Below, in pieces: positions 1-64,000 of a stretch of DNA of 64,000 nucleotides. The notes beneath the pieces are model-generated. The model made no database searches. It had not been told where the DNA came from and was given only the letters and a program-made list of their open reading frames with translations. The DNA comes from Methanosarcina barkeri str. Wiesmoor (GTDB taxonomy: Archaea; Halobacteriota; Methanosarcinia; Methanosarcinales; Methanosarcinaceae). The stretch lies in assembly GCF_000969985.1 (NCBI RefSeq), contig NZ_CP009526.1, positions 2,976,001 to 3,040,000 of the forward strand, written 5' to 3'. Each line of letters opens with the position of its first letter. Position 1 is the stretch's first letter. The translations under genes were made by a program, and so were the position numbers.

Positions 1-413
1 TAGAATCAGAGATGTCAATGAGTTTCGGATCATGGAAAATACTTCTGAGACTTTTATATATTTTGAGGATAAAACATATTTTGGGATAGACTCAATGTTC
101 ATGTAACCTGCTGCAATCATCCCTGATATCAATGCCAATTCTATTCATAGCGGCTTCAATTTAACCAAATCAAATGTAAAACTAAAAATAAATTCATTGA
201 TCATCGGTTAAGGAATTTTCTTGCCTGAAAGCTATCGATTTTGCATTAGAAGCCGGCATTAAATTTTGGCCTATTTACATGAAATCGATATCCTGTTCCA
301 GCTCATAATTTATTAAAATATTTGATAAATGTTGAGGAAATTGACGCAATTTGCCACAATTCCTCACTTAACCGAAGACACATGAAAATAGATTTAATCT
401 CTAGCCACAGTTT
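1..413. other. Gene-free left edge
   Basis: This is A+T-rich DNA beyond the 3' end of the sarcinarray array. I see no convincing gene, RNA or repeat. Short open stretches on both strands have no recognisable domain. Confidence 0.5.
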
Positions 414-1043
414 TTACCGGCGAGAGAGTTTGAGGAATACAAGCACAAGTGCCGAAATTGCAGTTACTAAACTAAAAGCTGGTGCAGACGCTGGTAAAGA
501 TGAATTTTCTGAAGCTGGCTGCCCAGAAATTGGTTGATTTTCGGATGCAGGTTGCTCAGAAGTAGGAGTTTCGCCTTGGTAGTGTTCGTTGGAGATTGTG
601 CAGTAGGCAACTGTAAAACCACTGTTTACCAAAATATCTCCTGTATTAAAATCGTTTATCTGATAAACAATGTCAATTGGCATAGAGCCTCCAGCCCACT
701 TTTCAGTAGGCTTAATTGTCCATTGATAGAGAATACTGGAGTTTTCTTCCATTACATCAGCCCGATATACATTCGTTTTTGAAGTTGAACCATTTATAAT
801 TTCAAAATAACCTTCTCCGATCTCACTTAACTCTACAGACACCTCTGACTTTTGAGAAACGGTAAGGTTTATACCGACAGTAAAAGGTTCTCCAATCTTT
901 AGAACCGGCTTTGCAACTTCAGTACCTGGAAGAAGTTTATTATTGTAATATACATCCATTTTGCCATATGGACTATCTGCAGCTACGTTTCCTGTTAATA
1001 AAACTATACAAAATGCTCCAATTAGAATCAGTTTTGCTCTCAT
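414..1043 (-). CDS. Sarcinarray family surface protein S9 (last in array)
   Basis: This is a 209-residue predicted exported protein. It has an N-terminal signal peptide (about residues 1-22), then the family hallmark SPYGKMDVYYNNKLLPG and a KIGEPF motif. Near residue 145 is AYCTISNEHYQGETPTSEQP, followed by a Ser/Pro/Gln-rich linker and a C-terminal tripartite tail of small residues, a hydrophobic helix (FSLVTAISALVLVF) and basic residues. That tail resembles archaeal sorting or anchoring signals. The centre is of type I (LTVSQKSEV...EIGEGYFEI). It is almost identical in DNA to S1 at the other end of the array: I count about eight amino-acid differences, mostly near the C terminus. The function of the family is unknown; location at the cell surface is inferred. 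Confidence 0.85.
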   Translation of the reverse strand: MRAKLILIGAFCIVLLTGNVAADSPYGKMDVYYNNKLLPGTEVAKPVLKIGEPFTVGINLTVSQKSEVSVELSEIGEGYFEIINGSTSKTNVYRADVMEENSSILYQWTIKPTEKWAGGSMPIDIVYQINDFNTGDILVNSGFTVAYCTISNEHYQGETPTSEQPASENQPISGQPASENSSLPASAPAFSLVTAISALVLVFLKLSRR

Positions 1044-1112
1044 ATTTCTGCACCTAATTCTGAGATAAGATTATCGTGTCCTGCTTTCACTATAGAATAG
1101 CTTCAAGTTCAT
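1044..1112 (-). pseudogene. Minimal remnant of the long gene's 3' end
   Basis: Between S8 and S9 the minus strand encodes ELEAIL, which matches an internal site of the long protein. After two stops comes AGHDNLISELGAEI, which matches its last residues. Everything between is deleted. The ATG of S9 still overlaps the old stop codon as ATGA, as it does at the intact copy. Confidence 0.7.
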
Positions 1113-1739
1113 TTACTGTCGAGATAATATGAGGAATACAAGCACAAGTGCCGAAATTGCAGTTACTAAACTAAAAGCTGGTGAAGATGCTGGTGAAGAT
1201 GAATTTTCTGAAGTTGGCTTTTTTGAAGTGGGTTGGTTTTCGGACTCAGACTGCTCAAAAGTAGGAGTTTCGCCTTGGTAATGTTCGTTGGAGATATAGG
1301 GATAAGCTACTGTGAATTCACCTTGAACCAGAGGTTTATCTTCACCGACATTATGTATTTGATACCAAATATTCACAGGCATTGTTCCACCTTCCCATTC
1401 TCCAGTTGGTTTTAGTATCCATTCGTAAGTATATGTTCCAGGATCTAAGGATTCAAAATATAACTTTTTATCAAACTCTGAAGGACCAGTTATAACTTCA
1501 TAAGGTGTTCCCACTCTTAAACTGCAAATTTTTACAAATAATATCGATGTCTGGTTCAATGTTAAATCAATTTTTACTTTAAACGGTTCTCCTATTTTCA
1601 GTGTAGGTTTAACTACTTCTTTTCCCGGTAAAAGCTGATCATTATAGTAAACATCTATAGTACCATATTGAGAACCTGCTGAAACGATATTTGTCAACAA
1701 AAGAAGTACCATTCCAAGTATAAAAATTCTAAATTTCAT
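1113..1739 (-). CDS. Sarcinarray family surface protein S8
   Basis: This 208-residue member has a signal peptide of its own type (begins MKFRIFILG) and the family start GSQYGTIDVYYNDQLLPG. Its centre is of type II: LTLNQTSILFVKICSL, PYEVITGPSEF, and a YFESLDPGTYTYEWILKP block shared with S6 and S3. The last 60 residues, with the QGETPT linker and anchor helix ending FLILSRQ, are close to all other copies. It starts two bases after the stop of the orphan domain ORF 1742-2080, so the two are probably co-transcribed. Confidence 0.85.
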   Translation of the reverse strand: MKFRIFILGMVLLLLTNIVSAGSQYGTIDVYYNDQLLPGKEVVKPTLKIGEPFKVKIDLTLNQTSILFVKICSLRVGTPYEVITGPSEFDKKLYFESLDPGTYTYEWILKPTGEWEGGTMPVNIWYQIHNVGEDKPLVQGEFTVAYPYISNEHYQGETPTFEQSESENQPTSKKPTSENSSSPASSPAFSLVTAISALVLVFLILSRQ

Positions 1740-1741
1740 GA

Positions 1742-2080
1742 TTATTCACCAAATTGTGCAACAAGAGTTTCATATCCAGCTGATTTTTCAGTAGAACCAC
1801 CTGTTTTATCTCCAACTCCTTTTGGACCAGGCCCAACTATAGTATTAGAGTACACAACAAATTGAAATGTTAGTGGAACGTTATCTCCAATGTATTTTCC
1901 ATTGTGTAAGATTGAATCATCTTTTCTGATGTACATCTGTCCTTTATGCCCAAAGTAAGGTTTAGGAATAACTTCATTATCGTTATCGTTGACTTTAAAT
2001 TCATTATACATTCCAACTGCTTCATATGACCACACATTAACCGTAAAAATCCAGTATGATGGCAATACCTGCGATCCCAT
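1742..2080 (-). CDS. Orphan C-terminal domain of the long surface protein (open copy)
   Basis: This is an uninterrupted frame of about 112 residues, beginning MGSQVLPSYWIFTVNVW and ending KSAGYETLVAQFGE. It corresponds to the last ~120 residues of the long protein encoded at 8531-12889. A deletion joined ...GVANGI directly to the LPPHW region, and an ATG in the new frame can start translation. It has no signal peptide or membrane helix. It is the only truncated copy in the array that still reads through the whole domain. It may be a chance survivor rather than a functional gene. Confidence 0.5.
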   Translation of the reverse strand: MGSQVLPSYWIFTVNVWSYEAVGMYNEFKVNDNDNEVIPKPYFGHKGQMYIRKDDSILHNGKYIGDNVPLTFQFVVYSNTIVGPGPKGVGDKTGGSTEKSAGYETLVAQFGE

Positions 2081-2136
2081 TCGCAACTCCTATTTTGATG
2101 TCAATACCCCTCTATTTAGAATAGCCTCAAGTTCAT

Positions 2137-2766
2137 TTACTGTCGAGATAATCTGAGGAATACAAGCACAAGTGCCAAAACCGCAGTTACTAAACTGAAA
2201 GCTGGTGCAGACGCTGGTGAAGAGGAATTTTCTGAGGCTGACTGCCCAGAAATTGGTTGATTTTCGGATGCAGACTGCTCAGAAGTAGGAGTTTCGCCTT
2301 CGTAGTATTCGTTGGAGATTGTGCAGTAAGCAACTGTAAAGCCGCCATTAACGAGTCTATCACCCGTTTCAAAATCATCTATTTGATATACAATGTCAAT
2401 TGGTATAGAGCCGCCAGCCCACTTTTCAGTAGGAGTTACTGTCCATTTATACATTAAAGAAGAATTTTTCTCAATTACATCTGCCCTATATTTATTCATT
2501 TTTGAAGTTGGACCATTTACAATTAAAAAATACCCGTCCCCAATTTCACTTAACTTTAAAGCCACTTCTGATTTTTGGTAAACAGTTAAATTTATACCAA
2601 CAGTAAAAGGCTCTCCAATTTTTATAACCGGTTTTGCTATTTCTTTCCCAGGTAAAAGCTCATCATTATAGTAAACATCAATTTTGCCATACGGACTATC
2701 CGCAGCTACACTTTCTGTTAACAAAATAATACAAAATATCCCAATAAGAATCAATTTTATTTTCAT
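2137..2766 (-). CDS. Sarcinarray family surface protein S7
   Basis: This 209-residue member has a signal peptide beginning MKIKLILIGIFC, related to those of S1 and S9. It carries SPYGKIDVYYNDELLPG and a type I centre (LTVYQKSEVALKLSEIGDGYF), plus the conserved tail with the YYEGETPT variant and the anchor helix. The start codon overlaps the stop of the upstream decayed domain by 4 bases (ATGA), preserving the translational-coupling geometry of the intact S1 junction. Confidence 0.85.
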   Translation of the reverse strand: MKIKLILIGIFCIILLTESVAADSPYGKIDVYYNDELLPGKEIAKPVIKIGEPFTVGINLTVYQKSEVALKLSEIGDGYFLIVNGPTSKMNKYRADVIEKNSSLMYKWTVTPTEKWAGGSIPIDIVYQIDDFETGDRLVNGGFTVAYCTISNEYYEGETPTSEQSASENQPISGQSASENSSSPASAPAFSLVTAVLALVLVFLRLSRQ

Positions 2767-3351
2767 ATTTCTGCACCCAATTCTGAAATAAGTTCATCAT
2801 ATCCAGCTGATTTTTCAGCAGAATCACCGATTTTATCTCCTACTCCTTTTGGACCTGGACCAACTACTGTAGCAGAATACCCACTAAAATGGAAGGTCAT
2901 CTGTGTATTATCTCCAAGCCACAAAGTACTTTCATCATTATTTTTTTGAAGGGTGTTTGATGTATTCATCTTGTCTCACATACCTTTGTCCTTTATGCCC
3001 AAAATAAGGTTCAAGAATTACCTCGTTATCGTTATCAATAACAGTAAATACCTGATATTTTCCCACAATTTCATAATTCCACACATTAACCGTAAAAATC
3101 CAGTGTGGAGGCAATACTGGTAACCCACATGGAACAACTGCCATTGTCCTGTCCAGTCTTTTTGAAATTTTATATCCGATTTCACCAGAATATTTGTCAG
3201 CAGTTTTATTTTCCAGGTTTTTCAGCTCGCCATCAGTTATTCCAAAACCGACATCAATAGCTTCATTTTTTTACTGTAACTGTTCAGATCCCATTTGCAA
3301 CTCCGATTTTGATGTCAATACCCCCTCTATTTAGAATAGCTTCAAGTTCAT
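2763..3351 (-). pseudogene. Long decayed copy of the surface protein C-terminal region
   Basis: The minus strand encodes a region matching about the last 190 residues of the long protein. It is broken by frame changes near 3260-3290 and at a 7-base A/T run near 2941-2947, where the frame ending HPSKK is replaced by the frame containing NNDESTLWLG. The second part, ending ISELGAEI, is open down to the S7 start. It is one of the two longest remnants in the array. Confidence 0.75.
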
Positions 3352-3978
3352 TTACTGGCGAGATAATCTGAAGAATACAAGCATAAGTGCCGAAATTGCA
3401 GTTACTAAACTAAAAGCTGGTGCAGATGCTGGTGAAGGTGAATTTTCTAAAGCTGGCTTTTTTGAAGTGTGTTGATTTTCGGTTTCAGGTTGCTCAGAAG
3501 TAGGAGTTTCGCCTTCGTAGTATTCGTTGGAAACATGAGGGTACGCAACTGTAAATTCTCCTTTTACAGCAGGCTCATCTTCTCCCTCTTCGTGTACCTG
3601 GTACCAGAAGTTTAGGGGCATAGACCAATCTGCTGATTCTTTGGTAGGCTTCAAAACCCATTCAAAAGTATATATTCCCGGATCTAAGGATTCAAAGTGT
3701 TTCTTTTCAGCAAATTTAGAAGGACCTTCAATTACCTCATAAGGAGATTCAGATCCAATACTATCAACTTCAATAAATAATCTTGATTTTTGATTTAGTA
3801 TTATAACTATCTTTACCTTAAATGGCTCCCCAATCTTCAAAACTGGTTTTGCAACTTCTTTTCCAGGTAGTATTTTATCATTATAATAAACGTCAATTGA
3901 GCCGTAGGGAGAAGATGCAGAAACAATGTCAACAAGCGACAGTAAAAGAAACCCTAAAATTAGAACTCCAGCTTTCAT
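3352..3978 (-). CDS. Sarcinarray family surface protein S6
   Basis: This 208-residue member has the MKAGVLILG signal peptide shared with S2, S3 and S5, the SSPYGSIDVYYNDKILPG start and a type II centre (ILNQKSRLFIEVDSIG, SPYEVIEGPSKF, HFESLDPGIYTFEW). It has AYPHVSNEYYEGETPT and the common anchor tail. A GGAG-like ribosome site (AGGAGAAAGCAAATG) precedes the start. It is preceded by the short-type remnant. Confidence 0.85.
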   Translation of the reverse strand: MKAGVLILGFLLLSLVDIVSASSPYGSIDVYYNDKILPGKEVAKPVLKIGEPFKVKIVIILNQKSRLFIEVDSIGSESPYEVIEGPSKFAEKKHFESLDPGIYTFEWVLKPTKESADWSMPLNFWYQVHEEGEDEPAVKGEFTVAYPHVSNEYYEGETPTSEQPETENQHTSKKPALENSPSPASAPAFSLVTAISALMLVFFRLSRQ

Positions 3979-4189
3979 TTGCTTTCTCCTAATCTTGATA
4001 AAAGATATTCGTATTCTATTGATTCTTCAGTGCTTTTTCCCAGTTTATCCCCAACACTTTTCTTCTTCTTTCACTTCATGGTTTCACACATTAACCGTAA
4101 AAATCAGGTGCATTAGCATACCTGCGATTCATTTGCAACTACTATTTTGATGCCAATACCCCCTCTATATAGAATAGCTTCAAGTTCAT
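3979..4189 (-). pseudogene. Short-type remnant of the long gene's 3' end
   Basis: The minus strand keeps three islands of the long protein: a piece before the ANGI site, IFTVNV followed by a stop, and SVGDKLGKSTEESIEYEYLL at the end. The parts between are deleted. The same deletions occur at 4814-5026, 6854-7065 and 7693-7904, so the block was copied after it decayed. Confidence 0.7.
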
Positions 4190-4813
4190 TTACTGGCGAG
4201 ATAATCTGAAGAATACAGGCACAAGTGCCGAAATCGCAGTTACTAAACTGAAAGCTGGCGCAGACGCTGGTGAAGATGAATTTACTGAAGCTGGCTTTTT
4301 TGAAGTGGGTTGGTTTTCGGACTCAAACTGCTCAAAAGTCGGAGTTTCGCCTTGGTAGTGTTCGTAGGAGATTGTGCAGTAGGCGGTGGTGAATTCACTG
4401 TTTACTACGGGTTCAGGATTGCCTTTTTCTACTATTGAATAGTGAAAATTGATAGGAAGCGATCCACCAGCCCATTTATCTGTTGGTACTACTGTCCATT
4501 CAAAAACATGAGATTCATTTGCTTTCAAAATTGTACTTGAGTATCGATTCATTTTTGAAGGTCCATCTACAACCTCAAAATAACCTTCCCCTAGTTCGGT
4601 GAGTTGACCAGATACTTTGTATTCTTGATAAACAGTCATGTTTACTTTGAGATTAAATGGCTCTCCAATCTTTAAGAGAGGTTTTGCCACTTCTGCGCCT
4701 GGAAGAAGCTTATCATTATAATAAACATCAATTGAGCCGTAGGGAGAAGATGCAGAAACAATGTCAACAAGCGACAGTAAAAGCAACCCTAAAATTAGAA
4801 CTCCAGCTTTCAT
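4190..4813 (-). CDS. Sarcinarray family surface protein S5
   Basis: This 207-residue member has the MKAGV signal peptide and first ~45 codons almost identical to S2, S3 and S6. Its centre is a type I variant (MTVYQEYKVSGQLTELGEGYFEVV, HVFEWTVVPTDKWAGG, IVEKGNPEPVVNS) that looks closest to S4. The conserved linker and anchor tail follow, ending VFFRLSRQ. The mixture of one signal-peptide group with another centre type suggests recombination inside the gene. Confidence 0.85.
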   Translation of the reverse strand: MKAGVLILGLLLLSLVDIVSASSPYGSIDVYYNDKLLPGAEVAKPLLKIGEPFNLKVNMTVYQEYKVSGQLTELGEGYFEVVDGPSKMNRYSSTILKANESHVFEWTVVPTDKWAGGSLPINFHYSIVEKGNPEPVVNSEFTTAYCTISYEHYQGETPTFEQFESENQPTSKKPASVNSSSPASAPAFSLVTAISALVPVFFRLSRQ

Positions 4814-5026
4814 TTGTTTTCTCCTAATCTTGATAAAAGATATTCGTATTCTATTGATTCTTCAGTGCTTTTTCCCAGTTTATCCCCAACACTTTTCTTC
4901 TTCTTTCACTTCGTAGTTTCACACATTAACCGTAAAAATCAAGTGTGGCGGCAATACCTGCAATCCCATTTGCACCTCCGATTTTGATGTCGTTACTCAC
5001 TCTATTCAGAATAGCTTCAAGTTCAT
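4814..5026 (-). pseudogene. Short-type remnant of the long gene's 3' end
   Basis: Reading the minus strand gives AILNRVSNDIKIGGANGI joined to AGIAATLDFYG and a stop. The first part matches the long protein; the second is its LPPHWIFTV region in the wrong frame. A terminal island that includes SVGDKLGKSTEESIEYE follows. The deletion pattern is the same as at 3979-4189. Confidence 0.75.
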
Positions 5027-5659
5027 TTACTGGCGAGAGAAGCTGAAGAATACAAGCATAAGTGCCGAAATTGCAGTTACTAAACTGAAAGCTGGTGCAG
5101 ATGCTGGCGAAGATGAATTTTCTGAAGATGGCTGCCCAGAAATTGGTTGATTTTCGGTTTCAGGTTGCTCAGATGTAGGAGTTTCGCCTTGGTAATGTTC
5201 GTTGGAGATTGTGCAGTAGGCGACTGTAAAACCGCTATTGATAAGAGGTTCAGAGTCACCATGAGCAAGAATTGTATAATATATATCTAGAGGCAATGAT
5301 CCACCACTCCACTTTTCAGTAGGTTCAACAGTCCATTCGTATTCTTTAGAAGAATTTGCTTCTAAGATGTCTGGTTTGGAGTATTCTTCGATTCTTGATG
5401 TTGGACCTTTTATAATTTTGAATGAATCTTTTTCCATGCACGATAAAGAGACATAAACATCACTTTTTTGATATACTGTCAGATTAATTTTTACTTTAAA
5501 TGACTCTTCAATTTTTAAAGTAGGCTTAGCCGTTTCTTTTCCAGGTAAAAGTTTGTCATTATAATATACATCCATTGAACCATATTGAGATTCTGCAAGT
5601 GTGGTGCTTGGAATAATTAACAAAAATATAACCAAAGAACATACCCATCTCATTTTCAT
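5027..5659 (-). CDS. Sarcinarray family surface protein S4
   Basis: At 210 residues this is the longest member. Its signal peptide (MKMRWVCSLVIFLLIIPSTT) is unlike the others. It carries ESQYGSMDVYYNDKLLPG and a type I-like centre (LTVYQKSDVYVSLSCMEKDSFKII, ILAHGDSEPLINS) related to S5. The common linker and anchor tail end VFFSFSRQ. A strong AGGAGGG ribosome site lies 8-9 bases before the ATG. Confidence 0.85.
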   Translation of the reverse strand: MKMRWVCSLVIFLLIIPSTTLAESQYGSMDVYYNDKLLPGKETAKPTLKIEESFKVKINLTVYQKSDVYVSLSCMEKDSFKIIKGPTSRIEEYSKPDILEANSSKEYEWTVEPTEKWSGGSLPLDIYYTILAHGDSEPLINSGFTVAYCTISNEHYQGETPTSEQPETENQPISGQPSSENSSSPASAPAFSLVTAISALMLVFFSFSRQ

Positions 5660-6229
5660 TCTATTTTCCCTCCTAATTATTTCAGAAGGTTTTCATAATC
5701 TTCTGATCTTTCATCCGATCCTCCATTTTTATCTCCAACACCTTTTAGCTCTGGGCCTATTATTGTTGTCGCGTAACCGCTAAAGTGGAAAGTAACCATT
5801 TCATTGGTTCCTAGACTCAAGGCAATCCCATTTTTTATCTTTTTTAAAAGGGTGAAATATTGGTGTTTTTTCTCTAACGTATTTCTGCCCCTTATGCCCG
5901 AAATAAGGCTTAGGAATTGCTTCATTATCGTTATCAATAACAGTAAATGCCTGATATTTTCCCACAATTTCATAAGTCCACAAATTAACCGTAAAAACAA
6001 CTCGCATGGAACAACTACCATTGTCCGATCCAGTTTTTTCAAAATTTTATCTCCGATTTCACCGGACTATTTGTCAGCAGTTTCATTTGCTAGGTTTTTC
6101 AGCTCTCTATTGATTCTTCCAAAACCGGTATCAATAACTTCACTTTTTTTACTGTAACTGCACAGATCCCATTTGCAACTCCGATTTTGATGTCAATACC
6201 TCCTCTATTTAGAATAGCCTCAAGTTCAT
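5660..6229 (-). pseudogene. Long decayed copy of the surface protein C-terminal region
   Basis: The minus strand matches the last ~190 residues of the long protein. A deletion after KKLDRTMVVVPCE removes LPVLPPHW and shifts the frame, so FTVNLWTYEIVGKYQAF is read in a second frame. The original frame returns at about 5830 (IALSLGTNEMVTFHFSGYA...). The region before 6042 contains a stop (TADK then stop) and further frame changes. A 121-codon open frame spans 5677-6042, but half of it is out of register. Confidence 0.7.
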
Positions 6230-6853
6230 TTACTGGCGAGAGATTCTGAGAAATACAAGCACAAGTGCCGAAATTGCAGTTAATAAATTGAAATCTGGTG
6301 CAGATGCTGGTGAAGGTGAATTTTCTGAAGATGGCTGCCCAGAAATTGATTGATTTTCGGTTTCAGGTTGCTCAGAAGTAGGAGTTTCGCCTTCGTAGTA
6401 TTCGTTGGAGATTGTGCAGTAGGCGATGGTGAATTCTCCTTTTATAGCAGGTTCGTCTTCTTCAGGAAGGTTAATCTGATACCAAAAGTTTAATGGAATA
6501 GAACCTCCAGCCCATTCATCTGTAGGTACAATCGTCCATTCAAAAGTATATTTACCAGAATCTAAAGACTTAATGTATTTTGTTTTTTCAAATTCTGATG
6601 GACCATCTATAACTTCAAAAAAATTTCCACCTAAACTGCAAACTTGCACAAACAAAGTACTGGTTTGATTTAATGTCATCTCTACTTTTACTTTGAAAGG
6701 CTCTCCAATTTTAAGTGTAGGTTTTGCAACCTCTTTTCCAAGTAGTATTTTATCATTATAATAAACATCAATTGAGCCGTAGGGAGAAGATGCAGAAACA
6801 ATGTCAACAAGCGACAGTAAAAGCAACCCTAAAATTAGAACTCCAGCTTTCAT
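6230..6853 (-). CDS. Sarcinarray family surface protein S3
   Basis: This 207-residue member has the MKAGV signal peptide and SSPYGSIDVYYNDKILLG, with a type II centre (MTLNQTSTLFVQVCSLGGNFFEVI, YIKSLDSGKYTFEWTIVP). The EYYEGETPT linker and an anchor tail with APDFNLLTAISALVLVFL follow. It combines the S2/S5/S6 5' end with the S6/S8 type of centre. Confidence 0.85.
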   Translation of the reverse strand: MKAGVLILGLLLLSLVDIVSASSPYGSIDVYYNDKILLGKEVAKPTLKIGEPFKVKVEMTLNQTSTLFVQVCSLGGNFFEVIDGPSEFEKTKYIKSLDSGKYTFEWTIVPTDEWAGGSIPLNFWYQINLPEEDEPAIKGEFTIAYCTISNEYYEGETPTSEQPETENQSISGQPSSENSPSPASAPDFNLLTAISALVLVFLRISRQ

Positions 6854-7065
6854 TTGCTTTCTCCTAATCTTGATAAAAGATATTCGTATTCTATTGATTC
6901 TTCAGTGCTTTTTCCCAGTTTATCCCCAACACTTTTCTTCTTCTTTCACTTCATGGTTTCACACATTAACCGTAAAAATCAAGTGTGTTAGCATACCTGC
7001 GATCCCATTTGCACCTACGATTTTGATGTCAGTATCTACTCTGTTCAGAATAGCTTCAAATTCAT
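6854..7065 (-). pseudogene. Short-type remnant of the long gene's 3' end
   Basis: The islands, stops and deletions are the same as at 3979-4189, and it is nearly identical in sequence to 7693-7904. It begins in the AILNR region (gttcagaatagctt on the plus strand at about 7044) and ends at the S3 start. Confidence 0.7.
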
Positions 7066-7692
7066 TTACTGTCGAGATAATCTGAGGAATACAAGCACAA
7101 GTGCAGAAATCGCAGTTACTAAACTGTAAGCTGGTGCAGATGCTGATGAAGATGAATTATCTGAAGCTGGCTTTTTTGAAGTGGGTTGATTTTTGGAAGC
7201 AGGCTGCTCAGAAGTAGGAGTTTCGCCTTGGTAATGTTCGTTGGAGATTGCGCAGTAGGCGATGGTAAATTTTCCTTCTACTAAACTCTCTACTGTCTCA
7301 AAGTCATTTATTTGATATACTAAGTTAATTGGTATAGATCCACCTGCCCAGTTACCAGTGGGTCTAACAGTCCACTCATACATTTTAGTAGAGTTTTCAT
7401 CCAGAATTTCAGTTCCATAATCTTTCATTTTAGAAGTCGAACCAGTAATAATCTCAAAGTCATTGTCTCCAATTTCAGACAACATTACGGAGACGTAACA
7501 TTTTTGGTAAACTGTGAGATTAATACCAACGTTAAATGGCTCCCCAATCTTCAAAACTGGTTTTGCAATCTCTTTACCAGGTAGTATTTTATCATTATAA
7601 TAAACGTCAATTGAGCCGTAGGGAGAAGATGCAGAAACAATGTCAACAAGCGCCAGTAAAAGCAACCCTAAAATTAGAACTCCAGCTTTCAT
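7066..7692 (-). CDS. Sarcinarray family surface protein S2
   Basis: This 208-residue member has the MKAGV signal peptide joined to a type I centre (LTVYQKCYVSVMLSEIGDNDFEII, INDFETVESLVEGKFTIAYC). The HYQGETPT linker is followed by the anchor tail APAYSLVTAISALVLVFLRL. With S1, it shows that neighbouring members can share the centre type but not the 5' end. Confidence 0.85.
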   Translation of the reverse strand: MKAGVLILGLLLLALVDIVSASSPYGSIDVYYNDKILPGKEIAKPVLKIGEPFNVGINLTVYQKCYVSVMLSEIGDNDFEIITGSTSKMKDYGTEILDENSTKMYEWTVRPTGNWAGGSIPINLVYQINDFETVESLVEGKFTIAYCAISNEHYQGETPTSEQPASKNQPTSKKPASDNSSSSASAPAYSLVTAISALVLVFLRLSRQ

Positions 7693-7904
7693 TTGTTTTC
7701 TCCTAATCTTGATAAAAGATATTCGTATTCTATTGATTCTTCAGTGCTTTTTCCCAGTTTATCCCCAACACTTTTCTTCTTCTTTCACTTCATGGTTTCA
7801 CACATTAACCGTAAAAATCAAGTGTGTTAGCATACCTGCGATCCCATTTGCACCTACGATTTTGATGTCAGTATCTACTCTGTTCAGAATAGCTTCAAGT
7901 TCAC
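7693..7904 (-). pseudogene. Short-type remnant of the long gene's 3' end
   Basis: This is the first truncated copy after S1. It has the same deletion set as the other three short remnants and is nearly identical to 6854-7065 over most of its length, including the frameshifted LPPHW island and the terminal KSTEESIEYE island. Confidence 0.7.
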
Positions 7905-8534
7905 TTACTGTCGAGACAATCTGAGGAATACAAGCACAAGTGCCGAAATCGCAGTTATTAAACTGAAAGCTGGTGCAGATGCTGATGGAGATGAATTTTC
8001 AGAAGCTGGCTGCCCAGAAATTGGTTGATTTTCGGATGCAGGTTGCTCAGAAGTAGGAGTTTCGCCTTTGTAGTGTTCGTTGGAGATTGTGCAGTAGGCA
8101 ACTGTAAAGCCACTGTTTACCAAAATATCTCCTGTTTTAAAATCGTTTATCTGATAAACAATGTCAATTGGCATAGAGCCTCCAGCCCACTTTTCAGTAG
8201 GCTTAATTGTCCATTGATAGAGAATACTGGAGTTTTCTTCCATTACATCAGCCCGATATACATTCGTTTTTGAAGTTGAACCATTTATAATTTCAAAATA
8301 ACCTTCTCCGATTTCACTTAACTCTACAGACACCTCTGACTTTTGAGAAACGGTAAGGTTTATACCGACAGTAAAAGGTTCTCCAATCTTTAGAACCGGC
8401 TTTGCAACTTCAGTACCTGGAAGAAGTTTATTATTGTAATATACATCCATTTTGCCATATGGACTATCTGCAGCTACGTTTCCTGTTAATAAAACTATAC
8501 AAAATGCTCCAATTAGAATCAGTTTTACTCTCAT
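7905..8534 (-). CDS. Sarcinarray family surface protein S1 (first in array)
   Basis: This 209-residue member has a signal peptide (MRVKLILIGAFCIVLLTGNVAA), SPYGKMDVYYNNKLLPG, a type I centre and the conserved C-terminal anchor. Its ATG overlaps the stop of the long gene by 4 bases, so translation is probably coupled and the two products probably work together. As the only member beside an intact long gene, it is the natural founder of the array. It is near-identical to S9, which lies about 7 kb away. Confidence 0.88.
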   Translation of the reverse strand: MRVKLILIGAFCIVLLTGNVAADSPYGKMDVYYNNKLLPGTEVAKPVLKIGEPFTVGINLTVSQKSEVSVELSEIGEGYFEIINGSTSKTNVYRADVMEENSSILYQWTIKPTEKWAGGSMPIDIVYQINDFKTGDILVNSGFTVAYCTISNEHYKGETPTSEQPASENQPISGQPASENSSPSASAPAFSLITAISALVLVFLRLSRQ

Positions 8535-11500
8535 ATTTCTGCACCTAATTCTGAAATCAGATTATCGTATCCTGCTGATGTTTCAATGGAACCACCTGTT
8601 TTATCTCCAACACCTTTCGGACTAGGACCAACAATAGTAGCTGAGTAGCCATTGAAATGAAAAATCATTTGTTTATTTCTTCCAATCCATATACTACTTC
8701 CATCCTCATTTTTTCTTGATGGATGATTGATATGTTCTTCAGTTCTGACATACCTCTGCCCCTTATGCCCGAAATAAGGTTCAGGAATTACCTCGTTATC
8801 GTTATCAATAACAGTAAATACCTGATATTTTCCCACAATTTCATAAGTCCACACATTAACCGTAAAAATCCAGTGCGGCGGCAATACCGGCAACCCGCAT
8901 GGAACAGCTGCCATCGTCCGATCCAATTTTTTTGAAACTTTATCTACAATTTCACCAGAATACCTGTCAGCAGTTTCATTTGCCAGATTTTTCAGCTCAC
9001 TATCGATTCTTCCAAAACCGGTATCAATAACTTCACCTTTGTTTACTGTAACTGCGCAGATCCCATTTGCAACACCGATTTTGATGTCAGTATCTACTCT
9101 ATTTAGAATAGCTTCAAGTTCATCAGGTTCAACAGGCGGGTTTGAATTTCGAATTTCCGCTTTCATTATAGAAGCAAGTTCAACTGCCAGTTCATCCGTT
9201 GTAGATTTTTCGAGAATTTCATTGTCCGAAAGCCCATTAAGGTAAGTTGTCGTGACTTCACTGATTCGACTATCCTCTATGCAGTCGGAAATAACAGGGT
9301 TTGAGCTAACCTCTTGAACTACATTTTCAAGAATCTGAGATCTCATTTCCTGCGCATACATGTGTTTCAGGTTGTAAACTTCTATGTCAAGACGAGTTGT
9401 ATCCAGCGAAATATTCTGCTCGCTGAGGCTCTGTTCAAGCAGGAAAACTTCTGCGTTCAGGTTGGAAATACTCTGGCTGATTTGATGTGCCATTTCAGTT
9501 TTTACGTAATCATCGCTTGAAGCGATAATATCTCCAATTTCCTCGGAAATGCCGGTTGTGAAAATGCAGGTGTTCCAGACACCCAGGGGATAAATCGTTT
9601 TTCCGTTCATGGTGTCAGCCCATTCGTATTCCTCTCTCAGGTCAAAATCAGGATCATGGTATAGATAGTTCGGTTTCTGGTCAACGATCAGGGTCAGATT
9701 TTCTGTCCAGTTGTATTTGCTTTCCGGCTGGCCGGTGACGGTCATTGTTGAGATTATACCCATGTCCTTCCCCAGAGCCGAAGCAGCCCTCTCGATTGCG
9801 GGATTGTTAAAAAGAGTCATAGAGCCCGAGGTCACGCTGTCAAGCAGACCGGTATCAAGGCCTTTTTTCTCAAGGGCCTTGAGGACGTAGGAGTTAAGGT
9901 CAGAATCCAGTTTACGGTTTTTCTGGTCGATATCTTCAAGCAGCTTGCTGTACGCTTCACTTTTTGCAATGTACCGGGCCGAGTCACTTGAAGCGTACAT
10001 TGCTCCTGACGACGTGAGGTACTGTTCTTTATTTACGTAAGCTTCCCGGTCTTTTTCCAGTTCCATAATAAGTTTTTCAGCAGTTTCTACCTGAAGGACT
10101 GTTGGGTTCTGACCAGGAGAATCAAGAAGAGAATAATTGAAGGATGGATTGTCTTTTTCGACCGAATCCAGCATTACCAGCACTTCTTCTGCCATAATTC
10201 GGTGCAACCAGGGTGGGATATTACAATTAACAGCATGTTTGGGCAGATATTTTCCATCAGGATAGGCCCAGAACATGCTTTCTATTGTCCTTAAATCCAC
10301 ATACGCATCCCTGTATTTGTCGGCAGCATCGGAGCAGCATGAGTCAAACCTTTCGGTTTTAGTTGTGCTGTTGTCTATGCTGCTGTTTTTGCTGTTGTCT
10401 TTGCTGTTGTCTGTACCATTGTCTATGCTGTTGTCGATGCCATTATCTGTACCGTTATCTACATTTTCAGCACTGCCTATACTGCCTGTGTTGTTCAAAT
10501 AGAAGGTTGTTTCCCGGTATTCCCGCTCTACAGGATCAGAATAAGTCAACAAACCGGAATAGCCGCCTGCTGGAGGACATCTGTGGTAGATTATTGTTAG
10601 GTTTTCAGATTCGGTTTCGGCATGGGAAAGTGATACAATATTGTTTTTGCCTACAGCTTGTGAATTCGAGTCGCTTGACGTATCAGAATGCGTCACAGTT
10701 GTATAATTTCCGTCAGGTAGCTTTTCCCTGGTTTTCCATCTGTAGGTATAATCGTAATTGTAGTCTATTTTCCAATTTGTCCTTATTTTGTAGGATATAT
10801 CGTACCTTATTCTCCAGTCAAAAATATGGTCTTCCTTATCCAGGTAGCCTTCGCTTCGGTTTTCGACCATAAGAGTATCGTTACTTACATAGGAGAAATG
10901 AGGTTCAATGTTCACATCGGTTATATCAACTGATATCAGGCTGACAGACGCCGATGTGACCGACCAGCTGGTTACATCTCCTTTAGGAGGGTCAATTGAA
11001 GGGTTTAAGGATTCGAAGTAAGAAATTTGGGTTGGATAGCTCCAGGAATAAGACGGCACAAGAGACCCCCTGTGTGTTCCGGATGCATAATATCTTGAAT
11101 CCCAGCTAATGGTTTGCCTGCTGAACGAAACTGATTCCGGGTCAAAATTTGCAGTGATTATAGAGTTCGTCGGGTCCGGAGAATCAAAGCCGTCTCTCAG
11201 GATATGTCCCTGAACCGATGCGGTATAAACGCTGTCCGTGACCGAATGGATGAGATCAGGATTTTCCTTTTTCCACACATGGTCGTTGAAGACCCAGCCG
11301 TCAAGAACTCCGCCGGTATAATCGGAGGCTGAAAGTTCGATTTTCGAACTTTCGGAGAGATCTTCAAAAGAGGTATTTGTCACTTTAAGGGATTCATCGA
11401 TACTTTTTTCAATATCTAGAGAGAAGGATTTATTCTGGGCAAGCGAATCGTAAGTCGTTGTCAGGTTTACGCCTTTATCCGCTTCGTAAGCCGAAACTGA

Positions 11501-12889
11501 GGTGTTAAGACTAGTAGAGCTATTAAGCCCGACAGAGTTCAGACTGGAGTTCAAACTGGAGTTCAGGCTCAAATCTGTTTTCTCGCTTCTGGAATTGAAA
11601 GTGTCTTCGTAGAGAACTTTTCCATTATAGTAGCTTGTGTAGGTAAGGGCCAGAGGGTCAACCGAATCAAAAATCCTCTTCTGGGTATAAAGTGTAGCCC
11701 CATTGATCGAGCTTGAAAGGGCAGGGTTGGTCAGGATATTGAGAGGGCCGTTTGCATAATGCTGCCAGGGACCGTAGATAAAAGTCCTCAGGTTTGTTGC
11801 TCCAAGCACAAGATTCGATGTCGAGTCAAGCCTCGAAGTGTTTCCAAGCTCTGTTTCGTACTCCCTGACAAGCTCTTCGAGAAGAGGTTCCCTTGACGTG
11901 ATCAGTGTGGAAAGATTCATACTGCTATTGAAACTTTCTCCGGATTCAAGGTTAACAAGAGTATAGTTCAGGGCAGGAATTTCAAAAACATAATAAATAG
12001 TGTAATTTTTGTCAGTAGATGAAACGCCAGCAGATGAAACGCCAGCAGATGAAACGCCAGCAGATGAAACGCCAGCAGATGAAACGCCAGCAGGTGAGAT
12101 TTCACGCTGCAGAGTTCCGGTTACTTTTCTTATTTTTATCTGTTCGGGTTCTATATCAGGTTCAACATTAATTGCGTATTCCCTGAAAGTGTGGCTGTTT
12201 CCCTGGTAGTTTGTAGAAAGCAGCGTGTTAAAAGCGTCTGCTGTGATATCTTTTATCGGGCTTACTTCAATCACGAACCAGTCAGAGGCTTTGAGTTCGT
12301 CTCCGTAATAAAGTTCAATTGAGGCATATCCCGAGGCTGCTGAATCTGGAATTTTCACGGCTTCCTCGAGTGAAACTTTCTGAAAAAAGCCGGTTGCCTG
12401 GCCGTAGTTCACATTCTTGATTTCTCGGCCTGAAGAGTCATTGACAATCAGTAGAATATCCCGGTTTTTCCAGAAAGCTTCGATCTTGCCCCAGATATCT
12501 GAAGGCAGATTTATAGAAATCTGAAGTGTGTCCTCTCTTTCAAGGTTCTGGTTTTTTGAGATTACCATAAAATCATCTTCAGAAAACCTGCTAACTGCAT
12601 TGCCTTCAGGCAGGATTACAGGATGTTCTCCCTGCCATTCAAGAGCTTCCATTCCTGCATAATTGAGGCAGCGAGCAAGGTCGAACGAGGCAAGATTGAT
12701 GGCATCCTGCCTGGGATCACTATTCTCGGTCGTATAAATGGTTTCAGCGACTTCGTTATCTATTTTTAGAAGATATACTGAAGTAAAAGTTGCAGCAAGC
12801 AAAATGAAAATTCCGATCACGGTATAGGGTATATAGGCACAGCTATCTTCAATGAAAGATGAAAAATCGTTAGATAATTTCCCGACCAT
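8531..12889 (-). CDS. Long membrane-anchored surface-type protein, head of the array operon
   Basis: This encodes about 1452 residues from the ATG at 12889. The open frame extends five codons further to a TTG, but GGAG sits about 9 bases before the ATG. An N-terminal hydrophobic helix (IPYTVIGIFILLAATFTSVY) is followed by a very long extracytoplasmic-type region rich in Asn, Ser, Tyr and Thr with many N-glycosylation-like sequons. It includes low-complexity blocks: AGVSS units, NSSLNSSLN and DNGTDNSIDN-like runs. The C-terminal ~120 residues (PPHWIFTVNVW..., GHKGQRYV, GPSPKGVGDK, ISELGAEI) form the domain found truncated between the S genes. It resembles, from memory, large proteins near archaeal pilus loci (DUF7286-like), but I cannot confirm this. 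The role is unknown; a surface filament or adhesin partner of sarcinarray proteins is possible. Confidence 0.75.
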   Translation of the reverse strand: MVGKLSNDFSSFIEDSCAYIPYTVIGIFILLAATFTSVYLLKIDNEVAETIYTTENSDPRQDAINLASFDLARCLNYAGMEALEWQGEHPVILPEGNAVSRFSEDDFMVISKNQNLEREDTLQISINLPSDIWGKIEAFWKNRDILLIVNDSSGREIKNVNYGQATGFFQKVSLEEAVKIPDSAASGYASIELYYGDELKASDWFVIEVSPIKDITADAFNTLLSTNYQGNSHTFREYAINVEPDIEPEQIKIRKVTGTLQREISPAGVSSAGVSSAGVSSAGVSSAGVSSTDKNYTIYYVFEIPALNYTLVNLESGESFNSSMNLSTLITSREPLLEELVREYETELGNTSRLDSTSNLVLGATNLRTFIYGPWQHYANGPLNILTNPALSSSINGATLYTQKRIFDSVDPLALTYTSYYNGKVLYEDTFNSRSEKTDLSLNSSLNSSLNSVGLNSSTSLNTSVSAYEADKGVNLTTTYDSLAQNKSFSLDIEKSIDESLKVTNTSFEDLSESSKIELSASDYTGGVLDGWVFNDHVWKKENPDLIHSVTDSVYTASVQGHILRDGFDSPDPTNSIITANFDPESVSFSRQTISWDSRYYASGTHRGSLVPSYSWSYPTQISYFESLNPSIDPPKGDVTSWSVTSASVSLISVDITDVNIEPHFSYVSNDTLMVENRSEGYLDKEDHIFDWRIRYDISYKIRTNWKIDYNYDYTYRWKTREKLPDGNYTTVTHSDTSSDSNSQAVGKNNIVSLSHAETESENLTIIYHRCPPAGGYSGLLTYSDPVEREYRETTFYLNNTGSIGSAENVDNGTDNGIDNSIDNGTDNSKDNSKNSSIDNSTTKTERFDSCCSDAADKYRDAYVDLRTIESMFWAYPDGKYLPKHAVNCNIPPWLHRIMAEEVLVMLDSVEKDNPSFNYSLLDSPGQNPTVLQVETAEKLIMELEKDREAYVNKEQYLTSSGAMYASSDSARYIAKSEAYSKLLEDIDQKNRKLDSDLNSYVLKALEKKGLDTGLLDSVTSGSMTLFNNPAIERAASALGKDMGIISTMTVTGQPESKYNWTENLTLIVDQKPNYLYHDPDFDLREEYEWADTMNGKTIYPLGVWNTCIFTTGISEEIGDIIASSDDYVKTEMAHQISQSISNLNAEVFLLEQSLSEQNISLDTTRLDIEVYNLKHMYAQEMRSQILENVVQEVSSNPVISDCIEDSRISEVTTTYLNGLSDNEILEKSTTDELAVELASIMKAEIRNSNPPVEPDELEAILNRVDTDIKIGVANGICAVTVNKGEVIDTGFGRIDSELKNLANETADRYSGEIVDKVSKKLDRTMAAVPCGLPVLPPHWIFTVNVWTYEIVGKYQVFTVIDNDNEVIPEPYFGHKGQRYVRTEEHINHPSRKNEDGSSIWIGRNKQMIFHFNGYSATIVGPSPKGVGDKTGGSIETSAGYDNLISELGAEI
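10365..10475 (-). repeat. In-frame low-complexity DN(G/S)(T/I/K) tract
   Basis: This is a run of degenerate 12-base units inside the long surface protein gene. It encodes alternating Asp-Asn-Gly/Ser-Thr/Ile/Lys and keeps the frame. The opposite strand shows a misleading Cys/Leu-rich open frame. Confidence 0.75.
12014..12092 (-). repeat. 15-bp in-frame minisatellite (AGVSS x5)
   Basis: About five near-perfect copies of a 15-base unit (cagatgaaacgccag on the plus strand) encode AGVSS repeats at about residue 270 of the long surface protein. The unit length is a multiple of three, so copy-number changes would keep the frame. Confidence 0.9.
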
Positions 12890-12904
12890 CAACCCTATCT
12901 CCAA

Positions 12905-13030
12905 AAACAGGAATGTAAAAATAAATCAACGAATAAACCAACTATGTGTAAAAAATATTAAAGAGTTCACACAATAAATACTTTACTTCTAAGCGGAAAA
13001 ATACTTTGTCAAGAACAATAAATTGAGTAT
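12905..13030 (-). promoter_or_regulatory. Probable promoter region of the surface-protein array
   Basis: This is the only long non-coding stretch directly upstream of the array. On the minus strand there are AT-rich TATA-like motifs (AGTATTTATTG and TTTAATATTTT). Which one is used cannot be decided from sequence. Confidence 0.4.
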
Positions 13031-13440
13031 AACCTTAATTTGACAGTATAAATTCCATGTAGTATAAGATCTCATTTTTTTTCGTCAAAAACCATTTGAC
13101 AGCCTATAAAAATTTCATAAAAATTACATTCAATTTGCCGTGTTTTCAATTTAACAATTTATAAAAAATCGCTATGTAAAAATTTTTTTCAATTTAGTTT
13201 TTTTGGCATATAATCTTTTATACCATAGAGGATATTTTGCTTGTTGTACATACAATCCGTCAAATTCAATACCAATAATTTGATCAAAAATCAAGAAAAT
13301 GACCATCAAGAGAAAGAGCATCATCTACCAAATAGAATCACAAAAAATGGGTCAAAAATTTGTTGACAATGATATTACTTCTTCATTCCTATCAAATATG
13401 AAAACATTTCGTCAACATAAAAATTAAACTGTCAAATTAG
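13031..13440. mobile_element. MITE-like element with AATTTGACAGT inverted ends
   Basis: The left end reads AACCTTAATTTGACAGT. The right end (aaACTGTCAAATTAG) is its inverted partner over about 12-14 bases. The ~410-base interior is A+T-rich and has no gene. The same terminal sequence bounds 52841-53065, so the two look like members of one non-autonomous family. A sub-region near 13124-13180 also resembles the left end of the IS at 16798-16848. Confidence 0.55.
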
Positions 13441-13829
13441 AGATAACTTAACTAAAAATGAACATATACGTAGGAATAAGTTAAAAATATCAAAATGAAT
13501 AGGTAAAAAATAAATCAAAATTGAAGAACCAATAATAAAAGAAACTAAATAAGGTAAGATAAAGAAAACTGGAATTATATGGAAACAGTAATCTTATTTT
13601 TGTTCTTAGCTTTCCAGTGCTGTTAATTAGTTGTTAATAATTTACTGCTCCTTTTACTTTTCCTTTACTTTTGTTTTGACTCTTCTGCGACAGTCAATTT
13701 AATATATCATCTAACTCAAAACAAATATTTTGAGAATTTTCCTGGGATTAGAGACGATATATATTTTAAGGAAATTACTTTGTCTGTTAGAACACGAAAT
13801 TAAAAATATATTCCAAGCGATTAAAATGC
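13441..13829. other. AT-rich spacer without genes
   Basis: I see no gene or RNA here. Poly-A/T stretches and several TATA-like motifs are present. Confidence 0.5.
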
Positions 13830-13839
13830 TTTATGTAAA

Positions 13840-13985
13840 AAAGTTAAAAAGATTTAAATAAGAAATTAATAAAGAGTTAAATGAGAAATTTTAAAAGAGT
13901 TTAGTTAGAAATTATGAAAGAATTAAGTGGAAAATTAAGAAAAAGTCAAGTTAGAAATTAAGAAAGAATTAAGTGAGAAAAAAGT
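13840..13985. repeat. Degenerate repeats of a GTTAAATGAGAAATT-type unit
   Basis: Imperfect copies of a ~15-35-base unit (gttaaatgagaaatt, gtttagttagaaatt, caagttagaaattaagaaag, aattaagtgagaaa) run up to and into the putative start of the MprF-like gene. They make the start codon hard to place. Confidence 0.6.
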
Positions 13986-16654
13986 TAAGTGAAAAAACGC
14001 TGATCTCAATGACAGACAAAGGAAGTATGCGGGAAAAGACCCTTAGAATAGAGAGGTTTGCAGGCTACCTTCTGCCAGTGGTTATATTTTCCCTGGCTTT
14101 GTGGACCCTGGATAGACAGATACATCATTTGCACTCAATGTATGTACTCAGAAGTATTACCAGCATTCCATTGAGCCATATAGAGCTTGCGTTCTTTTTA
14201 ACTTTCTTGAGTTATCTGGCTTTAACAGGTTATGATTACCTGGCAGTTCGTCATATTAATCACCCTCTGCCCTATAAGCAGACTGCCAGGGCCTCTTTTA
14301 TCAGCACGTCCATAAGTTATAGTGTTGGTTTTAATGCCCTGACAGGAAGTTCCCTGAGATACAGGTTGTACTCAAGAAACGGGCTGAACCTACGCCAGAT
14401 CTGGGAAATTATAATTTTCTGCATACTCACCTTCTGGGTCGGGTTTTGCTTTGTCGGAGGCTTGCTCTTCACATTCTATCCTGTGAAACTGTCAGATTAC
14501 GTGCCCGAGATTCCTGTCCCGTTAAACCTTGTTGGAATTCTTTTACTGCTAAGTGTTGCTGTTTATTTCTTTTTCTCGTTCAGGACGTTGAATTTCAAGG
14601 CAAAAGGGTACCAGATCAGGGTCCCTGAACCGAAAATAGCGTTCTTGCAGCTTGTCTTATCATCAGTGGATTACCTGCTTTCGGGAAGTATTATCTATTT
14701 CCTTTTACCTTCAAATCCACATCTTACCCTGCTTCATGTCCTTGTGTTCTTTGCACTGGCGCAGATTATAGGGCTAATAAGTACTGTCCCGGGCGGGCTC
14801 GGGGTTTTTGAAACTCTTATGCTGTTTATGCTGGAACCGTATTTCGGTACGGTCGATATAATTAAACCGCTTCTCCTTTTCAGGACAATTTACTATTTCG
14901 TTCCCTTCCTTATTGGACTGCTGGCCCTTATGTTCTATGAATATCAAGAGAGAGACAAATTCCTGAGGAAAATTGAGAAAGCCACGTATTCAAGCCTATC
15001 CGAACTAACACCTCGGATCTTTTCGATTCTTGTTTTCCTTGGAGGAGTTTCCCTTCTCTTTTCTGGAGCCCTGCCTTCAGATCCAAGGTACCTGCATGAC
15101 CTTAATTACCTTATTCCTCTTCCCTTAATCGAAGTCTCAAGGCTTTTTGGAAGCATTATGGGGGTATTGCTCCTACTCCTGGCAAACGGCCTCTGGAAAA
15201 GAATTGACGGAGCCTATATTCTTTCTCTTTCCGTACTCTTGATGGGTGGGATATTTGCCCTCTTGAAAAACTTTGATTACCATGAAGCTGCGATTCTTTT
15301 TACCCTGTTTTTCTTTTTGCTTCCCTGCAGGAAATATTTTTACAGAAAATCCTCGCTTATGCATCAGTCTTTTAGCAGGAGTAATGTAATTGCAATAACC
15401 CTGGTCTTCGTAAGCTTCGCATGGCTTGGATTTTTTTCATACCATAACGTGAAATATTCAAACGAACTCTGGTGGCAGTTCGGGATCAATTCCCAGGCTT
15501 CCAGCTTTTTAAGGGCTACAGTCGGAGCTTTTATTCTGCTTCTTGTTCTCGGGATGGCAAAAATCCTGAGCCCTTTTTCCAGGGACATTCACATGCCAGG
15601 AGCAGAGGAAATGGAGCTTGCAAAAAGAATTATTAACCAGAGTGAGGAAACGGCTGGAAACCTGGTGTTTACAGGAGACAAATATCTGCTTTTTGATGAT
15701 GAAAAAAAGGCTTTTTTGATGTATGGAGTTTCCGGAAAGACCTGGGTTGCAATGGGAGATATCGTTGGAACCAGTAATCAGGCAAAAGAGCTGATCTGGG
15801 ACTTTTATGAAATGAGCAAGCTGCACCAGGGGAGGGCTGCTTTCTATGAGGTGAGCGAAAAATATATTCCGGTTTATCTTGACCTCGGCCTGACCCTGAT
15901 AAAAATAGGGGAAGAGGCAAAAGTTTCCCTAGAGGCTTTTACCCTGGAAGGAAGTACAGGCAAAGATTTCCGTTATACCGTAAGGAATGTGGAGAAAAAA
16001 GGATACTGGTTTGAAATTGTCTCTAAAGAAGAGGTTCAGAGCCTTATGCCTGAGCTCAAAAAGATCTCGGATGCCTGGCTCAAGTTAAAAGCAGGAAAAG
16101 AAAAGCGATTCTCAATTGGCTACTTTAACGAGAAATATCTGAGCAATTTCCCGATTGCCCTTGTCAGGAACGAATCCGAAATCGTTGCTTTTGCAAACAT
16201 CTGGACAGGCGCGGATAATGAAGAAATTAGTGTTGACCTCATGCGCCACAGTCCCGATGCTCCTGACAGGACGATGGAATATCTTTTTGTCAAACTCATG
16301 CTCTGGGGAAAAGAAAAAGGGTACAGGCGCTTTTCACTCGGAATGGCTCCACTTTCAGGGCTTGAAACCCGGCAATTCGCTCCTATGTGGCATAAAATCG
16401 GGTCTTTAATCTTTACCCATGGAGAACACTTTTATAATTATAAGGGACTGCGGGATTTTAAAGAAAAGTTCAATCCCATCTGGAGCCCGAAATATATCAC
16501 TCTTCCTAATGGGTTTAAACAGGGCTTTGTCTTAAAAGATATTGCAGCCCTGATTTCAGGAGGAGTAAAAGGGATTTTCTCAAAAGAAAATAAACGACCA
16601 GCAAGCCGTAGAGGAAATCAACTACCTGAAAAGCCATCCGAAGAACTCACCTGA
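13973..16654 (+). CDS. mprF: MprF-like lipid lysyltransferase/flippase
   Basis: This is an 893-residue two-part membrane protein. The N-terminal ~540 residues hold many membrane helices, with the UPF0104/flippase motif STVPGGLGVFE near residue 275. The C-terminal ~330 residues are a soluble DUF2156/GNAT-like acyltransferase domain (FTGDKYLLF, SIGYFNEKYL, RRFSLGMAPLSG, HGEHFYNYKGLRDFKEKFNPIW). The layout and length match bifunctional phosphatidylglycerol lysyltransferases, which move lysine from Lys-tRNA to a polar lipid and flip it. In an archaeon the acceptor would be archaetidylglycerol. The GTG at 13973 lies in repeat DNA, so the ATG at 14009 or 14027 may be the true start. It is transcribed divergently from the surface array. 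Confidence 0.85.
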   Translation: MRKKLSEKTLISMTDKGSMREKTLRIERFAGYLLPVVIFSLALWTLDRQIHHLHSMYVLRSITSIPLSHIELAFFLTFLSYLALTGYDYLAVRHINHPLPYKQTARASFISTSISYSVGFNALTGSSLRYRLYSRNGLNLRQIWEIIIFCILTFWVGFCFVGGLLFTFYPVKLSDYVPEIPVPLNLVGILLLLSVAVYFFFSFRTLNFKAKGYQIRVPEPKIAFLQLVLSSVDYLLSGSIIYFLLPSNPHLTLLHVLVFFALAQIIGLISTVPGGLGVFETLMLFMLEPYFGTVDIIKPLLLFRTIYYFVPFLIGLLALMFYEYQERDKFLRKIEKATYSSLSELTPRIFSILVFLGGVSLLFSGALPSDPRYLHDLNYLIPLPLIEVSRLFGSIMGVLLLLLANGLWKRIDGAYILSLSVLLMGGIFALLKNFDYHEAAILFTLFFFLLPCRKYFYRKSSLMHQSFSRSNVIAITLVFVSFAWLGFFSYHNVKYSNELWWQFGINSQASSFLRATVGAFILLLVLGMAKILSPFSRDIHMPGAEEMELAKRIINQSEETAGNLVFTGDKYLLFDDEKKAFLMYGVSGKTWVAMGDIVGTSNQAKELIWDFYEMSKLHQGRAAFYEVSEKYIPVYLDLGLTLIKIGEEAKVSLEAFTLEGSTGKDFRYTVRNVEKKGYWFEIVSKEEVQSLMPELKKISDAWLKLKAGKEKRFSIGYFNEKYLSNFPIALVRNESEIVAFANIWTGADNEEISVDLMRHSPDAPDRTMEYLFVKLMLWGKEKGYRRFSLGMAPLSGLETRQFAPMWHKIGSLIFTHGEHFYNYKGLRDFKEKFNPIWSPKYITLPNGFKQGFVLKDIAALISGGVKGIFSKENKRPASRRGNQLPEKPSEELT

Positions 16655-16780
16655 GTTTTCTACCGGTTGAATGACTGAATGACTGAATATTTTTTGGTTA
16701 CTTTATCACTAGGGTCCTCTTAAACTCACTCTCAAACTAGAGGTTATTACTTATTTGTTCCATTAATTAAGGTTATTAGT

Positions 16781-17965
16781 AGTTCCCCTCAAAAAAGTAC
16801 ATTCAATTTTTCGTCTGAATTTTAATTAATGTCATAAAAAATCGTAAATTTTATTGAGAAGGATTTTCAATCCTTCTCTGGTGATTATTACGAAACCTCC
16901 ACTTATACCACTAAATGAAGATTTCAAATGGCAATTGTTGTCCGAAATATTAAATGTTTTTGATTTGAGATTCTGTAAGCAAACTCTTACAAGGAGGGGC
17001 ATTGTGCCCCTCCACAGATCAGTACCTACTATAAAAATTGTTCTTCTAAGCATGTTTTTTTCTTGTGAAATCTCTTATTCTATAAAGGAATTAAAAGAAA
17101 GAGAAAGCTTGAGAAACTTTTTAAAAATCAGTTTAGTACCAACTGAAAAGGAAGTTTATGGCATTCTTAGTAAGTATGAACCCCAAGAGTTTACTGCTTT
17201 TGTTTTTGAAATATTGAATGATTTATGCCCTAAGAGAAAAAAATGGATCAAGAGACATTATTATTGATAGTACTGACATAAACCTTAACCTGAACTGGCA
17301 CGCTAAAAAGATTACCAAAGAAAGCCTAAAAAACAAAGAATACAAGTGGGACCATTCAACCCATAGAGGTTTCTTCATTGGTATGAAACTTACTCTTGCA
17401 CTTGATTCTCAAACATTAAAACCTTTAGCGTTTCTGATTAATGAAGCAAATGTAGCAGAACCTAAAATTTATCCTGAAATACTTAAAGAACTTAAAAGAA
17501 AGAGAATAATAAAAGCAGGTGACGTTATCTATGCTGATAGAGGATACTATTCCTATGAAAACTACGTTATATCTGTAAGAAATTTTAAGGTAGTACCTTT
17601 AATTTTTCCAAGGAAAAACTGTAATTTTAAGAAACTTTTCAATATGTTTAGATATCCTCTGAAAATATTTGATTTAAGAAGAAATACTGAAAAAGAAATT
17701 AAATTCTACAAAGAAATAATTGCAAAGTTTAAAGAGTTAATAAGCAAATGGAAAGAACTCAGATTTGTAAGGTCAATTATAGAAGATGTATTCAAAATAG
17801 CGAAGAAAGCATACTCTATGGAGAATTTACACAGATATACAAGGAGTTCTGTCCAAAAATACTGTTCTTTAGCTGTACTTTTAGTAGGGGCAACCTGTAA
17901 ATTACGGTATTAATGAAAGGAAGGAATTGCAAGCCTTCTCTGAATGAAGAAATTAAGAGGGGACT
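16781..17965 (+). mobile_element. Insertion sequence, IS4/IS5-superfamily DDE type
   Basis: This element of about 1.18 kb carries a broken DDE transposase. The putative ends are short imperfect inverted repeats: AGTTCCCCTC at 16781-16790 and GAGGGGACT at 17957-17965. A perfect hairpin (GAGAAGGATT-TTC-AATCCTTCTC, 16856-16878) lies inside the left end. A related imperfect one (AAGGAATTGCAAGCCTTCTC) lies at about 17920-17940. I could not identify a target-site duplication. Confidence 0.7.
16854..17913 (+). pseudogene. Frameshifted IS4/IS5-type transposase
   Basis: The first frame (16854-17267) gives the N-terminal part, ending FEILNDLCPKRKKW. The second (17218-17913) begins in the +1 register and carries the catalytic core: IIDSTDINLNLNWHAKK with the first Asp, VIYADRGYYSYENY with the second, and RSIIEDVFKIAKKAYSMENL with the Glu and a R-x3-E-x6-K spacing typical of IS4-like enzymes. 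The frames meet at a run of seven A residues (agagaaaaaaatgg, about 17229-17240). This could be a disabling indel or a programmed frameshift; I favour the indel because the second frame lacks its own start signals. Confidence 0.8.
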
Positions 17966-18037
17966 ATTTAGTATAGAAAGGGCACGTTTGTAATGACTAA
18001 TTAATGAACCCGTCCCAAAACCAATTTTTACTCTCAA

Positions 18038-18075
18038 ATTAGCAAAATTCCAAAATTAGCAAAATTCCAAAATTA
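18038..18075. repeat. AATTAGCAAAATTCCAA direct repeat
   Basis: This is a ~17-base unit repeated a little more than twice in the spacer between the IS and the 3' end of the disulfide reductase gene. Confidence 0.7.
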
Positions 18076-18182
18076 GATTCATAATCAGATAATCGATTGG
18101 TTATTCTAAATCATAGATTCAGAGAAGTAATTTTGAGCTCTGGGATCAGCTCATTGAAAAAAAGGAAACTATATGAAAAAAC

Positions 18183-18689
18183 TTACATAAATCGTTCAAA
18201 TCTTTCCTTTTTCGCTTTACAGATAGGGCAGATGCCAGGCGGTTCGTCCATGGCACAGAGATATCCGCAAACCTTACATCTCCACACAGGTTTTGAAAGT
18301 TTCCCTGTAAATTCCATACTCTCTATCACCTCTGCTCTTTTCTTTTCTTCGGCTCTTTCAGCGTCCCTCTGTTCTTTCGGAGGACGCCTTTCAGGAATCG
18401 ATTCTACACTTCTTTCTCCCCGGATAACTTCATCCGAAACATAAAGTGCACAGTAACAGGCCCCGTAATCGTTCAGGTCGGGGTCTCTATAGTAGCAGGG
18501 ACAGACAATATCCAAGTCCTCTTCCAGATTGTTAGCAGAAAGTCGGCATGGACAGGACCAATAGCCATACCGCTGTTCATTCGCAAGCAACCCCCGTACA
18601 AGATCCTTTGTGAACTCAATATCAGGGTTGAGATGATATCCCGACTTTTCGACCTGATTATTCAAGCGCTTATAGACTTTGTCCACCAA
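18183..18689 (-). CDS. Ferredoxin:disulfide reductase with C-terminal rubredoxin domain
   Basis: This encodes 168 residues from a TTG. The first ~90 residues carry the ferredoxin:thioredoxin reductase catalytic-subunit cysteines (CPC at SCPCRLS, CPC at VCPCYY, CYC at ACYCALY), which hold a [4Fe-4S] cluster and the active disulfide. The last 45 hold a rubredoxin-type CKVCGY...CPICKAKK iron site. Reductases of this layout deliver ferredoxin electrons to an NrdH-type redoxin for ribonucleotide reduction in Methanosarcina (established for M. barkeri). The gene follows an NrdH-like gene on the same strand. Upstream, in frame, [14 protein letters not shown] is also encoded, and an AAGGAGG site lies 7 bases before a CTG at 18731, so the true start may be that CTG. 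Confidence 0.88.
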
Positions 18690-18753
18690 TTCATCGGTGA
18701 TGCCTTCTTCAGCGGCTTCCTCTTCTTTCAGCCCAATTCCTCCTTAAACAAAA

Positions 18754-18925
18754 TTTTATCAAAAACTTTTTCAAAAAAATTTTATAGAAAACTTTTTCAA
18801 AAAAATTTTTATCAAAAAACTTTTTCAAAAAAGTTTTATCAAAAACTTGTTCAAAAAAAGCTTTACCGAAAACTTTTTCAAAAAAAGTTTTATCAAAAAA
18901 CTTGTTCAAAAAAGTTTTATCAAAA
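18754..18925. repeat. 26-27-bp hairpin-forming tandem repeat, about 7 units
   Basis: The unit is TTTTATCAAAAACTTTTTCA plus AAAAAG, in seven slightly diverged copies filling the spacer between the NrdH-like gene and the reductase gene. Each unit contains an inverted repeat (AACTTTTT-C-AAAAAAGTT), so the transcript could form a row of A/U hairpins. Confidence 0.88.
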
Positions 18926-18945
18926 ATTGTTTCTTTTAGTCTAAT

Positions 18946-19257
18946 TTATCCTTGAAATCCAAGGGCTTCACGGATTTCTTTTTCTTTAAAACCCACGATC
19001 GCTTTTTCCCCATTTATAACAGTTGTCGGGAAAGAAGTTGAAGGATTGAAGTGCCTTACTTCCTCAACAGCCTGGTTTTCTTCTTTTCCTTCAAGCCTAT
19101 CCACGTATATAAAATCGAAGTCCACACCAAGATCGGTAAGCAGTTTTTTGGTCCTTTTACACCATACACAGGTGCTAAGCCCATACATTACAACCTTACC
19201 CCTATCAATTCCAGAAATGTGATCTCCTTTTTCTTTATTCAGAGTAGATACATCCAT
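18946..19257 (-). CDS. NrdH/glutaredoxin-like redoxin
   Basis: This encodes 103 residues. After a ~20-residue N-terminal extension comes a thioredoxin fold: VVMYGLSTCVWCKRTKKLL with the CxxC active site, FIYVDRL, then the cis-Pro region SFPTTVINGEKAIVGF. The dithiol site and small size fit NrdH-type redoxins or glutaredoxin-family proteins that use a reductase rather than glutathione. The downstream ferredoxin:disulfide reductase is the likely electron donor and ribonucleotide reductase a likely acceptor; the latter is inferred from M. barkeri knowledge. Confidence 0.85.
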   Translation of the reverse strand: MDVSTLNKEKGDHISGIDRGKVVMYGLSTCVWCKRTKKLLTDLGVDFDFIYVDRLEGKEENQAVEEVRHFNPSTSFPTTVINGEKAIVGFKEKEIREALGFQG

Positions 19258-19651
19258 TCTTTTAACCTCCGGGCCACGATAAAGTTATAGTAATATGCCT
19301 ATGAGTACTTTACATTGAAAGCGCATTTTATCTGGAGTCTGCCAGCAGATTGAAGCCCTGGCAGACTGCAAATATTATAAATTGCTTATGAGAAAATATG
19401 GACTAAAGTATATAAATTTAGACATAGCAATAAAGAAGGCCAGCAAATAATCAGATAAAAAATTTGAAGAATTTCATGTGTTTTTCCTAGCGTTCAACAC
19501 AGTTCCAGCAAAAAGATTTAAAATAACATAGAGTTAAAGGTGACTGAGGAACTCTGTTTTTTATTGAAAAGCATTGACCATTATTCTAGACTTTAATCAA
19601 AAAAGAAGAATAAGGGTATAGAGTAAAATGTCGAATAAGAAAGAGCAACCT
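19258..19651. other. Spacer upstream of the redoxin gene
   Basis: This holds the probable promoter of the redoxin gene on the minus strand, but no gene that I can recognise. A TATA-like motif (AAAGTATATAAAT) on the plus strand near 19403-19416 drives nothing obvious. Confidence 0.4.
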
Positions 19652-19653
19652 AC

Positions 19654-19885
19654 ATTCCGCAGTATTTTTTTGAAAATCAATATTTTTCTTGATAGCGTTT
19701 TTTGAACAAGTGCAAATAATTTGGATTTTTAGTGGTATTTGGTGAAAATTGAATGATATCGTTTTTTGCCTCTAAATACGCCACATAGTTGCTTTTACCT
19801 ATTACATAAAGGTCCAATAAATCCACGTTTGATTGAAAATCGATAGCAGTAAAAATATGAATTTACGAAAATTTACTGCGGAAAG
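19654..19885. mobile_element. MITE-like segment with TTCCGCAGTA ends
   Basis: This ~230-base A+T-rich segment is bounded by inverted TTCCGCAGTA ends: attccgcagtatttttttgaaaatc at the left, and gaaaatttactgcggaa at the right. The right end directly abuts the 3' end of the decayed group II intron. It may be a non-autonomous element, or the remaining half of an element into which the intron inserted. Confidence 0.45.
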
Positions 19886-19916
19886 TGGGAGCAACTACTC
19901 GCTCTCCCTCTTTTAA

Positions 19917-19950
19917 GAACCGGGCGTGCACTTTTCAATACATCCGGCTC
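19917..19950 (-). ncRNA. Group II intron domain V
   Basis: This 34-nt element on the minus strand begins GAGCCGGATG and ends CGCCCGGTTC. It has the AGC catalytic triad at positions 2-4, a GAAA-type loop (TTGAAAAG) and a bulge before the closing strand. These are the diagnostic features of domain V. Confidence 0.85.
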
Positions 19951-20157
19951 AAGCGTTCTAAAACCTTTTCTGTATCAGACAGCAGTTTTCTTTCAAATGG
20001 AATGACCTTTCCGGAAATTTAATTTATTTTGACGTTCATGGAAGTAGTTAGAGTCAAGAAACGGATTCATCTGTAATTTTAAATAGGGTCCTTCCAAATC
20101 AGTACTAAAACTAAGGGCATACAATGCTTATTTTAGATGATAGGTATGCATTTAGAG

Positions 20158-20423
20158 TTTCCCCAATTAAGGTACACTCTAAAAATCAATTTTTTAGATA
20201 AACAATTTATAATACTCTTTTAAATCAAGAAAAAATTGAAATAAATACTTTATTCTTTTACAATTTATATTTATTTATAAATAAGGCATCTGATGTCATT
20301 TTCATCCATACAAAATTCAATGTTAAAAGTAAGGAAAAATCAACGTTTAATTTACCAATTAAAGTACTTAAGTAATTTAAACAGCAAATAGATCATTTAA
20401 TGAATGTACCTTAACTGGGGGAA
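20158..20423. mobile_element. MITE inside the group II intron
   Basis: The left end is TTTCCCCAATTAAGGTACA. The right end (tgtaccttaactgggggaa) is its inverted copy with two differences. The 266-base A+T-rich interior has no gene. It splits the region between the maturase remnant and domain V, so it inserted after the intron arrived. Confidence 0.7.
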
Positions 20424-20469
20424 GGCTGACACTACATTATATTTGGCAAATAAGGTTTAATATTCCTTA

Positions 20470-20990
20470 AAAAACTAATCATTTTTCAAGGGGTCTAAAT
20501 TTTAAAGGAATATGCCTACAGATTCTGGTTTTGGATAAAAGCAACAGACTGTTTCTTTCTGTTCTGAAGTTCCATCTTCGTGTAGCATTTCGCTTCCAAT
20601 ATTTGTTGATAATCCAATTTTTGGATTTATTTGGATGTCTTCTTTTAGCCCACCTCTATAGCATTTCCCAGATTCGATGGTCAAGTGTCTGGAATGTTTC
20701 AGAAGAAACCACTGAACTGTGGTAGTTAGTCCAACCTCTAATTATGGGATTTAGTTTAGAAATTAAATTTTCTTGAGAACATGCCATTCCTTTCCTTAAG
20801 GTTTGACTGATTGTTTCAGTGAATCTTTCAATTGACTTCTTGGAAAGCTTGGTCAGAAGCTTGTCTTTATACTTGCGGAAATTCCAGCCGAGAAAGTCGA
20901 CGCCTTCATTATAGAGACTGCATAGCTCTGTAATACATTGTGGGGATACCTAAGGGACGTTTCTTCTTACCAGGTTTATAGGGTTTACCA
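20470..20990 (-). pseudogene. Group II intron reverse transcriptase/maturase remnant
   Basis: The minus strand reads KPYKPGKKKRPLGIPT (the N-terminal RT region) at about 20942-20985. After a large deletion it gives EGVDFLGWNFRKYKDKLL and then KSIERFTETISQTLRKG, LNPIIRGWTNYHSSVVS, LDHRIWEML, a TAG stop, RWAKRRHPNKSKNWIINKYW. These are maturase (domain X) motifs. The core catalytic RT motifs, including YADD, are gone. Confidence 0.85.
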
Positions 20991-21323
20991 AGTTCCGTGT
21001 CACAAATAATGCAAATGCTTTAGAAGCCATCTATAGACCGGAAAGCGTTTGTCTATTTTCTACGACATCTGTAACACCATTACAGCCTGCTTTCATACCG
21101 TTTGGTTCAAGCGTATGGTTCAAGCGTATCAGTCTAATTTCGCTTGCCAAATTTTACGACCCGTACAATGGTTCAACATATGTTTCTTCATGGCATTTTT
21201 ACCCAAGCAGATGATCCAAATTAGACTTTCAGGCTTCTCCACATTGTCTTACGAGCTTAGCACAACTGCATTGTATCTGAGTACCTGGTATAAAATTATT
21301 GAATGAATCAAAAAGTAAAGTAT

Positions 21324-21602
21324 TCAGATGTGCCCAAAAACTATACCTTCTTCGCATGTACTACCACAATTTGAGCATTTATATCTCTCAATACAGATTT
21401 CTCCAAGACCTTGTTTGGTGTATGAATTATAGCCATTATGAACCATACGAGTATTACAAATAGGACAAGCTGGAGGAGTTTTTCTACGAAAAACTCCGCT
21501 TACAGTATATTCATAATCATTGTCAAAACTATCAAAAAGGTCTAAGAGAATAGGGTGTTCCGAAAAGTTATTAAGATTAAGATTAAGATTTATAGTTACC
21601 AT
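21324..21602 (-). pseudogene. N-terminal fragment of a zinc-ribbon transposase
   Basis: This 92-residue fragment has [17 protein letters not shown]...YKCSNCG, the four-Cys zinc ribbon that begins many archaeal transposases. It stops at GIVFGHI, and no catalytic domain follows. The group II intron begins about 60 bases downstream on the same strand, so the intron probably inserted in or beside this element. Confidence 0.6.
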
Positions 21603-21846
21603 TGTTGTGCCGTAACATCATTACAGAATTACAGAATTACAAATTTATGCAGTGATGTTACACTTACTTTTATCACTAGATTTTGGAACTGAGTCTTACA
21701 AAGCTAACATGCAAAGCTAACTCACAAAAACTAATATCCAGAGTCGAAAAAATAATTTTTCTTTTCAAAACGATTGCAGTGTTATGGACAAAAGAATTTG
21801 GATTTTGAATCCTCCGATTCTTCAAAATTAACTGAACTTTCCTGAA

Positions 21847-24968
<3,122 letters not shown>

Positions 24969-25091
24969 TTATCTCCAGCATTATCTCCAGCCCAAATTTC
25001 TTTGCTACCCGCCAGGCTATTTCTCAGAGTTTTTTTATTCGTCCTTATTCATCCTTATTCGTCTTTATCGACTTATCTGAATCTTTGGAAA

Positions 25092-25163
25092 AGTCAGGAG
25101 TGAGAATCGAACTCACATAATTCCGGGTTGCAGCCGGAAGCATCACCACTCTGCCATCCTGAC
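25092..25163 (-). tRNA. tRNA-Cys (GCA)
   Basis: Cloverleaf: acceptor stem GTCAGGA/TCCTGAC with U73, D arm, anticodon stem CCGGC-TGCAACC-CGG with anticodon GCA, and T arm GTGAG-TTCGATT-CTCAC. CCA is not encoded. It lies in a sulfur-metabolism block and its promoter carries operator-like palindromes. Confidence 0.95.
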
Positions 25164-25185
25164 GCTTATTCTCTTTTTGCATGTA

Positions 25186-25251
25186 TTCACAATCTTCTTG
25201 TATATGTTCACATGCGTGAATATCTTCACAATCGTGAACCTATTATAAATA
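25186..25251 (-). promoter_or_regulatory. tRNA-Cys promoter with two TTCAC-N4-GTGAA operators
   Basis: On the minus strand a TATA-like box (TATTTATAATAG, plus-strand 25240-25251) is followed by the palindromes TTCACGATTGTGAA (25225-25238) and TTCACGCATGTGAA (25207-25220), then a half-site GTGAA near 25186. The expected transcription start, about 25 bases beyond the TATA box, falls between or on the palindromes. This fits repression by a dimeric regulator. Confidence 0.6.
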
Positions 25252-25460
25252 ACTACCTACTAAATAATAAATATTAACACAGACAATTATTTATAATAAT
25301 AAAAGAAAGTATAAATAATTATTGCTAATTATCTGCAAACACAAATTTGAGAGTTCCGGAAAACCTTTTATAAAAACCATTTTCTTGAAAAGTTAAGAAA
25401 AAAGAGCCTGAAGCCGTTACCTTTCTCCGTTCTCCTTTCTCCTTCTGCTCTTTCCATACA

Positions 25461-25973
25461 TCAAGATCCGCTAATCTCAAGCATCCTGTCCAGGACTTTT
25501 CTGGTTTTAACCTTTATATTTTCCGGGACATGAATCTCACATCCTAAATTCTGCAAGCTGTTCAGAATAGCCTTGAGAGTTATTTTCTTTATATTGTAGC
25601 AAAAAGCCTTCTCTGAAGCAGGATAGAACTTCTTATCCGGGTATTTCCTTTTCAGGCTTCGAACAATTTCACTTTCGGTTCCTATTATAAATTCCGTGGA
25701 GTCTGAACTTCCCACTTCCTTTACAATTCCTGAAGTGCTTAGAACCCGGTCTGCAAAGTTCAGGACTTTGGTTCTGCATTCGGGATGTGCAAGAAATTCA
25801 GTATCAGGATACAGCTTTTTAAATTTCTGTATATTTTCCTCTCTGATGTTATCATGAACATGGCAAAATCCGGGCCAGAGATGTATCTTTTTATCAGTAT
25901 GAAGTGATACGAAAGCTCCCAGATTTTTGTCCAGAATAAATATAATCTCCCTGCCTTCAACTGAATTTACCAC
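25461..25973 (-). pseudogene. nadA: N-terminally truncated quinolinate synthase
   Basis: This encodes 170 residues matching the C-terminal half to two-thirds of NadA: IIFILDKNLGAFV, WPGFCHVHDNI, FLAHPECRTKVLNFADRVLSTSG, STEFIIGTESEIV, KKFYPAS, KITLKAIL and VLDRML. NadA makes quinolinate for NAD and needs three Cys for its [4Fe-4S] cluster. The HPEC and FCYN cysteines are present, but the N-terminal domain with the first is missing, and no matching sequence precedes the GTG start. It follows iscU on the same strand. Loss of function is likely, so another NadA or NAD route would be needed elsewhere. Confidence 0.8.
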
Positions 25974-26031
25974 GTTTATTACGTTTGACGATGTGCATCA
26001 GATATCGGATTCGGCTTTTACGGCCTCCGTC

Positions 26032-26421
26032 TTATTCTGTCCACGGCTCAAGTCCTTTTTTCTTTAGATAATCGTTAATTGCTTCATGGATCGCCTCTTC
26101 TGCAAGCATTGAACAGTGCATTTTTATTGGGGGAAGTCCATCAAGGGCTTCTGCAACGGCTTTGTTTGAAAGTTTCCAGGCTTCTTCAAGGGTTTTTCCT
26201 TTAATCATTTCGGTTGCCATACTGCTTGATGCGATTGCAGCTCCGCATCCGAAGGTCTGGAACTTCACGTCCGCAATCCGATTATCCTCAACCTTGAGGT
26301 AGATTTTCATTATATCTCCGCACTTCGCATTCCCAACTTCTCCTACACCATCACTGTTCTCAATGCTTCCCATGTTTCTTGGATTTGAAAAGTGGTCCAT
26401 TACTTTAAGGCTGTAATCCAT
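26032..26421 (-). CDS. iscU: Fe-S cluster scaffold protein IscU
   Basis: This encodes 129 residues from the ATG at 26421, chosen because GGAGG lies 7 bases upstream; the frame is open nine codons further. MDYSLKVMDHFSNPRNMG is the canonical IscU N terminus, and the three cluster ligands are in GNAKCGD, FGCGAAIASSS and MHCSMLAEEAI. It assembles Fe-S clusters from sulfur delivered by IscS, whose gene lies ~115 bases upstream on the same strand. The bacterial LPPVK chaperone motif is LPPIK here. Confidence 0.95.
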   Translation of the reverse strand: MDYSLKVMDHFSNPRNMGSIENSDGVGEVGNAKCGDIMKIYLKVEDNRIADVKFQTFGCGAAIASSSMATEMIKGKTLEEAWKLSNKAVAEALDGLPPIKMHCSMLAEEAIHEAINDYLKKKGLEPWTE

Positions 26422-26536
26422 GATCTGTCCTCCAATATTGCTTTTCAATCACGTTCTCTCAGTTTTCGTTTACTCAAAAATATTCAAAATTTTTTAAAAC
26501 GACTTCAGTTTATTCAATATCGTAAACAGTTGTCTC

Positions 26537-27721
26537 TTAAATAGTCCTGTACTCTTTTGGGGTAAGTGGAGACATGTTTCTTAGCTTCTGCACGATCTCA
26601 GGCAGAACCTCAAGTACTCTGTCCACGTCTTTTTTGGAATTCGTCCTTCCAAGACTAAGTCTGAGTGAACCGTGAACAATTTCGTGAGGGACTCCACAGG
26701 CTGTAAGCACATGTGAGGGTTCAAGAGAAGAAGAGTTACATGCGCTTCCGGTAGATGCAAAAATTCCATTCGCATTCAATAGCAACAAAAGAGATTCGCC
26801 CTCTATGTATTCAAATGTGACATTTACATTATTTGCGAGCCTCTGTGTAGGATGCCCATTGAGGTGAGTTTTCGGGATTTTCAGAAGACCTCTAATAAAG
26901 TGTTCTCTCAGCTCGAGCAGGTTTTTATTTGATTCTTCGATTTTGGCTGTTGCAAGCTCTATAGCTTTTCCAAGGCCCACAATAGCAGGGACATTTTCGG
27001 TTCCAGCCCTTCGCTTTCTTTCCTGAGCTCCACCGTGCAGAAGGGTATCTATTTTTGTCCCTTTTCGGATGTAGAGGGCTCCACAGCCCTTTGGGCCTTC
27101 GAATTTATGCCCTGAAAGGGAAAGAAGGTCAATATTCATTTTTTTGACATCGATAGGAATATGGCCTATTGCCTGCACTGCGTCCGTATGGAAATATATC
27201 CGGTTCTCTTTAGTGATTTTTCCGATTTCTTCTACAGGCTGGATTGTTCCTATTTCGTTGTTTGCAAGCATTATGGAAATAAGGATGGTGTCATCTCGAA
27301 TCGCTTTCTTCACTTCCTCAGGAGAAACCATTCCGTATTTGTCAACAGGCAGGTATGTTACCTCAAAGCCCTGCCCTTCCAGCCAGGCACAGGTATGAAG
27401 GACTGCGTGGTGTTCTATAGAAGAGGTGATTATGTGTTTTCCTTTATTCCGGTTTGCAAAGGCAATTCCCTTAATTGCCCAGTTATCGGATTCCGTGCCT
27501 CCGGATGTAAAATAGATCTCGTTTTCTTCAGCCCCGAGAGCATTGGCAACCTTTACTCTTGCTTTGTCTATTGCATGTTTTGAGATTTTCCCGATTTCAT
27601 AGATAGAAGAAGGGTTTCCGAAATTCTCGGTCATGTAGGGAAGCATCTCTTCGACAACTTCTTTTCTTATAGGCGTTGTAGCAGAGTTGTCCATGTAAAT
27701 GGTCTTGTCTTCAATGGTCAC
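26537..27721 (-). CDS. iscS: Cysteine desulfurase IscS
   Basis: This encodes about 394 residues. PLP-dependent release of sulfur from cysteine is shown by MDNSATTPIR, TSSIEHHAVLHTC, the PLP lysine in SLSGHKFEGPKGCGALY and the mobile catalytic Cys loop STGSACNSSSLEPSHVL. An ATG at 27751 is in frame but lies only ~12 bases after the TATA box, upstream of the expected transcription start. I therefore prefer the GTG at 27721 (preceded by AAGGTG) or the ATG at 27694. It heads the iscS-iscU-nadA' unit and is divergent from a Cys-rich HTH regulator. Confidence 0.94.
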   Translation of the reverse strand: MTIEDKTIYMDNSATTPIRKEVVEEMLPYMTENFGNPSSIYEIGKISKHAIDKARVKVANALGAEENEIYFTSGGTESDNWAIKGIAFANRNKGKHIITSSIEHHAVLHTCAWLEGQGFEVTYLPVDKYGMVSPEEVKKAIRDDTILISIMLANNEIGTIQPVEEIGKITKENRIYFHTDAVQAIGHIPIDVKKMNIDLLSLSGHKFEGPKGCGALYIRKGTKIDTLLHGGAQERKRRAGTENVPAIVGLGKAIELATAKIEESNKNLLELREHFIRGLLKIPKTHLNGHPTQRLANNVNVTFEYIEGESLLLLLNANGIFASTGSACNSSSLEPSHVLTACGVPHEIVHGSLRLSLGRTNSKKDVDRVLEVLPEIVQKLRNMSPLTPKEYRTI

Positions 27722-27730
27722 ACTTGCACC

Positions 27731-27771
27731 TTCACAATTGTGAATATACATAACAATTGTGACTATATAAG
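27731..27771 (-). promoter_or_regulatory. iscS promoter with TTCACAATTGTGAA operator
   Basis: On the minus strand a TATA box CTTATATAG (27763-27771) is followed by TCACAATTGTTA (27751-27762) and the perfect palindrome TTCACAATTGTGAA (27731-27744). The second site covers the expected transcription start. The geometry and sequence match the tRNA-Cys promoter. Confidence 0.65.
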
Positions 27772-28009
27772 TTTTATCGTAAAATTTTGCGGAAAAACTT
27801 AGAGATATGCAGGAGAAATCCCGAAATATTTTAGAAATTTTGTAAATTGTTAAAAATCAAGCCGTTTTCTTGTAAGTATCATTCTTGCTGAGACATTTTT
27901 GCTGAGACCGGCAGGGAATCTTATTATTATTTTTGTTACTGAAAATAATATATATGTACATAGGATATATTCTTTCTCAAGTGTAAAATCTCAAAAAGTG
28001 ATGGTAATT

Positions 28010-28414
28010 ATGGAAACTCCGTGTCAGAAGATTGTGTGGGATCTGGTTCCCGCAATAAGGGCCAGTCTTGCAATCGAACTTGTAAAAAAAGGACAGTCGC
28101 AGGCAGCGTCGGCAAAGTTGCTGGGGATTGCACCGTCGGCAGTTTCTCAGTACATTTCGGGAAAAAGAGGCTACAGAATTGAGTTTCAGGGCGAGACGAA
28201 AGAATTGATCGAAAAGCTTGCTCAGGATCTGATCGACAACAAAGTCAGCGACTTTGTAGCAAGAATCTGTGAGATCTGTGTAAGTGCCAGAGGAATTGAG
28301 AATAAGTGCAATAGTGAATGTGCCAAGGAAGAGCAAGCCAATTATAAAACGGAAGATAAAACGGAAGATAAAGCGGAAGATAAAGCGGAAGATAATAAAA
28401 AATCTGAAGCATAA
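28010..28414 (+). CDS. HTH regulator with C-terminal Cys cluster
   Basis: This encodes 134 residues from the ATG at 28010 (alternatives at 28001 and 27899 are in frame). Residues ~29-52 (QSQAASAKLLGIAPSAVSQY) form an XRE/Cro-type helix-turn-helix. Cysteines at about 5, 87, 90, 100 and 104 (ICEIC...KCNSEC) could bind an Fe-S cluster or sense thiols; this is inference. The tail is a TEDK/AEDK repeat from a 12-base minisatellite. Divergence from iscS, and the palindromes around it, make it the best candidate regulator for the TTCAC-N4-GTGAA sites. Confidence 0.8.
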   Translation: METPCQKIVWDLVPAIRASLAIELVKKGQSQAASAKLLGIAPSAVSQYISGKRGYRIEFQGETKELIEKLAQDLIDNKVSDFVARICEICVSARGIENKCNSECAKEEQANYKTEDKTEDKAEDKAEDNKKSEA

Positions 28415-28620
28415 AGCAGGATTTTATCAATCCATTTACTGCTTTCATAGCTCTATTATTGTTTTTAGTCCTTCTACTATTTTCAGTCTTTTTACTGCTT
28501 TTCCAATTGCCTTAATGTTTTACCAGTTCTTCATTATTTTACCAGTTCTTCATTGTTTTTACATCCTGCTGACCGACTCTTTTTTTTTAGTAAGTATTGG
28601 TTTTCAGTAAAGGAACTTCT
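28415..28620. other. T-rich spacer with TTTTACCAGTTCTTCATT duplication
   Basis: This 3' spacer after the HTH gene is very T-rich on the plus strand and holds a direct duplication of an ~18-base unit near 28513-28560. Poly-T runs could terminate transcription. I see no gene. Confidence 0.5.
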
Positions 28621-28624
28621 CGAT

Positions 28625-28678
28625 AACTATATTTAACATGAGATTAATTAACATGAAATTAATTCACAATTGTGAATT
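28625..28678 (+). promoter_or_regulatory. TATA box and perfect AATTCACAATTGTGAATT palindrome upstream of cysK
   Basis: A TATA-like box (AACTATATTTAAC, about 28625-28637) is followed, about 25-35 bases on, by the 18-base perfect palindrome AATTCACAATTGTGAATT (28661-28678). The core is identical to the iscS operator. A transcript from here would give cysK a ~290-base leader. A second TATA-like stretch near 28885-28900 could also serve cysK. Confidence 0.55.
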
Positions 28679-28954
28679 TCCTGCGAATTGTCTGTATGTT
28701 GCCGTATCTTGCTGTATATTGCATCACTGCTGGCTGCTCAAAATAATCTCAGGCTGATTGAAAAGGCATCCGATAAACTGTAATGAGGCCTGAAAAAAGC
28801 CTGAAAAAGGTTTGAGTGTAAAAACATACATGATTGGCAGCTCATAATATAACCGAATTAATATGATTTAATTAATATATTCCAATTAATATATTATAAT
28901 CAAATTAAAATATGTGGAACTTGAAAAAAGTAAGTTGCAGGAGACGGTAAAAGT
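28679..28954 (+). promoter_or_regulatory. cysK leader region
   Basis: This holds a 16-codon frame (28696-28746, MLPYLAVYCITAGCSK) with two Cys codons. An AGGC-CTGAAAAAA-GCCT hairpin follows near 28785-28803, then AT-rich DNA with TATA-like motifs (28860-28900). A Cys-responsive leader is possible but speculative. Confidence 0.3.
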
Positions 28955-29881
28955 ATGGGGCGAATATATTCCGACATAACCTGGACAATTGGTAATACGC
29001 CTCTTGTCAGGTTAAACCGCATAACAGAAGGTCTACATGCGGATGTGTTAGCTAAAGTAGAGTCCTTTAATCCTATGGGAAGTGTGAAGGACAGAATAGG
29101 GCTGGCGATGATTGAAAAAGCCGAACTTGAAGGGAAAATCAAAAAGGGTACCACTGTTATTGAAGCCACCAGCGGCAACACCGGCATCGGACTCGCCTGC
29201 GTCTGCGCTGCCCGTGGCTATAAGCTCATACTGGTTATGCCTGAAACAATGACGGTAGAACGAAGAAAACTCCTGAAAGCCCTGGGAGCAGAGCTGGTTC
29301 TGACCCCAGGAACGGAAGGAATGAAAGGAGCAGTTAATAAAGCCGAGCAGATGGCTGCTGACGATCCTTCGCTTTACTTCATAGCCCAGCAATTCCAGAA
29401 TCCTGCAAATCCAGAAATTCACAGACGTACAACGGCTGAAGAAATCTGGAGAGATACTGATGGCAAAGCAGATGTCATTGTAGCAGGCGTGGGAACAGGC
29501 GGAACTATCACAGGCGTTGCCAGCGTCCTCAAAAAACGGAAACCTGCTTTTAAGGCTATTGCAGTCGAACCTGCCGAATCTCCTGTGCTCAGCGGCGGAA
29601 GCCCTGGACCACATAAAATCCAGGGTATTGGTGCAGGTTTTATTCCTGATGTACTCCAGCTTGACCTTGTTGATGAAGTGATCAGAGTAACCGGAGACAA
29701 CGCCGCTGCCATGTCCCGGCGCCTGGCAAAGGAAGAAGGCATCCTTGCAGGCATATCTTCAGGCGCTGCTACCTATGCTGCACTGCAGGTCGCAGCCAGG
29801 GAAGAAATGAACGGAAAGACGATTGTTGTGATCTTGCCAGATACGGGAGAACGTTATCTGAGCACTGATCTCTTTGACTGA
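28955..29881 (+). CDS. cysK: Cysteine synthase (O-acetylserine sulfhydrylase)
   Basis: This encodes 308 residues, a PLP fold-type II enzyme making cysteine from O-acetylserine and sulfide. It shows [12 protein letters not shown], the PLP lysine in [35 protein letters not shown] and [11 protein letters not shown]. Length and motifs are those of bacterial CysK. An adjacent cysK-cysE pair of probable bacterial origin is known from M. barkeri. A GGAGAC ribosome site lies about 12 bases before the ATG. The LFD-stop end seeds a tandem repeat that runs to cysE. Confidence 0.95.
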
Positions 29882-30105
29882 TTTGTCAGCAACTTTTGAC
29901 CAATTTATCAGCAAATGTTTGACCGATTTATCAGCAACAGTTTGACTGATTTACCGGCAAATGTTTGACCGATTTATCAGCAACTTTTGACTGGTTTACC
30001 GGCAACAGTTTGACTGATTTACCGGCAAATGTTTGACCGATTTATCAGTAACGGTTGACTGATTTCTCAGCAATTGTTTGACTGATTCGTCTGAGGCTGG
30101 CTGAC
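29873..30105 (+). repeat. About 24-bp tandem repeat containing the cysK stop
   Basis: Nine or so diverged copies of TTTGACYGATTTAYCRGCAA plus 2-4 bases fill the cysK-cysE gap. The first copy is the last two codons and stop of cysK (TTTGACTGA), so the repeat appears to have grown from the gene end and gives many redundant in-frame stops. Confidence 0.88.
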
Positions 30106-30140
30106 CGATTGATTTGACAATTAATACCGGAAGATTTCGA

Positions 30141-31085
30141 ATGGGAATCAAGGAAGATATCAGGACCGTTTTTGAAAAAGACCCCGCAGCGAGGTCTACA
30201 CTTGAGGTAATCTGCTGCTATCCGGGCCTTCATGCTATCTGGATACACCGGATATCTCATTCGCTCTGGGAGAGACACTTTTATTTTCTGGCCCGTCTGC
30301 TCTCTCACATCTCAAGGATGTTAACAGGTATTGAAATCCATCCAGGGGCAAAGCTTGGAAGGAGAGTTTTCATAGACCATGGTTCCGGAGTTGTGATTGG
30401 AGAAACTGCTGAGGTAGGGGATGACGTTCTGATATATATGGGAGTTGTGTTAGGCGGGACAGCTCTGGAAAAGGTAAAGCGTCATCCTACTATTGAAAAT
30501 GATGTGGTTATTGGTTCAGGAGCATCTGTACTTGGACCGATTACTGTTGGAAGAGGCGCTAAAATAGGCGCCGGTTCAGTTGTGATCCGGTCAGTTCCAG
30601 CCGGAGCTACGGTTGTGGGAGTCCCTGCAAGAATTGCAGAGACACATCCTTCGGTTTCTGCAGGACAACTTGACCATGATAAGCTGCCTGATCCCGGACT
30701 TATTGTGATAAGCCAGATACTTGACCGGCTGAGCAGTCTAGAAGACAAGTTCCAGGCACATGAAGAGTTAGTTTCCGGACATGGAAAAACTCCACAAGGA
30801 ACAGTACTTAAAGATGAGCAAATTTATTCCCTGCTAAAAGACGTGGTCGACCCAGGAGTAGGGATGGATATCGTCAAACTGGGCCTGGTAAAGGAAGTAG
30901 TAGTCGACGGACCAAATGTAGAGGTAAACCTTGTATTGACAACAAGCGCCTGCCCTATGATCGAGTATTTTAAGGAACAGATCCGGCGAAAAGTCCTGAG
31001 TGCGGAAGGTGTAGAAAAAGTTAATGTCAATATCCTTGATGAGCCCTGGAGCTGGGACCAAAACAAAAAAAAGGTCGTTCATTAA
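30141..31085 (+). CDS. cysE: Serine O-acetyltransferase fused to a MIP18/DUF59 domain
   Basis: This encodes 314 residues from the ATG at 30141, preceded by CGGAAG; a TTG nine codons earlier is in frame but weak. Residues ~1-190 are Cys[48 protein letters not shown], hexapeptide left-handed beta-helix repeats and GVPARI. It supplies O-acetylserine to CysK. After a linker, residues ~225-310 ([42 protein letters not shown]) form a MIP18/DUF59 domain. Stand-alone relatives act in Fe-S cluster assembly. The fusion may link cysteine supply to Fe-S assembly; that is inference. Confidence 0.93.
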
Positions 31086-31296
31086 AGGCAAACGTCTGTT
31101 GAAAACTGTTTTAACCCATTTTTGGATTTTTTGTTTTCAAGACCAGGACTTAGAGGAAAGCTCATCAAGTAATCTAAAGGAGATAGACTGAACTCATGCC
31201 TGGATTGAAGCAAAATGATCTATGCTCTCTATTTTCGAAAACTAAAAAGGAAAATTTTTAAACACCTACTTAATATGATTTTACGGTGTTTGGCAG

Positions 31297-33891
31297 TTGG
31301 TCGACCAGGAGAAAATTCACAATCAATGTCTAAGCGATGATCCAGAAGAACGCATACATGCGTTAGAGGAATTAAAGATTTTTTTCTCTTCCATGCCAGA
31401 TAAACAGCAGGCATGGAATGATTTAATTAGACTGACTAATGATGAAGACAAATCTTTGAGATATAGGGCTGCCTCTGCTCTTGGTTCTGCGTTTTCTCAA
31501 GTACCAGATAAACAAAAAGTATGGAATGATTTAATTAGACTAATGAATGATGAAGATGAGTCTGTGAGGTATAGGGCTGCCTCTGCTCTTGGTTCTGCGT
31601 TTTCTCAAGTACCAGATAAACAACAGTCTTGGAATGACTTACTTAGACTGACTAAAGAAAAAGATACTCTTGCGAGGTCTTGGGTTGCCCACGCTCTTGG
31701 TTTTGCGTTCTCACAAGTGCCAGATAAACAACAAGCTTCGGATGACTTACATAGACTGACCAATGATGAGGACATTCTTGTAAAGTCTAATGCTGTTCAC
31801 GCTCTTGGTTTTGCGTTTTCTCATGTATCAGATAAACAACAAGCTTCGGATGATTTACATAGACTGACCAATGATGGAGACATTTTTCTAAGATATAGTG
31901 CTGTCACTGCGATTGGTTTTGCGTTTTCTCATGTGCCAGATAAACAACGGGCATGGAATGATTTACATAAACTAACCAATGATGAAAGCAGGTATGTGCG
32001 ATCTTGGGTTACTGCTGCTATTGGTCGTGCGTTCTCTCATGTGCCAGATAAGCAACAGGCATGGAATGATTTACTTAGACTGATGAATGATGAAGACAGT
32101 GATGTGAGGTCTAGTGCTGGCGAAGCTCTTTGTTCTGTGTCTTTTGACATGCTAGATAAACAAAAGGCATGGAATGATTTATATAAACTGACTAATCATG
32201 AAGACAGTTCTGCTAGGTCTTGGGCTGTCTGTGCTCTTGATTCTGCGTTCTCACAAGTGCCAGATAAACAAAAGGCATGGTTTAACTTACTTAGACTGAC
32301 TAATGATGAAGACAGTGAAGTGATAAGTTATGTTGCCGAAGCCCTTGGTTCTGCGTTTCCTCAGGTGCCAGATAAACAACAGGCATGGAATGATTTACAT
32401 AGACTGATTAATGATGAAAATAGTGATGTGAGATATAGTACTGCCGAAATTCTTTGTTCTGCGTTCTCACAAGTGCCAGATAAACAACAGGCATGGGATG
32501 ATTTACATAGACTGACCAATGATGAAGACTGTAGTGTAAGATATATTGCTGCCGAAGCTCTTGGCTCTGCATATTCTCAAGTTCCAGATCAACAACAGGC
32601 ATGGAATGACTTACATAGACTGACTAATGATGAAGACAGTGGTGTGAGGTCTAGTGCCGCTTCTTCTCTTGGTTCTGCTTTTCCTCAATTGCCAGATAAA
32701 CAACAGGCATGGAATGACTTACATAGACTGACTAATGATGAAGACGGTGATGTAAGAACCTTCTCAAATCATTCTCTTGGAAGAATTTTAATATTTATGG
32801 CTTCCCAGGCAGAAACAGATGAAGATTACAAAAAAGAGCTGGAAAAGGCAATAGAATTTTTCGAAACTGCAGCAAAGGAATCATATGGTTGGGATAATCC
32901 TGCTCAATTTTGCCTTCCTTTTTATCGCTCATTCCATTCAATAATTTTTAAAAAACAGGAAGCTAAAGAAGAAGTAGATAGATATTTGGCAGAAACTAAA
33001 TCTGCAATTCTAGGCTCAGAAAGCAAAAAACAGCTTCTTGAAGCTGTTGAAAACCTCGCAGAAGCATTAAAAGAAGTTCAGAGTATGGGAACTATAGATT
33101 TGCCTAGGATGAAAAGTGAGATTAATTTCTATAGGAAATACTGCGAGCATGCTGCGGAAATAATGAAATGCACTAATGAAAAAGCACCGTTCGCGACAGA
33201 AATTCTGAGAAAAGGGCTGCCCATTCTAGATAGAAATCTAAAAGAGCTTATTGAAGAGATCAAGGAAAAAGCAGAAACTGCATGTCAGTTATCTCAAGGA
33301 ACTGCTAACAAAGAAATTGCATGCACTGTTAACAAAGAAATCCAAAAATGGGAAATCGGCAGTCCGGAAGAAATGAGTTGGTATGTAAATAATCTTATTA
33401 CAGTTCTTAAATCAAAAATTCCTCACAATACCAAAAACAAAGAAATTCTTAATATGATTGAGTGCATGAAGTTTGAGAAAGACCTTACAAAGCAATATAG
33501 AACTCTATCTACTGTTATTGGATTAATACCTACAGTTAACGTGGTTGAAGTAGAGCCTGTCGTTGGAAATATTAGCAAAGGATTTCAAGAATTAGGAACA
33601 AAAGTAGATGGTCTTTCTCAAGAAATGAACGAGATAAGGATTAGCTTAAGCCCTGGTATAACACAAGAAATTGAAATTTCTTCAGGAATTGAGATCTCAG
33701 GAACAGGTGGAAAGCTTATAACAACAATTCCTTTGCAAGAAATTTCATACGTAGAACTTAAAAAAGATTTGCAAAGGATAAAAGGAGAGAATATTAGCAA
33801 ATTGTCTGAGCTTCCAAAAAGATTAGCTAACAGAATTAAAGGATATTTATTACTGAAAGACAGAGAAGATATTATTGAGCAGTTAACTTGA
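31297..33891 (+). CDS. HEAT-like repeat protein with helical C-terminal domain
   Basis: This encodes 864 residues from a TTG; no in-frame ATG lies near the start. Residues ~31-500 hold thirteen 36-residue repeats with consensus PDKQQAWNDLHRLTNDED, then SxVRxxAAxALGSAFSQV. These are two-helix HEAT/PBS-lyase-type repeats that usually form a protein-binding solenoid. The 108-base units are still similar in DNA, so the expansion is recent. The rest is helical and Lys/Glu-rich, with a coiled-coil-like segment (ISKGFQELGTKVDGLSQEMN) and a C-terminal ELKKDLQRIKGENIS...DIIEQL region that I cannot assign. There is no signal peptide, so it is probably cytoplasmic. Function unknown. Confidence 0.85.
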   Translation: MVDQEKIHNQCLSDDPEERIHALEELKIFFSSMPDKQQAWNDLIRLTNDEDKSLRYRAASALGSAFSQVPDKQKVWNDLIRLMNDEDESVRYRAASALGSAFSQVPDKQQSWNDLLRLTKEKDTLARSWVAHALGFAFSQVPDKQQASDDLHRLTNDEDILVKSNAVHALGFAFSHVSDKQQASDDLHRLTNDGDIFLRYSAVTAIGFAFSHVPDKQRAWNDLHKLTNDESRYVRSWVTAAIGRAFSHVPDKQQAWNDLLRLMNDEDSDVRSSAGEALCSVSFDMLDKQKAWNDLYKLTNHEDSSARSWAVCALDSAFSQVPDKQKAWFNLLRLTNDEDSEVISYVAEALGSAFPQVPDKQQAWNDLHRLINDENSDVRYSTAEILCSAFSQVPDKQQAWDDLHRLTNDEDCSVRYIAAEALGSAYSQVPDQQQAWNDLHRLTNDEDSGVRSSAASSLGSAFPQLPDKQQAWNDLHRLTNDEDGDVRTFSNHSLGRILIFMASQAETDEDYKKELEKAIEFFETAAKESYGWDNPAQFCLPFYRSFHSIIFKKQEAKEEVDRYLAETKSAILGSESKKQLLEAVENLAEALKEVQSMGTIDLPRMKSEINFYRKYCEHAAEIMKCTNEKAPFATEILRKGLPILDRNLKELIEEIKEKAETACQLSQGTANKEIACTVNKEIQKWEIGSPEEMSWYVNNLITVLKSKIPHNTKNKEILNMIECMKFEKDLTKQYRTLSTVIGLIPTVNVVEVEPVVGNISKGFQELGTKVDGLSQEMNEIRISLSPGITQEIEISSGIEISGTGGKLITTIPLQEISYVELKKDLQRIKGENISKLSELPKRLANRIKGYLLLKDREDIIEQLT

Positions 33892-34107
33892 AATGTGTTG
33901 TCTTTAGTGATCAGTCAACGATATGTCTATTGCCTGTTTTACTTGTTTCATATCTGAATGTAAAAATGGATTTAACCGGCTCTGTATTTTTTCGTCTGTT
34001 AATCTGAGTGTCTACTTTTCATGATTGTTTTGTTTTAATCATTTATATATAACGATATAAGCATTTAAATACATTTAAAACATATAGTAATACGGAGATA
34101 TAAAAAT

Positions 34108-34635
34108 ATGTATGAACCTCCTAACCAGTTTCATTGCCTTGATGCCGATGTTTGGATTGAGATTCCAAATAGGGTAATAGGCGTTACTGGTAATTGCTAT
34201 GTTGGACGGGATTACATCCCTAAAAACGGTAAAACACGATATGATGTGAAGGTCTTCGTTAAGAAGATCAAAAAGGAACAAGAGAATCCTGATACATTGA
34301 TTAAAGACAATGATCTAGAATTATCTAAGAGTAAGTCAGATGACATTGGAACTTTGATTGAGAAAGGAGTGAATCTAAGAAATTTTAAAAAATATGACGA
34401 GGCCCTGCAAATATTTGAGAAAGTAACAGAACTCGAACCCTCGAATGCACAGGCATGGCATAATAAAGGAATTATTCTAGGAATCCTTAAGAAGTACAAT
34501 GAAGCTCGGCAAGCATTTGAGAAAGCGATGGAAATCGAACCGGGGAAAAACCGTAGGGATTGTAGTTCTCGTCATCTTCGTTCCGCTCGCAATAGGACCT
34601 CTGAAAGGAATCAGGGCAGCAACGTAGAACAGTAA
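34108..34635 (+). CDS. TPR protein, probable frameshift before a C-terminal membrane anchor
   Basis: This encodes 175 residues as read. Residues ~1-55 (DADVWIEIPNRVIGVTGNCYVG...YDVKVFVKKI) form an unrecognised beta-rich domain. Residues ~75-150 hold two TPRs (NFKKYDEALQIFEKVTELEP and KYNEARQAFEKAMEIEPGK). The last 30 residues are Arg/Ser-rich and unlike a TPR tail. Removing one A from the run at 34546-34550 gives TVGIVVLVIFVPLAIGPLKG and a stop at 34627, a good membrane anchor. The gene is therefore either mutated, a sequencing error, or switched by slippage. GGAG lies ~11 bases before the ATG. Confidence 0.7.
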   Translation: MYEPPNQFHCLDADVWIEIPNRVIGVTGNCYVGRDYIPKNGKTRYDVKVFVKKIKKEQENPDTLIKDNDLELSKSKSDDIGTLIEKGVNLRNFKKYDEALQIFEKVTELEPSNAQAWHNKGIILGILKKYNEARQAFEKAMEIEPGKNRRDCSSRHLRSARNRTSERNQGSNVEQ

Positions 34636-35083
34636 ACTAAACGAACATAAAACTTGATGACTAAACATTTCAAATGAGGGAATAAGAAGCGCAATATTAG
34701 ACCCACGTATTTTTGGGATTCGAAAGTGATGCTTCAAATCCTGCTCTCTTTCCTTCTTTTTCTTCAATTGTTGTGGCAGGTCACTGACGAAACAGACCAC
34801 ATTTTGCAATATCTAAACTTCTCCTAAGACCTGTAGCTATTGAGTTCAAATTAATGAAAATCCTTTATTGCAGAGGATTTCTACAGAGATATTTAACCTA
34901 ACTCCCTTATACCAGACAACTGCACAGTTCCAAAATATGGGCCGCTCGATATTTAAACATTAAAAACAAAAAAGCGCCCAGTAATTTATCTCACAAATCG
35001 CTCACTGTTATCCTGTGCAGGATATATATTCATGCCTGCACTTTGTTCTAAATAATTCATTTCTTCTATACAATGGTGATCTT
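34636..35083. other. Spacer before fumarase
   Basis: I see no gene. TATA-like AT stretches lie before 35015, where a GTG opens the fumarase frame early (see the fumarase entry). Confidence 0.4.
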
Positions 35084-35926
35084 TTGTCTACAAAAATTAG
35101 CCGTGAAAGTTTTATCCGGTCTATTGCAGACCTATTAAGAAAAACGGAAACTGAGCTTCCTGATGATGTGGTGAACGCAATCAGGAAAGCTGAGGCCGCA
35201 GAAGAAAATAAGGTTGCAAAATTTCAGCTTCGGGCAATCCTGAAGAACCTTGAAATTGCAAAAAAATACAGGGTTCCCATGTGCCAGGACACAGGCATCA
35301 TGATTTTTTTTGCGGAAATCGGGAGCGAATTTCAGCCAGGTTTTGACCTTGAGGCTGCAATCAGGGAAGCAGTGATACTTGCAACAACCGAAATTCCTCT
35401 CCGGCCGAACGCAGTCGATCCTCTGACCCGAAAGAACAGCGGAAACAATACAGGGGTTGGAATTCCGGATATCCACTGGAAACTCGTTCCCGGAAACCAG
35501 TTAAAGATTACAGCTGCCCCTAAAGGCGCAGGTTCGGAAAATATGAGTTCACTGCGTATGTTTAACCCTACAGAAACTGGAAGTATCAAAAACTTCGTGC
35601 TAGAAACCATAGTGACCGCCGGAGGAATGCCATGCCCTCCACTGACCATAGGAATCGGTATTGGAGGTTCTTTTGATGCTGCAGCCAGGCTTGCAAAAGA
35701 ATCTCTGCTTGAGCCTCTTGACGCCCCGATGGAGGGACTGGAAAGAGAAATCTTTGAAGCTGTAAACACCCTTGGGATAGGCTGTATGGGGCTTGGCGGT
35801 AGCACAACTGCCCTTGCAGTGCGCGTAAAAACAGCTCACTGCCACACTGCTTCCCTTCCGGTTGCAGTAAATATCCAGTGCTGGGCGAATCGACATGCTT
35901 CGGTTGTGTTTGGGGGGGATGAATAA
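35084..35926 (+). CDS. fumA: Fumarate hydratase class I, alpha (N-terminal) subunit
   Basis: This encodes about 280 residues from the TTG at 35084, where the conserved STKISRESF begins; the frame is open back to a GTG at 35015. The subunit binds the [4Fe-4S] cluster that hydrates fumarate to malate. [54 protein letters not shown] and [16 protein letters not shown] include the three expected Cys ligands. The two-subunit form is usual in archaea. It overlaps fumB by one base (TAATG). Confidence 0.93.
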
Positions 35927-36501
35927 TGGAATATCACCTGAAAACTCCGCTGAAGAAAGAAGATATCGAGAAACTCAATGCCGGAGATATCGTCTATATC
36001 TCAGGAGAAATCCTGACAGCCAGGGACGAAGCCCATGCCAGAATTCTCGAGATGGGAGAAAAGAAAGAAGAACTTCCTTTTTCTCTGGAAGGTGCTGTAA
36101 TATACCACTGCGGCCCCCTGATGCAGAAAACCGAAAACGGCTGGAAAGTAGTATCTGCCGGCCCTACAACTAGCGGCAGGATGTCAAAAATGACTCCTCC
36201 TCTTCTGAAAGCGCATGACGTTCGGGCAATCATAGGAAAAGGCGGGATGAAAGACGTAGCCGATGCCTTGAAGAATGGATCCGTTTATCTTGCTTATACA
36301 GGCGGATGTGCAGCCCTTGCCGCAGAGTTAATAAAAGAAGTAAAAGCCGTCCACTGGCTTGACCTTGGAATGCCTGAAGCCGTCTGGGTGCTCAGAGTGG
36401 AAGAATTCGGGCCGCTTATTGTAGGGATTGACACAAAAGGAAAGGATATTTTTGCAGAGGTAAGGGAAAAAGCTCAAAAACAACTTGAAAAGCAAGAGTA
36501 A
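35926..36501 (+). CDS. fumB: Fumarate hydratase class I, beta (C-terminal) subunit
   Basis: This encodes 191 residues. [58 protein letters not shown] and [14 protein letters not shown] are typical of the beta domain that completes the fumarase active site. Its start uses the A of the fumA stop, giving strict coupling. The stop codon lies in an imperfect ~30-base duplication (CTTGAAAAGCAAGAGTAAG then CTTGAAAAGCAGAGATAAG). Confidence 0.93.
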
Positions 36502-36718
36502 GCTCTTAAAAGGCTTGAAAAGCAGAGATAAGGCCAGTATTTCGAGGGATAAAGTCGGTATTTCTTTATTAGCTGGAAGCAGAGATTGAGGGTGACAGGG
36601 AGATGTCGTCCGGGTCTTTACCTCAATCTCAAATAGGCTGCCGGATTAGCAGATACCGGATTAGCAGATTCAGGAAGAAGGTTTTGCAGAGTTTTGAAGA
36701 TATCTTAAAGCCCTTCTT

Positions 36719-36997
36719 TTATTTGCAATCGTTTTCAAGCCGTCTAAATGCTTTTACAAGAGAGTCCATTTTTCTGACAATGATTTTCCCCAGAAGGGAA
36801 AGCTTATATATTTTTTTCTCCTGAATCACGAGCCCATTTTCTTTTAGCTTTTTAAGCTGAGGGAGAATCGCAACTGAGTTCGTATCAAGCTCATTATTGA
36901 TCTCTTCAATTGTCCGGGGCTTTTCTTTGAGGAGGATAAGCAGGTTGGTCCTTTTTTCGGAAGACAAAAGAATTGTGATCAGGTTAGATCTCATCAT
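36719..36997 (-). CDS. Short winged-helix regulator, likely C-terminally truncated
   Basis: This encodes ~92 residues from MMRSNLITILLSSEKR (start 36997; the frame is open to 37120). LLILLKEKPRTIEEINNELDTNSVAILPQLKKLKENGLVIQEKKIYKLSLLGKIIVRKMDSL (in two helices plus wing) matches the N-terminal half of methanogen winged-helix regulators that normally continue for ~150 more residues with a DUF1724-type domain. Here it stops at FRRLENDCK. It may regulate the adjacent MFS gene or be a relic. Confidence 0.65.
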   Translation of the reverse strand: MMRSNLITILLSSEKRTNLLILLKEKPRTIEEINNELDTNSVAILPQLKKLKENGLVIQEKKIYKLSLLGKIIVRKMDSLVKAFRRLENDCK

Positions 36998-37271
36998 CCC
37001 TACTGCAAAAGCCGTAAATATATACTTTTTCATTCTGAATATTGTAATTCCATAGCAAAAGAACTTAAGAGTTTTAATTGGCCAAAAGATCCGACCTTTA
37101 CCCTGAATAAGGCGGGTCAAAAAAGAAGAGTCAAAAAAGAAGAGTCAAAAAAAGAAAAACGTATTTCATCCGGACTATTCATTCTGACATATTTTAGAAT
37201 TAAATAATATTTCAGAATTAAATATTCCAACCATAAATAGTCCCTTAAAATCTCTCAAGTTACAGGCATTT

Positions 37272-38849
37272 TTACTTCTCTGTTTGCGAAGGAACCAGGA
37301 TCTCAGGTGGCAGAAAGATTGAGGCAATTATGCCGAGTATCGCAAAAATCACCAGCCCCCAGAGGGAAGCTTTTATCCCGTGGATACGGGCGATTTCGTT
37401 TACTCTCAAGACCTTCTGTGAAAGGTCAGGAGGAGCATCTTTCAGGATAGCTGTTAGTTCTTCATTGCTCAAAAAACGGGCGTTCTCCTCTACTGCCGAT
37501 ATCACGGAAGGCTTGAGATTTTCTGGAATACCAGTACTGTCCTCGATGAAGTTAGTGGCTTCTCCTACCAGGCCCACAATAACTATGGAACCCATAAGGG
37601 CTGTTCCAATAGCCATGCCCAAATTCTGGGAAGTGCTCATAAGAGCAGCTGCCTCACTTGTCCTTTCAGGAACTACCTGGGAAAGGACGAGATTCATTAT
37701 CTGCGATGCTATAACTCCTGCACCTATGCCTATTAAGGCAAAACCTGTTAGCAGGGCAAGCCCTCTGACTTCCACATTAATTGTTGCAGTAGCCAGTAAA
37801 AGCCCTGCGATGAGTACGAGTAGCCCAACCTGGATAATGCGCTTTGGGGCTATGCGAGAAGATAATCGAGATGCTGTGAGCGAAGCAATTAAAAGTGGTA
37901 TGGAGAGAGGAAGGTAAAGAAAGCCTGTCTGCATCGCATTGAGACCCAGTGCTATCTGGAGGAAAAGAGCCATGCTGAACAGGAAGCCTCCGATAAGAAC
38001 GGTCTGAACCATCTGGACAAAAATGCCTGAAGTAACCCTGCGGTCCCTGAGCACATCGAGCCTTACGAGCGGCATCTTCCCCAGAGTAATGACATGAAGT
38101 TCCCAGAGGGCAAAACACAGAAGAATAATGCCTCCTGCTGCAATAAATACCGGAGTAGGTGAAAGCCCAAACGGGGAAATTTCAATTCCACCTATTGAGA
38201 AGGGATGACGTGCCTCCCACCAGCCATAGGTCCCCGCCAACAATATCCCAAAGACAATAAGCCCCATTCCCAGCGCAGAGATTATCGAGCCGACTATATC
38301 CATCCTGGGTTTCTCTTCGGTCTCAAGGGGTGCATCCAGAATATACCGGCTTAACAGCAGGACAATGACCACGATCACAACCTCCCCACCAAAGGCAAAC
38401 CTCCAGGTGTACTCAGTTGTCAGCCAGCCTCCTATTATGGGCCCGAGGGCAATTGCGCTTGCAACAATTCCACCTAATATACCATAAGCAAGTGCACGGT
38501 CCTTTCCGCTGTAGTTTGAGGTCACGAGTGTCTGGATGGCAGGCATGACAAGGGTAGCTCCTAGCCCTTCAAGGATTGACCAGCCTATAAACAGCACAGC
38601 CATTGTCGGGCTGATTGCAGTCAGGAACGAACCACTACCGTAGATGATCAGTCCTGTCCTGAATGCCCTTTTTCGACCAATGATATCTCCAAGTTTTCCT
38701 CCGGTGATCATAAGTGATGCCATTACAAGAGAATAGAGTGTAATGGCAGCCTGGACAGTAGCAACGTTAGTGTTGAAATCTTTGATAAGTGTCGAAATCG
38801 AAACGTTCATTATTGTCGTATCAATAACAAGCACAAACATTGCAAGCAC
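37272..38849 (-). CDS. MFS multidrug exporter, DHA2 (14-helix) family
   Basis: This encodes 525 residues from a GTG. About 14 membrane helices are predicted. VIDTTIMNVSISTLIKDF is the DHA2 helix-1 signature, GGKLGDIIGRKRAF is the MFS motif A, and AIALGPIIGGWLTTEYTWRF is the motif C region. Relatives export drugs or other hydrophobic compounds using proton force. Ten codons upstream in frame is ATA GAA AGA AAG with GGAGG 7 bases before, where relatives would begin MERK. The original ATG seems to have become ATA. Confidence 0.9.
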   Translation of the reverse strand: MLAMFVLVIDTTIMNVSISTLIKDFNTNVATVQAAITLYSLVMASLMITGGKLGDIIGRKRAFRTGLIIYGSGSFLTAISPTMAVLFIGWSILEGLGATLVMPAIQTLVTSNYSGKDRALAYGILGGIVASAIALGPIIGGWLTTEYTWRFAFGGEVVIVVIVLLLSRYILDAPLETEEKPRMDIVGSIISALGMGLIVFGILLAGTYGWWEARHPFSIGGIEISPFGLSPTPVFIAAGGIILLCFALWELHVITLGKMPLVRLDVLRDRRVTSGIFVQMVQTVLIGGFLFSMALFLQIALGLNAMQTGFLYLPLSIPLLIASLTASRLSSRIAPKRIIQVGLLVLIAGLLLATATINVEVRGLALLTGFALIGIGAGVIASQIMNLVLSQVVPERTSEAAALMSTSQNLGMAIGTALMGSIVIVGLVGEATNFIEDSTGIPENLKPSVISAVEENARFLSNEELTAILKDAPPDLSQKVLRVNEIARIHGIKASLWGLVIFAILGIIASIFLPPEILVPSQTEK

Positions 38850-39042
38850 GAGAGCAGCAAGTACAGTCTTTCTTTCTATGTCAACGCCTCCTATAGTAAA
38901 TATAAAGGCGCAATATCTGCAGGAAGAAGCTCACATAATCTGTTTACAGCCAGGAGATCCAGAAATTAAAGAAAGAGCAGGAAGGCGTAAACTTTTTTTA
39001 TTACTTTAAAATCGTAATCTGTGCCACCTGCATCCTCACTCG

Positions 39043-39429
39043 TTAATCTAGTCTGAATGCTCCCCTTACACCTGGCAGCATGATATAGATGAGAATGAGG
39101 GCATTCGCGAGAACTGACAAGTTTACATCATACCATGTACCTCCTGTAACCAGTAACACAAAATCAATGCACAGGTTGAATATCGTAATAACAGCCAGAA
39201 ATATCCATGCTTGCTGGTCCACCTGCCAGAGCATCTGAGCCAGCCACACCCATATGTAGGCGAGCAGGCCGTACAGCAGTGCATACCATAGACTGAAGAC
39301 ACGGCCCTCAATTACCCCTAAAAAGGGCAAAAAACCGAGAAACCGAAGCATTACAATAGCGTTTAAAAATGCCAGAACAATAGCTACAAAAGCCAGTATT
39401 GTGACACCAATAGGTCTTTCCATACTCAA
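39043..39429 (-). CDS. Four-helix membrane protein
   Basis: This encodes 128 residues with four predicted membrane helices and short loops (IGVTILAFVAIVLAFLNAIV, LWYALLYGLLAYIWVWLAQM, WIFLAVITIFNLCIDFVLLV, LSVLANALILIYIMLP). I know similar small archaeal integral membrane proteins but no function. It lies 31 bases after the HdeD-like gene on the same strand, so the two are probably one operon. Confidence 0.7.
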   Translation of the reverse strand: MSMERPIGVTILAFVAIVLAFLNAIVMLRFLGFLPFLGVIEGRVFSLWYALLYGLLAYIWVWLAQMLWQVDQQAWIFLAVITIFNLCIDFVLLVTGGTWYDVNLSVLANALILIYIMLPGVRGAFRLD

Positions 39430-39460
39430 ATCTCCCCTCTCTGTAATGTGATAGCCTGCG

Positions 39461-40030
39461 TCAAGTTCTCATTCTTAATCCCCAGATAAGTGACCCGATT
39501 CCCCCGATAATAAAGAAAAAGCCGAATATCCATGGCAAAAACAGGGCTCCTACAAGAGAATTGGTTAGAAGAAAAAGGCCGAGAATTATGGTGAGGAGAC
39601 CGATGATTCCTATTCCCCATCCTCCTCCTTTAAGGGCCAGGATAATTTTTACGACTCCGTTGATAATAGCCCATACTCCTATGAAAATAACGAATAATGT
39701 AAGGACTATGAAAGGACTGTAGATTGGGTACGTCAGTATGACAACTCCTGCAATAATGCTAAGGATACCCGAAAGCAATTTCCATACCCTATTCCCTGAA
39801 AATATCAGCGCCCCTATGACAGAAAGAATTCCTTCTGCTAGCCAGAAAATACCAAGAATCTGTACAAGAAAGACAGTGGTTGCAGCAGGCCTGTATATGA
39901 GGAATAATCCTACAAGGATGGCAATGATCCCCTCCAGAAGAACCACCCACCAGGGTACCTGCAGTATTTCATACCCAGTCTCATATTCAGGTTCAATTGA
40001 TTGTCCCGTGACATCAGTTGGTTGTTCCAT
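39461..40030 (-). CDS. HdeD/DUF308-family membrane protein
   Basis: This encodes 189 residues from the ATG at 40030, with GGGGAG about 9 bases before it; an in-frame ATG at 40039 touches the ribosome site. A ~25-residue acidic N terminus is followed by six helices. VPWWVVLLEGIIAILVGLFL, AATTVFLVQILGIFWLAEGI and SGILSIIAGVVILTYPI show the repeated two-helix pattern of HdeD/DUF308 proteins, linked to acid stress in enterobacteria. Its role in an archaeon is unknown. Confidence 0.82.
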   Translation of the reverse strand: MEQPTDVTGQSIEPEYETGYEILQVPWWVVLLEGIIAILVGLFLIYRPAATTVFLVQILGIFWLAEGILSVIGALIFSGNRVWKLLSGILSIIAGVVILTYPIYSPFIVLTLFVIFIGVWAIINGVVKIILALKGGGWGIGIIGLLTIILGLFLLTNSLVGALFLPWIFGFFFIIGGIGSLIWGLRMRT

Positions 40031-40039
40031 ATAGTCCAT

Positions 40040-40320
40040 CTCCCCAAAAATTTAGTTCTTCAACCAGTACTCCCTGCGGCTGAAATATAGATATGAGAAC
40101 CGTTAAAGGAGTATCTTTTATCCCCCTATATGGGACTTCATATTGCTGGATGAATTATTTACACTTAGAAATAGCCAGAGTCAAAGAGAATATATCCTTC
40201 TCCCTCACAAAGAAGAATAGTCTCCTTCTCCCGGTTCAATTCATCGATGGAACCCGACATAATTGTGCAATCTCCCCTCAATAAATACCACATAACATTG
40301 CTGTTAAAGAATTAACTGAA
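40040..40320. other. Spacer, promoter side of the HdeD-like operon
   Basis: No gene is recognised. A short open frame at 40093-40284 has no domain and no ribosome site. Confidence 0.4.
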
Positions 40321-40436
40321 TGAATTTTTACAGAACACACTTTTACTGAACACACTTTTACTGAACACACTTTTACTGAACACACTTTTACTGAATGCAC
40401 TTTTACTGAATGCACTTTTACTGAATGCACTTTTTC
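40321..40436. repeat. 15-bp tandem repeat, about 8 units
   Basis: The unit is CACACTTTTACTGAA, changing to TGCACTTTTACTGAA in the last three copies. The step from one variant to the other along the array suggests growth by slippage. Confidence 0.92.
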
Positions 40437-40745
40437 CATCACGAATTACCGGCGTGACGTAGGCTAAAGTAAAATATTTATTTCTCACTCAACATCACGA
40501 AGATAGGATACTATAAAATATCAGTTTTCAGTATTAACCCATCTTCAAGCTTTACCAGAGACGAAGCAGTGGTATAAACAATTATATATTAATCATTATA
40601 TATAAGCTATTTTATTATATATTCTCTAAAAATTTTCTAGTTAATAATAAACGTTCGATAACAATACACAGGCAAGCAGATAAAAGAGAAAACAGGTAAA
40701 TAAGGAAGCTGTTTAAATAGGATCTCACCATCCAGATGATCAGTA
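40437..40745. other. AT-rich promoter region of tsr3
   Basis: Several TATATAT stretches (40580-40625) are candidate TATA boxes. I see no gene. Confidence 0.4.
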
Positions 40746-41267
40746 ATGAATCCAACAAATCAACGGGATATTCCCCTTTATATATATCATGCCGGGCAGT
40801 GTGACCCGAAAAAGTGCACAGGAAGGAAATTGGCTCGCTTTGACCTTGCCCGCCTTTACGACAGGATATCAAGGCTGCCAAGGTCAGCGATTCTTCTTGA
40901 CCCTACTGTAGAAAAAGCCCTCTCTCCTGCCGATGATTACAAAAAAGGTATCATCGTACTCGATTGCTCATGGGAAGAAGTGGAAAGGGTTTTTCCCGAC
41001 CTTGCGAAGCTGAATCTTAAGCACAGAGCCCTTCCTTATTTGCTTGCAGGCAATCCTGTAAATTTCGGAAGGCCCTTCAAACTCAATTCAGCCGAAGCTT
41101 TTGCGGCAGCTCTCTACATTCTGGGGCATAAAGAACAGGCTGAAAAAGTCCTTTCCAAGTTTAACTGGGGGCACAGTTTTCTCGAACTCAATAAGGAACC
41201 GCTTGAAGAGTATGCAACCGCAAAGAACAGTACTGAGATCGTGGAAATTCAGAGTCATTACTTCTAA
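40746..41267 (+). CDS. tsr3: 16S rRNA aminocarboxypropyltransferase Tsr3 (DUF367)
   Basis: This encodes 173 residues. Tsr3 moves the aminocarboxypropyl group of S-adenosylmethionine to a hypermodified uridine of small-subunit r[85 protein letters not shown] and [18 protein letters not shown] are close to the family consensus from end to end. The stop lies at the head of a tandem repeat. Transcription continues toward the Rossmann-fold gene. Confidence 0.93.
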
Positions 41268-41485
41268 CTATCCATTGTCCACTATCTCTGACTCCCCATC
41301 GCTCACTATCTCTGACTCTCAATTGCCCATTATCTCTAACTCTCAATTGCCCATTATCTCTAACTCTCAATTGCCCATTATTTTTGACTATCCATTGTCC
41401 AATGTTGTTGATTATTTATTGTTTCCAACTGTTTTTGACCACCAGTTGTCCATTATTTATGACTGTCCATTGTTTCTAGCTATTT
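41264..41485 (+). repeat. About 24-bp tandem repeat starting at the tsr3 stop
   Basis: Copies of CTCTAACTCTCAATTGCCCATTAT, near-perfect in the middle and diverged at both ends, begin at the tsr3 stop (TTCTAACTATCCATTG). The stop codon appears to be part of the original unit. Confidence 0.85.
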
Positions 41486-41576
41486 TTGAAAGCCGGTAAA
41501 TTTGGGTTTATTTGATAAAAGATACACATAAAGATACACGTGAAAGATCTGAAATGAAGAAAAGGATGTTTGCACG

Positions 41577-42107
41577 ATGAAAGTACCGGTGAAAGCAGAG
41601 GCCAGAAAACAGATAGGAGTTATAGGTGCAGGGACTTGCGGCAACGAAGTAAAGGTTCTTGCAGAAAAGGTAGGAAGAGAGATTGCAAAAAGAGGAGCGG
41701 TTTTGCTCTGCGGAGGTCTGGGCGGAGTTATGGAGGCTGCTGCATACGGAGCAAAGCAGGAAGGGGGAATAACCCTGGGAATTTTGCCCGGATCCCTGAG
41801 AGAGGACGCAAATCTCTGGATAGATATCGCGGTCGTTAGTGGAATGGGACATGCCAGAAATGCTCTTATAGCGCAGTCCTCGGATGCGTTGATTGCGGTT
41901 AATGGAGAGTACGGAACACTTTCGGAGATAGCCCTGGGTATGAAGATGGGGAAACCTGTAGTCGTGGTCGAACCAGGCTGGAAAATTGAAGGCGTTCACA
42001 GGGCAAAAAGTCCGGAAGAAGCCGTAGAACTTGCTTTCAGGCTGACTGAAGGGAAGGAAAAAACCTTAAGGGAAAGTCCTGAAGGAAAAGTACTAAAAAA
42101 CAGATAA
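41577..42107 (+). CDS. TIGR00725-type Rossmann nucleotide-binding protein
   Basis: This encodes 176 residues. IGVIGAGTCGNEVKVLAEKVG, LLCGGLGGVMEAAAYGAKQEGGITLGILPG, MGHARNALIAQSSDALIAV and GEYGTLSEIALGMKMGKPVVVV are typical of the SLOG/LOG-like superfamily (TIGR00725 branch). These share the PGGxGTxxE-like nucleotide site, here GEYGTLSE. Some superfamily members hydrolyse nucleotides; the substrate here is unknown. The last codons and stop are repeated downstream. Confidence 0.88.
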   Translation: MKVPVKAEARKQIGVIGAGTCGNEVKVLAEKVGREIAKRGAVLLCGGLGGVMEAAAYGAKQEGGITLGILPGSLREDANLWIDIAVVSGMGHARNALIAQSSDALIAVNGEYGTLSEIALGMKMGKPVVVVEPGWKIEGVHRAKSPEEAVELAFRLTEGKEKTLRESPEGKVLKNR

Positions 42108-42320
42108 AAGTACTAAAAAACAGATAAAAGCACTAAAAATACTAAAAGAGAGTAAAAACAGATAAAAAGAACTAAAAATACTAAAAGGGAGTCAAAAACA
42201 GATAAAAAGAACTAAAAACACTAAAAGATAGCTAAAGACATAAAAAAACAGAGAGATTACCAAAAATACTAAAAGATAGCTAAAAATAACTAAAGATAAC
42301 TGAAAAAGGTTGAAAAGGCT
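42086..42320 (+). repeat. 20-bp and related A-rich repeats spanning a stop codon
   Basis: AGTACTAAAAAACAGATAAA is repeated twice exactly. The first copy supplies the last codons and TAA of the upstream gene. More diverged CTAAAAATACTAAAAGA-type units continue to about 42320. Confidence 0.85.
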
Positions 42321-42632
42321 TAAAATGTTGAAAAGAATCAACATGAATAATATCCCATAGAGAATAGTATCCCTTGGAGTTATGAAGATAGAAATAAGGA
42401 CAGATGAGTAGAAGAGTTTAACGGGTGAATGACAACTCTTGAAAGACAGATGAAGAGCTCTGAGACTAATTTTAGTTACGGATGACAGCGTATTTTGTGA
42501 TTCAATCCAAAAATATATATTGGAAAAGGAAACTTCAAAGAATTAAGAGGCAGGCTTTGTCTCAGACAGGAGGAGTTTTGGGGTACTCTAGTATTCCTCC
42601 ATAGAATTTAAAAAATTATACCGGAGTTTTAG
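42321..42632. other. Spacer before topA
   Basis: No gene is visible. AGGAGG at 42569-42574 is too far from the topA ATG to serve it. CGGAGTTTTAG lies about 10 bases before the start and is the likely ribosome site. Confidence 0.4.
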
Positions 42633-44948
42633 ATGCACCTTATTGTAACGGAAAAAAATATAGCAGCAAGGAGGATAGCTGCGATTCTGGCTCCAAAAAA
42701 CCCGAAGAAAGATAGAGTCAGTGGAGTAGACGTGTACCGGTATGAGATTGTGTCCGATGAAGAGAAGCAGGAAACTGTAGTTGTAGGGCTGTCGGGCCAT
42801 ATCGTAGGGATCGACTTTCCCAAGGAGTACAATAACTGGCAGAAAGTAGAATCTAAAACCCTTATCAATGCCGATATTATAACAACTCCTATCAACCGAA
42901 AGATCGTAACTGCACTTAAAGGCCTGGGGAAAAAGGCGAGCAGGGTTACGATTGCCACTGACTACGACCGGGAAGGAGAACTCATAGGAGTCGAGGCTCT
43001 CAATATCATAAAACAGGTAAATCCGGATGTTCCTTTTGACCGGGTGCGCTACAGCGCAATAACCCCAAAAGCAATAGAAGCCGCATTTTCAAATGCAACA
43101 GATGTTGATTTTAATCTCGCGGATGCCGGCCATTCCAGGCAGGTCATTGACCTTGTCTGGGGCGCAGCCCTTACCCGCTATATTTCTCTTGCTGCAGGCA
43201 GGCTTGGGAAGATGTTTCTTTCCGTAGGCAGGGTACAGTCGCCAACTCTTTCTCTTATTGTGGACAGGGAAAAAGAAAGGAATGTTTTTGTCCCGACTCC
43301 TTACTGGGAGATCTATGCCGAACTTCAAAATACAGAAGGAAAAACCTTCTCAGCTCAGCATTCAACCCGCCGTTTTCTGGATAAAAAGGAGGCAACAAAA
43401 GCCTTCAAAAAACTGGGGAAAAAGGCCGAATTAAAGGGAATCGAAAAAGGGAAAAAGACCGACCAGCCCCCGGCTCCTTTTAATACCACAGGTTTCATAA
43501 GTGCAGCAAACTCAATCGGGCTCAGCCCTGCAAACGCGATGCGCATAGCTGAAGCTCTCTATACTAATGGTTATATTTCGTACCCCAGGACTGACAATAC
43601 GGTCTATCCCGAGACCCTTGACCTGAGGGCTCAGATTGAGATTTTCAAAGAAGGTCCCTTTAAAGAGTACGCAGACGCTCTGCTTGAAAAAGCTGAACTC
43701 ATTCCTACGCGGGGAAAAAAGGAAACTACCGACCATCCACCTATTTTTCCGGCTTCCCTTGCAAAAGAGTCCGACTTAAAAGAGGACGAGTGGAAGGTCT
43801 ACGAACTTGTAGTCAGGCGCTTTTTTGCGACCTTTGCAGGGCCAAGCGAATGGGAAACTATGCGCTTGAAACTTGACATCAACGGAGAAGAATTCAAGGC
43901 AAACGGGGCAAGGCTTGTGGAACAGGGCTGGAGATGGTACTATCCTTACAATGCGCCTGAAGACCGGCTGTTCCCTGAACTGCATGAAGGCGATTCCCTG
44001 AAAGTGATTAAAAAAGATATGCAGGATAAAGAAACACAGCCTCCAGGCCGTTATGGACAGGGAAGACTTATCAATATTATGGAAGAGCTTGGGCTTGGAA
44101 CAAAGGCAACGCGACACGAGATAATCAGCAAGCTTTATTCCAGGGCCTACATTCACGGAAACCCGGTGCAGCCTACGAATACCTCTTTTGCAGTAATGGA
44201 TACTCTCGAGAAGTATTCCCCTACTATCACAAAACCAGACATGACAAAGCTGCTTGAAGAAAATATGGACCGGATTGCTGAGGGCAAAATCAAAGAGGCT
44301 GCCGTTCTTGAAGAATCGCGGGATATGTTAAAGCAGGTCTTCTCGGAACTCGATAAAAACCGGGAAAAAATCGTGGAATCTCTCCAGGCAGGCCTTAGAG
44401 AAGATAAAATCATAGGCACTTGCTCTAGCTGTGGAAACGAACTTATAATCCGGCGTTCGAAAAGGGGAGGCCGGTTTATAGGCTGCAACAATTATCCGAA
44501 TTGTACCTTTTCTCTTCCTCTGCCTAGAAGTGGACAGATCATAGTTACTGACAAGGTCTGTGAAGTTCACGGCCTGCACCATATCCGTATAATCAACTCG
44601 GGAAAAAGGCCCTGGGACCTTGGTTGCCCTCAGTGTAATTTCATAGAATGGCAGAAAACCCAGCAGGAAGAACAGGCCCAGCAGCCTAAAAAAGAAAAGC
44701 CCAAATCAATTAAGGATCTCGAAGGCGTTGGAAAAGCCACAGCAGGAAAACTGGAAGAAGCCGGTATTACAAGTGTAGAAGCCCTGGCAGAAGCCGACCC
44801 TGTAGAGCTTGCAAAAGCAATAAAGACCAGTGTAAAGAGAGTCAAAAGCTGGCAGGTTTCATGTAACGGTATAGTTACAGTAGAAGGCAACAGCACAGCT
44901 GAGGGCAACAGTACAGTTAAAGGCAACTGTACAGTTGAAGACGCATGA
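42633..44948 (+). CDS. topA: DNA topoisomerase I (type IA)
   Basis: This encodes 771 residues and relaxes negative supercoils by transient single-strand cleavage. The Toprim domain is at ~1-140 (LIVTEKNIAARRIA, ATDYDREGELIGVEAL). The gate domains carry VGRVQSPTLSLIVDRE and the catalytic Tyr near residue 317 in GYISYPRTDNTVYP. A four-Cys zinc finger (CSSCGNELIIRR...CNNYPNC) and a second Cys/His finger follow, then a helix-hairpin-helix (LEGVGKATAGKLEEAG...). The tail ends in GNST-type 15-18-base repeats, an odd low-complexity end. Archaeal relatives share this layout. Confidence 0.95.
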   Translation: MHLIVTEKNIAARRIAAILAPKNPKKDRVSGVDVYRYEIVSDEEKQETVVVGLSGHIVGIDFPKEYNNWQKVESKTLINADIITTPINRKIVTALKGLGKKASRVTIATDYDREGELIGVEALNIIKQVNPDVPFDRVRYSAITPKAIEAAFSNATDVDFNLADAGHSRQVIDLVWGAALTRYISLAAGRLGKMFLSVGRVQSPTLSLIVDREKERNVFVPTPYWEIYAELQNTEGKTFSAQHSTRRFLDKKEATKAFKKLGKKAELKGIEKGKKTDQPPAPFNTTGFISAANSIGLSPANAMRIAEALYTNGYISYPRTDNTVYPETLDLRAQIEIFKEGPFKEYADALLEKAELIPTRGKKETTDHPPIFPASLAKESDLKEDEWKVYELVVRRFFATFAGPSEWETMRLKLDINGEEFKANGARLVEQGWRWYYPYNAPEDRLFPELHEGDSLKVIKKDMQDKETQPPGRYGQGRLINIMEELGLGTKATRHEIISKLYSRAYIHGNPVQPTNTSFAVMDTLEKYSPTITKPDMTKLLEENMDRIAEGKIKEAAVLEESRDMLKQVFSELDKNREKIVESLQAGLREDKIIGTCSSCGNELIIRRSKRGGRFIGCNNYPNCTFSLPLPRSGQIIVTDKVCEVHGLHHIRIINSGKRPWDLGCPQCNFIEWQKTQQEEQAQQPKKEKPKSIKDLEGVGKATAGKLEEAGITSVEALAEADPVELAKAIKTSVKRVKSWQVSCNGIVTVEGNSTAEGNSTVKGNCTVEDA

Positions 44949-45102
44949 AAATAGTCCTCAATGTCGTTGTCTTTTCTATTAGAACTTACGTAGATGAACT
45001 GAAAAATCAACAGCATCAGACCATTGACTGTCTAAAACGTGACTTTAATTCACAGTCTTTGTCGTAATTGATTTTGTTCCTCAAGTGTGTAAGTCCTATC
45101 TA
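44949..45102. other. 3' spacer of topA
   Basis: Nothing recognised. Confidence 0.4.
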
Positions 45103-45278
45103 TTTTTGCCCGTTTTCTTATTTTTGCCCGTTTTCTTAATTTTGCCCGTTTCTTAATTTTGCCTGTTTTTTAATTTCTGCCCGTTATCTAATATCTGCTC
45201 GTTTCTTAATTTTGCCTGTTTTCTTAATTTCTGCCCGTTTTCTAATTTCTGCCCGTTTCGTATTTTTGCCCATTTATA
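45103..45278. repeat. 17-18-bp TTTTGCCCGTTTTCTTAAT-type tandem repeat
   Basis: About ten imperfect units with a TGCCCGTTT core and a T-rich remainder. On a plus-strand transcript the U-rich units could help terminate topA transcription. Confidence 0.88.
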
Positions 45279-45681
45279 TAACTCTTTTTAAAATTTAAAA
45301 TATCCATAGAGTGTAAAGAACTTCCAAAAGGGAACAAAACCGGAATCTGAAATGGAAGTGTAATAAAATTTGACTAGCGGCCTTTACATTTTATATCTTT
45401 GAAATAAGTACCGCCGGCTGGAAAGTCGAATCTAAACTCTGACTTCTGACCCATATAACCTAATTTGCCATCCTATGTCGTTTGTTTTTACTTTGATTTT
45501 ATTTTTCCAGCATTCTTGGTATTGCTGGGATCAGCCTGTTGTGCGAGCACATAAACGCAAGCAAAAACCATGTTGAAGATTTTCCTCTTTTTTGAAACAC
45601 AACCAGTCTGTAACCTATACTTCAGACACATAAATCCCGGATAACGGAAGGTTTCTTCCTAGAATAGTAATATTTATTTTT
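45279..45681. other. Spacer before the pentapeptide-repeat gene
   Basis: No gene is recognised. A TATA-like AATATTTATTTTTATGG directly precedes the downstream start. Confidence 0.4.
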
Positions 45682-46407
45682 ATGGAGCGCCAATTATTAC
45701 ATATGAATATTATAGAGAAAAAAAACTATAGAGGAGTTAACCTTCCAGGCGCCCACCTTGAAAAAAATAACCTTATATGGGCTAACTTTCAAGACGCTAA
45801 CCTTCAGGAAGCTTATCTCATAAAAGCTAACCTTACACAGGCTGATCTTCAAGGAGCTAACCTTTATAGAGCTGACCTTCGCGGGGCTGACCTTCGCGGG
45901 GCTAACTTTCAAGAGGCAAACCTCCAGGAGGCTAACCTGCAAGGAGCCGACCTCTCAAATTCTTACCTTTTAGAGGGTATAGGCACTAATCTTCAAGGAG
46001 CTAATCTCCAGGGAGCTAATCTCCAGGGAGCTAACCTTACAAGAGCTAACCTTAAAGGGGCTAACCTTAAAGGAGCGAACCTCCAGTTATCCAATATCCA
46101 TTTGGCTAACTTGCAAGGAGCTAATCTTCAAGGAGCTAACTTCCAGGGAGCTAATCTTTATGGAGCTAACCTTCGCAGGGCCGACCTCCAGGCAGCTGAT
46201 CTTTATGTAGCTGATCTTCAAAAGTCTGACCTTCAAGAAGCGAACCTTCAAGAAGCAAACCTTCAGGAAGCAAACCTTCAAGGAGCTAAACTAACTAATG
46301 TGAAAAACTTATCATTTGACCAGCTCTCTAAAGTAAAAACCCTTCATAATGCAAAATTAGATGAAGAAAATTTCCTGCTACTTAATGAGCAATACATTAC
46401 CGCTTGA
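45682..46407 (+). CDS. Pentapeptide-repeat protein
   Basis: This encodes 241 residues, mostly A(N/D)LQx repeats from about residue 20 to 215 (ANLQEAYLIKANLTQADLQG and so on). They predict a right-handed quadrilateral beta-helix. No signal peptide, membrane helix or extra catalytic domain is seen; the last ~25 residues (FDQLSKVKTLHNAKLDEE) cap the fold. Some such proteins mimic DNA and inhibit gyrase, but most have no known role. The gene has no obvious partner here. A second in-frame ATG at residue 8 could be the start. Confidence 0.92.
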   Translation: MERQLLHMNIIEKKNYRGVNLPGAHLEKNNLIWANFQDANLQEAYLIKANLTQADLQGANLYRADLRGADLRGANFQEANLQEANLQGADLSNSYLLEGIGTNLQGANLQGANLQGANLTRANLKGANLKGANLQLSNIHLANLQGANLQGANFQGANLYGANLRRADLQAADLYVADLQKSDLQEANLQEANLQEANLQGAKLTNVKNLSFDQLSKVKTLHNAKLDEENFLLLNEQYITA

Positions 46408-46925
46408 AAATCTCAGGTAAAAACGAGTTAAGAATAATACTGAAACTTTCAAGTGGTTACATCAATTTTTTTGTTTATCGACTCTAAACGTAACTGTTTT
46501 AATGTTTTCTATTTCTGATTCTGAATTGAAATTCACTAAACGTTTAACATTTTGCGTCGCCTGCTTCTGTATCGCGTATTGGACTGCCAAATGATTTTGA
46601 GTCTGCGAAATAATTTCAGGATACAATAGATTTATGATTTTTTAGAAAAGGAGCATACTGCCATGAAATAAAACAAAAACAAAAACAAGAAGATAAAATG
46701 ATGTTATCCAATCGTAGAATTAAAAATAGTTATAAGGTAGCATAATTCGATAGTTTGTACAGAAAGTTTATAAAAAGTGCCTAGAAAGTAATGTGCGGAG
46801 TTTAAATACATCTATCAAACTAAACTTGAACCCCACATACCCAGAGGCGAGAAATGATAGCTTTGAGAGTACTTGAGGTTTGTTTATTCCTGCCTCTTGA
46901 ATATAAGAAAAGAGGTAAAGAGTAG
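46408..46925. other. Spacer without genes
   Basis: I see no gene, RNA or clear repeat. A TATA-like stretch lies near 46800-46810. Confidence 0.4.
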
Positions 46926-47603
46926 ATGATAATAAAGAAAAAATTTGGAATAAGTGCAATATTTGCAACAATATTACTGACATCCATCTTGTCGGCGTCG
47001 ATAGCAAGTGCACAAGGAAATGAGACCACACAAGAAAATATGAATATGGAGCTTACTTTTGGCCCAGAAACTCTTGATAAACTGAAAAATGATCCACATT
47101 GTGTTGCTGCATATGGAAGCATACCAGCTTTTACAACTTCGGAGGAGAGATATCAATGGATTGACACTCTCGGTAACATACTGGACAATTTATATAATGC
47201 AAATTTTATGCAAGACCAAGAAAATTTGAAGTATTTTGATCCATTTGGCCCTATTAAAACTTCTGGTGTGTCCTTTGATGGTGTTATAGAGATAAGTATT
47301 AACAATAGTTCAAAAGTTGATATGCCTTTGTTGGACGAATTCTATCAGCTTATTGACACAAAAGCAAGCAGCATAGGGGTTAAAGAAGTTCCTGTAGTGT
47401 TCATGCGCGAAGATAATCTACCTCTAGATGATCTTGAACCTCTAAGCTCGACGGAGAATGATGAAAACTCTGTTAATGATAGTATTTCTAACATAAACGA
47501 TTCGAATGAAAATAAATCTAGTAAGGTTAACTCAACTCCAGGTTTCGAATTATTGGGAAGCCTGGTTTGCCTATACGGTGGCTGGAAACTCAGGAAAAAG
47601 TAA
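46926..47603 (+). CDS. Secreted protein with PGF-CTERM-like sorting tail
   Basis: This encodes 225 residues: a signal peptide (FGISAIFATILLTSILSASIASA), a ~125-residue globular part (LTFGPETLDKLKNDPHCVAAYGSIP, TSEERYQWIDTLGNIL, EISINNSSKVDMPLLDEFYQLI), an acidic Asn/Ser-rich spacer with N-glycosylation-like sites and a C-terminal STPGFELLGSLVCLYGGWKLRKK tail. The PGF, hydrophobic, basic order is the archaeosortase signal for surface anchoring. The globular part is unassigned. Unlike the sarcinarray tails it has a true PGF motif. RBS: AAGAGGTAAAGAGTAG. Confidence 0.8.
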   Translation: MIIKKKFGISAIFATILLTSILSASIASAQGNETTQENMNMELTFGPETLDKLKNDPHCVAAYGSIPAFTTSEERYQWIDTLGNILDNLYNANFMQDQENLKYFDPFGPIKTSGVSFDGVIEISINNSSKVDMPLLDEFYQLIDTKASSIGVKEVPVVFMREDNLPLDDLEPLSSTENDENSVNDSISNINDSNENKSSKVNSTPGFELLGSLVCLYGGWKLRKK

Positions 47604-47884
47604 AGAAAAGTGAAGTAAAGTAACGTAAAACGAATTGAATTCAAAAATAGATTTTGATGAACTGAGAATAGGGGTTCATAAGAGATCTGTTTATGTCATG
47701 TTAATAAGCAATGTGACTATCATTTTATAAACTTCGATCTCTTATTTATCCTCTTTTCTTCATCAAAAATAGGATTTTATTATTTTTGTCAATAGTGAGG
47801 CCATAATATAAAACCTCTGAATTACCAGGTGTTATTTTTTCGGGTTCTTTTCATCGAGGGATAACAGATTACTATCTCTGTTAA
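47604..47884. other. Spacer without genes
   Basis: The first 35 bases carry AAGTAAAG-like short repeats that include the stop of the surface-protein gene. Otherwise nothing is seen. Confidence 0.4.
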
Positions 47885-47978
47885 CAACTCCTATTTCTGT
47901 CAATTCCTATTTCTGTCAATTCCTATTTCTGTCAATTCCTATTTCTGTCAATTCCTATTTCTGTTAACTCCTATCACT
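47885..47978. repeat. 16-bp AATTCCTATTTCTGTC tandem repeat, 5-6 units
   Basis: Exact or near-exact copies in a row in a gene-free spacer. Confidence 0.93.
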
Positions 47979-48263
47979 ATTACAGTTTAGATAAGTGGCT
48001 CATCTGTGCCTACAGGTCCCAAAGCATTCTGGTATGCAGATAAAAGTATTTTAATCCAAAGCTGGCTAGCTCCCCCATCCACAAAATTAAAAATAAGCCC
48101 ACAATTCTTATGTCCTATCATCCTGGTAGATGGATTTCGGGATGTTTTAATATAATCTTTGAATGTGTAATGTATACTTGAAGTCAACTGTTATTGATCA
48201 GGTAACCTGTCTACATAAAGTTCAGAAAAACATTAATCCTATGTATGCTATCCTTCAATTCCA
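47979..48263. other. Spacer before taw2
   Basis: A 66-codon minus-strand frame (47987-48187) has no domain or ribosome site and is probably spurious. I see no other gene. Confidence 0.4.
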
Positions 48264-49295
48264 ATGTACAGAATGATCAGAATTGCCCCGAAAAAAGGAG
48301 AAGAGCTAAGGAAAAAAGCAATTCAAGGGGGATTTCTGGATACTTCAAGAAAGATTCGAAAAGTCAGGACTGAAGAAGGCAATTTTCTGGAAATTCCAGT
48401 CACAGAGTCTGCATATAACAGTGTGGACGGTTTTCTGGTTCTTGAACAGGAAAACCCTGAATTCCTTGAAAAGCCTAACTCTTTTAAGGATTCCCTCAAA
48501 GGTTTTCTTTCTGAAACTGAACTTGCATCTGTCCCGTCAGGCTGGCAGATCCTGGGAGATATAATAATAGTTTTCATCCCTGAAATCCTGGAAGATAAAA
48601 AAAAGAGGATAGCTGAGGCTTTACTCTCAATGTACCCCAGGTGCAGAACCGTTGTAAGGGATTTTGGAATCGAAGGGCAGTTCCGCCAGCCAAAAAGAGA
48701 ACTCCTTCTCGGCAGCGAAACCGAAACCATCCATAGGGAACATGGCTGCTTTTTCAAGCAGGATGTAACAAAGGTAATGTACTCCAAAGGAAACCTTGAA
48801 GAAAGAAAGCGGATGAGCAGGTTAGGAGAAGGGGAGGTTATAGTGGATATGTTCGCGGGAATAGGGTACTTCTCAATTCCTATGGCTGTGCATTCCAGGC
48901 CAAAAAAGATTATTGGGATAGAAATTAATCCCGAGTCTTTTGCCTATCTGAAAGAAAACATCAGGCTAAATAAGGTAGAGGATATTTTTGTTCCAATCTG
49001 CGGGGACTGCTCAAGGGTTGCTCCTGAAGGAACAGCCGATCGCGTGCTTATGGGATATGTGGGAACAACACATCACTATCTTGAGCCGGCTATAAAAGCC
49101 CTGAAAAAAAACGGGGGAATTCTGCACTATCACGAAACAGTCCCAGAAAGTCTTGCTAGAATCAGACCCAAGGAAAGGATAGAAAAAGCTGCCTGTGCCC
49201 TGGGAAAGAAGGTTGAGATTCTTGAAACCCACAGGATAAAAAAGTACTCTCCTGGAGTCTTGCATGTGGTTGTAGACGCACGGATATTCGAATAA
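48264..49295 (+). CDS. taw2: tRNA wybutosine-pathway aminocarboxypropyltransferase Taw2
   Basis: This encodes 343 residues, a class I SAM-dependent enzyme of the Trm5/TYW2 family. An N-terminal ~100-residue region precedes VVRDFGIEGQFRQPKRELL, the motif I site VIVDMFAGIGYFSIPMAVH, IGIEINPESFAYLKENIRLN and RVLMGYVGTTHHYLEPAI. Where Trm5 methylases have an N-P/L-P motif, this has GYVGTTHH, which suits the aminocarboxypropyl transfer on tRNA-Phe G37 (wyosine route) performed by Taw2. It could still be a divergent Trm5; I favour Taw2. Confidence 0.85.
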   Translation: MYRMIRIAPKKGEELRKKAIQGGFLDTSRKIRKVRTEEGNFLEIPVTESAYNSVDGFLVLEQENPEFLEKPNSFKDSLKGFLSETELASVPSGWQILGDIIIVFIPEILEDKKKRIAEALLSMYPRCRTVVRDFGIEGQFRQPKRELLLGSETETIHREHGCFFKQDVTKVMYSKGNLEERKRMSRLGEGEVIVDMFAGIGYFSIPMAVHSRPKKIIGIEINPESFAYLKENIRLNKVEDIFVPICGDCSRVAPEGTADRVLMGYVGTTHHYLEPAIKALKKNGGILHYHETVPESLARIRPKERIEKAACALGKKVEILETHRIKKYSPGVLHVVVDARIFE

Positions 49296-49313
49296 AAATT
49301 TGAAATTTCGCTT

Positions 49314-49580
49314 TTAATTCAGGTTCCAGATATTTCCGGCTACCAGCCCGCAATTAGCATCTATCCGGAAAACTTTAGATCCCCAGGCTTGTAGTTCGCT
49401 TCGATTCGGTGAAATACAGGAATCTGTCAATTTTACCCTGCGCTGGGAGCCAGATACAACACTTATATCCATGCTGAGAATTTTTCTGTAAATATTTTTT
49501 TTGCACAATAGGCCACACTCGTAGAGAAAAATATAAACCGGCTTCCACATGGCAACCCAGCCGATAATTGTCAGGCTCAC
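49314..49580 (-). pseudogene. Possible remnant of a membrane protein C terminus
   Basis: The minus strand reads LTIIGWVAMWKPVYIFLYE and then, in a neighbouring frame, VWPIVQKKY, followed by IYRKILSMDISVV. Together these resemble the end of small conserved membrane proteins of the form GWVAMWKPxxxFLYDWWPI. No upstream part is present and the frame is broken, so this is probably a decayed gene. The assignment is from memory and weak. Confidence 0.4.
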
Positions 49581-50134
49581 AGGATGGTATTAAACTTACA
49601 AATCGTCCTTCACAAGATAACACTAAGCTTGCAAATAATGATATGCCGTTATATAGTAAATCCAGTGCATCACTTCTACTAGGTTCTGAAGAATTAAGTA
49701 ACTACTCTGATACGATTGTAATAGGTACAGTGAAGGAAATAAATCCAAGCAAATGGAATTCTATCAATGGAAAAAGGCCTGATGGTATTGATTCATTTAG
49801 CCTGGAGAATCTTATCTACACAGATATCACCATAAGCGTAGAGAAATACCTCAAAAACCCATCGTCAGCTAAAGAGATCACAGTAAGACTAGATGGTGGA
49901 ACAGTTGGAAATGATACTTTAAAAACTGATTATGAACCAACATTCAAACCAGGTGAAAAAGTTCTACTTTTTTTGACGAAAGATGTTACTATAGGTACTA
50001 GTAACATTGAGCCAAAACATCTCAGAGTTACAGGGTGTATGCAAGGTAAGTTCACATTGACTGATGATGGGAAAGCTGTAAGACCTGATAAAACTGTCAG
50101 TCAGGATGAATTATTGAACGCAATCGAAAAATAA
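49568..50134 (+). CDS. Uncharacterised protein, probably missing its signal peptide
   Basis: This encodes 188 residues from a TTG right after an in-frame stop; an ATG at 49643 gives 163. The body is soluble and beta-rich: SNYSDTIVIGTVKEINPSKW, IYTDITISVEKYLKNPSSAK, VRLDGGTVGNDT and FKPGEKVLLFLTKD. It resembles secreted archaeal domains found after signal peptides. There is no signal peptide here, and the DNA before it is decayed, so an N-terminal truncation is likely. Function unknown. Confidence 0.6.
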   Translation: MSGSQDGIKLTNRPSQDNTKLANNDMPLYSKSSASLLLGSEELSNYSDTIVIGTVKEINPSKWNSINGKRPDGIDSFSLENLIYTDITISVEKYLKNPSSAKEITVRLDGGTVGNDTLKTDYEPTFKPGEKVLLFLTKDVTIGTSNIEPKHLRVTGCMQGKFTLTDDGKAVRPDKTVSQDELLNAIEK

Positions 50135-50299
50135 ATTGTCTGCTTAAGTAGCCTTTCAAGTCTACACAATTTTAATGGACTAATTAGTTGATATGAAATT
50201 AATGATGTTTTATCCTGAAAAAGATAGCGAAAAAAATTTAAAGCTAAAAATATTTAGTATTTATCTCTGGACAACAGTAATTATCAAAGCAAGAATTAT

Positions 50300-50386
50300 A
50301 AAGCAGAAACTCGCAAAGCAGCAATCACAAAGACAGAAACTCGCAAAGACAGAAACTCACAAAGACAGAAACTCACAAAGCGGGAA
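50300..50386. repeat. 16-bp AAAGACAGAAACTCAC tandem repeat
   Basis: About five units, imperfect at the left end, ending 4 bases before the stop codon of the DUF6141-like gene on the minus strand. Confidence 0.88.
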
Positions 50387-50389
50387 TTC

Positions 50390-50884
50390 TCAGTATTCTG
50401 CTGTAGCCTGCTTGATTGCGCTACATAGTTCTTCAGGCTTCCTGGAGCTCAGAAGCATTCTTTCTCCTGAAATAAGTTTGAGGATTACAACCGGACTAAC
50501 TTTTTTAGAAGACTGCGATACATCCGATTCTTTTCCTGTGAGAGGGTCATAAACCTTAATTTTGCAGTCCTCCACTACATGTAAAGGTATTTTCTTGGAG
50601 GACAGATTCAAAGGTACCAGGCGAATGTATATTCCATCACTTCTTACTTCAGTTATGTGCTTCGTGCAGTAAAAAATAAGAGGAAAAAATAACCCGAAGA
50701 CAATCCAGAGAGCAAACAGGTATATTCCAGGAATGTTATTGATTCCGGCAGGTCTTCCAAAAATCAGGCTATGGATTTCGATATACCAGAGCAGGAGCGC
50801 AGGATAAAGGACCGAAACCAGGAAAAAATTGTTCCGCAGATCCTGTACTTCCCTAAAAATTACGTCTGCTTTCGTCTGTTCCAC
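50390..50884 (-). CDS. DUF6141-like membrane protein (divergent copy)
   Basis: This encodes 164 residues: a short N-terminal amphipathic segment (VIFREVQDLRNNF), two membrane helices around residues 20-75, then a PH-like beta domain (TEVRSDGIYIRLVPLNLSSKKI, VVILKLISGERMLLSSRKPEEL). It is a paralogue of 51378-51947 but lacks the YGGWGIR motif. A GGAAGGAAT ribosome site precedes the ATG. Function unknown. Confidence 0.7.
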   Translation of the reverse strand: MEQTKADVIFREVQDLRNNFFLVSVLYPALLLWYIEIHSLIFGRPAGINNIPGIYLFALWIVFGLFFPLIFYCTKHITEVRSDGIYIRLVPLNLSSKKIPLHVVEDCKIKVYDPLTGKESDVSQSSKKVSPVVILKLISGERMLLSSRKPEELCSAIKQATAEY

Positions 50885-51377
50885 AAAATTCCTTCCTTGA
50901 GATGTGCCTAATTTATTTGTGTTGTAACTGTAGACTTAGATTGCCTGGCTGGCAGGCATCTTAATAGTGCTGAAATTTATCTTACGGCGACTAATTGAAC
51001 TGCATATAGTGTTCGTACACCCTACCGAATTCTTTTCCATTTAATAGTATTATTTAGATACCTGCATACCGAATCATTACTGGAGCAAGGGCAGGTAATA
51101 GAAAATGTTCCTGATTTTCTCTATAAAAACTGAGTAATAAACCTTCCGAAAAAAATGAGAAATTGTATATATTTTTTAATTTAAAAGTTTAAGATTATAA
51201 GAGTGTAAAAAACAACAATTATTATTAAAAATCAAAGATGATAGAAAATAGTAGTACATGAAACGATAAAGAACAAAGTGGATTAATAAAAGATTTTTGT
51301 CTAACGCCCTTTTTCAGGAGTTTTGTTGTACTCTTTATACGCTACATTTAACTTTTTAATGCCCCATGTCACATTTT
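50885..51377. other. Spacer between two paralogous membrane-protein genes
   Basis: Nothing is recognised beyond AT-rich, TATA-like stretches. It probably holds the promoter for 50390-50884. Confidence 0.4.
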
Positions 51378-51947
51378 TTATTTTTCAATAGCCTTTCTAA
51401 TAGCTTCAGAGAGTTTTTCCGGAATTTGGGACCCAATCATTAGCTTTTTCACTTTTTTCCCGTCTGCAAATTCGAAAAGTACACCCCTGTTACCTGCCAT
51501 ATTATAGGCATTTCCCTTAAATCCATGGCGTATACCCCAGCCTCCATAATCTCTAATAGGGTTATAGGTTAGAACTTCGTAATTTTGAATAATCTCAAAT
51601 GGAAATCTTTTGAATGAGCGATGAAAAGGGTAAAAGCGAACATATAGCCCGTCCTTCCTGACCTCAGTAACCATCTTTATGTAATGGAAATATACAGGGA
51701 AAAGAACGCCGAAGACTAGAAGTAAAAGGAGCATCATCCAGTCAGGAGCCGGGTTATTTCCAAAAGGCTTTCCAAGTAAGAGCTGCTGATAAGCTCCATA
51801 CCATGAAAGAACGACAGGGATCGCAATAATGAGCCAGACCCAGATCTGGCTTATTTTTTGAACCTCCTTAAAAAGAACTTGAGAACTCATTTGCTTTGGA
51901 TAACTCATTTGCTTTGGACCATTCAATTTTCTATATACAGAGTCCAT
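51378..51947 (-). CDS. DUF6141-like membrane protein (canonical copy)
   Basis: This encodes 189 residues. From SSQVLFKEVQKISQIWVWL there are two helices, then TEVRKDGLYVRFYPFHRSFKRFP, the hallmark RDYGGWGIRHGFKGNAYNMAGNRGV and KLMIGSQIPEKLSEAIRKAI, as in the family I know as DUF6141. The 5' end contains a duplication (PKQMSYPKQMS), so translation could begin at residue 1, 14 or 20. ATG at residue 20 gives the family-typical start. Confidence 0.82.
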   Translation of the reverse strand: MDSVYRKLNGPKQMSYPKQMSSQVLFKEVQKISQIWVWLIIAIPVVLSWYGAYQQLLLGKPFGNNPAPDWMMLLLLLVFGVLFPVYFHYIKMVTEVRKDGLYVRFYPFHRSFKRFPFEIIQNYEVLTYNPIRDYGGWGIRHGFKGNAYNMAGNRGVLFEFADGKKVKKLMIGSQIPEKLSEAIRKAIEK

Positions 51948-52117
51948 TTTTTGCTAGGCTTCTAGACTGTGTAAAATGTATTGTCTGTTTCATAAAACGT
52001 GCTTGAGATCGGAGTTTCTTAAGTTTGAGATCAGACTATTCTAAAATAAAACATCATAAAAGTAAACTCTTCAGAAAAATTAAAGAAAAATAATTAGATA
52101 AGTGCGTTTTTATAAAA

Positions 52118-52486
52118 TTAATAACCTAATCTATCCATCTCTTTAATTACTGCTTCACTGAAATCTGTAAAGTGCTGGATTCCGCCTGTCCAGGCCGCAA
52201 GCATCATGGCATCATTGATCTCGGTCCTTGTGGCTCCAAATTTATGAAGTCTTTCGAGAATTTTGACCGCGCTCTGGATATTGTTGGTTGAGCAGGCTAT
52301 AGCAAAGACTATTAGATGCTTATGTTTCATAGAAAGCCCGCCTTCCCTTTCACTCCAGATTGCTTTGTAAAAGCCTGCTATCCCTTCGGCGAAATCTTTG
52401 TTTATCTGTCCGGCATATTCAATAGACCTGGGCATAAACCCTTTTAATTCCCTGGCTTCTTTAACCGCTTTTTCCATAATTATCAT
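52118..52486 (-). CDS. Carboxymuconolactone decarboxylase-family protein
   Basis: This encodes 122 residues of all-helical AhpD/CMD fold: FYKAIWSEREGGLSMKHKHLIVFAIACSTNN, ILERLHKFGATRTEINDAMMLAAWTGG. Peroxidase members of the family have CxxC and a nearby His after the E/K-H-KHL helix; here only one Cys (ACSTNN) is present, so a thiol peroxidase role is doubtful. The start could be either ATG of MIIM. It appears to be monocistronic. Confidence 0.85.
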   Translation of the reverse strand: MIIMEKAVKEARELKGFMPRSIEYAGQINKDFAEGIAGFYKAIWSEREGGLSMKHKHLIVFAIACSTNNIQSAVKILERLHKFGATRTEINDAMMLAAWTGGIQHFTDFSEAVIKEMDRLGY

Positions 52487-52840
52487 ATGTCATAAGTCAG
52501 GATCGGATATAATTATATCTTACTAGAAAATTTACAGAATTGGAAAATAAAAAGATAAAGAAGAGTAAAAAGAGTAGGAAAAAGTAAAAAGAATAAGGAA
52601 AAGTAAAAAAGAGTGGTTCTTAGCTGTTTTGTATGGGTAATTAAATACAAAGTTATCAAAATGGAACAAAGGCAAATGACACATTTATAACGATTGTTCA
52701 GATCGCAAAGAAACGGGGGGTTAAGTGCATATCAGTACACATGTGATAGGGTCGGCAGTACATTTGAGATGCAATCTCTGGCTCAACTAATCAGAGAAAA
52801 AAGCTCATTGAGGAAATTGATGGGTTTCCACTCAGTTTGA
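52487..52840. other. Spacer without genes
   Basis: The first ~120 bases hold A-rich repeats of AAAAAGAGTAGG/AAGTAAAA type (52545-52610). The remainder shows nothing I recognise. Confidence 0.4.
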
Positions 52841-53065
52841 AACCCTAATTTGACAAAATTACACATTTTATAATGTGTGAATGAATACACATTTTATAAT
52901 GTATGAATGGGCTTCAAGCATCTGTTTTGTCATACAATTTACATTTATCTCTTGTATTTATTGATTTTTGACATATTTTATTTTACCACAAAGGATTGTG
53001 TCAATGCAGTGTGTTTTTTGTAAGGAAATTCTATATTAATTAACAGAATCTGTCAAATTAAGGTT
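52841..53065. mobile_element. MITE-like element with AACCYTAATTTGACA ends
   Basis: The left end is AACCCTAATTTGACA. The right end (TGTCAAATTAAGGTT) is its inverted partner. The element is 225 bases, A+T-rich and has no gene. It holds a 26-base direct repeat of a palindrome (ACACATTTTATAATGTGT at 52861-52878, one-base variant at 52887-52904). It matches the ends of 13031-13440. Confidence 0.62.
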
Positions 53066-53155
53066 GAAATAAACATAAACGGGATAAAAATTTACAGGAG
53101 CAAGAATTAAAAAATTTATGGAAATAATTCCACGTTTAGAGTTTCTCCTGAGCCT

Positions 53156-53548
53156 TTAGAGTTTTTCCTGAACCCTTCGGTATACAAGATCTGCGATTAT
53201 TTCATCGGCCCCAAGGGGTTCAGCATAGCAAAGAGGAACTTCTCTCCCGTCAATGCAGAGACTTCCAGAACCGTTTTCATCCAAGTTCAGAATTTCAGGG
53301 ATATCCTTAGTAATATGTATGCCCGAAGCCAGGAAAACGGGTACTGCCGCAATCTTTGTGACCCCTGTCCCTGAAAAAGCTTTGGGAGCTTCTTCCAGAG
53401 TAGGCTCGCTATTTTCCATAAAACCGGTCTTTACAACCACGTCAGTATGTTTCTGTGCAATGCAATTTGCAATCTGTGTAACAACTTCCTTGTTGTAGGG
53501 CAGTTTGCTCCCATGTCCAATTGCAAGAATTCCTAATTTTTCGGTCAT
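53156..53548 (-). CDS. cbiX: Sirohydrochlorin chelatase, small CbiX/CfbA type
   Basis: This encodes 130 residues, the homodimeric small form of class II chelatases. [17 protein letters not shown] and [19 protein letters not shown] give the two metal-site histidines. In methanogens this enzyme inserts Co2+ for cobamides and Ni2+ for coenzyme F430. The stop codon is in a tandem duplication (TTCAGGAAAAACTCTAAA, then CTCAGGAGAAACTCTAAA). It lies about 0.9 kb from an ABC importer of the metal/tetrapyrrole uptake class. Confidence 0.93.
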
Positions 53549-54478
53549 TTTTTAAACCTCATTTATGTCTATTTTACATCAAATTAATTTAGAACATATA
53601 AACTTAATTTAGCTTTTACTTGCAGATACAAACATAAAATTCATCTTTCAATTTTCCACGCATTCTCTCACAGGTGCTTAGTTTTCAGTGTTTCCATCAG
53701 GTCTAAACTCTCAAACCCGACCATTAAGAGGAAGATCTTTATATCGACACTGATTATACCGATTACCGGTGGAGCCTTTTTATACTCTGTTCATCAGGAT
53801 TGTTTAACTTAACTTCTCCGAACATTTTAATATCACATACCATGAACATATGTTGTCTTTAATACTACTATTTGTATTCTTATTGTTTGATTTCTAACTA
53901 AATATCAGCATATTCTATTTAAATTTTATGATTTGAAATGAATAACTTGAAACTAATTAAAAAAGTTTAATTATTATGAAGTAAAATTTTACTGGAAAGA
54001 AATGTACTGCGTTTTTAAGTCCAGTTTATGTTCTCTGCAACACATTGCTGAAACTCCTTATTCTTATGAAAGAGAAGGAATATAAAGCTATTAGGAAAAG
54101 AATTGTTATTCTAAGTCTGGAAACTCCAGTGTTGTTAGCAAGTAATTTGTACCTTATATAACTGTGATATGAGAACTATACAACCGCGGTATGAGAACTT
54201 TAAAAAATTGAATTATTTTAGAATAAGGTAAAATATTTTTTATTTAGAACTATTAAAATATAACTTATCATCACAGTATGATGAAGATAATTCAAATAAA
54301 ATTGTTTTAAATAAATTATTATGAATTACGATAATCAGAATACAAACTTTTTTATATGCGTTTGATCATTATTTTAAAACAATTAAGTTTGTTTTATTAT
54401 AAAATAAAATTGAACACAACTAAATTTGTATTTTCACAAGTTCTGCGCTATGAACAATCAAATATGAGAGTGACGATT
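53549..54478. other. Long AT-rich region before the methyltransferase-ABC operon
   Basis: No gene is seen. Near the right end an inverted pair (AATTGTTTTAAATAAA around 54300 and ATTATTTTAAAACAATT at 54368-54384) flanks AT-rich promoter-like DNA and could be a regulator site. An in-frame extension of the downstream gene reaches 54356, but it has no ribosome site. Confidence 0.4.
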
Positions 54479-55516
54479 ATGAAAGAATTTCCAGAAATAA
54501 AAGTTCCATTAAACCAAATATATGAAATGTCCCTTGCACCTGTTCAGACAAATGCACTTGTTGCGGGAGTTGAACTTGCTATCTTCGATCAACTCAGTAA
54601 ACCTATCAGGGCAGAAGAACTTGCCGAAAAATGCGGGTTTGATGCCAGAACAACAGCCGAATATCTCAACGTACTGACTGCCTGCGAACTTGTAACAAAA
54701 AAGAACGGGTTCTACCAAAACAGTCCGATGGCCGAACAATATCTTGTTACCAGCCGTCCAACTTACTATGGCGATCTAATTTTATTTGAATACGAGCGTC
54801 TGTCTATGAGCCCGAAAAAAATAGCTGAACTGGTCAAAAATGGGCCAGCGTTTCCAGAAGAAAAAGGCATGAACTCGGAGGAGTTCTGGATACAATACGC
54901 AAAATCAATGGCAAACTGGGAACGCTCCGGAACCGCTCAGAAGATAGCGGATATTATCTCAGCATTACCAGAATTTTCTTCGATGAGGAAAATGCTTGAC
55001 CTTGGTGGAGGTCCCGGTCTGGTGGGAATTGCGGTTTTATCCCGCCATCCGTCGATGGAAGGCGTAGTGTTTGACCAGCCGGCTGTGGTCAATGTTACTG
55101 CAGAGTTCATAGCAGAGTATGGACTTTCGGATAGAATAACAACGATTGGAGGCGATTACCTTAACGATCATCTTGGCAGTGGGTATGATATGATCCTCGC
55201 AAGCTGTACGCTCAATTTTGCAAAGGGCTGCATGGATAAGATGGTGAAAAAGATTTATGATGCGCTCAATCCGGGAGGAATCTTTGTAAGTCTTCACGAT
55301 GGGATATATGACGAAGGCACAAAGCCGTCTATCCATATCCTTGGTATGATGCCCAGCGCTCTTTCAGGATACAATTGTAGTCTTAGCAAGGGTTTTATCG
55401 TAGATTCGATACTCAATGCAGGATTTCGGTCGGTACGGTCACAGACAATTAACTTTGATGCAGGTCCTTTAGATGTGGATATAGCCCGGAAAAATACAGA
55501 AGTAACAGAGGATTAA
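54479..55516 (+). CDS. O-methyltransferase of the ASMT-like family
   Basis: This encodes 345 residues from the ATG at 54479; the frame is open 41 codons further, in AT-rich DNA. A winged-helix dimerisation domain (APVQTNALVAGVELAIFDQL, RAEELAEKCGFDARTTAEYL) precedes a Rossmann methyltransferase with SAM motif MLDLGGGPGLVGIAVL, FDQPAVV, GYDMILASCTLNF and NPGGIFVSLHDG. Family members methylate small hydroxylated molecules. It is first in an operon with an ABC importer, so its substrate may be linked to that cargo. A decayed copy of its N-terminal half lies at 58625-59030. Confidence 0.88.
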   Translation: MKEFPEIKVPLNQIYEMSLAPVQTNALVAGVELAIFDQLSKPIRAEELAEKCGFDARTTAEYLNVLTACELVTKKNGFYQNSPMAEQYLVTSRPTYYGDLILFEYERLSMSPKKIAELVKNGPAFPEEKGMNSEEFWIQYAKSMANWERSGTAQKIADIISALPEFSSMRKMLDLGGGPGLVGIAVLSRHPSMEGVVFDQPAVVNVTAEFIAEYGLSDRITTIGGDYLNDHLGSGYDMILASCTLNFAKGCMDKMVKKIYDALNPGGIFVSLHDGIYDEGTKPSIHILGMMPSALSGYNCSLSKGFIVDSILNAGFRSVRSQTINFDAGPLDVDIARKNTEVTED

Positions 55517-55531
55517 GTGGGTTGAAGGCTC

Positions 55532-56617
55532 ATGAATTATGATTCTCAAAAAAACATACGTCAAACAGAAGTAAGTCATATCACGGAGAGGTACTATAAC
55601 TTCACTCATAAAAAAATCCTCTTTATCGGTGCCCTATGTCTGCTCATCATCATCAGCATTGGAATTGCCGCATCGACGGGGTCTGCTGATGTATCTTTTA
55701 GAGATGTATATACCTCACTTCTCAGTAAAATATTCCCTGATATTGTCGAGAGTTCCTGGTTAGCGGATGTCTGTCTCTGGAAACTCCGGTTTCCTCGTAT
55801 TTTCATGGGGCTCTTTGCCGGGATTGCCCTCGGAACAGCCGGAGCTGCGATGCAGGGGGCTCTGAAAAACCCACTTGCTGATCCGTATATGCTTGGAATT
55901 GCATCAGCAGCAGGATTTGGGGCAGCGATCGCGATCGTATTCGGGACCGGAATTTTTGCCGGCAAATATCTCATCATCGGGAATGCCTTTTTCTTCTCAC
56001 TGATAGCTTCAGCGGTCATTATTGCCATTGCTGAGAAAAAAGGCGGTTCGGCAGAAGCAATGATTCTTACTGGAGTCGCTGTGATGTTCCTCTTCCAGGC
56101 CCTCACGACTTTTACAGAATATTTCGCAGAAGCGGAAGCAGTAAAGAGTGCAATGTTCTGGATGGTAGGAGACCTCGGAAAAGCAAGATGGGAGGATTTC
56201 CGTTTTGTCGTCCCCATCACGGCAATCCTTGTTCCTATACTCATCTGGAAATCCTGGGACCTTAATATAATAGGGGCAGGGGACGAGAGTGCAAAGAGCC
56301 TCGGGATAAATGTCAAAAAATTCCGGATACTCATTATGGTGGTCTCGTCACTTCTGGTTGCAGGAGTTGTTAGTTTTGTCGGAGCAATAGGGTTTATTGG
56401 GCTTGTCTCACCGCATATCTGCAGGCTGATCATCGGAGGAGACAACCGATTCCTGATTCCTGCATCTGGATTGATGGGAGCAGTTTTCCTGATTATCTCG
56501 GATTCCATTGCAAGGACAGTTCTTTCGCCTGTAGTTGTTCCCGTAGGAGTTATCACAGCATTCCTCGGCGTACCTTTCTTTGTGTACCTTATCATGTACC
56601 GGAGGGAGTACTGTTGA
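55532..56617 (+). CDS. FecCD/BtuC-family ABC importer permease
   Basis: This encodes 361 residues and about ten membrane helices. LRFPRIFMGLFAGIALGTAGAAMQGALKNPLADPYMLGIASAAGFGA and VSFVGAIGFIGLVSPHICRLIIGGDNRFLIP are the family signatures of permeases for vitamin B12, haem or iron chelates. It starts 15 bases after the methyltransferase stop and overlaps the ATPase gene by 4 bases. A long antisense frame is only a codon-bias shadow. Confidence 0.93.
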   Translation: MNYDSQKNIRQTEVSHITERYYNFTHKKILFIGALCLLIIISIGIAASTGSADVSFRDVYTSLLSKIFPDIVESSWLADVCLWKLRFPRIFMGLFAGIALGTAGAAMQGALKNPLADPYMLGIASAAGFGAAIAIVFGTGIFAGKYLIIGNAFFFSLIASAVIIAIAEKKGGSAEAMILTGVAVMFLFQALTTFTEYFAEAEAVKSAMFWMVGDLGKARWEDFRFVVPITAILVPILIWKSWDLNIIGAGDESAKSLGINVKKFRILIMVVSSLLVAGVVSFVGAIGFIGLVSPHICRLIIGGDNRFLIPASGLMGAVFLIISDSIARTVLSPVVVPVGVITAFLGVPFFVYLIMYRREYC

Positions 56618-57381
56618 ATCTCTCTATCGACGGGGTTACGCTCTCATATGCTTCGGTGCCTGTACTACATGGGATTTCAATGGAGTTTTGCGAACCGAGT
56701 GTGGTTGGCATAATAGGGCCGAACGGGGCCGGAAAGAGCACACTGCTCCGCTGTATCAATAACGTCCTTAAACCAAATAGTGGGTGGGTCTGCCTGGATG
56801 GGCAGAAGACCCATGACATGGACACAGTCGAAATCGCTCGAAATTTCGGCTATGTGCCTCAGGAGTTCCCAATTACTTTTCAGGCAACTGTTTTTGACAC
56901 GGTGCTTATGGGCAGGCGCCCGTTCTCGTCCTGGAAGGTCAGCAGGGACGATGTTGAGATCGCTGCAGGAGCCATCAAGATGCTGAATCTCGAACAGGTA
57001 GCACTCAGGTACCACTCGGAACTCTCAGGTGGCCAACAGCAGCGGGTAATGATTGCAAGGGCACTCGCCCAGCAGAGTCGAGTGCTTCTTCTTGACGAGC
57101 CGACCTCCAAGCTTGACATCAGGAACCAGCTCGAAGTAATGAATATTATCCGCACTCTTGTAGACAAACGGGGCCTTCTCTCAATACTCGTGATCCATGA
57201 TCTTAACCTTGCTTCCCGGTATGTCGACCAGCTCATCATGCTCAAGGAAGGAAAGATATACGCAGCTGGGAACCCTGTCTCGGTCCTGACACAGGAAAAT
57301 ATCAGAGTGGTCTATGGTGTTGAGGCTGCGGTAGTACTCGAGGATAATCTGCCGCATGTCATCCCGAAGAGGCCGGTATGA
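56614..57381 (+). CDS. ABC importer ATPase, FecE/BtuD type
   Basis: This encodes 255 residues. Walker A GPNGAGKSTLLRC, Q-loop FGYVPQEFPITF, signature LSGGQQQRVMIARALAQ, Walker B RVLLLDEPTSKLD and switch His VIHDLNLA are all intact. Its start codon (TTG at 56614) overlaps the permease stop region. Confidence 0.94.
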   Translation: MNLSIDGVTLSYASVPVLHGISMEFCEPSVVGIIGPNGAGKSTLLRCINNVLKPNSGWVCLDGQKTHDMDTVEIARNFGYVPQEFPITFQATVFDTVLMGRRPFSSWKVSRDDVEIAAGAIKMLNLEQVALRYHSELSGGQQQRVMIARALAQQSRVLLLDEPTSKLDIRNQLEVMNIIRTLVDKRGLLSILVIHDLNLASRYVDQLIMLKEGKIYAAGNPVSVLTQENIRVVYGVEAAVVLEDNLPHVIPKRPV

Positions 57382-57429
57382 GAGGTTTAATGGATGCTGA
57401 AATTATGGGGAAATTGAGGTGAAAAAGGT

Positions 57430-58557
57430 ATGAAGCGCACAAAGGAATTAGTTATCGGAATTGGAATTTTGCTGATAGTGTCAATTTTTGCAGTCTTTTC
57501 AACTGCAAATACTTCGGATACAAATGTTACAGATGAAGATACTCAGATCACAATTATTGATGCCCTTGGCAGAGAAGTAACTCTTGATAAACCCGCCGAA
57601 AGAATAGCATATACGCATTACTCAGTCGCCGAAGTCCTGAAAGCTATCGGAGCCTGGGATCGGGTCGTAGCACGGGACGGATATATATCTGATGAAAATT
57701 TTTATCCGAATCTGGATGAGATCCCTGCGATATGCCCGGCCAGGAACCCCTTGGACATAAATTACGAAAAAACTATAGAAGCCAAGCCCGATGTTCTAAT
57801 CCTGCCAAAATTTGACTGGTATGGTACTACTGACGAAATAATCAACACACTTGAACCTGATATTCCAGTTGTTTTCGTTGATACACTAAACCCTGATTCC
57901 TTTTGTGATAATGTTACGATAATTGGAAAGGTTGTCGGAAATGAAGAACAAGCACAGGAATATACTGATTTTTACAGTGGAATTTATGATTCGATAGTAA
58001 CTAAAACTTCGCAGATCGCACCGGAAGACCGCTTGAATGTTTTTTATAAGGCTTTTTCCGACACTCCTGAACAAATAAAAACCTATGGGAAAGACATGCC
58101 CGGTGGAAACGAGTTCTTTAACGCTGCCGGTAGTAAAAACATTGCAGGAGATCTACCTTTTGCTTACGGAGATGTTGATAAAGAATGGGTCCTTAAACAG
58201 AACATTGATGCCATTGTAGTGATGTGCTGGGACCAGCATTACCCAGATGTATTCGGATATAATGTCAATGATTCTGAAATGGCTTCTGAGAAGGGTAAGG
58301 AGATCCAGGAAGAAATCATGCGGCAGGATGTCTTTACACACACTGATGCTGTAAAAAACAAAAAAGTATACCTGCTTCATAATGAATTGCTTTCCACCCC
58401 AAGAAATATCATTGCCGTAGCTTACATGGCCAAGTGGTTTTATCCTGACCTGTTTCCCGATCTTGACCCTCAAGCCCTGCATCAGGAATATCTGGATCGA
58501 TTCATAGAAGCTGATTACAACCTTTCTAATACCGGAATGTTTGCCTATCCGGCTTAA
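57430..58557 (+). CDS. ABC importer substrate-binding protein, BtuF/FepB type
   Basis: This encodes 375 residues. One N-terminal hydrophobic segment (LVIGIGILLIVSIFAVFS) lacks a lipobox Cys, so it is probably an uncleaved anchor or plain signal. The two-lobe helical-backbone binding fold is shown by ITIIDALGREVTLDKPAERIAY, IEAKPDVLILPKFDW and NPDSFCDNVTIIGKVVGNEEQA. It completes the permease-ATPase-binder set. The cargo is unknown; iron chelates or corrinoids are typical. An AAGGT ribosome site lies close to the ATG. Confidence 0.9.
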   Translation: MKRTKELVIGIGILLIVSIFAVFSTANTSDTNVTDEDTQITIIDALGREVTLDKPAERIAYTHYSVAEVLKAIGAWDRVVARDGYISDENFYPNLDEIPAICPARNPLDINYEKTIEAKPDVLILPKFDWYGTTDEIINTLEPDIPVVFVDTLNPDSFCDNVTIIGKVVGNEEQAQEYTDFYSGIYDSIVTKTSQIAPEDRLNVFYKAFSDTPEQIKTYGKDMPGGNEFFNAAGSKNIAGDLPFAYGDVDKEWVLKQNIDAIVVMCWDQHYPDVFGYNVNDSEMASEKGKEIQEEIMRQDVFTHTDAVKNKKVYLLHNELLSTPRNIIAVAYMAKWFYPDLFPDLDPQALHQEYLDRFIEADYNLSNTGMFAYPA

Positions 58558-58624
58558 TTTCGTTTCTGACAGATAGGAGAGTGGCAACTGTGGAAGAATT
58601 TTAAGAAATTATATATTTATTAAC

Positions 58625-59030
58625 TCGAATATATGAAATATTCCTTCACCCGTTAAGACAAACGCAATGGTTGCGGGAGTTGAGATTACAATCTTTGACC
58701 ATCTTAGCAAGCCTGTCCGGGCAAGAACTTGCCGAAAAATGCGCGAGTTTAATGCAGGAACTACAGGAGAGGAACTACAGGAGAATATCTCAATACTGGC
58801 TGTCTGCAAACTTGCGAAAAAATAGGAGAGCTCTACTAAAACAGTCCGGTGGCTGAGCAATACCTGGTCACTGGCCTCCCTCCCCTACTATGGCGATCTA
58901 ATTTTATTTGAATATGAGCGTCTGTCCATAAGCCCGAAAAAATGGCTGAACTGGTCAAAAATGGGCCAGCATTTACAGAAGAAAAAGGCATGAATTCGGA
59001 GGAGTTCTGGATACGATACCCCAAATATTG
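58625..59030 (+). pseudogene. Decayed N-terminal copy of the ASMT-like methyltransferase
   Basis: Across several frames the plus strand matches the gene at 54479-55516: VQTNA-MVAGVEITIFDHLSKPVRA, ELAEKCA, GDLILFEYERLSISPKK and KGMNSEEFWIRYPKY. It has frameshifts and stops and lacks the SAM-binding half. The copy lies just after the binding-protein gene, as if a whole methyltransferase-importer unit had once been duplicated. Confidence 0.8.
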
Positions 59031-59181
59031 AAGTAGCATATCTAAAATTAGAAGTACTTATGATTGGAAATCACATTCAAGCTTGATGTTTTCGTATTTG
59101 ATCTAAATACTTGACAACTAATTAATTATTTTTAACCTCTCCAAAACAGCGAAGAGCCAAAATTTCTTCAAAAAACGATAC

Positions 59182-59205
59182 CCTATAGCAGGAATATGCT
59201 ATAGG
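59182..59205. terminator. Perfect hairpin between convergent genes
   Basis: CCTATAGCA-GGAATA-TGCTATAGG is a 9-base perfect stem with a 6-base loop. It sits between the plus-strand importer operon and the minus-strand one. It could end transcripts from both sides; archaeal termination does not need hairpins, so the role is uncertain. Confidence 0.4.
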
Positions 59206-59261
59206 CAAGAGAATTTTTTGATGCTTTCGGTTGAAAATACCCTCATAAATGATTTTCCAGT

Positions 59262-60488
59262 TTACGTTTCCACGCACCAGTCCATCAACTGGGCCGAACG
59301 AAGCCGTACAGCTACATCACGATCAACGCCATAGACATCCTGATAAAATGACAGTATCCATTCGTTCAGGTCAATGTCCCCAAATTTTTCGGGATATGCC
59401 GCCTTTGCGATAACCATAAGGTCAATAGGATATTCCAGACGCCTTGCACTGTTTCTGGGAGTATAGGGAAGAGAGACGACCCTGTGATTTTTAACAGCCT
59501 GGAGTTCACGAAGGTTTTTATAATAGGAAGCCTCGTAGAGCTCCTCAGGGGGGGCATAGTGTGCCGCAGTACCGATTACAATGACATCGGGGTCCATCGC
59601 TAATATCTGTTCGGTGCTGACTACCTCAAAGGAACCCAGACCGGAACGAAAGGCGTTTTTTGCATTGACGACATTTTCGACCATATATGACTCCGTTGTC
59701 TTCAGGCCCCAGGCGATGCCGGCTGAGGTCTGTGTACGGTGCATAGGAGAGAGGCCGAACACCAGTACATCAGTTTTTTCCTCATCAGAAATGTTCTGCG
59801 TCCTTTCTCTGATCGTTTCCTGCCTGGACTCGAGTTTAGAGGCGATTTTATCAGCTTCCTCCTCTTTTCCAAATACTTCTCCTATAATGTGGATTTCATC
59901 CGAAATAGCCGTTGGACTGGAGTTTTCATAACAATTGGGGCTATAAAGAACGATAAGAGGGATCCCAAGAGATTCGATTGTCTGGATGGCCTTCTGCGCA
60001 TTATCGTCCTCACTAGATGGGAATGCAGAGTCTCCTAAGCGAATGATGACTATATCGGGTTTAACAGAAGCTAGAGTCTCATAGTTCATAGCCACACCGT
60101 AATCCATTACCAGAGGAAGATTTTTTAAATCGGGTGAAAGAGTCAGAGCAACGTGTTTTCCTCCACTCACTGTGACATTCGTGCCATTATCGGTCGGATA
60201 AGAAAAATCTCCTTCATACTGAAGACCTTTTGAACCAAGGCCGACGAGCGTATCGTTAACGCCGAGGATAACCATCATTTCCTCCACCAGGCCATCGGAG
60301 ACAGTAGCCACCCGCTCGATGTTGACAGGCACCTTTACCTCAACTCCTCGGCTGTCGACTACAGTCCGGTATTCGTCTTCGGTTACGGTTTTGTTCTCTG
60401 TGGTTTGCATAGGCGACTGTGTGCATCCTGCGACAGCTGTCGCAAGGAGAAGAATCAGGCCCAAAATAAGCAGGGATTGACGTCGCAT
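59262..60488 (-). CDS. ABC importer substrate-binding lipoprotein
   Basis: This encodes 408 residues. The signal ends in a lipobox (LLLATAVAGCTQ), so the protein is probably anchored by a lipid on the Cys. RTVVDSRGVEVKVPVNIERVA and LASVKPDIVIIRLGD show the BtuF/FepB-type binding fold. It is the last gene of the minus-strand permease-ATPase-binder set, 36 bases after the ATPase gene. It is only distantly similar to 57430-58557, so the cargo may differ. Confidence 0.9.
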   Translation of the reverse strand: MRRQSLLILGLILLLATAVAGCTQSPMQTTENKTVTEDEYRTVVDSRGVEVKVPVNIERVATVSDGLVEEMMVILGVNDTLVGLGSKGLQYEGDFSYPTDNGTNVTVSGGKHVALTLSPDLKNLPLVMDYGVAMNYETLASVKPDIVIIRLGDSAFPSSEDDNAQKAIQTIESLGIPLIVLYSPNCYENSSPTAISDEIHIIGEVFGKEEEADKIASKLESRQETIRERTQNISDEEKTDVLVFGLSPMHRTQTSAGIAWGLKTTESYMVENVVNAKNAFRSGLGSFEVVSTEQILAMDPDVIVIGTAAHYAPPEELYEASYYKNLRELQAVKNHRVVSLPYTPRNSARRLEYPIDLMVIAKAAYPEKFGDIDLNEWILSFYQDVYGVDRDVAVRLRSAQLMDWCVET

Positions 60489-60524
60489 TCCTATCCCTCC
60501 TGCTCGATCTTATAGTCTATCACT

Positions 60525-61397
60525 TCATTGTTCAATTTTATCATGTCCGATGTCATAATCTATTCTCCGTATCGTATTTTGCTCTACATGCTGACTGTAG
60601 GTATGCGACTGGTTTTTTTCGTTTTTCCAGGTATGAAGACCTGCAGGCATGACTATCCTGACCCCTTCTACCGTCTGCACAGTGCAGGCATTTTGGTAAA
60701 TTTGGCCAAGGGTCTGCTCGTTGATTGTCTTGGCAGGATCGCCGTCAGCAATTATGCCACCATTCCCAATTACAATAACACGGTCGCAGAACCAGGAGAC
60801 GTGATTCGGGTCGTGACTGCATGCAATGATGGTCCTGCCGCTCTCTACGATTGTGCGCATGATTTCCCATATCCGCATCTGATTCTGGAAATCAAGAGCT
60901 GAAGTAGGTTCATCAAGAAACATCAGTGGGGTGTCCTGCGCAATGGCTCTGGCCATCAGTACCATCTGTCGCTGGCCGCCTGAGAGCTGAGAGTAAGGCC
61001 GCTCCGCAAGATCAGCTATGCCAAGAGTATCAAGGGCATCTATCGCTATCATCTTATCACGACGGGGGATGCCAAAAACTCCTCCGAGATGCGGGGTCCT
61101 TCCCATAAGGACTACTTCGCTTACAAGGTAAGGGAAGGGAGGTTTGTGTTCCTGCGGGACATATGCCACGATTTTTGCCATTTCTCTTATCGAAAGCTTC
61201 GATATGTCACTGCCGCACATGTGAACGGTACCTTGTTTGGTCTTGAGGAAATTGAGGCAACACTTGAACAGAGTAGTCTTTCCTGATCCGTTAGGCCCGA
61301 ATAACCCGCAAAGTTCTCCTTCCCTGACATGGAAAGAGATCCCATTTAGTACGGGAACCGATCCATAGCTAAAATAAAGATCATGGACGCGAAGCAT
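60525..61397 (-). CDS. ABC importer ATPase, FecE/BtuD type
   Basis: This encodes 290 residues from the ATG at 61397, where MLRVHDLYFSYGSVPVLNG begins; the frame is open back to 61445 inside the permease gene. Walker A GPNGSGKTTLFKC, YVPQEHKPPF, LSGGQRQMVLMARAIAQ, Walker B PLMFLDEPTSALD and switch His ACSHDPNHV are present. The C-terminal ~35 residues (KNEKNQSHTYSQHVEQN) are a polar extension not usual for the family. Confidence 0.94.
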   Translation of the reverse strand: MLRVHDLYFSYGSVPVLNGISFHVREGELCGLFGPNGSGKTTLFKCCLNFLKTKQGTVHMCGSDISKLSIREMAKIVAYVPQEHKPPFPYLVSEVVLMGRTPHLGGVFGIPRRDKMIAIDALDTLGIADLAERPYSQLSGGQRQMVLMARAIAQDTPLMFLDEPTSALDFQNQMRIWEIMRTIVESGRTIIACSHDPNHVSWFCDRVIVIGNGGIIADGDPAKTINEQTLGQIYQNACTVQTVEGVRIVMPAGLHTWKNEKNQSHTYSQHVEQNTIRRIDYDIGHDKIEQ

Positions 61398-61402
61398 AAG
61401 AC

Positions 61403-62482
61403 TCACCCGAACATGCCTCTTCCCTTGCTCCTGAGCAGGTAGCAAAGATATGGTGCTCCCAGGACAGAAGTGATGATACCAACTGGAATCTCTGAAGAAA
61501 TCAGTGTCCGTGCAAGGGTGTCAGAGACAATTACATACATCCCGCCCATCATAAACGATGCAGGAATGACATACCGGTTGTCAGGCCCGAGTAATATCCG
61601 CGAGGCATGCGGCATCATGAGGCCTACCCATGCGATAATTCCCACGAGCGAGACGGAAAAAGCTGTAAGGGCGGTTGCGATAGCTATGGCAATAAATTTT
61701 GACCTTTCAGGATTGACGCCAAGAGCCCTAGCCTCTTCGTCACCCATAGAAAGGATATTCAATTTCCATCCCATAGCCAGCAGAATAAGGAAACCTGCAA
61801 CGGCTATCGGAGCAAGGAGGATAATGTCGTTCCAGGTCGCATAATAGAACCCGCCCATTAGCCAGAAGACAATCTCGCGCAATGCCGAATCATCAGAAAG
61901 GTATTTGAGCAACGAAACGAATGCCGTAAAGATTGAACCTATGATCACGCCCGCAAGGACGAGGGTGAAGATTGGGGTCTCTCCCTGTACCCTTGCAAGA
62001 AGATACGCAATAGTGACCGCAAGCGCTCCGAAAAAGAATGCTGAGAGCTGGATCGAAACACCAATAATTGGATAAACAATCACAAGAGCAGCCCCAAATG
62101 CAGCACCTGAAGAGGCACCAAGAATATATGGTTCGACCAGAGGATTTCGGAAGACGTTCTGATAGACGGTACCGGCGATAGCGAGCGAACCGCCTACCAG
62201 AAACGAAAGGAGAATTCGAGGGATGCGAAGATCCCAGATTATCATGTTATGTTGGGAAGGAAGAGCAGAGATATCTCCGAAAGTCAGGTGAGTCATGATC
62301 GTGTGTATGATGTCGGTAATTGAAATGTAGTAATTTCCCATTACGACAGCGATACTGACCATAGCGATGAGCACAATTCCTAGCATCATAAGAATAAACA
62401 TTTTTCGTAACTCTGAAAAATTATAACTTCTCTCGTGATCCAGGGTGGAGAGGAAATCTTTTAATGAGATTGATGTGGTCAT
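61403..62482 (-). CDS. FecCD/BtuC-family ABC importer permease
   Basis: This encodes 359 residues and about ten helices. LRIPRILLSFLVGGSLAIAGTVYQNVFRNPLVEPYILGASSGAAFGA and VSLVGIIAWVGLMMPHASRILLGPDNRYVIP carry the family signatures. The ~30-residue polar N terminus (SISLKDFLSTLDHERS) is longer than usual. It is downstream of a methyltransferase and a CooC-like gene on the same strand, with a ~170-base gap that holds an inverted repeat and is probably its promoter. Confidence 0.93.
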   Translation of the reverse strand: MTTSISLKDFLSTLDHERSYNFSELRKMFILMMLGIVLIAMVSIAVVMGNYYISITDIIHTIMTHLTFGDISALPSQHNMIIWDLRIPRILLSFLVGGSLAIAGTVYQNVFRNPLVEPYILGASSGAAFGAALVIVYPIIGVSIQLSAFFFGALAVTIAYLLARVQGETPIFTLVLAGVIIGSIFTAFVSLLKYLSDDSALREIVFWLMGGFYYATWNDIILLAPIAVAGFLILLAMGWKLNILSMGDEEARALGVNPERSKFIAIAIATALTAFSVSLVGIIAWVGLMMPHASRILLGPDNRYVIPASFMMGGMYVIVSDTLARTLISSEIPVGIITSVLGAPYLCYLLRSKGRGMFG

Positions 62483-62595
62483 CTTCTACTCCTGTTATTA
62501 TATATGGTTCAAAAAAAGTACTCAGATCGGGAAAAGTCAAAAAGATATACTCGGCGATTGAGTACATAAAAGAGCCCGGCAACACATATATCTTA

Positions 62596-62638
62596 AAAAT
62601 AACATTTTTATTTTTATTAGTTATAAAAACGTTATTTT
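62596..62638. promoter_or_regulatory. Inverted repeat upstream of the permease gene
   Basis: AAAATAACATTTTTAT and ATAAAAACGTTATTTT face each other across ~10 bases. Position and A/T character suit an operator for a metal-responsive or other dimeric regulator, but the motif is not one I can name. Confidence 0.4.
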
Positions 62639-62655
62639 GATTTCTTGTACTTTTA

Positions 62656-63276
62656 TTATTTTATAGTTTTTCTGAACTGAATCATGTAATTATAACCAAG
62701 ATCTGTTAGGTTTATCTTTTCGAAACCATATCTCGTTATTAAATTTTCCAGTTCTCCAGGTGAAAAACGCATGTGCAGTGGCGGACCACAAGGTGTTTCT
62801 TCTTTTTTGCATTCAATAATTGCCAGGCGCCCGTCAGGTTTTAAAACTCTGAGGACCTCGTCGAATATCATATTACTGTCTTTAGCCAGATCAAGAGCAT
62901 GCAGCACGGTAGAAATAAAATAAACATCGATACAGCATTCGTTGATCGGTAATGGTTTGGTAATATCAGAAACTATTCCCTTGATATTCGTTAATCCTTT
63001 CAGATCAGCTTTTTCTGTCAGATCATCAATAAGATCCTGACGCTTTTCCAGAGCATATACTATTCCGGAATTCCCGACAATTGTGGAAGCAAAAAATGAA
63101 TAGTCTCCCGGCCCACAGCCCATATCAAGAAAAATGTCTCCATTTTTCAGTTTCAGCTCGCTGAATATTAAATCAGGGTCATGCATCCAGAAGCTGCTAT
63201 GACCACGTCTTTGTTGTTTTTCTCTATGATTGGGATTATGGTCAAATGCTTTTTTACATGTTTGTGCATTATTCAT
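62656..63276 (-). CDS. Class I SAM-dependent methyltransferase
   Basis: This encodes 206 residues from the ATG at 63276 (MNNAQTCKKAFDHNPNHRE). The frame is open further upstream, but that part overlaps the CooC-like gene in another frame. DIFLDMGCGPGDYSFFA is SAM motif I, VYALEKRQDLIDDL the acidic loop, CIDVYFISTVLHALDLA motif IV-V and LRVLKPDGRLAIIECKK motif VI. Start and upstream stop overlap by 8 bases, so it is coupled to the CooC-like gene. Relatives include UbiE/ArsM-like small-molecule methylases; the substrate is unknown. Confidence 0.85.
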   Translation of the reverse strand: MNNAQTCKKAFDHNPNHREKQQRRGHSSFWMHDPDLIFSELKLKNGDIFLDMGCGPGDYSFFASTIVGNSGIVYALEKRQDLIDDLTEKADLKGLTNIKGIVSDITKPLPINECCIDVYFISTVLHALDLAKDSNMIFDEVLRVLKPDGRLAIIECKKEETPCGPPLHMRFSPGELENLITRYGFEKINLTDLGYNYMIQFRKTIK

Positions 63277-64000
63277 GTATGCATTTCTCCGTAAAGACCT
63301 GCAACATATGCTGAACTTCGGTATTAACTGTCGTAATCTCCTCGCCTCTAAGTCCTGCAAGTGAAAGGGCAGGATCTGCCGGAATAGCTGCAATAACTTC
63401 ATGCTGCTTGCCGATAGTTTCTTGCATGAATTGTTCGTTTGATTCATTTACTTTATTCAGGACAAAGAATATAGGTTTGCCAATGCTGCTACTTAATTCA
63501 GCTACCTTTTCGGATAATTTAAGGGATTCGTAAGAGGGATCGATTACCATAAGGACATCATCCACGCTTTTTTCTATACCCCTTCCGAAGTGTTCGATAC
63601 CTGCCTCAGTATCAATAATGACTACTTCATCATGGTTCAATCTCAACTTCTCAATAAACTCTTTTACCAGTATTCCCATTGAGCAAGCGCAACCTTCACC
63701 TACTTCGTGGATTTTCCCTATAGCAATTAGCTTTATTCCCCCGTTCTCCGAAAGATATGCTTCGGGAATATCGGCAAAACCAATTCCGTCTTCAAAGAAA
63801 GAGACTGAATCCCAGTTAGGCGCTGCTTGCATGATTTTCTCAAGAACAGCATTTTTGCCGCCGAAGTATTCCATGAAATCGGGAGGAAGATCGACTCCAA
63901 GTTGCCTGTAAAGGCCGAAGTTCGATTCATCGGTATCGATGACAAGGACAGATTTCCCATTTTCTACAAGAGCTTTTGCAAGGAGAGTTGCAATAGTACT
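63269..64000 (-). CDS. CooC-like MinD/ParA-family ATPase, truncated by window edge
   Basis: At least 243 residues; the gene enters from the right edge. The visible start STIATLLAKALVENGKSVLVIDTD is the end of the deviant Walker A loop plus the first strand. ESNFGLYRQLGV, the metal-binding CxC in VGEGCACSMG, DEVVIIDTEAGIEHFGRG (Walker B) and FFVLNKV follow. These match CooC/CooC-like nickel-insertion or corrinoid-activation ATPases. The ATG at 63874 is internal. Co-transcription with a methyltransferase and an importer suggests metal-cofactor handling. Confidence 0.88.
   Translation of the reverse strand, partial: STIATLLAKALVENGKSVLVIDTDESNFGLYRQLGVDLPPDFMEYFGGKNAVLEKIMQAAPNWDSVSFFEDGIGFADIPEAYLSENGGIKLIAIGKIHEVGEGCACSMGILVKEFIEKLRLNHDEVVIIDTEAGIEHFGRGIEKSVDDVLMVIDPSYESLKLSEKVAELSSSIGKPIFFVLNKVNESNEQFMQETIGKQHEVIAAIPADPALSLAGLRGEEITTVNTEVQHMLQVFTEKCIHE

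What the first reader, a model, noticed from the sequence alone, without database searches (positions are those of the whole stretch)
414..12904. Tandem amplification of a hybrid unit: end of a giant surface gene plus a sarcinarray gene
All eight gaps between S genes contain remnants of the last ~200 codons of the long gene. The junction recurs: each S-gene 3' end is followed by a sequence matching the long gene at codons for ELEAILNRV (plus-strand tttagaatagcttcaagttca, near 9105-9117). The amplified unit is thus a ~1.2-kb piece running from inside the long gene to the end of the sarcinarray gene. The long-gene part decays while all nine sarcinarray frames stay open, so selection seems to act on sarcinarray copy number or variety.
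Basis: seen in the sequence. Interest (0 to 1): 0.82.

Follow-up and report, generated by a model that had tools for sequence, protein, structure and literature searches.

The report
Swappable tip-and-partner surface gene cassettes
In methane-making archaea of the genus Methanosarcina, the last ~100 amino acids of a very large predicted surface protein and the small surface protein encoded right after it are exchanged together as a matched pair, and this window holds eight spare or leftover copies of such pairs, which looks like a self/non-self recognition system not described before in this group.

Summary
All eight gaps between the nine sarcinarray (MAST-domain) genes hold remnants of the long DUF7286 gene. 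Each starts at the same breakpoint (codon 1261), directly after the upstream S stop codon, so the ancestral unit was ~1.22 kb. The interpretation needs changing: this is not amplification for dosage. Across Methanosarcina the long gene follows the species phylogeny up to residue ~1352 (block IFTVNVW). Its last ~100 residues (tip) and the MAST domain of the adjoining S gene do not: r with the core falls from ~0.75 to ~0, then recovers to 0.53 in the S tail. Tip and MAST form matched allele pairs (Mantel r 0.71; 0.62 after de-duplication, P=0.0002), correlating better with each other than with the signal peptide between them. Near relatives carry different pairs beside the same long gene; one relative's resident tip+S is array cassette R2+S2 here (96.7%/94.7% identical). 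Array S genes stay under purifying selection (MAST dN/dS 0.10-0.15) even where tips have decayed, like orphan immunity genes. Best reading: a polymorphic tip/cognate surface partner system, probably for self/non-self recognition, laid out like polymorphic toxin systems and VARTIG but with unrelated families. Exchange is well shown; function is inferred.

The parts
8531..12904 (-). Long gene, 1457 aa, DUF7286 (PF23957) C-terminal region, one N-terminal TM; core (codons 1-1352) follows species phylogeny
8849..8869 (-). IFTVNVW block at the core/tip boundary; conserved DNA TTTTTACGGTTAATGTGTGG, 8 copies in the window (0.02 expected); apparent left crossover arm
8534..8848 (-). Variable tip of the long gene (codons 1353-1457)
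7905..8534 (-). S9, resident sarcinarray gene overlapping the long gene by 4 nt; signal peptide, MAST domain (about 8091-8465), C-terminal anchor
7693..7904 (-). R8 remnant, two internal deletions
7066..7692 (-). S8 sarcinarray, orphan (no tip)
6854..7065 (-). R7 remnant, two internal deletions
6230..6853 (-). S7 sarcinarray, orphan; same allele as resident S of relative G030 (90% nt) and array S G004.3 (89.7%)
5660..6229 (-). R6 remnant, near full length, frame broken
5027..5659 (-). S6 sarcinarray; orthologue of array S G004.5 (90.2% nt, MAST dN/dS 0.10)
4814..5026 (-). R5 remnant, two internal deletions
4190..4813 (-). S5 sarcinarray, orphan; MAST allele of resident S of G004
3979..4189 (-). 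R4 remnant, two internal deletions
3352..3978 (-). S4 sarcinarray, orphan
2767..3351 (-). R3 remnant, near full length, frameshifted
2137..2766 (-). S3 sarcinarray
1740..2136 (-). R2 remnant with open tip (ORF 1742-2086); 96.7% identical over 336 nt to the resident tip of relative G003
1113..1739 (-). S2 sarcinarray; 94.7% nt identical to the resident S of G003
1044..1112 (-). R1 remnant: 19-nt junction plus last ~42 nt of the tip
414..1043 (-). S1 sarcinarray, 97.1% nt identical to S9; array end

Best explanation
The locus is a variable-tip / cognate-partner system. A large, predicted surface-exposed DUF7286 protein ends in an exchangeable ~100-residue tip. Directly downstream, coupled within -4 to +6 nt, lies a small membrane-anchored Ig/macroglobulin-like MAST protein (sarcinarray) whose MAST domain is matched to that tip. 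Homologous recombination in two conserved arms (IFTVNVW at the end of the core; ISNEHYxGETPTSEQ plus anchor at the 3' end of S) swaps tip, signal peptide and MAST domain together, between the resident site and downstream cassettes and between species. The array of S1-S8 consists of displaced cassettes. Their tips decay once away from a full-length gene, but the S genes stay selected and so presumably expressed. Most likely role (inferred): self/non-self recognition between cells, with the tip as ligand or effector and S as the matching partner (receptor or immunity protein), so that retained orphan S genes widen the set of tips a cell can recognise or resist. Shown by sequence: exchange, pairing, boundaries, purifying selection. 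Inferred: physical tip-S binding, surface display, expression of the array, recognition function.
For: Same resident core with different tip+S in the nearest relatives: identity ~90-97% to residue ~1350, then 45-65%; dS core 0.16/0.22/0.41 versus tip 0.79/1.31/1.26 for G003/G030/G004. G003's resident tip and S equal R2+S2, with switch points at IFTVNVW and after GETPT. Genus-wide, r with core distance is mostly 0.7-0.8 in the core windows, about 0 in tip and MAST, and 0.53 in the S tail. Tip-mid and MAST covary (r 0.71; 0.62 de-duplicated; P=0.0002), while the signal peptide lying between them correlates less (0.34, 0.25) and the 52 aa before the boundary not at all (0.08). The nearest foreign tip carries a MAST of rank 1-2 in 30 of 37 pairs (permutation mean 2.4, max 10). 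Orthologues that lie in the array in both genomes (S6/G004.5, S7/G004.3) have MAST dN/dS 0.10 and 0.13. 18 of 21 array copies whose tip is lost keep an intact S. DUF7286 and sarcinarray occur in exactly the same 22 of 31 genomes. Apparent allele transfer between species: core dS 0.91 but tip 0.16 and MAST 0.30 (R2/S2 vs G002).
Against: No expression, localisation or binding data. The tip has no recognisable toxin or adhesin domain and its model failed (pLDDT 44). Physical linkage alone gives some covariation, and the signal peptide is short and noisy, so the excess of tip-MAST over signal-MAST correlation is suggestive rather than proof of contact. Sequences are related, so Mantel P values are optimistic. 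No two strains of one species were available, so switching within a population is not seen directly. Silent-store behaviour for some cassettes (for example R2+S2) is not excluded.
Confidence: 0.68

Rival explanations
1. Archaeal polymorphic toxin system: the tip is a contact-delivered toxic domain, S is its membrane immunity protein, and orphan S genes are retained immunity.
For: Layout (conserved core, variable C-terminal tip, cognate small gene directly after, displaced tips with orphan partners kept) is that of polymorphic toxin systems. 18 of 21 tip-less array copies keep S intact. Tandem immunity arrays recombining through conserved blocks are known for T7SS esaG/tipC (PMC9484751).
Against: All tips share one alignable frame with a variable loop rather than unrelated toxin folds. 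No toxin family found in Pfam beyond DUF7286. S is a predicted surface-anchored Ig-like protein.
Confidence: 0.25
2. Antigenic-variation store: array cassettes are silent donors that change the resident tip+S to escape viruses or other predators.
For: Resident allele differs among close relatives and matches array cassettes. S1 and S9 are near-identical copies at the two ends of the array.
Against: Most array cassettes here have lost the tip and cannot donate it, yet their S genes keep start codons, signal peptides, anchors and strong purifying selection, which a silent store does not predict. Alleles are old and conserved (MAST dN/dS ~0.1), not diversifying.
Confidence: 0.2
3. Dosage amplification: tandem copies raise the amount of sarcinarray protein.
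For: Single junction in 8 of 8 gaps and nine open copies, the highest number among 31 genomes.
Against: Copies are divergent alleles (about 50-80% aa identity), not identical; only S1/S9 are near-duplicates. Alleles are conserved across species by type.
Confidence: 0.06
4. Neutral tandem duplication and gene conversion with hitchhiking of linked tip and S, without functional matching.
For: Physical linkage; 3' arms are homogenised by gene conversion.
Against: dN/dS ~0.1 on array MAST domains; tip-MAST correlation exceeds that of the intervening signal peptide; family-wide DUF7286-MAST gene order.
Confidence: 0.1

Closest known systems
VARTIG modules of Thermococcales (PMC8416519)
   Same: Large protein with hypervariable C-terminal region changed by recombination between species, followed by variable small genes, some Ig-like; layout likened to polymorphic toxin systems.
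   Different: Different protein families (arCOG07710 Ig protein there; DUF7286 plus MAST here). [quoted passage not shown] here the small gene is a separate family matched to the tip, and displaced copies sit in a tandem array at the same locus. The authors searched other archaea and found no close counterpart.
Polymorphic toxin systems with displaced tips and orphan immunity genes (CDI, Rhs; general knowledge)
   Same: Conserved core, exchangeable C-terminal tip, adjacent cognate small gene, downstream orphan pairs with decayed tips and kept small genes.
   Different: No toxin domain or delivery system identified; tips share one frame; partner is predicted to be surface-anchored.
Tandem T7SS immunity arrays esaG/tipC (PMC9484751)
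   Same: Strings of non-identical small genes recombining through conserved blocks, 5' and 3' in tipC.
   Different: Immunity genes alone are repeated there; here fragments of the partner gene are part of each unit. Unrelated proteins.
Sarcinarray / MAST families TIGR04209, TIGR04204
   Same: S1-S9 are members well above cut-off.
   Different: The link to DUF7286, the hybrid unit, cassette exchange and tip-MAST pairing were not found in the literature held here.
Antigenic variation by cassettes (pilE/pilS type; general knowledge)
   Same: One full-length site and a downstream store of partial copies.
   Different: Array genes here are complete, selected S genes and most lack a donor tip.

Membership tests
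Sarcinarray family MAST domain protein (TIGR04209) | Score above curated cut-off of the family model | tested here: met
   All nine S genes above 45 bits
DUF7286 (PF23957) | Score above gathering threshold | tested here: met
   90.8 bits vs 27, residues 1059-1446
Polymorphic toxin system | Conserved core with exchangeable C-terminal tip next to a cognate small gene | tested here: met
Polymorphic toxin system | Displaced tips with orphan partner genes kept | tested here: met
   18 of 21 tip-less copies keep S
Polymorphic toxin system | Recognisable toxin domain at the tip, of different families in different alleles | tested here: not met
   Tips alignable throughout; no toxin family hit; the tip fold itself is unresolved
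Polymorphic toxin system | Partner neutralises the tip | not testable with these tools
   needs a growth or binding assay
VARTIG | Large protein of arCOG07710 with C-terminal Ig domains | tested here: not met
   Long protein matches DUF7286 only; no Ig or CARDB hit in the long protein
VARTIG | C-terminal region recombining between species | tested here: met
Antigenic-variation cassette store | Incomplete donor copies without selection of their own | tested here: not met
   Array S genes complete and under purifying selection
Antigenic-variation cassette store | Donor copies are not transcribed | not testable with these tools
   needs RNA data

The most novel reading that the evidence does not exclude
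An archaeal allorecognition (kin-discrimination) system with trans-species allele pairs: a surface ligand tip and its matched Ig/macroglobulin-like partner are exchanged as one cassette, and orphan partners are kept to recognise or tolerate other cells' tips, in archaea that grow as multicellular aggregates.
Probability: 0.4. Interest if true: 0.9.

Novelty: new variant of a known kind. Interest (0 to 1): 0.78.

Why it matters
Self/non-self recognition and cell-cell conflict in archaea are poorly characterised, and the VARTIG authors reported no close counterpart of that system outside Thermococcales. This locus gives a genus-wide system with defined exchange boundaries and dozens of natural matched pairs, in culturable archaea. 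It makes specific predictions: cognate tip and MAST bind each other, mixed strains respond according to allele, and orphan S genes confer tolerance or wider recognition. It also gives a shared context to two families so far without function (DUF7286 and sarcinarray/MAST).

Tried and rejected
Searched for a further junction remnant left of S1: not above shuffled expectation. AlphaFold model of the C-terminal 418 residues failed (mean pLDDT 44 with 6 sequences), so no fold search was run on it. Sequence search against solved structures: only insignificant matches for both alignments. S model fold search gives a generic Ig/macroglobulin-like sandwich (best Z about 10 to complement C3/C5 and A2ML1 domains), which tells the fold and not the function; BatD/DUF11-like Pfam match in 2 of 12 members. 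No relative of S found in viral contigs or plasmids, so no sign that viruses or plasmids carry the cassettes. No recombinase found beside the array; a transposase lies 4 kb away but nothing ties it to the exchange. The 2019 paper on archaeal polymorphic toxins is not held, so overlap with it is unchecked. dN/dS was not computed for the remnants of this window because their frames are broken.
Full report
Observation. The window is part of a 4.9 Mb Methanosarcina genome and holds all nine of its sarcinarray genes, S1-S9, on the minus strand directly downstream of a 1457-codon DUF7286 gene. Reading along the minus strand, every S stop codon from S9 to S2 is followed immediately by sequence of the long gene from codon 1261, and each gap ends with the last bases of the long gene before the next S start. 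The gaps are 69-585 nt against 588 nt in the intact gene. Shared nested deletions in R2, R4, R5, R7 and R8 show that shortened units were themselves re-amplified.

Is it local? No. In about 20 Methanosarcina genomes one full-length long gene is followed by a sarcinarray gene at -4 to +6 nt, and then by none to several cassettes made of a C-terminal fragment of the long gene plus another sarcinarray gene. Fragment breakpoints differ between lineages (about codon 1261, 1260, 1186, 1177, 1158, 950). Such hybrid units therefore probably arose more than once, or their ends were reworked. In several species the fragments are open reading frames, and in the four compared their pre-tip part evolves under constraint (dN/dS about 0.1-0.3). 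DUF7286 and sarcinarray occur in exactly the same 22 of 31 genomes. The pair of a DUF7286 gene and a ~200-aa MAST gene also occurs in other genera of the family, some with fragment cassettes.

The tip is exchanged. Against its two nearest relatives (G003, G030) the long gene is ~90-97% identical in most windows up to residue ~1350 and then drops to 45-65%. Synonymous divergence rises with it (0.16 to 0.79 for G003, 0.22 to 1.31 for G030), so this is replacement of sequence and not fast protein change alone. In G003 the resident tip is 96.7% identical over 336 nt to remnant R2 of this window, while R9, the resident end here, gives 79.0% over 586 nt, and its S gene is 94.7% identical to S2. A three-way alignment shows the switch at the DNA block ctggatttttacggttaatgtgtgg and the end of the match in the conserved 3' part of S. 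The resident S of G030 is the S7 type, that of G004 the S5 type, and the S9 type of this genome sits in the array of G004. Over 19 full-length loci, distance in windows of the long gene correlates with the rest of the core at mostly 0.7-0.8. The correlation falls to 0.20, -0.07 and 0.07 in the tip windows and 0.01-0.07 in the MAST windows, and returns to 0.53 in the S tail. That defines the cassette: tip, signal peptide and MAST domain between two conserved arms.

Tip and MAST are matched. Among 37 complete pairs, tip and MAST distances correlate (r 0.66; variable middle of tip 0.71; P=0.0002), but MAST does not correlate with the 52 residues before the boundary (0.08). After removing near-identical tips (30 left), middle tip vs MAST is still 0.62, while the signal peptide, which lies between them, gives 0.34 with the tip and 0.25 with MAST. 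The sliding analysis agrees: the correlation dips at the conserved start of the mature protein and rises again to 0.71 at S residues 114-143, then collapses at 144. This is more than linkage alone would be expected to give, though the signal peptide is short and noisy. Some alleles are shared by distant species with much less divergence than the core (R2/S2 vs G002: core dS 0.91, tip 0.16, MAST 0.30), which suggests transfer between species. A genome-wide baseline was not available.

Selection. Within an allele, MAST is strongly conserved (dN/dS 0.10-0.15 for most orthologous pairs; 0.36 for S7 vs G030), including pairs that lie in the array in both genomes (S6/G004.5, S7/G004.3). Between alleles in this array, synonymous divergence is near saturation in MAST and low in the tail (0.16-0.27), the mark of gene conversion in the 3' arm. 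Across the genus 34 of 37 array S copies are intact; 21 of the 37 have lost the tip, and 18 of these 21 keep S. Keeping the partner while losing the tip is the pattern of orphan immunity genes, and it speaks against both simple dosage and a purely silent store.

Mechanism. S9 has a signal peptide, an Ig/macroglobulin-like sandwich (pLDDT about 75-93 over the domain; best Z about 10) and a C-terminal hydrophobic anchor. The long protein has one N-terminal membrane segment. I infer that both act at the cell surface, that tip and MAST of one cassette bind each other, and that the system serves self/non-self recognition, with toxin/immunity as one version of it. The tips share one alignable frame with a variable loop, which fits ligand-partner specificity better than a set of unrelated toxins. 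None of this has been tested by experiment.

Known systems. The layout matches polymorphic toxin systems and VARTIG (PMC8416519), whose authors searched other archaea and found nothing closely similar, and recombining T7SS immunity arrays (PMC9484751). Membership in polymorphic toxin systems is not claimed, as no toxin domain was found; membership in VARTIG is not met, as the proteins differ. The held literature mentions sarcinarray once, in a table, and DUF7286 never. The library lacks most subscription papers and the 2019 survey of archaeal polymorphic toxins, so prior mention cannot be excluded.

Limits.

Noticed in passing
window 16854-17913 (+): Probable insertion sequence: two overlapping frames, the second a DDE transposase (PF01609), about 4 kb upstream of the long gene start.
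   Followed up: partly
L038 7190-9862 (-), about 0.6 kb left of the array: 890-aa Roco protein with leucine-rich repeats, Roc GTPase and COR domains, next large gene downstream of the array.
   Followed up: partly
window 21847-23592 (-): Homoserine acetyltransferase-like alpha/beta hydrolase with two C-terminal CBS domains and a long low-complexity SSKTSSETS insert.
   Followed up: partly
window 18633-18944 (+): Short open frame made of a repeated KFYQKTFSK-like peptide, next to a glutaredoxin-like gene; may be non-coding repeat DNA.
   Followed up: no
L055 (G005) 5635-7206: Long gene with large internal deletions (residues 193 to 546 and 621 to 1197 missing, frames interrupted), yet the C-terminal part and its S gene remain open.
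   Followed up: partly
L041 and L042 (G006): One genome with two separate full-length loci, each with its own cassette, with different resident tips and S genes.
   Followed up: partly
window about 12019-12097 and 10400-10507 (-), inside the long gene: Repetitive stretches in the long protein (SSAGV repeats near residue 270-295; NGTDN-like repeats near residue 800-835) that differ in length between species.
   Followed up: no
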